The notes under the pieces: generated by a model | What the model was told of the DNA's origin: nothing | Database searches by the model: none | The model's input: only the letters and a program-made list of their open reading frames with translations | Source: Verrucomicrobiota bacterium | GTDB taxonomy: Bacteria; Verrucomicrobiota; Verrucomicrobiia; Limisphaerales; UBA11358 | Reading direction: 5' to 3' | NCBI GenBank assembly: GCA_021324235.1 | Contig: JAJPJM010000123.1 | Coordinates: forward strand, 1 to 36,039 | DNA: 36,039 nt | Shown: piece after piece, positions 1-36,039 of the stretch | Numbering within the stretch: position 1 is the stretch's first letter | Layout: each line of letters starts with the position of its first letter | Translations under genes and position numbers: made by a program

Positions 1-1
1 C

Positions 2-535
2 GTGTTGAGCAATTTCGCCCCCACCAAGGACACCTCCAGCGGTCGGGTGGCCGGACAGTTCGGCGATTTTCCAGGACTGCGCAATTTTCGCGCCGAAGAC
101 ACCGGTGCCGAACTGGTTACCAAAGCCGAACAGGCCCTGACGCGGATTGCGCACGAGCCGTTTGACCGGGATTACCAGTCACTGCCAAATGATGGGGTTT
201 TCCTGCGGGTCTGGTCACCGCAATTCACGAACCTGGACCTCAACGCCCCGGTCAATGTGACGATTGAAAATGTGAAACATTTTTCAAATCCTCAAAGTCA
301 GCGCTGGGTGCCCAGGCCCAAGGTGGTGCTCGGACGCCATTTGACTTTCGACCGCCCGGTTCCCTTTCCGGACCCGTGCGCGTACGAAAGGATCTATGCG
401 TTGCCGGGCGATTTGATTTTGAAACCGCTGACGGAGTATCAGATTTCAGGCTGGGTGCGTGGCCTAAACAAGAGCGTTCCGCTTTTTGAATTCAATTTTC
501 ACACCGACCGCCTGGGCCGGCCGGCGGCGTATTGA
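2..535 (+). CDS. Hypothetical protein, C-terminal part (5' end at window edge)
   Basis: An open frame enters from the left edge and stops with TGA at 533-535. Its first in-window start-like codon is the GTG at 2, so the true start probably lies upstream and 177 residues is a minimum. I do not recognise the family. The visible part is soluble and rich in Pro, Asn and aromatic residues. Its C-terminal half looks beta-rich (for example GVFLRVWSPQF and YQISGWVRGLNK), as in a secreted beta-sandwich domain, but no catalytic motif is visible. It converges on the alanine dehydrogenase gene, with only 10 nt between the two stops. No function is proposed. Confidence 0.6.
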   Translation: MLSNFAPTKDTSSGRVAGQFGDFPGLRNFRAEDTGAELVTKAEQALTRIAHEPFDRDYQSLPNDGVFLRVWSPQFTNLDLNAPVNVTIENVKHFSNPQSQRWVPRPKVVLGRHLTFDRPVPFPDPCAYERIYALPGDLILKPLTEYQISGWVRGLNKSVPLFEFNFHTDRLGRPAAY

Positions 536-545
536 GGAATGCTCG

Positions 546-1646
546 CTACCATTTCGGCGGTTCCCATTTCATTCCGTGCGCGTCGGCGACGGCCTGGTGG
601 GTCAGTTTCCCGTTCATTACGTTGATGCCGCCGCCGAGACCCGGGTGCAGACGGCACGCCTCGGCCAGTCCGTGGTCCGCAAGCGCTTCGATGTAGCGAT
701 ACGTCACGTTGGTAAGTGCCTGGGTGGCGGTGCGGGCATAGGCGCCGGGCATGTTCGTCACGCAATAGTGCGTCACGCCTTCCTCGACAAAGACCGGATC
801 GTGATGTGTCGTCGGTCGTGAGGTTTCGGCGCAACCACCCTGGTCAATCGCAATGTCCACGAACACGCTGCCCGGCCTCATGCAACGGAGCATTTCCCGG
901 GTAATCAAGCGAGGCGCGCGGGCGCCGGGCACGAGCACCGCGCCGATAAGCAGGTCCACTTCCGGCAACAGTTCGTGCAAATGCATCTCATTCGAATACA
1001 ACGTGTGCGCCGTGTGCAGCGTGATGTCGAGAAACCGCATCCGTTCGAGGTCCACTTCCAGAATGGTCACGTCCGCGCCAAGGCCCTGGCCCATGCGCGC
1101 GGCGTTGATGCCGGAAGTACCGCCGCCCAGCACCACGATCCTGCCCGGCAACACCCCCGGTACGCCGCCCAGCAGCACGCCGCTGCCGCCGATGTGTTTC
1201 GCCAGAAAATAACCGCCCACCAGCACAGACATGCGACCCGCAATTTCGCTCATGGGTTCGAGCAGGGGCAGGCGGCGGTTGACCTCTACGGTTTCGTAAG
1301 CGAGCGCGGTCACGCCAGAGCGCATTAACGCCTCTGCGACCGGCTTGTTGGCCGCGAGATGCAGGTAGGTGAAAAGAATCTGTTTCGGTCGCAACAGGCT
1401 GAATTCGGACGGTAACGGTTCCTTGACCTTCACAATCAGGTCCGCTTTGGCAAACACTGCGTCGTGCGCATCCACCAGCAAGGCGCCAGCGCGTTCGTAT
1501 TCGGTGTCGGGAAAACCCGCGCCCGTGCCCGCGCCGCGTTCGACGATTACTTCGTGGCCGCGTTTGGTGAGTTGATACACACCGGACGGGGTCAACGCCA
1601 CACGGAATTCCTGTTCTTTAATTTCCTTGGGCAAACCGATGATCAT
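546..1646 (-). CDS. ald: Alanine dehydrogenase
   Basis: This NAD-dependent enzyme interconverts L-alanine and pyruvate plus ammonia in the cytoplasm. The 366 residues match the usual length of about 370. The start MIIGLPKEIKEQEFRVAL is the family N-terminus. The substrate-site lysine in VKVKEP (about residue 75), the catalytic histidine in FTYLHLA (about 96), the Rossmann glycine loop VLGGGTSG and the VDIAIDQGG segment with its catalytic Asp are all present. The C-terminal NMPGAYARTATQALTN signature is also intact. It starts 15 nt downstream of the CrtI-like oxidoreductase on the same strand and is probably in its operon, which is unusual for a housekeeping catabolic enzyme. The family assignment is secure. 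A role in the neighbouring pathway is inference from position only. Confidence 0.95.
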   Translation of the reverse strand: MIIGLPKEIKEQEFRVALTPSGVYQLTKRGHEVIVERGAGTGAGFPDTEYERAGALLVDAHDAVFAKADLIVKVKEPLPSEFSLLRPKQILFTYLHLAANKPVAEALMRSGVTALAYETVEVNRRLPLLEPMSEIAGRMSVLVGGYFLAKHIGGSGVLLGGVPGVLPGRIVVLGGGTSGINAARMGQGLGADVTILEVDLERMRFLDITLHTAHTLYSNEMHLHELLPEVDLLIGAVLVPGARAPRLITREMLRCMRPGSVFVDIAIDQGGCAETSRPTTHHDPVFVEEGVTHYCVTNMPGAYARTATQALTNVTYRYIEALADHGLAEACRLHPGLGGGINVMNGKLTHQAVADAHGMKWEPPKW

Positions 1647-1661
1647 GAAACAAAGATGCGG

Positions 1662-3257
1662 TCACTGGGGTTGACGCGCAAGCGGTTCGGTTGCGGCAAA
1701 GACTTTTCCTTTACCGGCACAAATCATCTGCGCGACATACCGGCCGGAAAGCGCCGCCGACGGCAAGCCCCCGCCCGCCACCACCCAGTGTCCGGCCATG
1801 TAGAAATCCTGCAACCCCGGCAACGTGTAGGGGATGCGCCGGCCCAAAATACGCGGTGTTGGCAGCCAGCCTTCGTAACTGCCCTGCCAGTTGCCGGTGT
1901 AACGCACAAACGTGGCCGGTGTCGCGATGTCGGAACGATCCAGATTGTCGGCCACGCCCGGAAAACGTTTGTCGAGGTGGGTGATGATTTCCTGGACGAC
2001 CCGTTTCTTCTCGGCCCGGTAACGCTGCGGATCGCTTTTCTTCAAGCCGGTCCAGTACTCGTAGCTGGCTGACATTCGGACGGTCATGACGGTGGTGCCT
2101 TCCGGGCAGAGCGCCGAATCCGAACCGAACGTCTCCACTTCCAAACGGTCGTCCTGGAATTGATCGTCCACGCGCAACGGCCGGGACAGGGGCAGATTGA
2201 GGGTGTGCGGCGCATCCGGAAATATTTTTTTAATCCCCAGCGAAACCTGGATGATGGCGGGGAACAGCTGGCAATGTTCGTACAGGAAACGGATTTTCCT
2301 GTTCACATACCGCCCGTCCAACATCTTGAAAATCGTCATATGCCCGTCCGCGCAGGAAACGACGGTCGCGGCGGGGACAACGGCCCCGTCGTCGCAGCGC
2401 ACGCCGATGGCGCGATGGTTTTCGACGATGACCGAGGCCACCCGGGCTTTATAGCGGATGGTACCGCCCAGGCGGCTGTACCGGTCGGCAATCGCCATCG
2501 CAAAGTCCCACGAGCCGCCGGCGACAAAGCCGGTGTTGTTCCGGGTCCGGAACGCCAGCAACATCACAAGCACCAGGGCCGACATGTCCTTGCTGCCGAC
2601 GATGAGTTGGAGGACTTCGCGGAGCCAGTCGTTTTTGTAGCGGGCCAGGTAGGTGGTGATGGGCACGTTCTTCAAGCCCAGGATGATGGGCAGCATGGGA
2701 AGCATACGCAGGCCCAGCCTCATTTTCTGACGATGCGTCATCAATTCCAAAGGGTCCAGGGGCGGTTCCAGCGGAGCACAGCGGCGTGCTGACCGCACCA
2801 GCTTGTCAATCAGGGCGCTGTCCTCGGGCGCAATACGTTTGAACTCACGCGCGATGGCGTCCAGGTCTGCGGGCACTGAGACGGCTTTGCCATCGGCGCC
2901 TTCGATCCGGATGATATCGTCGTGGAGAAGAACCTTTCGCCCGGTGATGGCGCCCAGTTCCTGCCAGACCTGATAGAAGGCCGATGGCGGCCGGGTGCCA
3001 ATCAGCCAGCGCAGACAACCGTCGAAGACATACGGTCCGCGGTGCCAGGCCGTGCATAATCCGCCCGGGAGCAGGCTCGCCTCCAGAATCTCGGTCGGGA
3101 TGCCGTTCATTTGGAGGTAACAGCCGCACGAAAGACCGGCAATGCCCGCGCCGATGATGATGACTTTTTCCCTTCCCGGAGCCGGAGCGGCGGCGGGTTC
3201 GGGCGCCTTGGGTGTGGCGCGCGGCGGCGCTTCGAGTTGTATTTCCTCAGTAGTCAT
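1662..3257 (-). CDS. CrtI-like (phytoene desaturase family) NAD(P)/FAD-dependent oxidoreductase
   Basis: A flavoprotein of 531 residues in the phytoene-desaturase/amine-oxidase superfamily. After a Pro/Ala-rich N-terminus comes the dinucleotide-binding loop VIIIGAGIAGLSCG (about residues 31-44), followed by ILEASLLPGGLC. The C-terminal FAD-contact segment reads DFYMAGHWVVAGGGLPSA. ATG at 3255-3257 is preferred over the TTG 18 nt upstream because GAGAGG sits just before it. Members desaturate, isomerise or saturate polyenes and retinoids, so a redox step on the polyene chain is plausible. The exact reaction cannot be read from sequence. It lies downstream of the FabG gene, separated by a palindromic repeat (3281-3417), and just before ald. 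No phytoene synthase is nearby, so a carotenoid role is unlikely. Confidence 0.85.
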   Translation of the reverse strand: MTTEEIQLEAPPRATPKAPEPAAAPAPGREKVIIIGAGIAGLSCGCYLQMNGIPTEILEASLLPGGLCTAWHRGPYVFDGCLRWLIGTRPPSAFYQVWQELGAITGRKVLLHDDIIRIEGADGKAVSVPADLDAIAREFKRIAPEDSALIDKLVRSARRCAPLEPPLDPLELMTHRQKMRLGLRMLPMLPIILGLKNVPITTYLARYKNDWLREVLQLIVGSKDMSALVLVMLLAFRTRNNTGFVAGGSWDFAMAIADRYSRLGGTIRYKARVASVIVENHRAIGVRCDDGAVVPAATVVSCADGHMTIFKMLDGRYVNRKIRFLYEHCQLFPAIIQVSLGIKKIFPDAPHTLNLPLSRPLRVDDQFQDDRLEVETFGSDSALCPEGTTVMTVRMSASYEYWTGLKKSDPQRYRAEKKRVVQEIITHLDKRFPGVADNLDRSDIATPATFVRYTGNWQGSYEGWLPTPRILGRRIPYTLPGLQDFYMAGHWVVAGGGLPSAALSGRYVAQMICAGKGKVFAATEPLARQPQ

Positions 3258-3280
3258 CGAAGTTGCCTCTCGCAAGAATT

Positions 3281-3417
3281 GTAGGAGCCGACGTAAGGAG
3301 GCTGATTATTTCCGATTTCCGATATACGATTGACGCGCGGCCGAGGTGGAAGTGAACTCGTAAATCGTAAATCGCACATCGTACATCGAATCGGAGCCTC
3401 GTCACCTCGGCTCCTAC
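3281..3417. repeat. Large palindromic repeat, copy 1 (GTAGGAGCC family)
   Basis: The left arm at 3281-3303 and right arm at 3395-3417 are inverted repeats matching at 20 of 23 positions. The right arm is AGCCTCGTCACCTCGGCTCC plus TAC. Inside lie nested AT-rich inverted tracts of the CGATTTACGATTT type. It fills most of the gap between the FabG gene and the CrtI-like gene, where block A genes otherwise overlap or nearly touch. The same arms recur at 11341-11364 (one half only) and 30139-30232 (inside a gene). Transcribed, it would form a long hairpin and could dampen expression of the two downstream genes. Confidence 0.85.
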
Positions 3418-3431
3418 AAAAAGGCAGGTTT

Positions 3432-4163
3432 TCATAAAATTCCGCCGTCAACTTTGAGCGTGGATCCCGTGATATAGCTGGCTTCGGCACTCGCCAGAAA
3501 ACGGACCGTCGCCGCCACCTCTTCAGGCCGGCCAAACCGGCGCATAGGGACGCGCATTTGCGCCGCCTTGCGTTCCTCCCCGGCCAGCCTGGCCAGCGCT
3601 TCGGTTTCCACATAACCGGGGCAGACAACATTTACGGTAATGCCAATGCGCGCGACTTCCTTGGCCAGCGACTGGGTCAGTGCGACCACGCCCGCCTTGG
3701 CGGCGGCGTAATTGGCTTGTCCGGCCGGCGCGAGCAGCGCGCTTAAGGATGACAGGTTTACGATGCGGCCGGCGCGCTGGCTGATCAATGTGGGCAACAC
3801 CGCCTGGCAGCCATGAAAAACGCCGTCGAGGTTCGTCGCCAGAACACGGTCCCACGAATCCGGCGGCATGGTGGCCAGGAGGGCATCTTCATGGCTGCCC
3901 GCGTTGTTGACCAGCACGTCAATGCGGTTATGGCGCCCCAGGATTTCCGCAACCGCCTGTTTCCAGGATTCGGGAGTGGTGACGTCCAGAGCGAGGCAAA
4001 AACAGCGGCCGGAATTTTCCCGGGCCAGCCGGTCGGCGTGTTCGCGCCGGGAACGGACGCCGAGCCAGATGACGTTGTCGGGCGACTCGTGGAGGAAGGC
4101 GCGGGCGATGGCCTGGCCCAAACCGCCGTTGGCGCCTGTAATCAGAATAACCCGCAAGCTCAT
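3432..4163 (-). CDS. 3-oxoacyl-ACP reductase, FabG/SDR family (ketoreductase)
   Basis: A classical short-chain dehydrogenase of 243 residues. It reduces 3-oxoacyl-ACP to 3-hydroxyacyl-ACP with NADPH. Visible are the TGANGGLGQAIA cofactor loop at the N-terminus, VNNAG, the catalytic serine in NLSSLSALL, the YAAAK pair (YxxxK), and the C-terminal VDGGIL. The start is the ATG at 4161-4163, which overlaps the stop of the upstream ketosynthase-like gene as ATGA. The open frame extends further upstream, but that extension is Arg-rich and lies over the neighbouring gene. In aryl-polyene-type loci this enzyme serves the iterative elongation cycle, and the coupling to two ketosynthase-type genes supports that role. 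Confidence 0.93.
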   Translation of the reverse strand: MSLRVILITGANGGLGQAIARAFLHESPDNVIWLGVRSRREHADRLARENSGRCFCLALDVTTPESWKQAVAEILGRHNRIDVLVNNAGSHEDALLATMPPDSWDRVLATNLDGVFHGCQAVLPTLISQRAGRIVNLSSLSALLAPAGQANYAAAKAGVVALTQSLAKEVARIGITVNVVCPGYVETEALARLAGEERKAAQMRVPMRRFGRPEEVAATVRFLASAEASYITGSTLKVDGGIL

Positions 4164-5236
4164 GGCCGAATGTTGCCCGGCGATCTGCCGGTGGACAAAT
4201 GAGAAATGGCGGAATCGGCGCGCACAAACCGCGCGCCCATCGCCTGTTGATTGGAACCGACGAGACTGACGTTGGCGGCGGCGAATCGTCCGCCGGCGAC
4301 CGCGTCGCATGCCGCCACGCATTGCCAGGCGGCGGCGGCCATCAAGCCTTCGCCCAGAATGTGTTTCGGACTCATACGCGGACCGGTCCAATCACGCCAG
4401 GCGTTGAGCTCGGCTGCGTCCGTGCGCGGGCTGTTCCCGACGCCGTCGCAGAGCAGTTCGCCGGGAGAACATTTGCCCAACTGACCGCGCATGGCGCGAG
4501 CGGCTTGCGTTCGCGTATTTTGTGTGGAGTAGGTATGCGCGTCCGTGATGGCGGCCAGTTCAACACCGATGGACGGTTCCGGTTCCCGGCATAAACAGAT
4601 GGCCCCGGCGCCGGCCGTGAGGATGGCCGGACGTTCGAGATGCCAAAGCGCGTCCGCGAGGATCCAGTTAATTTCTTCCGCGCCGATGACGAGGCACGCG
4701 TCGACGCGATTTTCGTCCAGCCATTGAGCGCCCAGAGACAGCCCTTGGAGAAAGGTGGCCGGGTCGCCCACCAGGGAGCTGGCCAGCGAAATATTTCCAA
4801 GTACCGCCGCGAGGTGGCTGGCGGGGGCGGCATAAACCGTTTCGGGAAATAAAAGGGGGCTGGCGGTCGCCGGGTCTTTCAACGTCTCTTCATAAAATCG
4901 GCAGGAATAATTCACGCATCCGGATTGCAGGCAGACGACCAGGCCCAGGCGAAACCTGGGATCCTGGTCCACCCGCAATCTGGCCGTGGCCTCCAACGCG
5001 GACGCCACGACGTAGTGCGTGATTGGACTCGTGCGCCGCAGCCGTGGATGCGTCAGGAATTCAGGGCGTACCGATGGGTTTGGCACCAAACGCGTCGGGA
5101 GTGGTTTCTCCCATCCGGGCCGCGCCAGCGATTGAGCGGGCAGGGGATTGCCCCGGTCCAGCGCTGTACGCAGGGCGGCGACATTCCAGCCGGCGGGCGA
5201 GACGGCGCCCAACCTTGTGACGAAAATCCGGCTCAT
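4160..5236 (-). CDS. Beta-ketoacyl synthase-like protein lacking catalytic residues (chain-length-factor-like)
   Basis: A thiolase-fold, ketosynthase-related protein of 358 residues (start ATG 5234-5236, preceded by GGAGGT, overlapping the upstream stop as ATGA). The position of the active-site cysteine reads LASSLVGDPAT rather than xACASG. The HGTGT loop reads DGVGNSPRTDAAE, and the GHxxGAAG loop reads PKHILGEGLMAAAA. All three catalytic residues of the Cys-His-His triad therefore appear lost. In aryl polyene and type II PKS systems such proteins pair with an active ketosynthase as a heterodimer and set chain length, as in ApeC with ApeO. Its place between an intact ketosynthase and the ketoreductase fits this. 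The subunit role is inference. Confidence 0.8.
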   Translation of the reverse strand: MSRIFVTRLGAVSPAGWNVAALRTALDRGNPLPAQSLARPGWEKPLPTRLVPNPSVRPEFLTHPRLRRTSPITHYVVASALEATARLRVDQDPRFRLGLVVCLQSGCVNYSCRFYEETLKDPATASPLLFPETVYAAPASHLAAVLGNISLASSLVGDPATFLQGLSLGAQWLDENRVDACLVIGAEEINWILADALWHLERPAILTAGAGAICLCREPEPSIGVELAAITDAHTYSTQNTRTQAARAMRGQLGKCSPGELLCDGVGNSPRTDAAELNAWRDWTGPRMSPKHILGEGLMAAAAWQCVAACDAVAGGRFAAANVSLVGSNQQAMGARFVRADSAISHLSTGRSPGNIRP

Positions 5237-6474
5237 GTCCACCTCCGCAAAACCAGACTCGCATTGACGCCGCCAAAACCGAACGAATTGGATAGCACGG
5301 TATTCACCCGTGCGTCCTGCGGCCGGTGCACAATGGGAAAGCTGCAGGCCGGGTCGGGAGTTTCAAACAGCGTTTCCGGCGGCAACCATTGTTCACACAA
5401 GGTCATCAGGCAGACCACGGCCTCAACGGCACCCGCCGCGCCGAGGAGATGTCCGATGCTGGCTTTGGTGGAGCTGACGGGCAGGGTCGCGGCCCGGCGC
5501 CCGGCCCAACGGCTGATGGCGGCCGCTTCCGAACTGTCATTGAGGACGGTGCCCGTACCGTGCGCATTGATATAATCAACCGCTTCGGGCGTCACACCGG
5601 CCGTGGCACAGGCTTGGTTCATGACCATCAACGTCGTGTCCCCCTGCGGATGCGGCTGGGTGAGATGGTGATGGTCAATCGATGTGCCGTAGCCGATGAG
5701 TTCTCCCAGAATGGATGCGCCGCGGCGGCGCGCACTTTCGAGGGTTTCGAGGGCAACGACCGCCGCGCCTTCGCCCAGTGCCAGGCCATCGCGCCGGGCA
5801 TCGAACGGGCGGCAGACGGTGGTCGAGAGCGCCTGCAAGGCGTCGAAACCGGAAAATACCAGTTCCGTAAGCGCGTCGTAACCGCCTGCCAGGGCGCGTT
5901 CCGCCTGACCGTAACGGATCAATTCCCAGGCATGGCCGACGGCATTGCTCCCGGAGGCGCAGGCATTCGAAACGATCGTGATTGGCCCGTTGGAACCGAG
6001 GGCCTCGAGAACCGTTCGCGCCTGGACCTGCGGTTGGTAGTGGAAGGCCCGGGTGGGCTGATGGCGATGCCGACGTGGCGTTTGCACCGCCTGACGAAAG
6101 TATGCCTCACCGAACGACATGCCGCCCGCAGTGGTGCCCAAAACGAATGGCAGGTTTTCCATGGGTTCCCAGCCGGATTGTTGCCACGCTTCGTGGGTTG
6201 CCAGCAACAGCAGGGAAGCGGCGCGGTCGAACCGGGCGGTTTGTTTCGCACTGAGCCGGGTCGGCGGCAGGGTCGCCGGTAAATCAACTTCCGCCGCAGT
6301 CTTTGCCCGCTGGCGGCTGACATTGAAGTGCGACACGGGACGGAACGCCGTGCGTCCCGTGCGAAAACCTTCCGCATTGGGTTTCCAGCCCCGACCCAGG
6401 GCGGTCATGATTCCCGCGCCGGTGATGACCACGCGCGGCGGCGCTTGGGGCGAAGACGTGGTCGGGAATAGCAT
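5233..6474 (-). CDS. 3-oxoacyl-ACP synthase, FabF/KAS II type
   Basis: This condensing enzyme elongates acyl chains with malonyl-ACP. The 413 residues fit the KAS II family. The N-terminus VVITGAGIMTALG is typical. The nucleophile lies in SNACASGSNAVGH (Cys about residue 171), the first histidine in INAHGTGTVLND (about 305), and the second in the STKASIGHLLGAAGA loop (about 340), so the triad is intact. The C-terminal SNSFGFGGVNASLVL is canonical. It is the first gene of block A and its stop overlaps the start of the degenerate partner. By context it is the active half of a ketosynthase heterodimer, rather than the housekeeping FabF. Confidence 0.93.
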   Translation of the reverse strand: MLFPTTSSPQAPPRVVITGAGIMTALGRGWKPNAEGFRTGRTAFRPVSHFNVSRQRAKTAAEVDLPATLPPTRLSAKQTARFDRAASLLLLATHEAWQQSGWEPMENLPFVLGTTAGGMSFGEAYFRQAVQTPRRHRHQPTRAFHYQPQVQARTVLEALGSNGPITIVSNACASGSNAVGHAWELIRYGQAERALAGGYDALTELVFSGFDALQALSTTVCRPFDARRDGLALGEGAAVVALETLESARRRGASILGELIGYGTSIDHHHLTQPHPQGDTTLMVMNQACATAGVTPEAVDYINAHGTGTVLNDSSEAAAISRWAGRRAATLPVSSTKASIGHLLGAAGAVEAVVCLMTLCEQWLPPETLFETPDPACSFPIVHRPQDARVNTVLSNSFGFGGVNASLVLRRWT

Positions 6475-6591
6475 GACAGTGGTATGACGGTGGGATTTGG
6501 CTTTACCAGGGTGCGGGCAGGTGATGACACATCACTCGCCGGTCGGGTCTTGCGCTGACGGCATGACTGGCATCGTTCAATTCGTTTCCAA

Positions 6592-6619
6592 AATATAATC
6601 CCGCCCCCTCATCAAGCAA
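6592..6619 (-). promoter_or_regulatory. Candidate promoter for block A (ketosynthase operon)
   Basis: In the divergent gap 6475-6697, the minus strand carries TTGCTT (6614-6619) and TATATT (6592-6597) with a 16-nt spacer, giving a leader of about 110 nt. On the plus strand the same AT-rich patch offers TATAAT at 6594-6599 toward the glycosyltransferase, but without a good -35 hexamer. This is motif matching only. Confidence 0.3.
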
Positions 6620-6697
6620 TGGAAAATCCGCCGGCGGTTTGCCTGATGGTCAGACTTTTGCCTCGATTCCGGGAGGTATCCCGCCCAAGCTCCGCTT

Positions 6698-7447
6698 ATG
6701 TTTGCAGTGAAGACCTGTGCGGCAGTGATCCCCTGTTTCAATGAGGCGAGGACCATAGCGCCCCTGGTTGCAGCCGTACGTCAACATGTCCCGCTCGTAA
6801 TGGTGGTGGACGACGGCTCGACCGACGGCACGCCGGCCCTGGCCAGGGGTACCGGTGCGATATTGGTGAGTCATCACCGAAACCTTGGCAAAGGCGCCGC
6901 GCTCAGAACCGGCTTGTCCCTGGCATGGAAGCAAGGATTTGAATGGGCTTTGACCCTGGATGGCGACGGTCAGCACGCACCCGGGGATTTACCGTTGCTG
7001 CTTCAATGTGCCGGGCGGACCGGGGCGTCGTTGGTCATCGGCAGTCGCATGGATGATGCGCGGGCCATTCCCTGGCTGCGGCGGCAGGTGAACCGGTGGA
7101 TGAGTCGGAAACTGTCACGGTGGGCCGGCCGGTCCCTCCCGGATACGCAATGCGGTTTGCGGCTCATTCATCTGGCAACCTGGGCGGCCCTGCCGCTCCA
7201 GACGCAACGCTTCGAGGTCGAATCCGAAACCTTGATGGCCTTTCTGGCGGCGGGGCAGCGGGTCGAGTTCGTTCCCATCCGGGTCATTGGCAGCGGTCGC
7301 CGGAGCCGTATCCGTCCGGTGGCCGACACGTTGCGTTGGTGGAAATGGTGGCGGAATTTCCGCCGACCCCCAGTTACCGGCGATCCGGCAGGTTCACGCA
7401 TCCAGACAACCCCGTCGGCCGCAGTTCCCATGGAAATGCTCCATTAA
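6698..7447 (+). CDS. Glycosyltransferase family 2
   Basis: A 249-residue GT-A fold glycosyltransferase with no membrane segment. VIPCFNEARTIAPLV opens the fold, VVDDGSTDGTPAL binds the nucleotide, and DGDGQHAPGD supplies the DxD-type metal motif. It resembles the dolichyl-phosphate-mannose / undecaprenyl-phosphate glucosyltransferase subgroup of GT2, which transfers a sugar from an NDP-sugar to a lipid. A GT2 gene is a regular member of aryl polyene and flexirubin loci, so glycosylation of the lipid product or its carrier is likely. The gene diverges from the ketosynthase operon and converges with the WG-repeat gene. The C-terminal 30 residues look disordered. The start at 6698 has no strong ribosome binding site. 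Confidence 0.88.
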   Translation: MFAVKTCAAVIPCFNEARTIAPLVAAVRQHVPLVMVVDDGSTDGTPALARGTGAILVSHHRNLGKGAALRTGLSLAWKQGFEWALTLDGDGQHAPGDLPLLLQCAGRTGASLVIGSRMDDARAIPWLRRQVNRWMSRKLSRWAGRSLPDTQCGLRLIHLATWAALPLQTQRFEVESETLMAFLAAGQRVEFVPIRVIGSGRRSRIRPVADTLRWWKWWRNFRRPPVTGDPAGSRIQTTPSAAVPMEMLH

Positions 7448-7474
7448 GAAAACATGGCGGACCGGCCCGCCCGC

Positions 7475-8404
7475 TTACTTGGTGGGATTATAGACGTACT
7501 TGCCGCTGGCGTCGATGTAGCCGAATTTTCCGCCCGCTTTGACCTGCGCCAGGCCGCCAACAAAGGAATCGGCGTCGTCGAACTGCGGGTTGATCACAAA
7601 TTTCCCGGTGGAGTCAATGTATCCCCAGTGTTTCCCCTGCCGGACCGGCGCCAGATTCCCTGAAAACGCGCCGGCGGCGTCAAACTGCGGATTGATTGAA
7701 AATTTCCCGGTGGGGTCGATGTAACCCCAATGTTTCCCCTGCCGGACCGGTGCCAGGCCATTGCCGAAGGGCCCGATCTCATCGAACTGGGAATTGATGG
7801 TCATCTTCCCGGCCTTGTCCACGAATCCCCATTTGCCGCCCACCCGGATTCCCGCGAGTCCTTCGGAAAACGACTGCGCCCTTTCAAACTGCGGGTTGAT
7901 GACAATGATTCCGGTTTTATCAACAAAACCCCAATGGCCGCCCATCCGGACGGGCGCGAGCCCCTGGGAAAACATCCCGGCGTCTTCAAACTGCGGATTG
8001 ATGGCCAATTTGCCGTCCGTGTTGATGAAGCCGTAACGACCGCCACCGCCGACGTGATAGAAAGGCCTGGGATCGTATGGAACAAACGGGTCGCCGCCGC
8101 CGCCGCCGAGCCTGACCGCCGCCAGCCCTTCGCTGAAAACGTCGGCCTTGTCAAACTGCGGAACGACCGCGATTTTCCCCGAACTGTCCACGTAGCCCCA
8201 TCTGCCCATGCGCACCGGAGCCAGGCCCTCCGCAAAACCCTCCGCCCGATCGAACTGCGGATTGATCACGGTTTCGCCGGATTTGTTTACATACCCCCAG
8301 CGGCCGTTGACGACCACCGGATACAGGATGGTCGCGGCCGTAGCGATGGACGCTGTGCTCAACGTTGCGAGGGTCAACAGCAGGTAGAACCGGTTTTTTT
8401 TCAT
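7475..8404 (-). CDS. Secreted WG-repeat protein
   Basis: A 309-residue protein with a signal peptide (MKKNRFYLLLTLATLSTA, cleavage probably after ATAA). It is made almost wholly of WG (KWG-type) repeats of about 33-35 residues. Eight units are visible, each opening like RWGYVNKSGE or HWGYIDPTGK and continuing INPQFDxAxxFSxGLAPVR. The third unit (RYGFINTDGK) is preceded by a Gly-rich linker. WG repeats probably form a beta-propeller-like or solenoid binding surface in the cell envelope, and the ligand is unknown. It is converging with the glycosyltransferase, in the middle of the polyene locus. Whether it takes part in the pathway is not shown. Confidence 0.9.
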   Translation of the reverse strand: MKKNRFYLLLTLATLSTASIATAATILYPVVVNGRWGYVNKSGETVINPQFDRAEGFAEGLAPVRMGRWGYVDSSGKIAVVPQFDKADVFSEGLAAVRLGGGGGDPFVPYDPRPFYHVGGGGRYGFINTDGKLAINPQFEDAGMFSQGLAPVRMGGHWGFVDKTGIIVINPQFERAQSFSEGLAGIRVGGKWGFVDKAGKMTINSQFDEIGPFGNGLAPVRQGKHWGYIDPTGKFSINPQFDAAGAFSGNLAPVRQGKHWGYIDSTGKFVINPQFDDADSFVGGLAQVKAGGKFGYIDASGKYVYNPTK

Positions 8405-8552
8405 AATGTTTTAAAGGTTGCTTTTTAACGCCACTCAGGCTTCCGCCACGCCGTCCCGCATCAAGCCCGGCATGGGTGTCAGAGTTTATTTTCCGGCGAG
8501 GGCGAGTCAAGCGGCGATTCCACCACGCCGCACCGCTTCGGCCCTGACCGGG

Positions 8553-8579
8553 TTGACGAGCTCGCCGGCTGAATATAAT
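8553..8579 (+). promoter_or_regulatory. Candidate sigma70-type promoter for halogenase-like gene
   Basis: TTGACG (8553-8558) and a consensus TATAAT (8574-8579) lie on the plus strand 67 nt before the start of the halogenase-like gene. The 15-nt spacer is shorter than the ideal of about 17 nt. The site falls in the divergent gap with the WG-repeat gene. Confidence 0.4.
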
Positions 8580-8645
8580 GACTTGCATAAGCGCCTCCCA
8601 TGAATAATCCTTTTTTCCGGCGAAGCCAGGAATCGTTTTCGAACA

Positions 8646-9890
8646 ATGAGGAATTCAATCCAGACGGTGGGCATCATCGGCAGCGGTCCGGCAGGGGCGA
8701 CGCTCGCTTCGCTGCTTATGATGAAGGGGGTGGACGTGACGCTGTTTGACGATGGCCGCCGGCCCGACCTGATTGTGGGCGAATCGCTCATTCCGGCCAT
8801 TGTGCCCGTGCTGCGGAAACTGGGCGTGGAGGAACGCGCGGCGGCGGTCTGCCAGCACAAGCCGGGTGTCAGTTTCACCTTCAGTCCGGATGAACAGGTT
8901 GACTTTACCTTTCAATCGCTTGCCGGCTCGTCCATGCCAACCTACGCCTACAATGCGCCGCGTCCGGCCTTTGATCGGCTGTTGGATGAACGCGCCGATG
9001 AGCTGGGCGTGAAACGCGTGCGGGCGAGGGCAAAAGTTGAACGGAAGGACGGAGGCCGGTTGCAGTTGGTGGAGGAGACGCTTGCGCAAGCGCCGTGGCT
9101 CCATGGCCGGCAGCCGGATTTGCTCGTGGATTCCACGGGCCGCAACCGGCTCTTCGCGCGCACGCTGGAAATCCCCGCGGACGTCGGGCCGCGCAAAGAC
9201 GTGGCCTATTTCGCCCACTATGAAGGTTTCACCGGGGAATCGCCCCGCGGTCAGGTGATCATCGGCCGGCTGGCCAACGGCTGGTGCTGGCGCATCCCCT
9301 TGCGCGACCGGCTTTCCGTCGGCGTGGTGATGAACAAGGACGATGCCGTGCAATTTGGAGCCAGCCCCGAGGAACGGCTCGAAGGGGTCATCGACCATGA
9401 CCCCATACTCGCCGCCGCCGGCCGGAACCGCCGCCGGCTCACCGAGGTGGTCACCTACACCAACTATCAACTCGTTTCCCGGCGCGGCCACGGGCCGGGC
9501 TGGGTGATGTCGGGCGACGCCCTGGGTTTCGTGGATCCCATGCTGTCGCCGGGCATGTGGCTGGCGTTGCGTTCCGCGGAATTGCTCGCCGAACGACTGG
9601 ACGACCTGCCGGCTTATGCCCGTGAAATGCGCAAACTCATCAAGGCCTGGATGGGGTTCATCGAGTATTTTTACGATGGCCGCATTTTTGCGATGTACAA
9701 AACCGGCATGTTTGTTGAGCAGAAATTTCCCGGCAAAATTGCCGCGGCGATGCATGACTTTTTCAACCGCAAAATCGCCTGCATGGCCGCGGGAGCCACC
9801 ACGACCTCGCGGTTTGGGCACGGCATGTTGCAAATCATGTCGCGTCCCGCCGCGTGGAAAACCGATCCCGCCATGCTGGCCATCCGCTAA
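8646..9890 (+). CDS. FAD-dependent halogenase/monooxygenase-type flavoprotein
   Basis: A 414-residue flavoprotein of the tryptophan-halogenase / geranylgeranyl-reductase superfamily. The N-terminus has the FAD loop VGIIGSGPAGATLASLL, followed by VGESLIPAI, the conserved GES segment. NGWCWRIPLRD matches the WxWxIP signature of flavin-dependent halogenases. GDALGFVDPMLSPGM is the second FAD motif, found in the whole superfamily. Such genes occur in flexirubin and xanthomonadin loci, where they chlorinate or brominate the aryl head. The halogenase lysine could not be placed with certainty, so a plain monooxygenase or reductase is possible. It is followed on the same strand by the degenerate ligase gene. 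Confidence 0.8.
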   Translation: MRNSIQTVGIIGSGPAGATLASLLMMKGVDVTLFDDGRRPDLIVGESLIPAIVPVLRKLGVEERAAAVCQHKPGVSFTFSPDEQVDFTFQSLAGSSMPTYAYNAPRPAFDRLLDERADELGVKRVRARAKVERKDGGRLQLVEETLAQAPWLHGRQPDLLVDSTGRNRLFARTLEIPADVGPRKDVAYFAHYEGFTGESPRGQVIIGRLANGWCWRIPLRDRLSVGVVMNKDDAVQFGASPEERLEGVIDHDPILAAAGRNRRRLTEVVTYTNYQLVSRRGHGPGWVMSGDALGFVDPMLSPGMWLALRSAELLAERLDDLPAYAREMRKLIKAWMGFIEYFYDGRIFAMYKTGMFVEQKFPGKIAAAMHDFFNRKIACMAAGATTTSRFGHGMLQIMSRPAAWKTDPAMLAIR

Positions 9891-10007
9891 AATTCCCGGC
9901 GACGACGATGTTCTTCGCGGACAATGTGATTTTCCATCGGATGGATCCGGTTGGTCCTGGTGACGGGCGGGACGCAATGGCGGGGCAAGTTCAGGCTTGC
10001 CAGGGAA

Positions 10008-11315
10008 ATGGCGGTTGGCTTAAAGAAAGAGCAGATGCTTTACGATGCTTGGCAGAAGGTGATTCAGGACCGGGGTGATGAGGTGGCGTTGCGCGATCTG
10101 GCTTCCGGCCGAAGCTGGACCTTTGCGCAATTGGACCGCGAATCTGAAACCCGACTGCCCGGCGCCCCGGCGATGGTCTTCCCGAAAGGTCACACTCCCG
10201 AATTTATTTTTGCCGTGTTGCGGGCCTGGCGTTGGGGGGTGGTGGTGTGTCCCCTTGAAGCGCACCATCAACCACTGGCGGTTCTCCCTCCGCCGGCACC
10301 GTGTTGTCACCTCAAAACCACGCCGGCCACCCGGGGGGTGCCGCGCGCGGTTGCCTTCACGGCGGAGCAATTGGCCGCCGATGCCGACAACATTGTGGCC
10401 ACCATGGGCTTGCGCCCGGATTGGCCCAATCTGGGTGTCATTTCCATGGCCTACTCCTATGGATTTTCAAATCTCGTCCTGCCGTTGCTGCTCCACGGTA
10501 TCCCGCTTTTCCTGGCGCCCGCGCCGTTGCCGGAAATCCTGCGGGGTGCGGCCAAGGCGCATTGGAACCTGACCGTGGCCGGCGTGCCCGCGCTCTGGCA
10601 CGCGTGGCATAAGGCCGGGGTGATCCTCAGCAATGTAAGGCTGGCCATCTCGGCCGGCGCCACCTTGCCCCTGACCCTGGAACAGGCGGTCTTCGCGGAA
10701 CACGGTGTCAAAATCCACAACTTCTACGGTTCCACCGAATGCGGCGGGATTGCCTACGACGCGACGGAAGCGCCGCGAACGGACGAGACCTCGGTCGGCC
10801 GGCCGATGAAAAACGTCAAGGTAACGGTCAACGGAGATGGTGCGTTGGTGGTACGGAGCCGGGCGGTGGGCGAAACCTATTGGCCGGAACCGGAGGATGT
10901 CCTGGGCGGCGGCGTCTTTCAGACCTGTGATCTCGCTGAACTCGAGGACGGCACGGTTTGTCTGCGCGGCCGGACCAGTGACCATATCAATGTGGCCGGC
11001 CGGAAGGTTTGCCCGGACATGATTGAACAGGCGTTGCGGGAACATGAGGCGGTTGACGAATGTCTCGTCTTTGGCGTCCCGAGCGGGAACGCGGACCGGG
11101 TGGATCACATTGTGGCCTGCGTCACGTCGGACCGTCGCGGCATCAAGGAGGAGTTGAAACAATTCCTGCTGCAAAAACTGCCGAGCTGGCAGGTGCCGCG
11201 CGAATGGTGGTTTGTGGGGTCGATCGAGGTCAACGGCCACGGCCGCGAAATCGCGCGCGCGCAATGGCGGAAGGATTTTCTCGAAAACCGCGACAAGCCC
11301 GGCGTCAAGGTCTAG
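10008..11315 (+). CDS. AMP-dependent acyl-CoA ligase homologue with degenerate catalytic loops
   Basis: An ANL-superfamily (acyl-adenylating) protein of about 435 residues. It keeps FYGSTECGGIAYD (A5 region) and RGRTSDHINVAGRKVCPDMI (A8 hinge). The nucleotide-binding loop, normally TSGTTGxPKG, reads TPATRGVPRA. The A7 YxTGD reads FQTCD, and the A10 catalytic-lysine site reads VNGHGREIAR, with no lysine. It may be inactive for adenylation or act as a binding partner. An intact ligase lies at 13805-15268 in the same locus. The start is uncertain: ATG at 10008 is the first in frame, and ATG at 10035 (MLYDAWQKV) has a better ribosome binding site. ApeH-like ligases are usual in aryl polyene loci. 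Confidence 0.8.
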   Translation: MAVGLKKEQMLYDAWQKVIQDRGDEVALRDLASGRSWTFAQLDRESETRLPGAPAMVFPKGHTPEFIFAVLRAWRWGVVVCPLEAHHQPLAVLPPPAPCCHLKTTPATRGVPRAVAFTAEQLAADADNIVATMGLRPDWPNLGVISMAYSYGFSNLVLPLLLHGIPLFLAPAPLPEILRGAAKAHWNLTVAGVPALWHAWHKAGVILSNVRLAISAGATLPLTLEQAVFAEHGVKIHNFYGSTECGGIAYDATEAPRTDETSVGRPMKNVKVTVNGDGALVVRSRAVGETYWPEPEDVLGGGVFQTCDLAELEDGTVCLRGRTSDHINVAGRKVCPDMIEQALREHEAVDECLVFGVPSGNADRVDHIVACVTSDRRGIKEELKQFLLQKLPSWQVPREWWFVGSIEVNGHGREIARAQWRKDFLENRDKPGVKV

Positions 11316-11340
11316 CAACCCGTTCCGATCTCACTTCCTG

Positions 11341-11364
11341 GTAGCAGCCGGGGTAACGAGGCTC
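11341..11364. repeat. Solo half of the GTAGGAGCC palindrome family
   Basis: GTAGCAGCCGGGGTAACGAG plus GCTC matches the reverse complement of the right arm of the ATPase-borne copy (30209-30232) at 22 of 24 positions. No partner arm is present nearby. It lies 26 nt after the ligase stop and before the toxin-antitoxin genes, so it marks the left border of the inserted accessory block. Confidence 0.65.
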
Positions 11365-11426
11365 CGATTCAATTGACGAGGAGCAATACGGCTTGCTAAA
11401 AGCCAATTTTGCCGGATAATTAGACC

Positions 11427-11603
11427 ATGAGCGCGCAGGAAATTTTAATCGAAGAAATCAAGCGCCAGCCCGAACCGGTAGTGCGTGAAATCCTGCATTA
11501 TTTGAAATTCCTCGAACGCCAGCGGGCGCAGGAGGATTGGGCCGATGTGCTGCCCACGCGCGAAGTCGAACAGGAAAAGCTGGACATACTCGACGGTAAA
11601 TGA
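11427..11603 (+). CDS. Antitoxin, DUF2281-like (partner of MazF/PemK toxin)
   Basis: A small gene of 58 residues starting MSAQEILIEEIKRQPEPV. The helix pattern, with VVREILHYLKFLERQ in the middle and an acidic C-terminal tail (EVEQEKLDILDGK), matches short DUF2281-type antitoxins. These hold a DNA-binding or dimerising N-terminus and a toxin-neutralising tail. The stop TGA overlaps the toxin ATG (11600-11603), the usual antitoxin-first arrangement. TTGCTA (11393-11398) and GATAAT (11415-11420) upstream form a possible promoter that would start transcription at or very near the ATG. Identification rests on pattern and on the toxin next door. Confidence 0.8.
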   Translation: MSAQEILIEEIKRQPEPVVREILHYLKFLERQRAQEDWADVLPTREVEQEKLDILDGK

Positions 11604-11917
11604 ATCCGCGCCACGGCGAGGTCTGGCTCGTGGACATGGGCATGGCCGCCAAGACCCGCCCCGCTGTTGTTCTCATCGCCGACAATCTCAACGCCCCGCG
11701 CTCGCTCATCATCCACATTCCCATCACGCGGCAGAATCGCGGGAGCGAACTCGAAGTGCTGCTCGGCCATCTGCCGTTTCTCGACCCTGAATCCGTTGCC
11801 AATGTGCAGGCCATCGGCTCGCTGCCGTCCGTGCGATTTGAAAAGCGGCTCGGCACCGTGCCGGAAAGTGATTTGAAAAAAGTCAAAGCCGTACTGCTCA
11901 AAGCTTGCGCTTTGTAA
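11600..11917 (+). CDS. MazF/PemK-family endoribonuclease toxin
   Basis: A 105-residue type II toxin that cleaves mRNA at short sequences. The N-terminus NPRHGEVWLVDMG and the KTRPAVVLIADNLN segment (conserved RP of the family) are typical, as is the IGSLPSVRFEKRLG strand near the C-terminus. ATG at 11600 overlaps the antitoxin stop. The pair lies between two ligase-bearing blocks of the polyene locus, next to a solo palindrome half, and looks inserted. Confidence in the family is high. Cleavage specificity cannot be predicted. Confidence 0.9.
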   Translation: MNPRHGEVWLVDMGMAAKTRPAVVLIADNLNAPRSLIIHIPITRQNRGSELEVLLGHLPFLDPESVANVQAIGSLPSVRFEKRLGTVPESDLKKVKAVLLKACAL

Positions 11918-12007
11918 ATTCCGCATTGGCAACGAGCTCTTTTCCATAATGCATTTTGGAATGGACGATTGGGGACAAATGGCGTTTCAATTTCAGCCGA
12001 TGAATCA

Positions 12008-13318
12008 ATGAGCGACTTTCTCAAATGCGAATGTCCACATTGCGGGCAAAACATTGAATACCCCTCGGAAGGAACTGGACAAACGGTTCCGTGTCCGACG
12101 TGTGAAAAACCTGTCACTTTGACTCCGGTAAATCCGCCAACGAAATTTAGTTCAATCGAAATTCCACCAGCGCCCGCCAAGGCCGCACCTGCGGTTACTC
12201 AAGCGCCGAAAGGAAAAAAGACCGTCAGGACGAATCTGTCAAAACTCACCGAAGAGACAATCAGAACCAGAACACAAAATGGCGATACACCTTTGCATCG
12301 CGCCGCGAAAACGGGTAGGATTTCGGAAATTCCGAGAGATTTGCTTACGATCGAATTGTTCATGGCGAGAAACAATTCATTTGCCAGGGAAACGCCGCTG
12401 CACCTTGCCGCAAGATATGGACACCTTGATACAGTTCCCAAAGAGTTTTTGACGAAGGAAACGCTTACGGCTTCGACCGAATATGAAAGAAAAGAATCAA
12501 AGACAGGACTGACACCGCCGCGAACTGAAACGCCTTTGCATTACGCTGCACGATATGGATACGCCGACCAAATTCCTAAAGAATTCCTGACACCGGAGTT
12601 CCTAAGCATCGAGGCTTCAGGCTACAGGCTCACGGTTTTGCATGAATTGGCTTTTGCCAAAAGGCTGGATTTAGTTCCAGACATCTACGCCGATTCTGAA
12701 ATTTGGAATTTAAGAAACAGTCAAGGTCAAACACCGCGCGATGTTCTTGAGGGAGTAATCGAGCAAGAACGTCTACGGAGCGAACGCGAAGCCTGGAGGC
12801 CACCCCGTCTAACGCTGCCAATACAAACTGAACCGGCGAAGCTATTGCCGGTTTTCTCTGGTGAGGCGTTCCGGGCGGTTCAAATAAAATCTTCAGACTG
12901 GACCAAAACCTACATCGTGAATTTGCTGGACTACACTTGCACTTGCCCACGATGTTTAGAAGTTCATTCTGGGGTCCCCGCGCGAGACTATGGCCGTCTT
13001 TGCAAACATATTATCCTTGCCTTGAGGGGGCAAAATTTGGTTGCACAACTTCCGCCAATCGCACGGGGGATTGCTGAAAATGGTTTACCATACGAAGCCT
13101 TTGGAATTTATCCGGGGCGTTTTGCAGAAGACCTTTATGGTCGTCCCATTTATATAACTGGCAAAAATTATGACGGCTGGATCAATGTCTTTGCATTATT
13201 GCGACGGAATGGTGTGAACTACTCCCGATTTGGATATAATGTAAATTCAAGAAGATGGTATTTCAAAAACCTGTCATGTTTGTATCTACCTAAAATTGAT
13301 GAATCAATTCTGTATTAG
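12008..13318 (+). CDS. Zinc ribbon - ankyrin repeat - SWIM zinc finger protein
   Basis: A protein of 436 residues starting MSDFLKCECPHCGQ, chosen over a TTG 39 nt upstream. Residues about 7-38 form a four-cysteine zinc ribbon (CPHC then CPTC). After a Pro/Ala linker come ankyrin-type repeats (about 75-260), with NGDTPLHRAAKTG, ETPLHLAARYGHLD and ETPLHYAARYGYAD. The C-terminal part holds YTCTCPRC, about 18 residues, then LCKH, which fits the SWIM zinc-finger pattern CxC-xn-CxH. SWIM domains bind nucleic acid or protein partners. Codon use is clearly more AT-rich than in the pathway genes on both sides, suggesting transfer. The function is unknown. A regulatory or phage-interaction role is speculation. 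Confidence 0.8.
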   Translation: MSDFLKCECPHCGQNIEYPSEGTGQTVPCPTCEKPVTLTPVNPPTKFSSIEIPPAPAKAAPAVTQAPKGKKTVRTNLSKLTEETIRTRTQNGDTPLHRAAKTGRISEIPRDLLTIELFMARNNSFARETPLHLAARYGHLDTVPKEFLTKETLTASTEYERKESKTGLTPPRTETPLHYAARYGYADQIPKEFLTPEFLSIEASGYRLTVLHELAFAKRLDLVPDIYADSEIWNLRNSQGQTPRDVLEGVIEQERLRSEREAWRPPRLTLPIQTEPAKLLPVFSGEAFRAVQIKSSDWTKTYIVNLLDYTCTCPRCLEVHSGVPARDYGRLCKHIILALRGQNLVAQLPPIARGIAENGLPYEAFGIYPGRFAEDLYGRPIYITGKNYDGWINVFALLRRNGVNYSRFGYNVNSRRWYFKNLSCLYLPKIDESILY

Positions 13319-13411
13319 CTTAAGCCAAAATGAAAAACCCACAGAAACAGATCGCAATGGTTTTACAAGTAATCGTTGGAAAATACGGGATGAATTACGC
13401 GGTCAAGAGCC

Positions 13412-13469
13412 GGGAGGGATAGCATGTTGCCGTCCCCAATTTCAGGGACGCTGACATGGCGTCCCTCCC
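13412..13469. repeat. Imperfect hairpin repeat (REP-like)
   Basis: The left arm at 13412-13437 (GGGAGGGATAGCATGTTGCC plus GTCCCC) pairs with the right arm at 13445-13469, leaving a 7-nt loop. About 20 of the 26 arm positions pair. With a short loop and GC-rich ends it resembles a REP/BIME-type element or a strong transcript hairpin, located 90 nt after the stop of the ankyrin-SWIM gene. Confidence 0.7.
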
Positions 13470-13575
13470 AGTCCTCGAATCCGTGCCGGATGTGGACGAC
13501 AAGCCTAAAACTCCCAATACGGCGGATGAGAAGTTTGAGGATGTAGTAAAATCCGCCCAAGACGCCGCCGTCCTC

Positions 13576-13691
13576 GTGTTGGTTTACTGATTTTTGCCGC
13601 GAAAAGGCACAAAAGGCGCAAGAGATTTCCCCCTTTGTGTCTTTTGTGCTTTTTTGTGGCTAAAGATTCAGTGCTGGTGCTGGTTTACTGA
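13576..13691. repeat. Palindromic element flanked by direct repeats (possible small mobile element)
   Basis: Inverted arms at about 13593-13619 (TTTGCCGCGAAAAGGCACAA and on) and 13637-13664 pair along most of their length. The element is flanked by 15-bp direct repeats, GTGTTGGTTTACTGA (13576-13590) and GTGCTGGTTTACTGA (13677-13691), which differ at one base. The repeats look like a target-site duplication. There is no coding capacity, so if mobile it depends on an outside enzyme. Confidence 0.65.
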
Positions 13692-13804
13692 ATAAGGAAG
13701 GCAGGAAAGAAGGAATAGAAAGTTTTTCCTGATTTCTTGAGTTCATTATTGAATATTCGCGGATTCTTTAAGTCAGAGCCGACTCATCCCGCAATGTGGG
13801 ACTG

Positions 13805-15268
13805 CTACTTTTGAGCGGGCTGCGGGACGGCTGAGCCGTGGCGGACCTTGCCGCTGGAGGTCATGCTGATTTCAGCGACGAATTCGAGCGAGGTCGGCAC
13901 CTTGTGACTCGAAAGCTGTCGGCGGCAAAAGGCCAGAATCTCCTCGCTTGTGTTCGGGGAACTGCCATTGCGCAGTTGAACCTCGGCGCAAACCGCCTCG
14001 CCAAATTGCGGATGTGGGCGGGAAAACACCCGGGAACGCACCACTGCCGGATGCTGGTCCAGCACGCCGGCGATTTCCTCCGGAAAAACCTTGTGCCCGG
14101 CGATTTGGATAACAGAGGAGGTCCGCCCGTCCAGTACGATGCGTCCGCCCAGGTCGCGGTGCGCCAGGTCGCCGGTCAGGAACCAGCCATCGTGCAATAC
14201 TTCCTCCCGCGACCGCGGCGGATTCAGATAACCGGAAAACATGCCGGGACCGCGCAGGGCGAGTTGGCCGGTTTCACCCTCCGGCAAGGGTTTCATCGTT
14301 TCGTCCACGATCATCGCTTCAAAACCGGGCACCGGCCGGCCAATGGCCTCCGGATGTTCGGCCGCCTCGGCGAGGTTCATGATGGGCAGGCCCACTTCGA
14401 TGATGCCGAAACCCTGGGACACCGGAACATGGAACCGCGCCTGAAAATCCCGGGCTGCCTGCGGATCGAGGCGGCTGGAGACCGACATGACCCGCGACAA
14501 CGACGGTGGCAGGGCGCGACCTGATTTTTCACTGGTCAACATCCGGATGTGCATCGGCGTCACGTAAAGAAAAGTGGCTTGATGTTTCGCGGCCGCGTCC
14601 AGGATGTTCTCCGCCAGATAATCGGTGTTGACGATCACCGCGGCGCCGACCTCGAGGTAAAGGATGATGGAGACGTAAAAGTGATAAGCCATGGGCAACA
14701 CCCAAAGGATTTTATCCTCGCCGGTCAGGCCCAGCCCGGCATTGGCGGCGTGAGTGCGTTCCAGCACGTCTTGATGCGTCAGGACCACGCCCTTGGACTG
14801 GCCGGTCGTACCGGAGGTGAACCGCACAAACGCAGCGTCCTTGATTCCCGGTGCGAGCGGTGATGGCGCGCCGTCGAGCCGCGTGAAGCGCAAACCGTTG
14901 CCGCCCGGATTTTCCAGCGTGACGGTCCCGCCGGGCTGGGCCGGGCCGGAACCGTCGTCAAGAATCACACACAAGGGCGCGCGCGCCAGCATGTCGGCCA
15001 TTTCCGCCGGTTTCATCTGGTGGTGAATGGGCATGATGACCGCGCCGCAACCCAGCGCTGCCAGCGCGCCGATGACGAAGGCACGGCCGTTGCGCGCCCG
15101 CACGCCGACGCCCTGACCTTCGCGCACGCCCAGCCGGTCGAGCTGAATCCGCAGCGCCTCGACTTCGTGCCACAGGGACCGGTAATCCAGCGAACCGCCG
15201 GCATCAATGATGGCGATGCGGTCGGGCCATCGTTTCGCAGAACAGGAAAGCGCTTCAAACACGTTCAT
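13805..15268 (-). CDS. AMP-dependent acyl-CoA/acyl-ACP ligase (intact)
   Basis: An adenylate-forming ligase of 487 residues that activates a carboxylic acid with ATP for transfer to CoA or ACP. The nucleotide-binding loop FTSGTTGQSKGVVLTH (about residues 150-165), the A5 region FGIIEVGLP, WFLTGDLAHRD (A7), GRTSSVIQIAGHKVFPEEI (A8) and the A10 lysine in MTSSGKVRHG are all present. Length and layout are typical. It is the last gene of block C, after the FAD oxidoreductase and the S23-like gene. It is a good candidate for the starter-unit loading enzyme of the polyene, in contrast to the degenerate homologue at 10008-11315. The substrate cannot be read from the sequence. Confidence 0.92.
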   Translation of the reverse strand: MNVFEALSCSAKRWPDRIAIIDAGGSLDYRSLWHEVEALRIQLDRLGVREGQGVGVRARNGRAFVIGALAALGCGAVIMPIHHQMKPAEMADMLARAPLCVILDDGSGPAQPGGTVTLENPGGNGLRFTRLDGAPSPLAPGIKDAAFVRFTSGTTGQSKGVVLTHQDVLERTHAANAGLGLTGEDKILWVLPMAYHFYVSIILYLEVGAAVIVNTDYLAENILDAAAKHQATFLYVTPMHIRMLTSEKSGRALPPSLSRVMSVSSRLDPQAARDFQARFHVPVSQGFGIIEVGLPIMNLAEAAEHPEAIGRPVPGFEAMIVDETMKPLPEGETGQLALRGPGMFSGYLNPPRSREEVLHDGWFLTGDLAHRDLGGRIVLDGRTSSVIQIAGHKVFPEEIAGVLDQHPAVVRSRVFSRPHPQFGEAVCAEVQLRNGSSPNTSEEILAFCRRQLSSHKVPTSLEFVAEISMTSSGKVRHGSAVPQPAQK

Positions 15269-15276
15269 CGGTTTTT

Positions 15277-15306
15277 TTACTCTTAATCTTTCTCTTACTC
15301 TTAATC
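15277..15306. repeat. Tandem TTACTCTTAATC repeat (left bracket of S23-like gene)
   Basis: Two 12-bp copies of TTACTCTTAATC (15277-15288 and 15295-15306) lie over the stop codon of the S23-like gene. Their CTTAATC core is inverted relative to the GATTAAG motifs on the other side of that gene at 15735-15753. Confidence 0.6.
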
Positions 15307-15711
15307 CTGCCGTGCTTCATCCACCCGATACGCAATCGGTTCCTCGTGCAGTCGGTCAGGCGAATTGCTTCGGATCAGCCCGACGAGCAGGGAAACAATA
15401 TCCTTAAGCAACATCTTTCCCTGATCCAGCCCCAGCTCCGAAATCAGTTTCTTGATGAATATCAAATCAAGACAGCCGGCGCATTCCAAGCCGGAACCAC
15501 GGGCGATGTCAAAAAATTTGCACCGGTCAGCCGGTGTAAATCGTCCATTGCCCTCGGGAATATTCAACACGATGGAGGTTCGCGCACGGTCAAGCTGGTT
15601 GTGAACGGCGGCCGATTTGGGGAGGCGTTCCAAAATCGGCTCGGCCCACTGCGCAAAGGCGAGCGATTTTTTGTACGCCTCAAGCTTTTCGTGGTCGAAG
15701 TAGATTTTCAT
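15301..15711 (-). CDS. Four-helix bundle protein (S23 / 23S rRNA intervening-sequence protein family)
   Basis: A small helical protein of 136 residues from MKIYFDHEKLEAYKKSLAFA. Other family marks are LDRARTSIVLNIPEGNGRF, then FFDIARGSGLECAGCLDLI. Members were first seen inside 23S rRNA intervening sequences, and a relative (Avd) works with diversity-generating reverse transcriptases. Most have no known role. Here there is no rRNA and no reverse transcriptase. ATG at 15709-15711 is preferred because the upstream extension is a translated AT-rich repeat. The gene sits exactly between two pathway genes and is bracketed by inverted CTTAATC/GATTAAG repeats, as if inserted as a cassette. Confidence 0.88.
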   Translation of the reverse strand: MKIYFDHEKLEAYKKSLAFAQWAEPILERLPKSAAVHNQLDRARTSIVLNIPEGNGRFTPADRCKFFDIARGSGLECAGCLDLIFIKKLISELGLDQGKMLLKDIVSLLVGLIRSNSPDRLHEEPIAYRVDEARQD

Positions 15712-15734
15712 GAATCGAATGGAACTAAGATTAT

Positions 15735-15753
15735 GACTACGATTAAGATTAAG
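15735..15753. repeat. GATTAAG repeat (right bracket of S23-like gene)
   Basis: GACTACGATTAAGATTAAG matches 17 of 19 bases with the repeat at 22895-22913 upstream of the LolA-like gene. It is in inverted orientation to the CTTAATC copies at the other end of the S23-like gene. Confidence 0.6.
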
Positions 15754-15792
15754 AACAAATATCTTCAACCCCAATTTCAATTTTAATCTCAA

Positions 15793-17076
15793 TCACATTT
15801 CCATCTGCTTCCGGATGTTGGTTACCGCGTCCTGCAGTGACTGGCCCGAGGCCTGGAACGCCGCAGCGGTCCCGGCTGCCCAGCCGGTCGCCAGCGCCGT
15901 CCCGATGACGCGGGCCGAGGTCATTGCTCCCGTGGATGCCGAGAGACAACGTCCCGCCACCCAAACATTATCCAGTTCCGCCGGGCGCAAACAGTCCATC
16001 GGAATATCATAATAATCGCGCTCGGCGAAATAAGTCATTTCCGGTCGCGGACTGCTGGTCCAGCGTTCCATCGGCCAGCAACCGCGGGCGATTCCCAGGG
16101 GCGACTTGTGCGTGCCCAATACGTTCTCGTCCGAGAGGCGGGCACGCCCCAGAATCCGGCGACCCGACCGGACGCCGAGTTGTGGAGCGACGGAATCAAG
16201 CCGCGCGTTGCGGCAGGCAGCGATGTTTTTGACCAGGAATTGCCGGAGCGGTTCCAGCAATGCGCGGGCTTCGCGTTCCCAATCCGTGACCTGTTGCCAG
16301 AGTGCCCGGTGGGGGTGAGCGGGCATCAGGCTCAATTTGAACGCGAGCCGGCCATTGGCGCCGGAGCCGGGAACGAGCGACAATCGTTCACAGAGCGCGG
16401 GCAGGGCGCCATTTTCAACGGCCTGATGCAGTTCGCGGCGGACTTCGAGCAGGCCGCGTTGGGCCAGACCCGGATCCACATTCTCCAGGACAAAAACCAG
16501 GGCGGGCGCCTGATCCGCACCGCCGTTTTCCGCACTGCCACCCGCGAGCGCCACGGCGGTCGCTTCGCCGGTGCAATCCACTACTGTGCCCGGGCGGAAC
16601 AGTAGTGCTTCGTTCCAGGCCAGGGCGCGGACCTGATGCAGTCGGGAACCTTCAGTCTGCACGTCCGCCACGGTGGCGTGCAAAATCACGGTGACGTTTT
16701 TGGATTCGGCCACCGCGGCGTCGGCGACGCGGGCGAAGGCAGGCGGGGGATAGGGCAATACCCAGAGGCCGGTATCCATCACCCGGATGGGTTTCAGGCC
16801 GGTGGCTTGTTGCAATCGCCTGGCAAAATCCTGTGCAAAGCCGCCGCCCACGGGCGTCGCTTCCCCGGCTGCCGGGTCCTGTAAATAGAGTCCGCAGATG
16901 GTGCCGACCTGTGCCGTGGTGGCCAATCCACCGAGGAATCCATATCGCTCCAATAACACCACTCCCGCCCCGGCACGTCCGGCCGCCGATGCCGCCGCCA
17001 CTCCGGCCGCACCGCCGCCGATGACCAGCACATCGCAGGCAATGGTCGTGTCACCGGTGCGGACTGCGTTGTTCAC
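15793..17076 (-). CDS. FAD-dependent oxidoreductase (FAD_oxidored type)
   Basis: A flavoprotein of 427 residues. The FAD loop VLVIGGGAAGVAAASAAGRA begins about residue 13, followed by LLERYGFLGGLATTAQVGT, a pattern of the FAD_oxidored family (Pfam PF12831 type). Near the C-terminus, YYDIPMDCLRP then LDNVWVAGRCLSAS closes the FAD site. The start is GTG 17074-17076, which overlaps the stop of the radical SAM gene as GTGA and has GGAG about 9 nt before it. The longer open frame upstream only reads over the neighbouring gene. The substrate is unknown. Position suggests a tailoring redox step that follows or supports the radical SAM enzyme. Confidence 0.85.
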   Translation of the reverse strand: MNNAVRTGDTTIACDVLVIGGGAAGVAAASAAGRAGAGVVLLERYGFLGGLATTAQVGTICGLYLQDPAAGEATPVGGGFAQDFARRLQQATGLKPIRVMDTGLWVLPYPPPAFARVADAAVAESKNVTVILHATVADVQTEGSRLHQVRALAWNEALLFRPGTVVDCTGEATAVALAGGSAENGGADQAPALVFVLENVDPGLAQRGLLEVRRELHQAVENGALPALCERLSLVPGSGANGRLAFKLSLMPAHPHRALWQQVTDWEREARALLEPLRQFLVKNIAACRNARLDSVAPQLGVRSGRRILGRARLSDENVLGTHKSPLGIARGCWPMERWTSSPRPEMTYFAERDYYDIPMDCLRPAELDNVWVAGRCLSASTGAMTSARVIGTALATGWAAGTAAAFQASGQSLQDAVTNIRKQMEM

Positions 17077-18482
17077 GGTAGTCTCCGCCGCATGTGCTCG
17101 CCGTAGCCCCGGATATGTTTCCACTGGGGCCGTACGTTCAGCAGCACCGACACTTTTTGCCCCCAGCGGACCACGGTCTTGCGCCAGTCTGCCGGCGAGG
17201 TCCACTCCGCGCGCCGCCGTGCAATCCGATCCAATTTGTTCTCGGTATCTTCCGCCAGCCCGGGTGAAAGGTAATAAGCCGGCTCAAAGAGGTCCTGGTC
17301 GGGTTTGACCTGGCCTTCCTGCACGGCGATCCGGGCCATGGGCGTGCCTTCGTACACGCGGATGCCGATGGTGGCAAACACGGCGTTGGCTTCCGGACAA
17401 CTGGTTAAAAAGCTCTGGGTATCCTCGACATCCGCCCAGGTTTCGCCGGGACCGCCGAACAGCAGATAGACCGCCATGGGCAGACCCGCGTCATGCGCCG
17501 CTTGCATGGCAATCCGGGTTTCCTTTTGTCCAAACGGCTTGTCCAGGGCGGCCAGCATCTTGTCCGAGGCCACATCCAGTCCGAACTCCACGCCCGCGCA
17601 ACCGCCTTCCTTCATGGCGTGCGCGAGTTCCGCGTCGAAACCGGTTGGATTGCAGAAGGCCAACCATCGGACCGGCACCCGTCGGCGCCGGAGCTCGCGG
17701 CAAATGGCCAGGGCGTGGCTGCGCGGATCATTGAAGACGCTGTCCACGAAAAAAAAGTCCCGCAGCTTTGACCGGACGGCCACGGTTTCGATTTCCTCGA
17801 CCACGGCTTCCGGCGGGCGGAGCCGGTAGCGGCGTCCTTCCAGTTTCGGGTAAATACAGTAGGCACACTTGAACGGACATCCCCGTTTGGTTTGGACGCC
17901 GACAAACCCGCCGCGCCGGGTGTATCGCCGGTAACGGCAAGACTCGTGAGCGGGCATCGGCAATTGCGCGAGTGACTCAATCGCCCCAGCCGGCGTGGCG
18001 TTCATACCGTCGCCGCCGGCGCTGGTGACGACCCCGTCAATTCGGTCCAGGGAACGCCCGGCTTCCAGGCGATTCAACACTTCGGGAAACGCGCGTTCGC
18101 CTTCGCCAATCACACCGGCATCCGGCTGCAACCGTTGCATCCAGCCGTGCGGCGCAACCGAAAAACCGCTGCCCCCCAGAATCAATGGGCCTTCGAAATG
18201 ATGCCGTACTGTTTCCGCCAGTTCCCGGACGTCATCGAAATAGGAACGCGGTGCAAAGGACCAGCAATTGTCCAGGTTGCGAATGCCGAAGGCCACGGCC
18301 CCAAATGGTTCCGCCACCAGCGCCTGTTGCAGTGCCCGTTGCGGGTTCCGTTCCATTCCCAGGTCCAAAAACACGACCTCATGGCCGGCGGCCCGGGCCG
18401 CCGCGACCACCCACAGCGCCCCCAGCGGCGCGACGGGATAAGGGGAACTTTCCCGGTTCGTTGCCGCCAGCAGCACCTTCAT
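17073..18482 (-). CDS. B12-binding domain radical SAM protein
   Basis: A 469-residue enzyme. The N-terminal part (MKVLLAATNRESSPYPVAPL to about residue 130) is a cobalamin-binding-type Rossmann domain. RGCPFKCAYC carries the CxxxCxxC motif for the [4Fe-4S] cluster and SAM (about residues 200-209). The downstream VEFGLDVASDKMLAALDK and YLLFGGPGET are typical of the radical SAM barrel. The family includes methylases of unactivated carbons, ring-forming enzymes and other rearrangements. ATG 18480-18482 overlaps the previous stop as ATGA. Such genes recur in flexirubin-type loci of Bacteroidota, as far as I recall, but the reaction is not settled. Confidence 0.9.
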   Translation of the reverse strand: MKVLLAATNRESSPYPVAPLGALWVVAAARAAGHEVVFLDLGMERNPQRALQQALVAEPFGAVAFGIRNLDNCWSFAPRSYFDDVRELAETVRHHFEGPLILGGSGFSVAPHGWMQRLQPDAGVIGEGERAFPEVLNRLEAGRSLDRIDGVVTSAGGDGMNATPAGAIESLAQLPMPAHESCRYRRYTRRGGFVGVQTKRGCPFKCAYCIYPKLEGRRYRLRPPEAVVEEIETVAVRSKLRDFFFVDSVFNDPRSHALAICRELRRRRVPVRWLAFCNPTGFDAELAHAMKEGGCAGVEFGLDVASDKMLAALDKPFGQKETRIAMQAAHDAGLPMAVYLLFGGPGETWADVEDTQSFLTSCPEANAVFATIGIRVYEGTPMARIAVQEGQVKPDQDLFEPAYYLSPGLAEDTENKLDRIARRRAEWTSPADWRKTVVRWGQKVSVLLNVRPQWKHIRGYGEHMRRRLP

Positions 18483-19816
18483 GACAACTCCTCCTCCAGC
18501 AAGGCATGGCGCAGGTCCCGTTCCAGCCGGTCCACTTCGGCCGGAGTCAGACAATCATCCACCCACGACAGCAGGGTGGAAAGCTGGTTGCCAAACCTTA
18601 AAAACAGCACGGTCAGGCCGGGCCAACGCCAGCACGGGATCAGGTGCGTGGCAGCCAGAATCCGGCCGCCACAAAATTCCGTCATGCCGGGGCAGATCTC
18701 GCCCGAATCCGAAAAGCTCAGGGACGCGATCTTGCCGCGGGTCGGTTTGCCCAGGTGATGCGCATAATATCCCAGCGGCAGCGGTTTGAACATTTCCAGC
18801 GCCGCCATGCAGCATTCCGGGAAGCGATCGCGAATCTGGTCCATCATCTGCCGGCTGAGCTCGCCGACGATATCGCTGATCCGTCCAGCGTGTCGCGGTT
18901 CAATGCGATAGAACAGAATGGAGAGATGATTGGAAAAGATGGGGCCTTTGGCACCATGCCGCCGGGTATCGTGGGGTACGGGAACCAGGTAAGCCCCGTC
19001 CCGGTTGCCGCGCTGGACGGCAATCGCGTGCAACGCCCGGATGGAAGCCGCCAGGAAAAAATGACTGCGCCGGAAACCGGCGGTGAGCTGCTGGCTGCGT
19101 GCGTCAATGCGGGCGGTTTCCGCTTCGGTGAACTGGAGGACGCGGCGATGGTTGCGGCGCAGGCCGGAACGGGCTCCGGGTGGCACCAGGCTGAAGAGCG
19201 GTTCCTTGCCGGATTCGTGCAGCCACTTCACCGAGCCGTGCGCCTGGCTGGCATTGGACCACCAGCTCGTTCCCCGGCGTTCCATTTGTTTGGGACTGAT
19301 AAAGTCCTTGACGGTGGGGGCTCCGTTCGTGGTGCCGTCTGCATTCAAATGGCTCAATAAAAAGTCGAGCCCCCGGGCATCCAGCAGGGTGTGGTTCCAG
19401 GAAAGATAAAGATGACTGGTGCCATCCGCGTGGCGCACCACGTCAAACGCCACGCCCGGCCCCTGTTCGGCCCGCAATTCGCGCTCCGTGACCATCTTGG
19501 GCAGCGTCCACGCTGTCTCCCCGCTGCCGTTTTGATCGTGGTGTTCGAAAAAGATGGTTTTGGGCGTTGCCGATGTCCGCCAGACCGGCGGCAACAGCGG
19601 CAGCCAGCGGACGAAGCGCGCGCGGGCCAGCCAGTCCATGATGGGCGATTCGGCAATCCGCCGGCGCAGCCGGTCGGCCTCAAAGCCCCGATCGAGCTGG
19701 AAGACGGCGCAGCAGACATTGCCCGGCAGCCCGAACCGCCGCATCCGGTGGTCCTGGCCGTGCATGAAATAATCTCCGGCGGCCGATCGAATCTGACGAG
19801 GCAGGTGGTCAGGCAT
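18479..19816 (-). CDS. Condensation-domain-like acyltransferase (HxxxD family)
   Basis: A stand-alone protein of 445 residues starting MPDHLPRQIRSAAGDYF, with GGAG about 12 nt upstream. NHTLLDARGLDFLL around residue 142 matches the HxxxDxxG active-site motif shared by NRPS condensation domains, wax-ester synthases, chloramphenicol acetyltransferases and BAHD-type enzymes. The rest is weakly conserved. It begins 21 nt after the ACP stop and its stop overlaps the radical SAM start. The ACP neighbour suggests it takes an ACP-bound acyl chain and forms an ester or amide. That is inference. Family assignment rests on the motif and length. Confidence 0.7.
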   Translation of the reverse strand: MPDHLPRQIRSAAGDYFMHGQDHRMRRFGLPGNVCCAVFQLDRGFEADRLRRRIAESPIMDWLARARFVRWLPLLPPVWRTSATPKTIFFEHHDQNGSGETAWTLPKMVTERELRAEQGPGVAFDVVRHADGTSHLYLSWNHTLLDARGLDFLLSHLNADGTTNGAPTVKDFISPKQMERRGTSWWSNASQAHGSVKWLHESGKEPLFSLVPPGARSGLRRNHRRVLQFTEAETARIDARSQQLTAGFRRSHFFLAASIRALHAIAVQRGNRDGAYLVPVPHDTRRHGAKGPIFSNHLSILFYRIEPRHAGRISDIVGELSRQMMDQIRDRFPECCMAALEMFKPLPLGYYAHHLGKPTRGKIASLSFSDSGEICPGMTEFCGGRILAATHLIPCWRWPGLTVLFLRFGNQLSTLLSWVDDCLTPAEVDRLERDLRHALLEEELS

Positions 19817-19836
19817 AAGCACGGCCACTCCGGCGC

Positions 19837-20112
19837 TCAGGCGGTGGAGTGGTTGTTGCGGGACAGTTCGGCGATGCAATTGGCGAGCGTGGCCATCGAG
19901 GTCAGATTGTTGCCCGTCAGGTGCGAATCCGGCACCCGGACGCCGATGACGCGCTCGCAAAAGAGCAACAATTCCACCAGCGCAAACGAATCAATGCCGG
20001 CCTGGGCCAGGGGGCTGTTCTCGTCGAAATCCGTTCCTTCGGCGACGAAATTGGTTCGCGCAAACTGACAAAGCTGCGCGGCGACAGTCTTGGGGTCCTT
20101 CTCTGAGGTCAT
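19837..20112 (-). CDS. Acyl carrier protein
   Basis: A small acidic carrier protein of 91 residues starting MTSEKDPKTVAAQL (ATG 20110-20112). The phosphopantetheine serine is Ser42 in AGIDSFALVELLLF, which reads DSF rather than the DSL of housekeeping AcpP. Helices II and III follow as usual. It is the first gene of block C, followed after 21 nt by the HxxxD acyltransferase. It probably carries the growing or finished acyl-polyene chain. Only one ACP is seen in the window, while aryl polyene loci often have two. Confidence 0.9.
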   Translation of the reverse strand: MTSEKDPKTVAAQLCQFARTNFVAEGTDFDENSPLAQAGIDSFALVELLLFCERVIGVRVPDSHLTGNNLTSMATLANCIAELSRNNHSTA

Positions 20113-20256
20113 TGCTTGTTTTAGGTCTGCGACGAAATGGCGGTCATTGCGGCCGCAACCACGGGGTTTGCCGGTGAACAAGCCGGCGGGTACTCCATCC
20201 CGGCCATTGCGCATGCGACGAGCCCGCGCTGGTTCTCAATGCTCATTTCCATTGGA

Positions 20257-20284
20257 AGTATGGCGCGGCGGCCAATCACGTCAA
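20257..20284 (-). promoter_or_regulatory. Candidate promoter for block C (ACP operon)
   Basis: On the minus strand TTGACG (20279-20284) and CATACT (20257-20262) are spaced by 16 nt, about 150 nt ahead of the ACP start in the divergent gap. The -10 hexamer matches the consensus at four of six positions. No operator-like repeat stands out beside it. Confidence 0.35.
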
Positions 20285-20382
20285 GCCTGGAAGCTCGAAA
20301 GCGTTGCCAGCATTATGTGCTTGCCGGGTGTCGCGGCATCGGAACATTCTTATGCCGCGTGGATGAATCTGTTCCAGAGCCA

Positions 20383-20730
20383 ATGGCAATTCCGCAAGTC
20401 GCCGCACCCGACCGCTTTTCCAAGGCACGATTTATCATTTTCAAAGCCATCGCCCTGACGGCGCTGACGCTGGTGCTGGGTTTTGCCCAGGGCTGGGCGT
20501 CGTCCCGCTGTTACAAACCCGATCACGTCGCCGGTTTTCACATGGGCATTCTGCACGGAATACTGATGCCCGCCGCGCTGCCGGGCCTGCTGATGGGACA
20601 GGACCTGCCGATTTACGCGCCGAACAATTCGGGGCGCCCCTACAACATCGGCTACATTTTTGGCATCAACACCTGCGGCACGATATTTTTTGGAGTCGCC
20701 TTCTGGCGGCCGCGCCGACGACGAAGCTAG
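20383..20730 (+). CDS. Hypothetical small membrane protein
   Basis: A protein of 115 residues from MAIPQVAAPDRFSKARF. A first membrane helix covers about residues 17-35 (AIALTALTLVLGFAQGW). Then comes KPDHVAGFHMGILHGILMP, a second hydrophobic stretch (AALPGLLMG), and a third near the C-terminus (GYIFGINTCGTIFFGVAF), ending in an Arg-rich tail. The internal H-M-G-I-L-H-G motif is the most distinctive part. I do not recognise the family. The open frame starts further upstream at 20137, but that part is Arg-rich and looks like intergenic sequence. It diverges from the ACP gene and shares no obvious operon. Confidence 0.65.
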   Translation: MAIPQVAAPDRFSKARFIIFKAIALTALTLVLGFAQGWASSRCYKPDHVAGFHMGILHGILMPAALPGLLMGQDLPIYAPNNSGRPYNIGYIFGINTCGTIFFGVAFWRPRRRRS

Positions 20731-20947
20731 AATTTACGATTTGCGATATACGATTTACGCATAACCCAGGTTACAGAGGGATTTGTAAATCGTAAACCAA
20801 GCCCATGGCCAAACCGGCGTAGCGGCTTTCGGCAGAAAGCCGCAGTCTTCGATCCTCGGAGTTCGCGGCGCTCTGCCGAGACGCCGCTACGAGCAAAGGG
20901 TTTTCTTGGGAGGTTCAAATCGTAATTCAAAAATCGTCAATCGTAAA
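20731..20947. repeat. Composite repeat with GTAGCGGC double hairpin, possible bidirectional terminator
   Basis: This 217-nt gap between convergent genes is almost all repeat. AT-rich tracts (ATTTACGATTTGCGATATAC at the left end, and AATCGTCAATCGTAAATC at the right end) enclose GC-rich inverted arms at 20818-20843 and 20865-20891. The left arm folds on itself with a perfect 9-bp stem and GGCA loop (20822-20843), and the right arm does so imperfectly, so the pair can form one long or two short hairpins. The AT-rich tract resembles the interior of the palindrome at 3281-3417. Its place between two converging transcripts would suit termination. Confidence 0.75.
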
Positions 20948-21688
20948 TCAGTAGGGCCAGTCGCAGAAAATTTCGACCACACTCAACGTGCCGCCGCCCC
21001 AATAGCGGCTGGGGGCAAAGGTGAATACCCGGCGGTTCCGCTCATAGACCAGTTTGACGGGATGCTCGGGAATGTTTGGATCATACGCCTCGAATTCCAG
21101 GGTTGATTCCGACTCCGTCAGTCCGTACAGCACGATGCCGTGGTTGATGGTGATCCGCGGAAAGCGAAACAGATGCACGAGACTCAAACCGCGTCGAGGC
21201 AGCGATTGTTCCAACTTTTCCGCCATCCGTTCCCGATGCCAGCCATGGACCGGAAAGATCATTCGCCAGTGGCTGCGTAGAAAATAGGACTGCCAGGGGC
21301 CGCCCAATTCCGCCTTGAGCAACGGTTCGTGCGCCCGGCTGAACGAACGCAACCCATCGTAGCCGGGCACCACCACCCGCTCCGATTCCGCGCACGCCCG
21401 GCGCGGATTGCGGGCGACGACCTCCCGGATGATCCGCCGGTAAACTTCCGGTTCCGCCACGGGCTGTTCCGGTGCAAAACAGGCGTGATAAAAAAATTGC
21501 CGCGTCGAACGCACCATGACGAAGCAACGATGATAGTAGGTGGGCGGCGGGTTGGAGTTAAAAGTGGTCATCGCGCCGGTCACCGGATCAAAACGGTATT
21601 GCCATACCAGTTCGTGGGGGAACGCGAAGGTGTCGCGTTCAAACTGGAAAGTGCGGACGGACTGCTCGGTCGGCGCCATCATGTTCAT
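20948..21688 (-). CDS. Unknown protein, possible papain/C39-like fold
   Basis: A 246-residue protein, last gene of block D. The start ATG 21686-21688 overlaps the FabZ-like stop as ATGA. I do not recognise the family. The C-terminal half reads ITINHGIVLYGLTESES, then EFEAYDPNIPEHPVKLVYE. A His-x-hydrophobic strand followed by YDPNxP is seen in bacterial cysteine-peptidase-like folds (C39 / BtrH-like acyl or aminoacyl transferases), where His and Asp/Asn complete the site. A cysteine pair lies at about residues 55-71 (RCFVMVRST, HACFAPE). No signal peptide or membrane helix is clear. A transferase or hydrolase acting on the product is possible but unproven. Confidence 0.7.
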   Translation of the reverse strand: MNMMAPTEQSVRTFQFERDTFAFPHELVWQYRFDPVTGAMTTFNSNPPPTYYHRCFVMVRSTRQFFYHACFAPEQPVAEPEVYRRIIREVVARNPRRACAESERVVVPGYDGLRSFSRAHEPLLKAELGGPWQSYFLRSHWRMIFPVHGWHRERMAEKLEQSLPRRGLSLVHLFRFPRITINHGIVLYGLTESESTLEFEAYDPNIPEHPVKLVYERNRRVFTFAPSRYWGGGTLSVVEIFCDWPY

Positions 21689-22167
21689 GAAACGGCGCGG
21701 GCAGGCTTCTCCGCCGGTTCACCCGCCTTGGCCATGCCCGCCAGGGTGAGTTCCGCGGACAGCACCCGGGTGTCCGCAATGAAAGCGGTGACCATGGCTT
21801 GAATCAAGGGACCCAACCGGCCGGTGATGGTGGCTTCGATGCGCAGGGTGTCGCCGGGTTTGGCCGAGCCCATGATTTTGACGGCGCGCAGCCCGGACAA
21901 TTTCATTCGCGGCCAGGTGGGATTGGCCGGGTCTTCCTGTGCCACCATGCCGGCCACCTGGGCGCCGGCTTCCACGAGCAGCACACCGGGCAAAATCGGT
22001 TCGCCCGGCAGGTGGCCGCGCAAATAAAACTCGTCACCGCGAACCCGGTATTCGCCCGCACCTTCCTTGCCCGGTGTCAGGCTGACCATCCGGTCCACGA
22101 ACCGGAATTCCGGCCCGTGCGGCAATGATTTCATGGCCAGTTGCAGAATTTCAGGCGACGCGCTCAT
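21685..22167 (-). CDS. FabZ/FabA-like 3-hydroxyacyl-ACP dehydratase (hotdog fold)
   Basis: A hotdog-fold protein of 160 residues. LPHGPEFRFVDRMVSL opens the fold, and YLRGHLPGEPILPGVLLVEA carries the FabZ-type histidine in GHLPG and the glutamate in VEA about 14 residues later. It removes water from 3-hydroxyacyl-ACP to give the 2-enoyl chain. Without an enoyl reductase nearby this would leave conjugated double bonds, the hallmark of aryl polyene synthesis. Start and stop overlap both neighbours as ATGA. The final 15 residues are an Ala/Pro/Glu-rich tail. Confidence 0.9.
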   Translation of the reverse strand: MSASPEILQLAMKSLPHGPEFRFVDRMVSLTPGKEGAGEYRVRGDEFYLRGHLPGEPILPGVLLVEAGAQVAGMVAQEDPANPTWPRMKLSGLRAVKIMGSAKPGDTLRIEATITGRLGPLIQAMVTAFIADTRVLSAELTLAGMAKAGEPAEKPARAVS

Positions 22168-22871
22168 TGCTTTAGCGGTTCAACCACGGTGAAGTCCGGC
22201 GGCAGCTTGGCCTCGAACTGGGCGGGATCAATCGGCTGGTTCAGGACCACGTTGGTAAAATCGTTCCGCAAAGTGGAACCGTCGGCAAATTCCATCTCCG
22301 TGGCGGCGATCGTGAAGTCATTCGTGTGAAAACCGATCAGGATTTCACTGATGAATTTGCGGGCGGAATCGCTCCGGGGCTGGAGCGTCATTTGCAACAT
22401 CGAGTTGGTTTCCGTCGCCGACAGCAGGCGAAAGTTTTTTTCCATGGTCGCCCGGTCGCGGGGCAGGGTGGCGTCCAGCAGGGCCAGCGCGTCCTTGATG
22501 GGGCCGGTTGGAACGGCCCCGATCGGATATTTTTCCGCCTGCTTGAGCCGGGGATAGATGATGAGCAATTGGTCCGGCTGGCGGAGCACGATGGTCTGCA
22601 CCGGCTGGCCCAGTTCCCAGCGGAATTCGCCCGGCGTCACCCAGACCTTGCCGGTGGACACCAACGGCTGGTTCAAGACCTTGAGCGTGCGCGTCTGGGT
22701 GAAGTCGGCGGACCAGCTGTGCAGGTTGGTCTGCACCTCAAACCAGTGGTTGAATTGCGCGTCCGAATCAGCGCCGTGAGAAATGGTCGCCACCGTACAA
22801 AATGCAATCATGCCGCAACCGACGAGGCCGGAAACCTTCCTCTTAATCATAATCTTGCTCTTCATCTTCAT
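22164..22871 (-). CDS. LolA-like outer-membrane lipoprotein carrier protein
   Basis: A periplasmic protein of 235 residues with signal peptide (MKMKSKIMIKRKVSG, then GCGMIAFCTVATISHGA). The mature part shows the LolA-like sequence SWSADFTQTRTLKVLNQP, GKVWVTPGEFRWELG, and QPDQLLIIYPRLKQAEKY. LolA relatives in aryl polyene and xanthomonadin loci are thought to ferry the lipid product across the periplasm. The start is uncertain. ATG 22871 has GAGGT 5 nt before it. ATG 22940 overlaps the upstream stop but would add 23 residues encoded largely by a repeat. Its stop overlaps the FabZ-like start. Confidence 0.88.
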   Translation of the reverse strand: MKMKSKIMIKRKVSGLVGCGMIAFCTVATISHGADSDAQFNHWFEVQTNLHSWSADFTQTRTLKVLNQPLVSTGKVWVTPGEFRWELGQPVQTIVLRQPDQLLIIYPRLKQAEKYPIGAVPTGPIKDALALLDATLPRDRATMEKNFRLLSATETNSMLQMTLQPRSDSARKFISEILIGFHTNDFTIAATEMEFADGSTLRNDFTNVVLNQPIDPAQFEAKLPPDFTVVEPLKQ

Positions 22872-22907
22872 CCCGACCTCAGACTGCCGGGAAAGATTAC
22901 GATTAAG
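22841..22907. repeat. Inverted CTTAATC/GATTAAG repeat over the LolA-like N-terminus
   Basis: The arm CTTAATCATAATCTTGC (22841-22857) pairs at 15 of 17 positions with GAAAGATTACGATTAAG (22891-22907), with 33 nt between. One arm codes for residues of the signal-peptide N-region (KSKIMIK), and the start codon at 22871 lies in the loop. The right side shares 17 of 19 bases with 15735-15753. Confidence 0.65.
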
Positions 22908-22939
22908 ATTAGGAAATTGCAGGGCGCGGAGGAGCGACA

Positions 22940-25900
22940 TTACCCGTCCTTCGGCCAGATGGGAGTGAATTGATACCATTGGTCAATATCCTTGCGAATT
23001 TCCGGCTCGAATGCACGCAGGATTTGCTGGGTCAATTCCCGGCGGGCCTCGCGGTTGCCCAGCGTCTGGCGGTCGTAGGTGAACTCCGGCAGCACTTTCA
23101 CGGCGTAACCGTCCGGCCGGCGGACAATGGTCACGCCAATCAACGCGCAGCCGGCGGCCCGCGCCAGTTCCGCCGCCGCCAGCGACGCTTCAAACGGATG
23201 ACCGAAAAATTCTATCGGGACGCCGCCCTTTTCCGGCGGCCGGTCCAGCGAGATCGCCAGGTCCGCTCCGGCCTGGAGTTGTTTGATGACCTCCACAAAG
23301 GCGAAATCGTCCTGGCCGATGACCAGCGTCTCGACGCCGCAACGTCGTCGCGCCTCGATGCGCAGGTCGGTCAGGCCGTCATCGGGTTCGGCTTGGGTCA
23401 GGATGGTCAGCCGGATGCCCAGTTGCGTCAGCAACAGGCCGCCATGTTCCCAATTGCCGAGGTGCAGCGTGATGAAGAGCGTGCCGCGTCCGCGTTGGCG
23501 GGCCGTGCGGATGATTTCCAGTTCGGCGAGATGGGTTAGCCAGTTTTGCACCGGCACACCACTTTCGGCGCGCCATAAATCCACCATCTTTGCGGCGAAT
23601 TTCCGGTGAAGCTGATGCGCGGCCTTTTCGGCGGCCACGCGGTTGCCCGCAAAGAGCGGCAGAAAATTTTGCACCACCACTTCGCAGCGCTGTCGTTGGA
23701 ACCGCCAGTAAAGTTCGGCCACGATTACGGCCAATCCCTTGACCAACCCGACCGGCAGGATGCGCACAATGACGAGGCCCAGCCGCCACAAGCCCGCACG
23801 ATAAAAGGAAAATGGGTTGAGGTTTGAAGATTGAGAGTTGGGGGATTCCTTCTCGCCGTCTTCAGACTTTGGACCTTGGACTTTGGACCTTGGACTCAAT
23901 AACCTCCACCACGTTGGCAGCAGAAAAACCGAGATCAACATGTTGGCGCCAATGCCCACGGCGCACACCCTGCCCAGGCTGGCCATGCCCGGATTGCTGG
24001 AAAATCCCAACGACCCGAACCCGGCCACGGCCGTGCCACCGCATAACATCAGTGCCCGCCCGACGGAACGCCGGACCGCGCCGAGGTCGCCGCCGTGCCG
24101 GCGCAACGCGAGTTGCATGAACAGGGTGTAGTCCACGCCCGTGCCGAGCATCAGCGGCAGGGCCATCAAATTCATCAGGTTCCAGCTCCAGCCGCTTATC
24201 ATCATGATGGCCAACAGACACAGCCCGCTCAGGCACAACACCGCCACTCCCAGCAGAATTTCCGTTGCCCGGCGGAAGGCAAACCAGAGCGAGAGCAATA
24301 CCAGCACCACCATCGGCGTCACCACCTCCCCCATCCGGGATTGCACGCGTTTCAAGGTCGCACCGCCCAGCAGTTCCCAACTGGAAAGCAACGCCCCATC
24401 CCGGGACAACTGTGCCGACAAGCCGGCCAGCGCCGCTGGCTCGACCCGGTTCGTGGCGGGATAAACCAGGCCCATGACCAGCCATTCGTCCGGCGTCCGG
24501 GTAATGAACCGTTTCAGCAGCCATTGGCTGAGGTGATTGGTCGGCCAGAACACGTTGGTGCCGGCGCCGGCGCGTGCCCAGGTATTTACCAATTCCTCCG
24601 TCAGCACGAGCGCGTTGCTATTGAAACCTTCATCCGACGCGGCGTTCCGCAGCAACGGGCCTTTCGTTCCCAGAGCCGTCGCCGCCGTCCGGTTGGCCGC
24701 CTGATATTCAACGCGCGGCCACAGGGCGGTCGGCAGCAAATATTGGCCGATGACATGATTTGAAACCGCGCCGGCCAGCAATCCGTCGGCCCGGGTGAGA
24801 CGCTGATAAACCTCGGGTTCATCCTTGCCGGAAATGATGACCCAGAGCGGCTGCGGCGGCAGTCCCAGCTCCGAGGTGATTGCGTCCAGCGTCGTCTGGG
24901 CCTCGCCGTGCTGCGGTTGCAGGGCATTGCCGGTCCGGTCCAATCCCGGCTGGCGAAAACACAATACCGCGCCCGCCATCAGCAGAATCAAACCGATCAA
25001 CCACAGCGGAGCGCGGTCACGAAATTTTTCGGCGGGCTTCGGCGCAGCCACCAACGGTTGCTGTGGCGCGACAAAATAATTCCACCAACGGAACGGCGGC
25101 TGGTCCGGGCGCGGCTTTCGGCGTTCGGGAAACAGCGGCGGCAGGTAAATCATGACCATCACCAGGGCCGACAGGGCGATGCCGATGGCCACCAGCGTGC
25201 CGAGTTGTCCCAGGCCGGGCAGCCCGCCGAGGTTCAACACCAGGAACGCGCTCATCGTGGTGATGGCCGCCCACAGAATGCTCGGCGCAATCGCGCGGCG
25301 GATTTCCGGCACCGTCATTTGCGGATGCGCGAGCGCTTCCTGGTAATGAACCACGGCGTAATCTACGGCCAATCCCAGCAACACAGCGGCAAAACCCAGT
25401 GCCACCACGCTGATGGTTCCCAGCACCAGCCCGCCCAGCGCGAGCGTCGCGCCCAAAATCAGCATCAGCAGCGCCAGCAACCACAACATCGGCCGCCAGC
25501 GCCGGTGCGTCAGCCAGAAGAGCAGGGCGATGACGGTGGAAGTGATGCCCACCGAATGGCTCATGTCGTGTTGCATGCTCGTTGCGATTTCCTCCACAAA
25601 CACCGGTCGCCCCGTGTAACCAATCACGATGCCATTCGTTCCGGTCACGTCGGCATTTGTGTTTGGCTGCGAGTCAACGATTGCATGAATGGATTTTAAC
25701 CAGCTTTCGCACGAACGGTAGCTGCCCAGATCCACGGCGGATTCCACGTACAAGAGGCGAAAGGTTCCGTCGGGCGACGCGAACATCTGCTGGCTCTGGC
25801 CGCCGGCGAAACTGGAAAGATTGGTCAACGCCGGCATCGTCAGCAGATTGAACGGATCGAACTCGTGCCGGGCCAGGTCCATCGGCGACATGGACGTGGA

Positions 25901-26326
25901 GAGCGCTTCCTTGGTCTGCTCCAGCGCGGACTTGAGCTGGTTCGGGGCGAGCCGGTTGGTCAATGACCCGAACGATTCGGGCGGTTGATTGAACCACAGC
26001 CAGCCGAGCAGTTCGCCCAGTTGCTCCGGATGTTCCATCCAGGGCGCCTGCCAGGTGACTTCCGAGACCAGGTTGGTCTGCTGCCGCAAACGGTCCGCCA
26101 GTGCGCCTGCCCATTGTTCCGCCTGTCCGGCGTCCTGCGCGCGGAGGGTGATGACCAGTTCGCGCGCGTTGGCGAAATGTTGCTGGTACAGTTTCAGCCC
26201 CTGGACGGTCGGCTCATCCGGCGGCAACAGGTTGAGGACGTCCACGTCGAAGCGCAATCGCCACACGCCGAGGCAGACTGCCACCGCGAGCAGCGCCCAC
26301 CACCAGCGTTTCAGGAATGAACTCAC
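22940..26326 (-). CDS. MMPL-family exporter fused to LpxL/HtrB-like lysophospholipid acyltransferase
   Basis: A 1128-residue fusion. Residues 1 to about 805 are an RND/MMPL exporter. The N-terminal membrane helix (FLKRWWWALLAVAVCLGVW) is followed by a periplasmic domain and two membrane bundles, with LLGLAVDYAVVHYQE in the first and MLGTGVDYTLFMQL in the second. Residues about 840-1128 are an inner-membrane acyltransferase of the LpxL type, with the HX4E motif HLGNWE at about 954-959. A repeat-coded linker (about 809-837, KVQGPKSEDGEKESPN) joins them. GTG 26324-26326 overlaps the lipoprotein stop. In aryl polyene loci these functions are normally separate proteins, so export and acyl transfer of the product are joined here. 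Confidence 0.92.
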   Translation of the reverse strand: MSSFLKRWWWALLAVAVCLGVWRLRFDVDVLNLLPPDEPTVQGLKLYQQHFANARELVITLRAQDAGQAEQWAGALADRLRQQTNLVSEVTWQAPWMEHPEQLGELLGWLWFNQPPESFGSLTNRLAPNQLKSALEQTKEALSTSMSPMDLARHEFDPFNLLTMPALTNLSSFAGGQSQQMFASPDGTFRLLYVESAVDLGSYRSCESWLKSIHAIVDSQPNTNADVTGTNGIVIGYTGRPVFVEEIATSMQHDMSHSVGITSTVIALLFWLTHRRWRPMLWLLALLMLILGATLALGGLVLGTISVVALGFAAVLLGLAVDYAVVHYQEALAHPQMTVPEIRRAIAPSILWAAITTMSAFLVLNLGGLPGLGQLGTLVAIGIALSALVMVMIYLPPLFPERRKPRPDQPPFRWWNYFVAPQQPLVAAPKPAEKFRDRAPLWLIGLILLMAGAVLCFRQPGLDRTGNALQPQHGEAQTTLDAITSELGLPPQPLWVIISGKDEPEVYQRLTRADGLLAGAVSNHVIGQYLLPTALWPRVEYQAANRTAATALGTKGPLLRNAASDEGFNSNALVLTEELVNTWARAGAGTNVFWPTNHLSQWLLKRFITRTPDEWLVMGLVYPATNRVEPAALAGLSAQLSRDGALLSSWELLGGATLKRVQSRMGEVVTPMVVLVLLSLWFAFRRATEILLGVAVLCLSGLCLLAIMMISGWSWNLMNLMALPLMLGTGVDYTLFMQLALRRHGGDLGAVRRSVGRALMLCGGTAVAGFGSLGFSSNPGMASLGRVCAVGIGANMLISVFLLPTWWRLLSPRSKVQGPKSEDGEKESPNSQSSNLNPFSFYRAGLWRLGLVIVRILPVGLVKGLAVIVAELYWRFQRQRCEVVVQNFLPLFAGNRVAAEKAAHQLHRKFAAKMVDLWRAESGVPVQNWLTHLAELEIIRTARQRGRGTLFITLHLGNWEHGGLLLTQLGIRLTILTQAEPDDGLTDLRIEARRRCGVETLVIGQDDFAFVEVIKQLQAGADLAISLDRPPEKGGVPIEFFGHPFEASLAAAELARAAGCALIGVTIVRRPDGYAVKVLPEFTYDRQTLGNREARRELTQQILRAFEPEIRKDIDQWYQFTPIWPKDG
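23817..23900. repeat. Interspersed repeat with tandem GACTTTGGACCTTG units inside the exporter-acyltransferase gene
   Basis: Two perfect 14-bp tandem units GACTTTGGACCTTG (23865-23878 and 23879-23892) follow an AT-richer TTTGAAGATTGAGAG tract. The stretch is translated in frame into a Ser/Asn/Lys/Gln-rich linker between two folded domains and has no counterpart in either family. Confidence 0.75.
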
Positions 26327-26808
26327 GGCGACAGATAGCCTTCCAGGACTTCTCCCGTGCCGGTGTTCTCCAGCCGCCACCCACCTTGTGGTCGGCGCTC
26401 AAAATGTAATGTCAGCGGCAGCGGTTTCCCGGCCAGGGCCGCGGGCAGATAGAGCCAGGCAAACCGGACGGGCGGCGGTCCGTGCCCGGAGAAATGGATC
26501 TGCTGCTGGGGAAACCGTATGAACCAGCGGGTGGGAGTGGTCTGCGCGAACACCATGGACAACGGCGTCTTGTCGAATTGAATCAGCGCCCAGCCATCCG
26601 CGTTGGTGGCCAATATGAGGTCGCCGCCGAATTCCGGCAGGCCTTGTCTCGGCCGCCAGAGGGCCTGGCCTTGTTGGATATGCCAGCCTGGCCCGGTGGC
26701 CGTGAACAAACTTTGGGTCGTCGTCTGGCAGCCGCACAAAAGCGTGAGCACGGCCAGCAAGGCTGACCGGAGGAAAAGGCGAGGCAAATGACCTTCGAAT
26801 GACCGCAT
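26323..26808 (-). CDS. Lipoprotein, DUF3261-like
   Basis: A 161-residue probable lipoprotein. The signal sequence ends in LAVLTLLCGCQTT, a lipobox-like site with Cys at about residue 27. The mature part is beta-rich (GQALWRPRQGLPEF, WALIQFDKTPL, WFIRFPQQQIHF). A lipoprotein of this size (DUF3261) is a regular partner of the MMPL exporter in aryl polyene and xanthomonadin loci, where it is believed to help place the product in the outer membrane. It is the first gene of block D, and its stop overlaps the exporter GTG start as GTGA. Family assignment rests on size, lipobox and context. Confidence 0.7.
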   Translation of the reverse strand: MRSFEGHLPRLFLRSALLAVLTLLCGCQTTTQSLFTATGPGWHIQQGQALWRPRQGLPEFGGDLILATNADGWALIQFDKTPLSMVFAQTTPTRWFIRFPQQQIHFSGHGPPPVRFAWLYLPAALAGKPLPLTLHFERRPQGGWRLENTGTGEVLEGYLSP

Positions 26809-26950
26809 GCGACGGGCTATTGTTGCGGAAGCCCGATGCTTGTCAACGCTTCACCGTCTTCAGGCTCTGCGCCGAGGTCGAACCACCTCGTCATCTTAGG
26901 CAACACAGGCATGATTGACCCTGTCTGAGGGATTACCTACTCTGCGCTGA

Positions 26951-27364
26951 ATGGCCGATGTGTTTACCAAGAAGAAACGGTCGCAAATCATGGCCGCAAT
27001 TCGGTCAAAGGGAAACAAGATTACCGAACTCAAATTGATTTCCATCTTTCGCGCTAATGGAATCACCGGTTGGCGCAGGAATCTGAAACTTCCCGGCAAG
27101 CCGGATTTTATTTTTCGTCGTGAGCGCCTGGTTGTTTTTGTTGATGGATGTTTTTGGCACGGATGCAAATGGCACTGTCGGATGCCACAAAGCAATCGGC
27201 GCTACTGGCAAAAGAAAATTGCTCGGAATTCGGTGCGGGATAAAGTAACTATCCGCTGTCTTCAAAAGAATGGCTGGCGAACTCTTCGCGTGTGGGAGCA
27301 TTCTCTCAAGACGCCAGCTTTGGTAGCACAAAGCATCAAATCGGTGTTGAGCGCAGATGGCTGA
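26951..27364 (+). CDS. vsr: Very short patch repair endonuclease (Vsr)
   Basis: A 137-residue endonuclease that nicks next to T:G mismatches made when 5-methylcytosine deaminates. KKRSQIMAAIRSKGNKITE at the N-terminus, LPGKPDFIFRRERLVVF with the catalytic Asp, and DGCFWHGCKWHC, which holds the zinc-binding Cys/His residues, are all typical. RNSVRDKVTIRCLQKNGWRT and VWEHSL close the domain. The length is normal. The stop overlaps the start of the cytosine methyltransferase by 8 nt, so the two are co-translated. This pairing is the classical arrangement for protecting the methylated site from mutation. Confidence 0.95.
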   Translation: MADVFTKKKRSQIMAAIRSKGNKITELKLISIFRANGITGWRRNLKLPGKPDFIFRRERLVVFVDGCFWHGCKWHCRMPQSNRRYWQKKIARNSVRDKVTIRCLQKNGWRTLRVWEHSLKTPALVAQSIKSVLSADG

Positions 27365-28565
27365 TGGTGCAAAGATACAGGCGGAAAGCATGAGTATACT
27401 ACTCAAAAAAACTTTCGGCGAGTTTTTCGCTGGCATCGGTTTAATGCGCCTTGGCTTGGAGCGGGCTGGCTGGCGCGTGGCCTTCGCCAACGACATAGAC
27501 GAAGATAAGCGGCAGATGTATTGCCACCACTTTAGCGATAATGGCGAATTTATCTTGGGTGATGTACATAAACTGGATGCGCGTGATGTTCCCGACGTTG
27601 CTTTGGCCACCGCGTCGTTTCCTTGCAATGATCTTTCGTTAGCTGGAGCGCGCCGCGGGCTGGCAGGTGAGCAATCATCGGCGTTTTGGGGTTTCATTCA
27701 AGTATTGACCAAGATGGGCAAACGCCGCCCACCTATGGTTTTGCTGGAAAATGTTACCGGCTTTCTGACTTCCCATGATGGAAACGATTTCCGCGATGCG
27801 CTTCTGGCGCTCAATTACTTGGGTTATGCAGTTGACGCTTTGATTATTGACGCTTCACGCTTCGTTCCGCAAAGCCGGCAGCGCCTTTTTGTGATTGCCA
27901 CAAAAACTTCGGCCGTTTCTGCTTTGAGCGACACGCCGAGCTTCTACGAAAGCGATTGCAGGCCGCCCGCTCTTGCAGACTTCATCATGTGGAATGCAGA
28001 AATCAACTGGTGCATCCGCCGACTCCCGCCACTTCCAGTCACAGAAGCCAAGCTTCCCGATATTCTTGAAAACTTGTCGCCGAATTCCCAAATGTGGTGG
28101 AGTTGGGAGCGTGCGCAGTATCTACTTAATCAGATGAGTCCGAAACATCGGGCAAAAGCCGAAGCAATGGTTCAAGGCGGCCGCGTTACCTATGGCACAG
28201 TGTTTCGACGCGTTCGCAAAGAACGGTCAATGGCTGAACTTCGGACGGACGGCATTGCGGGCTGCTTGCGAACACCGCGCGGCGGCAGTGGTAGACAAAT
28301 TCTTTTTGCCGCCGGGCGAGGGCGCTTCGCAGTGCGGTTGCTCACACCGCGCGAGTGTGCCCGTTTGATGGGAGCTGACGATTTCAAAATTCGTGCTTCG
28401 CTGAACCAAGCGCTTTTTGGATTTGGCGATGCGGTTTGTGTTCCCGTCATTGAATGGATTGCCAGGAACTATTTAAATCCTGTCTGGGAAGAAAACTATG
28501 CCACACAAGAAATCACAAAGGCACCCGAACGAATCGTCTCCTATCGGAAAGTCAGAAGCCGATAA
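27357..28565 (+). CDS. DNA (cytosine-5-)-methyltransferase
   Basis: A C5 methyltransferase of 402 residues. Motif I is FGEFFAGIGLMRLGLERAGW, motif IV holds the catalytic Cys in SFPCNDLSLAG (PC dipeptide), motif VI is LLENVTGFL, and motif VIII is QSRQRLFVIA. The region 180-300 is the target recognition part, followed by the C-terminal motifs around RLLTPRECARLMG. It overlaps Vsr upstream and the GIY-YIG gene downstream by 68 nt. Together they look like a restriction-modification unit. The recognition sequence cannot be predicted from sequence alone. Codon use is less GC-rich than in the polyene genes, which fits transfer. Confidence 0.95.
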   Translation: MADGAKIQAESMSILLKKTFGEFFAGIGLMRLGLERAGWRVAFANDIDEDKRQMYCHHFSDNGEFILGDVHKLDARDVPDVALATASFPCNDLSLAGARRGLAGEQSSAFWGFIQVLTKMGKRRPPMVLLENVTGFLTSHDGNDFRDALLALNYLGYAVDALIIDASRFVPQSRQRLFVIATKTSAVSALSDTPSFYESDCRPPALADFIMWNAEINWCIRRLPPLPVTEAKLPDILENLSPNSQMWWSWERAQYLLNQMSPKHRAKAEAMVQGGRVTYGTVFRRVRKERSMAELRTDGIAGCLRTPRGGSGRQILFAAGRGRFAVRLLTPRECARLMGADDFKIRASLNQALFGFGDAVCVPVIEWIARNYLNPVWEENYATQEITKAPERIVSYRKVRSR

Positions 28566-29226
28566 AGGATATACCTTTGGCTTGTCGCCTGATGTTGCGT
28601 CTATTCGGAAGGAGATCCGCTCTTTCTTCGCCAGTCTTGATGAAAATGGTCGGAAGATTGGAAAAAGTAAGTGGGGCGTCTATGCTTTTTACGATTTCGA
28701 TGGCGAGCCGATTTACGTTGGCCAAACTCTTGAGGGACTTGGCAGCAGAATCGGCCGTCACCTGACGAATCAACGCACAGATGCGGTTGCCATGAATGTC
28801 CTTGATCCATTCGAAGTCGCGGAAATTTGTGTCTGGCCGCTGGATTTGGGGCACCTGAATAAGAAGGCCCAACAAGAGCACCTCGACCGCGCCGAGTTCA
28901 CTGTGTTTGAAAAAGTTATCGCAGAATCCAAGTTGGGCGCGGTTCTCAACGAAAAACCACCACGCTCAATGCCGGTGGTCCAACTTCCGAAAGCATACAG
29001 GAAGCGCATCGTTCCCGACGAAATCTTTCCACATCGCAAGCATCCGGACATTCGCATTGCCAGACGCGCAAATACAATCGCAAGCCTCGCCCGCGTTATC
29101 AGCGAACGGAAGGTTTCAAGAGGGCTTCGCCAAACCCTGCTGACTCAAGCACGCCGCCTTGAACGGCTTGCCGCAGAGCGTTTGAAAGATTTTCCCAAGG
29201 ACGTTGCTGATAACAACGACGAATAA
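28498..29226 (+). CDS. GIY-YIG nuclease, probable restriction endonuclease (Eco29kI-like)
   Basis: A 242-residue protein. WGVYAFYDFDGEPIYVGQTL around residues 60-80 contains the GIY...YIG strands as GVY and YVG. GSRIGRHL supplies the conserved Arg, AEFTVFEKVIAE the Glu and LGAVLNEKPP the Asn of the family. The C-terminal 80 residues are basic and helical (ARVISERKVSRGLRQTLL), perhaps DNA-binding. Eco29kI and its relatives are GIY-YIG type II enzymes beside C5 methyltransferases, and the gene order here (Vsr, methyltransferase, nuclease) fits that. The start lies within the methyltransferase gene. Restriction activity is inferred from the catalytic motif and the neighbours. Confidence 0.85.
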   Translation: MPHKKSQRHPNESSPIGKSEADKGYTFGLSPDVASIRKEIRSFFASLDENGRKIGKSKWGVYAFYDFDGEPIYVGQTLEGLGSRIGRHLTNQRTDAVAMNVLDPFEVAEICVWPLDLGHLNKKAQQEHLDRAEFTVFEKVIAESKLGAVLNEKPPRSMPVVQLPKAYRKRIVPDEIFPHRKHPDIRIARRANTIASLARVISERKVSRGLRQTLLTQARRLERLAAERLKDFPKDVADNNDE

Positions 29227-29252
29227 ATCTGCCATTCCCCTGGCAACGAGCC

Positions 29253-31760
29253 CTATAATTTCACCTTGCGCAACCGGAGCGCGTTGCTGACGACCGAGAG
29301 CGAACTGCAACTCATCGCCGCGCCGGCTATCATCGGATTCAGTAGCAGATGCGCCATCGGATACAAAATACCCGCCGCGACCGGCACGCCCAGCGCGTTA
29401 TAAACGAAGGCGAAAAACAAATTTTGCCTGATGTTCTTCATCACCTGCCGGCTCAAGGACAGCGCCTTGACGATGCCTTGCAGATCGCCTTTGACGAGCG
29501 TGATGCCGGCGCTTTGAATGGCTACGTCCGTGCCGGTACCCATCGCAATGCCCACGTGCGCCTCGACCAAAGCCGGCGCGTCGTTGATGCCGTCGCCGGC
29601 CATCGCCACGATTTTGCCTTCGGCTTTCAGTTTCCTGACCAGTTCGAGTTTGCCTTGCGGTGTCAATTCCGCCCGGACCTCGTCAATCCCCAGTTCCTTC
29701 GCCACCACCTCGGCGGTCTTGCGATTGTCGCCAGTGCACATGATGACCTTCAATCCCATGTCGTGCAGCGCGCGGATGGCAGCGGGTGTGGTTTCCTTGA
29801 TGGGATCGGCAATGCCGATGATGCCAACCGCCCGGCCATCCACCGCCACCCAGACCACCGTCTGCGCCTTTTCCTGAAGTTGATGCGATACCTGTTTCAA
29901 ATCGTCGGGAATCGTCACGCCGGAATCACCCAGAAATTTCTCCTTGCCGACACGGATCGTTTGCCCGCCGGTTTTCCCCGACACGCCACCGCCGGTTGTG
30001 GACTCAAAATCGCTTGCCGGTGACAGGGTGATTTTCTTTTCTTTTGCCTCGTCTACGATCGCCCGGGCCAGCGGATGCTCACTCAATTGCTCGACCGCGG
30101 CGGCGAGGCCAAGAAGTTGCGCATCGTCTCCGGAAATTGTAGGAACCGACGTGAGGAGGCTCTGACCAATTGCGGATTGCGGATTGCGGATTGCAGATTT
30201 GTCAGTTTGAGCCTCGTTACCTCGGCTCCTACTGGACGGAATCACACTCACCACCTTCGGTTTTCCGGCGGTCAATGTTCCCGTTTTGTCAGTCAGCAGA
30301 TGAGTGACCTTTTCCGTGGTCTCAATTGCTTCCGCGTTTCGGATGAGAATGCCCGATTGCGCGCCACGGCCCACGCCAACCATGATGGACATCGGTGTTG
30401 CCAACCCCAGCGCGCACGGACAGGCAATAATCAGCACCGACACCGCATTGACCAGCGCGTAAGCCATTGCCGGGGCCGGTCCCCAAACGGCCCAGACCAC
30501 GAAGGTAATGACCGCGGCGCCGATGACCGTCGGCACGAAATAACCCGCCACACTGTCCGCCAGCTTCTGGATCGGCGCGCGGCTGCGCTGGGCTTCCGCC
30601 ACCATCTGCACAATCTGCGCGAGCAATGTTTCGGAGCCGACCTTCTCCACCCGCATCAGAAAAGTTCCCGTCTGGTTGACGGTTGCGCCGACGACGGAAT
30701 CATTCACGCCCTTGGCCACCGGCATCGGTTCGCCGGTGATCATGGATTCATCCACATTGCTCCGGCCCTCGATAATTATACCGTCGAGGGGGATTTTTTC
30801 GCCGGGCCGGACGCGCAGTACGTCGCCTTTCTGTGCTTCCTCCACCGGCACATCCGATTCGAGGCCGTCCCGGACGCGATGCGCGGTTTTGGCCACCAAG
30901 CCGAGCAACGCCTTGATGGCCTGCCCGGTGCGGCTGCGTGCTTTGGCCTCGAGCATCTGTCCCAGCAACACCAGTACCGTGATGACGGCCGCCGCCTCGA
31001 AATAAAGTCCCACCTCACCGTGCTGCCGGAACGATGTCGGGAAAATGCCGGGAGCGATGACGGCCACGGTGCTGTAAACGTACGCCGTGCCGACACCGGT
31101 CGCGATGAGCGTGAACATGTTCAACTGGCGCGTCTTCAACGAACGCCAGGCCCGGCCGAAAAACATTCCGCCCGCCCACAGCACCACGGGCGTGCTCAAC
31201 AGAAATTCCAGCCATCGGGAAACCGGCCTTGGAATCCACTGGTCGATTCGCACGCCGGGAATCCATTGACCCATCGCGAGTACCAGGACGGGAATGGTCA
31301 GGGCCAGACCGATCCAGAATTTGCGGGCCAGCGCGCGGGTTTCGTCGTCATCCTCCGGTTCGGCGGAAACGGTTTTGAGTTCCAGCGGCATTCCGCACTT
31401 CGGGCAATCACCTGGATGATCCTGCTCGATTTCCGGATGCATCGGGCAGGTGTAAATGGTTTTGTCCGCGGTGGCGACCCGGGCCGGGTTCCGTTCCAAT
31501 ACCATTCCGCACTTCTGGCAATCACCCGGCCGGTCTGATTCCTCGCCGGGACACATCGGACAAAAATACTTCGCGTTCGATGCCGGTTTTACCGTGGCCC
31601 CGCCGTGATGCCGGTCGGAAGCGGGGGAATTGCGAATTCCAGAAGTGAGGAACTTTTGCCGGCAATGTTCGCAACAAAAATAGAACGTCTGCCCGTCGCG
31701 TTCGGTTCGCAATGCCGACGCTTCGTCCACCGTCATGCCGCAAACCGGGTCGGTTGCCAT
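29253..31760 (-). CDS. Heavy-metal (Cu-type) P-type ATPase with YHS and metal-binding domains
   Basis: An 835-residue P1B-type ATPase. A YHS domain (DPVCGMTVD, about residues 4-45) is followed by two CPMxP...CxxCGM metal-binding modules (about 66-88 and 108-130) instead of HMA domains. The membrane part carries the transport motif [12 protein letters not shown] (about residue 446). [12 protein letters not shown] (about 488) holds the phosphorylated Asp, SEHPLARAI (about 558) is the nucleotide-binding HP loop, and [10 protein letters not shown] (about 720) is the hinge. It probably exports Cu(I) or Ag(I). Between DKTGT and the HP loop, residues about 509-541 are encoded by a palindromic repeat and are absent from typical family members. 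Confidence 0.95.
30139..30232. repeat. Palindromic repeat copy 2, in frame inside the P-type ATPase gene
   Basis: The arms 30139-30162 and 30209-30232 pair at 20 of 24 positions and match the repeat at 3281-3417. The interior holds three perfect tandem units of GCGGATT. The whole element stays open in the ATPase frame and codes for about 33 residues ([20 protein letters not shown] and on), rich in Ser, Asn and Gln. Confidence 0.85.
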
Positions 31761-31979
31761 AGTCTCCAGTCTTCACGACTTGCGCCACCCCGTCAAATAT
31801 TTGGACATTCGCCAATATGGGGGGATTCGGACGGTGAACTTTCTTTGAACGTGAAATTTCCAGTCATCCTCGGACATCCCCGAAAGCCATCTGCCGGAGG
31901 CAAAATGCTGTTTTGCGCCATCGCCCCAGCAGATTGGCCCCGGAGATGCTCGCAAAAGCGGGTGAAGACAGGAAAATTT

Positions 31980-33554
31980 ATGAAAACCAGAATCCATATT
32001 GGCTTATGCGTTGTCGTTGCGGCGACTATACTTTCTGCTCGTGCGGATGATACGCCGGACCAGGCCGCGGCCCGCGCGGCTTTCGAGCTAAAAATGTACG
32101 AGCTGGATCATCCGCAAGCCCAGCCGCCAAAGGATACAAATTCCACGGCCACGGCGGCACAACCCGCTTCCGATACGAAGAATGTAAATGTAACCGCTGC
32201 CGCTGCGACTTCCGCGGCGACTCCGCAAACCGCACCGGCGGCGAGCGCCCCGGTGGTTGCTCCTGCCGAAGGCAGTCCGGCTCCGGAAACTTCCGATGTT
32301 AACACGACGGCTGCTACCACGACGACTGCCACGCCCGCGACTGAAACTTCCGCGGCGACTGCCCCGGCCGCTGCTCCGGAGGCCGCAACCACTGAATCTG
32401 CTCCGGCCACGGTCGCCCCGGCTGAAGCCTCGACGACGGCTACGCCTGCTGCTGAAACCCCGGCAGCAACCACTCCGGAGACTGCTCCGGCGGCGGCTGC
32501 CACTGAATCTGCTCCAGCCACGGTTACTCCGGCTGAAGCCTCGACAACTGCTGCGCCCACGACTGAAACTCCAGTAGCAACTGCTCCGGAAACTTCCGAT
32601 GTTAACACGACGGCTGCTACCACGACGGCTGCCACCACTGTTCCTGCGACCGAAGCGCCGGTTGCCACCACGCCCGTGACGGCCATTCCGGCTGAAGCCC
32701 AACCGGCTTCTACGGCTCCGGTTGCCGCTGCTCCAACCCCGGCTACTCCGGTTGCTACTGCTTCGGGCATGGCCGCCGCCCGCGCGGCTTTGGAACAAAA
32801 AATGTATCAGTTGGATCACCCGCAAACCCTGCCGTCAACGGAAGCGGATTCCACAACGACAACGACTCCACCTGCCGCTACCGCGGCCAAGGCCACCGAC
32901 ACCACTTCCGCAACGACGGCAGCTCCTCCGGCCACTCCCGCGACCACCACGCCGGTGGTTGCTCCGGCCGCCAGTTCGACGGAAACAATTTCTGCTCCCG
33001 AAGCTCCCGTGGCCAGCGCTCCGGCGACTGAAGCCCCACCGGCAGCTCCCATTGTTGCGACTCCTGTGACTGAGGCTCCAGTTACCGCTGCTCCCGCGGA
33101 AACCGCACCGGCAGTTGCTCCGGTCAAGGTCGCCATGGCCAAAGTCGCTCCCGTGGAAATCGCTCCGGTGGTTGCTCCCGTTGCGGTTGCCCCGATGACG
33201 GCGGCGATTAAAGTCATTGCTCCGGCCCCCAAAGTTTCCACGGTGCTACCTCCGGTGGCCCCGGTTGCCACTGCTCCCGTGGTCGCCTCCCGACCGGTGG
33301 CGGCGCTGGTAATACCCAAATCCACCCTGGTACTTCACGCGGCCCCGTTGCCCGCCAACACATCTGCGCAGATAAAACCAAAGCCTGAACTTGTGACCGC
33401 GACGGGATCCGTCTACAAAAATATGGAAGTGGAAAGGGTCATGTCGGACGGCATCATTATCAGCTATACGCCGGCCGGCGGCGGGTGGGCGATGACCAAG
33501 GTCAATTTTACCGATCTGTCCCCCCAGCAACAACAGCTATACGGAAAGCATTGA
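31980..33554 (+). CDS. Secreted Ala/Thr/Pro-rich low-complexity protein with duplicated motif
   Basis: A protein of 524 residues. ATG 31980-31982 has AGGA about 9 nt before it and starts a clear signal peptide (MKTRIHIGLCVVVAATILSA, then RADD). The mature N-terminus carries AAARAAFELKMYELDHPQ, and about 240 residues later an edited copy reads AAARAALEQKMYQLDHPQ. Between and after them are long Ala/Thr/Pro/Val/Glu tracts. The last 50 residues form the only ordered-looking domain (GSVYKNMEVERVMSDGIIIS, then VNFTDLSPQQQQLYGKH), a pattern I recall from many small verrucomicrobial secreted proteins. A long frame to the left of 31980 is not supported. The role is unknown, perhaps an envelope or surface spacer. 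Confidence 0.88.
   Translation: MKTRIHIGLCVVVAATILSARADDTPDQAAARAAFELKMYELDHPQAQPPKDTNSTATAAQPASDTKNVNVTAAAATSAATPQTAPAASAPVVAPAEGSPAPETSDVNTTAATTTTATPATETSAATAPAAAPEAATTESAPATVAPAEASTTATPAAETPAATTPETAPAAAATESAPATVTPAEASTTAAPTTETPVATAPETSDVNTTAATTTAATTVPATEAPVATTPVTAIPAEAQPASTAPVAAAPTPATPVATASGMAAARAALEQKMYQLDHPQTLPSTEADSTTTTTPPAATAAKATDTTSATTAAPPATPATTTPVVAPAASSTETISAPEAPVASAPATEAPPAAPIVATPVTEAPVTAAPAETAPAVAPVKVAMAKVAPVEIAPVVAPVAVAPMTAAIKVIAPAPKVSTVLPPVAPVATAPVVASRPVAALVIPKSTLVLHAAPLPANTSAQIKPKPELVTATGSVYKNMEVERVMSDGIIISYTPAGGGWAMTKVNFTDLSPQQQQLYGKH
32280..32627 (+). repeat. 45-bp direct repeats within the Ala/Thr/Pro-rich gene
   Basis: An identical 45-bp segment beginning GCTCCGGAAACTTCCGATGT occurs at 32280-32324 and 32583-32627. 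They are 303 nt (101 codons) apart, in the same frame. The DNA between holds further imperfect copies around ACTGAATCTGCTCC. The low-complexity domain has grown by tandem duplication. Confidence 0.85.
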
Positions 33555-33670
33555 ACGGGCCGGTAACGGCTCATGAATGGTTGCGGATGTCTCCGCCTTC
33601 CGTGGCTGACGGGTGACGTGGTTTCAGCGGAATTTTCCCGTCGGTTTGGCCGCGTCAATATTCCTTGCCG

Positions 33671-35140
33671 TTATTGCCCCTGGAGCCGGAAGTAGGCGGC
33701 GGTGGCGTTCGCCGCATTGGTGAACACATACCCGGAACTGGTGACAGTAATTCCACTGGCAACATTGCTCCAACTACCCGGGGATAGATTGGTGCTGACC
33801 TGCAATTGACAATTTTGAGCCCAGGCCGGCCAGGAAACGACGACGCGATTGCCGGCCGAACCAATGCCCAGCGCCGGCACCAGATTCAACGCGAACACCG
33901 TGCCATAGTACGAACTGCCCACCGCGCTCGTGGTTCCATACAGCGTGCTGCCCGCCAATACCAAATCCCCCATCGGAAAGCCCCCGTCACGATTGGTATA
34001 AGCCGGGAGCCCGGAGTCTGCCGTGAAACTGTACAGGTTGATAAACCCCGTGCCGTTGGTGTTTACGGCGAAGACCGTGCCGTACCCGGAACTGCCGCCT
34101 TGCTGCGCCGTCCCATACAACTGGTTGCCGGATAAAATCAGGGCGCCGTACGGGTAGGCCCCATCGCCGTTGACGGGCAGGTAAGTCATTCCGTCGGACG
34201 GGGTGAACTCATACAGGTTCGTGAACCCCGTGCCGTCGCGGTTGATCTTGAAGAGGGTGCCAAAACCCGCGCGACCGCCCAGTTGCGCCGTTCCGTACAG
34301 CGAGTTGCCGGATAAAAGCAACCCGGCATACGGACTGGCTCCATCCGTGTTGGTCTGGGTCACGGGATCCAGCGCGGTAAAACTATACAGGTTCGTGAAC
34401 CCCGTGCCATTGGTACTGATGGCAAACACGGTACCATCGGCCGAACTGCCGCCATTCGGAGTTGTGCCGTATAACAGGGCGCCGGCCAGCACCAATCGCG
34501 CACGCGGATGAGCTCCATCGGCATTGGTCAGGGTCACCGGATCCAGCGCGGCAAAACTATGCAGGTTCGTATAACCTGTGCCGTCGGTGTTGATGGCGAA
34601 CACCGTGCCCACGCCCGAGCTGCCGCCCCCGGACGTCGTGCCGTACAACGTGCCGCCGGCCAGGACCAGACCCGCATAAGGTTTGGTTCCGTCACCGCTT
34701 CCGGTAAAGCTGTACAGGTTGGTAAAGCCCGTGCCATTGGTGCCGGCTTTGAATACCGTGCCCAGGCCGGAATTCCCCCCGACCCACGCCGTTCCATACA
34801 GATTGGTGCCCGATAAAATCAGGTCTCCCATCGGATAAGCCCCGTCGGTGTTGGTCCCGCTCAGGTAAAATGGCAGTCCGGTGAAATTATACAGATTGGT
34901 ATAACCCGTACCATCCGGGTTGATGGCGAACACCGAGCCGTCGCTGAAATTGCCGCCTGAAACCGTCACGCCATAAAGTTGGTTGCCCGAAACAATTAAA
35001 CCGGGTTCCGGGAAAAGACCGTCGCTGCTGCCGCCAATATTCCACAAAAGCCTGAAGGCGGGCTGGGCGGTGACGATGGTCAGGGCACTCAAAGAAAACA
35101 GCGCTGACACAACTACTCTCCCTGTAATTCTCCAGCACAT
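33671..35140 (-). CDS. Secreted repeat protein with gloeo/verruco (TIGR03803-type) repeats
   Basis: A protein of about 489 residues. ATG 35138-35140 starts a signal peptide (MCWRITGRVVVSALFSLSAL then TIVTAQP), preferred to an upstream start at 35224 with a hydrophilic extension. Seven copies of a roughly 55-65-residue unit follow, each with LYGTxxxGGSSxxGTVFAINxDGTGxTNLYSF. This pattern matches TIGR03803, a repeat widespread in Verrucomicrobiota. The C-terminal 70 residues (RVVVSWPAWAQNCQLQVSTN, ending YFRLQGQ) form a small beta domain often seen at the end of secreted proteins in this group. The repeats probably form a propeller. The function is unknown. Confidence 0.92.
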   Translation of the reverse strand: MCWRITGRVVVSALFSLSALTIVTAQPAFRLLWNIGGSSDGLFPEPGLIVSGNQLYGVTVSGGNFSDGSVFAINPDGTGYTNLYNFTGLPFYLSGTNTDGAYPMGDLILSGTNLYGTAWVGGNSGLGTVFKAGTNGTGFTNLYSFTGSGDGTKPYAGLVLAGGTLYGTTSGGGSSGVGTVFAINTDGTGYTNLHSFAALDPVTLTNADGAHPRARLVLAGALLYGTTPNGGSSADGTVFAISTNGTGFTNLYSFTALDPVTQTNTDGASPYAGLLLSGNSLYGTAQLGGRAGFGTLFKINRDGTGFTNLYEFTPSDGMTYLPVNGDGAYPYGALILSGNQLYGTAQQGGSSGYGTVFAVNTNGTGFINLYSFTADSGLPAYTNRDGGFPMGDLVLAGSTLYGTTSAVGSSYYGTVFALNLVPALGIGSAGNRVVVSWPAWAQNCQLQVSTNLSPGSWSNVASGITVTSSGYVFTNAANATAAYFRLQGQ

Positions 35141-35359
35141 AATACGGCTCTGGTTTAGCAAGACTCTTTCGGGCTGATGCCGATTCTGCCACGACGATTT
35201 TAAAATGTAAAGCCAAATTGCCACATTACGCCGGTGCGTTGGGTCAGAAACATGACGCGCTGTCCAGGTTAGGGCCTGGCGCTAAATTGGCAGTGGAATT
35301 TCCGCGAAGATTGAGCCTGGAGGTTGAACAATCCGATTCCTGTTTAGTCCAAGGTTAAA

Positions 35360-35632
35360 ATGAGACTTCCCTTTGCGTTTCCAGCCGGCTTGCTGTTCGC
35401 TTGTTCCGTATTGCGTCTGGCCGGCGAGCCGCCGGTGATGAAACCGGGCATCGGGTTGGTTGATACGAACGGATTAACTTCCCCCCATTTTACCATCGAA
35501 ACCGTGAAACCCCAAGCCGGCTTGGATTACTGTACGAGTGACGTAACGCCGGGCCAGGGCACCAACTATGTCATCGCGGAGATGCAGCCGTCAGCGAACT
35601 GCCCGGGCGCAGAAGCCCCCGACCATCGTTGA
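35360..35632 (+). CDS. Small secreted hypothetical protein, perhaps truncated
   Basis: A 90-codon frame with a signal-peptide-like start (MRLPFAFPAGLLFACSVLRL, then AGE). The rest (SPHFTIETVKPQAGLDYCTS and on) ends abruptly in a charged tail, PGAEAPDHR. The open frame that continues in another reading frame past 35632 suggests a frameshift or decay, but the continuation does not look like protein either. No family is recognised. It diverges from the repeat protein gene and lies before a converging gene at the right edge. Confidence 0.4.
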   Translation: MRLPFAFPAGLLFACSVLRLAGEPPVMKPGIGLVDTNGLTSPHFTIETVKPQAGLDYCTSDVTPGQGTNYVIAEMQPSANCPGAEAPDHR

Positions 35633-35713
35633 CCGTTGGGTCGTCAACTCCGGGATCCTGCCGGTTCCGCCAGGGCTTGAAGGTTTTCGTGAAGAATTTC
35701 CGGCGGAACGGTC

Positions 35714-36039
35714 CTACGGCTGGCTGGTGATGCGCTGCCAGTTGACGCCCTGCAACCCGGCATATTTCTCAAACACCTTTTCGTTCTGGATCAACACGCT
35801 GCGCACCACGCTTGAATCGTCCGCGCGGCCCAGATTCAAAACGGAATCGGGGATGATGCCGACCTTTTTATGGGCGTAAATCAGGACGAACGTAGCCTGC
35901 GAAATCGCCAAGTAAGGCAAATCTTTGTAAACGCCCTCGACGGAATCCTCGACGGCGTTGGCGAGAAAATCAAGCTGGTAGCCGAGGTGCGGAAAGAGCG
36001 GCTCATAGATCTGCGTGTACTCCAGCTTCCACTGCGGCA
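35714..36039 (-). CDS. Partial gene at right edge, DUF1232-like C-terminus
   Basis: The minus-strand frame is open from the window edge to the stop at 35714-35716 (107 codons visible), and the start lies beyond the window. The visible part begins PQWKLEYTQIYEPLFPHLGY and continues through helical sequence with DSVEGVYKDLPYLAISQATF. The segment KVGIIPDSVLNLGRADD resembles the 'IPD...iG.xDD' signature of DUF1232 (YkvA-like) small membrane-associated proteins. The match is by eye and the upstream residues are missing, so the assignment is tentative. Coding status is more certain than the family. Confidence 0.55.
   Translation of the reverse strand, partial: PQWKLEYTQIYEPLFPHLGYQLDFLANAVEDSVEGVYKDLPYLAISQATFVLIYAHKKVGIIPDSVLNLGRADDSSVVRSVLIQNEKVFEKYAGLQGVNWQRITSQP

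What the first reader, a model, noticed from the sequence alone, without database searches (positions are those of the whole stretch)
30139..30232. Palindromic repeat inserted in frame inside a P-type ATPase
The repeat that stands between two genes at 3281-3417 recurs with the same arms inside the ATPase gene, between the phosphorylation motif DKTGT and the HP loop of the nucleotide-binding domain. It adds about 33 residues with no stop and no frameshift. This is the pattern of Rickettsia palindromic elements, which insert into genes and are kept as surface loops. I know of no description for this lineage. A surface-exposed position in the N-domain would explain why it is tolerated.
Basis: partly seen in the sequence, partly recalled or inferred. 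Interest (0 to 1): 0.8.

Follow-up and report, generated by a model that had tools for sequence, protein, structure and literature searches.

The report
REP palindrome inserted in an ATPase
A small mobile palindrome of a known kind has inserted itself, without breaking the reading frame, into a metal-pump gene of an uncultured Verrucomicrobiota bacterium, and in its relatives such elements, sometimes with their whole transposase gene, sit the same way inside many genes including essential ones.

Summary
Window 30138-30233 is a clean in-frame insertion of 96 nt (residues 510-541) in a CopA-type ATPase. Orthologues at 84% and 72% identity lack it, and AlphaFold2 gives it very low confidence, as for a disordered loop. 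It does not fit the Rickettsia palindromic elements. It is a head-to-head pair of GTAG-tagged REP hairpins (a REPIN); its arms occur in 77 of 117 genomes of the same genus and order, with no control match. In another Pedosphaerales genome these arms flank a RAYT transposase gene.

GTAG REPs inside genes are already described, most in the verrucomicrobium Opitutus terrae (PMC3733652), so this copy is a new member of a known kind. The surroundings go further. In one relative 26 of 55 paired copies examined lie in frame inside long ORFs; 19 of 20 ORFs tested have a Pfam family (DnaE, LpxB, ArgJ among them). Unrelated palindromes occupy the same ATPase and DnaE loops in other species. Whole REP-RAYT-REP units sit in frame in PriA, AlaRS, ThrRS, ClpB, DnaE and a DinG-like helicase (16 ORFs), with dN/dS 0.03-0.20 in 8 of 10 pairs. 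Seven literature searches found no description of that.

The parts
30138..30233 (-). In-frame insertion of 96 nt, ATPase residues 510-541 ([32 protein letters not shown])
   Evidence: Coordinates; 32 alignment columns absent from orthologues G040, G011 and others; pLDDT below 50 at 512-543
30139..30161 (+). Arm A of the REPIN (GTAG tag, CGTNAG core; 1 mismatch to the family pattern)
30162..30209 (.). Spacer between the arms, with heptamer repeats (ATTGCGG)n flanked by CTGAC / GTCAGTTTG, pieces of which recur in other copies
   Evidence: sequence; other copies
30210..30232 (-). Arm B of the REPIN (GTAG tag, GGTNAC core; 0 mismatches)
   Evidence: folds alone as a GAGCC/GGCTC hairpin
29253..31760 (-). 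CopA-type P-type ATPase gene, 835 aa, host of the insertion
   Evidence: Pfam E1-E2_ATPase, Hydrolase, HMBD, YHS
3281..3417 (.). Second REPIN copy (A...B arms), between two genes
   Evidence: single-stranded DNA fold z -3.77
11341..11363 (+). Solitary B-type arm, 2 mismatches, between genes

Best explanation
The segment is a REPIN: two GTAG-tagged REP hairpins (arms A and B) in head-to-head orientation with a variable spacer. Shown: the family structure, its repetition across the order, the clean in-frame insertion, its place in a low-confidence (probably disordered) loop, and in one relative an association with a RAYT gene. Inferred: a RAYT (HUH/Y1 single-strand DNA transposase, acting in trans) copied or moved the element as single-stranded DNA into the N-domain loop of the ATPase. 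Insertions occur in any frame and orientation, and those that break genes are removed by selection. Copies that are open and length-neutral and that fall in a permissive loop remain as near-neutral peptide loops. The same loop is then hit again, or its content replaced, by unrelated REP families. No benefit to the ATPase is needed.
For: 1. Repeat family: 37 sites in the own genome at up to 3 mismatches, control 2; 77 of 117 genomes (own included) of the same genus and order at up to 1 mismatch, control 0 in each; 79 of the 80 contig titles shown, of 120 stretches found, name Verrucomicrobiota. 2. Each arm is its own hairpin: positions 7 and 20 are complementary in 191 of 254 arms (shuffles mean 87.7, max 110), while between arms position 7 agrees in 61 of 127 (shuffles mean 50.1, max 70). 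3. RAYT link: L134 carries a Y1 transposase gene with arrays of exactly these arms on both sides; the protein matches chain 4er8_A, named TnpArep, at E 0.0021. 4. In-frame retention: 26 of 55 paired copies examined in relative G001 lie in continuous long ORFs; 19 of 20 ORFs tested have a Pfam family; the chance of a random in-gene insertion being open and length-neutral is about 0.11. 5. Loop: pLDDT below 50 at 512-543 between strand 502-508 and helix 544-557. 6. Reuse of the same loop: G023, G022, G074 and, in a paralogue, G001 carry other inserts there.
Against: No RAYT next to this family was found in the own genome: four Y1 hits, the nearest arm site on the same contig being about 7 kb away. 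Arm A of the window copy has one mismatch and does not fold alone as the family hairpin. Within-arm pairing is broken in 63 of 254 arms. Net length modulo 3 is not constant among in-gene copies (1:11, 2:10, 0:5), so the footprint is variable or other indels occurred. I cannot rule out out-of-frame copies in decayed genes: only 5 of the 7 split cases in G001 were tested, 3 of those gave no Pfam match, and the 22 copies classed as elsewhere were not tested. Transposition itself is inferred.
Confidence: 0.86

Rival explanations
1. It is a Rickettsia palindromic element or a direct relative acquired by this lineage.
For: It behaves like one: palindromic, in frame, in a probable surface loop of an enzyme.
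Against: The tag is GTAG, whereas R. conorii RPE sequences end in CGTC according to PMC3733652; the arms surround a RAYT gene in L134; 79 of the 80 titles shown by the collection scan name Verrucomicrobiota.
Confidence: 0.03
2. The element is adapted to be translated: its arms are tuned to stay open and the peptide gives the host protein a useful loop.
For: 20 of 26 in-gene copies in G001 use one arm phase, 6 use another, and none uses the TAG phase. The same loops are used again in different species.
Against: The elements have no more open frames than shuffled copies (2.02 against 2.16 of 6). Unrelated palindromes occupy the same loop, so no particular peptide is kept.
Confidence: 0.08
3. Assembly or binning artefact of metagenome contigs.
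For: The named genomes are mostly draft metagenome bins.
Against: The arms recur in 77 of 117 genomes, and the same host sites carry inserts in several genomes.
Confidence: 0.02

Closest known systems
GTAG-tagged REPs and REP dimers inside genes, with the highest number in Opitutus terrae (Di Nocera et al. 2013, PMC3733652; abstract, section 15, part 1 of section 17 and passages read)
   Same: GTAG tag, short stem with long loop, head-to-head dimers, 20-30 encoded residues, hits in replication and repair genes, RAYT association as a class
   Different: Whether the sequence family is the same is unknown (its Figure 1 with consensus sequences and its supplements were not available). Here about half of the paired copies examined in one genome are in frame inside ORFs, unrelated families occupy the same position of orthologues (that paper reports one such case, recB of two Xanthomonas), and whole REP-RAYT-REP units are embedded in essential genes; the passages I read do not describe embedded RAYTs.
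REPINs of Pseudomonas fluorescens (PMC3116915; search listing only)
   Same: Recalled: two inverted REPs with a spacer forming one larger hairpin
   Different: Recalled: those are extragenic; here many are translated
Rickettsia palindromic elements (described in PMC3733652 passages; original papers recalled)
   Same: Palindromes kept in frame inside functional proteins
   Different: CGTC tag; [quoted passage not shown]
TnpA-REP/RAYT and REPtrons (PMC8266576 search listing; PMC6006769 passages read)
   Same: HUH/Y1 transposase flanked by REPs
   Different: Here the REPtron lies in frame inside a host protein. [quoted passage not shown]

Membership tests
GTAG REP / REPIN | GTAG tetranucleotide at one end of each unit | tested here: met
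   Both arms begin GTAG
GTAG REP / REPIN | Each unit is an imperfect stem-loop | tested here: met
   Covarying pair in 191 of 254 arms against a shuffle maximum of 110; arm A of the window copy itself is degenerate and does not fold alone
GTAG REP / REPIN | Head-to-head dimers with a spacer | tested here: met
   127 pairs among own and scanned loci
GTAG REP / REPIN | Many copies per genome | tested here: met
   37 sites in the own genome, control 2; 154 in G001, control 0
GTAG REP / REPIN | Cognate RAYT gene flanked by the same REPs | tested here: inconclusive
   Yes in L134; none found in the own genome, which is 90.9% complete
GTAG REP / REPIN | Cleavage or mobilisation by the RAYT | not testable with these tools
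   needs biochemistry
Rickettsia palindromic element | In-frame insertion inside functional genes | tested here: met
   In-frame insertion in genes; that the proteins work was not tested
Rickettsia palindromic element | CGTC tag (R. conorii RPEs in PMC3733652) | tested here: not met
   Ends are GTAG...CTAC

The most novel reading that the evidence does not exclude
In this order, RAYT transposases live as translated domains inside essential host proteins. A complete REP-RAYT-REP unit sits in frame in a permissive loop of AlaRS, ThrRS, PriA, DnaE or ClpB, is expressed with the host protein, keeps its HUH and tyrosine motifs under purifying selection, and cannot easily be lost because cutting it out imprecisely would damage an essential gene. 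The small in-frame REPINs, such as the one in the window, would be the non-autonomous by-products of the same habit. This is a splicing-free counterpart of inteins and could explain how single-copy RAYTs persist.
Probability: 0.5. Interest if true: 0.9.

Novelty: new variant of a known kind. Interest (0 to 1): 0.75.

Why it matters
Intragenic REPs have been reported, but mostly as a minority of copies. Here a REP/RAYT system populates protein loops on a large scale, and the same position of orthologous enzymes has been reused by unrelated families, which makes these loops a natural map of insertion-tolerant sites. Transposase domains embedded in single-copy synthetases and replication proteins, constrained at dN/dS about 0.03-0.20 where it could be computed, offer a testable answer to why RAYTs persist as single genes, and predict fusion proteins that proteomics can look for.

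Tried and rejected
RPE membership: rejected on the tag. Known RNA family: 0 Rfam matches at gathering score in the whole window. Coding-adapted element: rejected as the main reading because open frames are not enriched over shuffles. AlphaFold2 of the PriA-RAYT protein: mean pLDDT 50, uninformative, not used. A PDB sequence search with the PriA-embedded RAYT found nothing up to E 1. PHROGs on the PriA-RAYT protein added nothing. Constant target-site footprint: not supported. Family arms beside G001 RAYTs: of 8 RAYT loci of G001 checked, 3 (L289, L297, L395) have an arm within about 1.5 kb and none shows an array as in L134.

Rows dropped: of 20 ORFs or regions with a RAYT hit looked at, 4 were left out of the 16. 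L376 (G049 AlaRS) has its N-terminal part in another ORF. For L381 my motif search found no ORF. L391 and L392 have an unrecognised upstream part, not Pfam-tested. The regions were picked from hits in unusually long open frames, so 16 is not a rate, and not every such hit was fetched. One nested element (L256) was removed from the G001 count (56 to 55, 27 to 26). In one search the DnaE loop was parsed in 21 of 30 orthologues.

Full report
OBSERVATION. The window carries the same pair of inverted arms at 30139-30232 and 3281-3417. A 23-base arm pattern finds 4 matches in the window and none in 100 shuffles. The element-coded stretch is residues 510-541, window 30138-30233, which is 96 nt. In the alignment of 23 ATPases the window protein has 32 residues where G040 (84% identical) and G011 (72%) have none. 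The loop is 49 residues here and 17 in the five empty orthologues L040-L043 and L045. AlphaFold2 gives pLDDT below 50 for residues 512-543, between strand 502-508 and helix 544-557; residues 501-510 average 86, 541-550 average 69 and 551-560 average 90.

WHAT THE ELEMENT IS. Each arm starts with GTAG followed by GAGNC, a roughly ten-base loop and GNCTC. Arm A has CGTNAG and arm B GGTNAC in the loop. In 254 arms from 127 pairs (own genome plus all 120 genome contigs stretches), positions 7 and 20 are complementary in 191 (shuffled mean 87.7, max 110). Position 7 agrees between the two arms of a pair in 61 of 127 (shuffled mean 50.1, max 70). So the arms are best read as individual hairpins of the GTAG REP type, and the pair as a REPIN. 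The pairs were 46 AB, 39 BA, 33 AA, 1 BB and 8 with one untyped arm. The window copy folds strongly as RNA (z -7.2) and as single-stranded DNA (z -4.65); its arm A alone does not form the family hairpin, having one mismatch.

DISTRIBUTION. The own genome has 37 arm sites at up to 3 mismatches against 2 for the reversed control. At up to 1 mismatch, 77 of 117 genomes (own included) of the same genus and order have the arm and the control is 0 in every genome; 40 of 117 have none.

LINK TO A TRANSPOSASE. In L134 (JAOSKK, bin FR_27, contig labelled Pedosphaerales) a Y1 transposase gene is flanked on both sides by arrays of exactly these arms. Its protein matches chain 4er8_A, TnpArep, at E 0.0021. 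The own genome has four Y1_Tnp hits. No arm site lies closer than about 7 kb to any of them, so the cognate RAYT of the window copy is not shown.

IN-FRAME COPIES ARE COMMON. Relative G001 (contigs of 698,202 and 318,986 bases match the lengths of JAQTQB010000001.1 and JAQTQB010000003.1, Verrucomicrobiales isolate STB_13) has 154 arm sites and no control site. The regions around the first 100 listed places held 55 distinct pairs. 26 lie in a continuous ORF with at least 60 residues on either side, 7 lie between two long ORFs on one strand in different frames or interrupted, and 22 elsewhere. The 26 fall in 22 ORFs, two of which are overlapping pieces of one xanthine dehydrogenase gene. 20 ORFs were tested and 19 have Pfam families, among them DnaE, LpxB, ArgJ, HrpB, UvrD-like, peptidase U32, xanthine dehydrogenase, Ser/Thr kinases, restriction methylases and a further metal ATPase. 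Of the 7 split cases 5 were tested: none shows one family on both sides, and 3 gave no match at all. The elements are not richer in open frames than shuffles (2.02 against 2.16 of 6), and a random in-gene insertion would be open and length-neutral about 11% of the time. Selection against broken genes is therefore the simplest reason for the in-frame excess, with the caveat that out-of-frame copies in decayed genes would escape my classification. In the own genome, 4 of the 14 paired copies found are in long ORFs with Pfam support: the ATPase, GlnE, an MGMT-domain ORF and an apiosidase-like ORF, the last two with the domains on one side of the element only. Over own plus genome-contig loci the figure is 33 of 127; of 23 such ORFs given to Pfam, besides the window ATPase, 18 have a family and 5 have none. 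That set overlaps G001.

THE SAME LOOP IS USED AGAIN. At the ATPase site, G023 carries a pair of another subfamily (135 sites in that genome at up to 2 mismatches), and G022 an unrelated palindrome (8 sites in that genome including this one). G074, from another family, carries one recognisable arm followed by other sequence (its inverted repeat is weak, reached by 7 of 100 shuffles). The paralogue of G001 carries an A...A pair. Of 17 ATPase loops measured, 5 have an inverted repeat that none of 100 shuffles reaches. In the tree G022 and G023 group with the window protein and the empty G040 branches next, with weak support (0.55-0.62); G074 is elsewhere, also weakly placed. So repeated acquisition, or one acquisition followed by replacement of content, must be assumed. 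In DnaE the loop before the conserved GFISYFLIV stretch behaves likewise: of 21 parsed orthologues, 8 have an inverted repeat that none of 100 shuffles reaches, from several unrelated families, and the other 13 do not.

WHOLE TRANSPOSASES IN FRAME. The search for RAYTs in the own genome led to L035/L316: a Y1 domain in frame inside PriA, between its 3' DNA-binding domain and its helicase domain, bounded by inverted GTAG hairpins. Relatives gave more: PriA in G022, G018 and G030 (4 of the 30 PriA orthologues looked at, own included); AlaRS in G052, G026, G021, G004, G046 and G013; ThrRS in G057 and G061; ClpB in G014 and G006; a DinG-like helicase in G030; DnaE in G026 (ThrRS and DinG-like are my names for the Pfam domain sets). 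In all 16 ORFs the HUH motif and a Y..NP motif are present, and inverted repeats of 19-51 nt bound the insert (no shuffle control was run). Pfam finds Y1_Tnp together with host domains in one ORF in the 10 tested, below the family cut-off in one (L377, 20 against 23 bits), and with a host domain on one side only in the truncated L389. AlaRS gives no second match in 7 of 7 genomes searched; in one of them (G049, not among the 16) the N-terminal part is in a separate ORF, which counts against a uniform rule. For 10 pairs (not independent) dN/dS of the RAYT core was 0.03-0.20 in 8 and saturated in 2; in 7 of those 8 dS exceeds 1, so the values are rough. In the PriA pair G000/G022 the RAYT has a lower dS than its host (0.32 against 0.92), so it may have been exchanged after the species split. 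A structure prediction of the PriA-RAYT protein was too poor to use.

PRIOR ART. PMC3733652 (abstract, section 15, part 1 of section 17 and passages read) describes GTAG and CGTC REPs, single and dimeric, inside genes, with most intragenic GTAG units in Opitutus terrae, and discusses that insertions may be neutral in linkers or loops. [quoted passage not shown] I found no account of RAYTs embedded in frame in host proteins in the searches, which cover open-licence PMC papers only.

VERDICT. The window copy is a GTAG REPIN kept in frame in a probably disordered loop: a new member of a known kind. The scale, the repeated use of the same loops and the embedded REPtrons make the system as a whole a new variant of it.

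Noticed in passing
G000:C76 (L316:1501-4422, L035): PriA of the window's own genome contains a complete RAYT transposase domain in frame, bounded by inverted GTAG hairpins
   Followed up: yes
L377-L380, L386, L388 (AlaRS), L387, L389 (ThrRS), L382, L385 (ClpB), L384 (DnaE), L383 (DinG-like): RAYT domains embedded in frame in essential proteins of relatives, at two different sites in AlaRS
   Followed up: partly
window 20732-20949: Composite repeat: heptamer runs (ATTTACG-like) on the outside enclosing another palindrome (GTAGCGGCTTTCGGCAG...CTGCCGAGACGCCGCTAC)
   Followed up: no
window 23813-23887: A GTCCAAA-type repeat in frame (SKVQGPKSEDGEKESPNSQSSNLNP) joins an MMPL-like exporter part and an acyltransferase-like part in one 1146-residue ORF; domain names are from reading the translation, not from a search
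   Followed up: no
L134:719-3248: Array of the same REPIN family around a RAYT gene, with one half unit inside the upstream part of the transposase open frame
   Followed up: yes
L390/L316: The RAYT inside PriA is less diverged at synonymous sites than its host gene between G000 and G022, hinting at exchange or conversion
   Followed up: no
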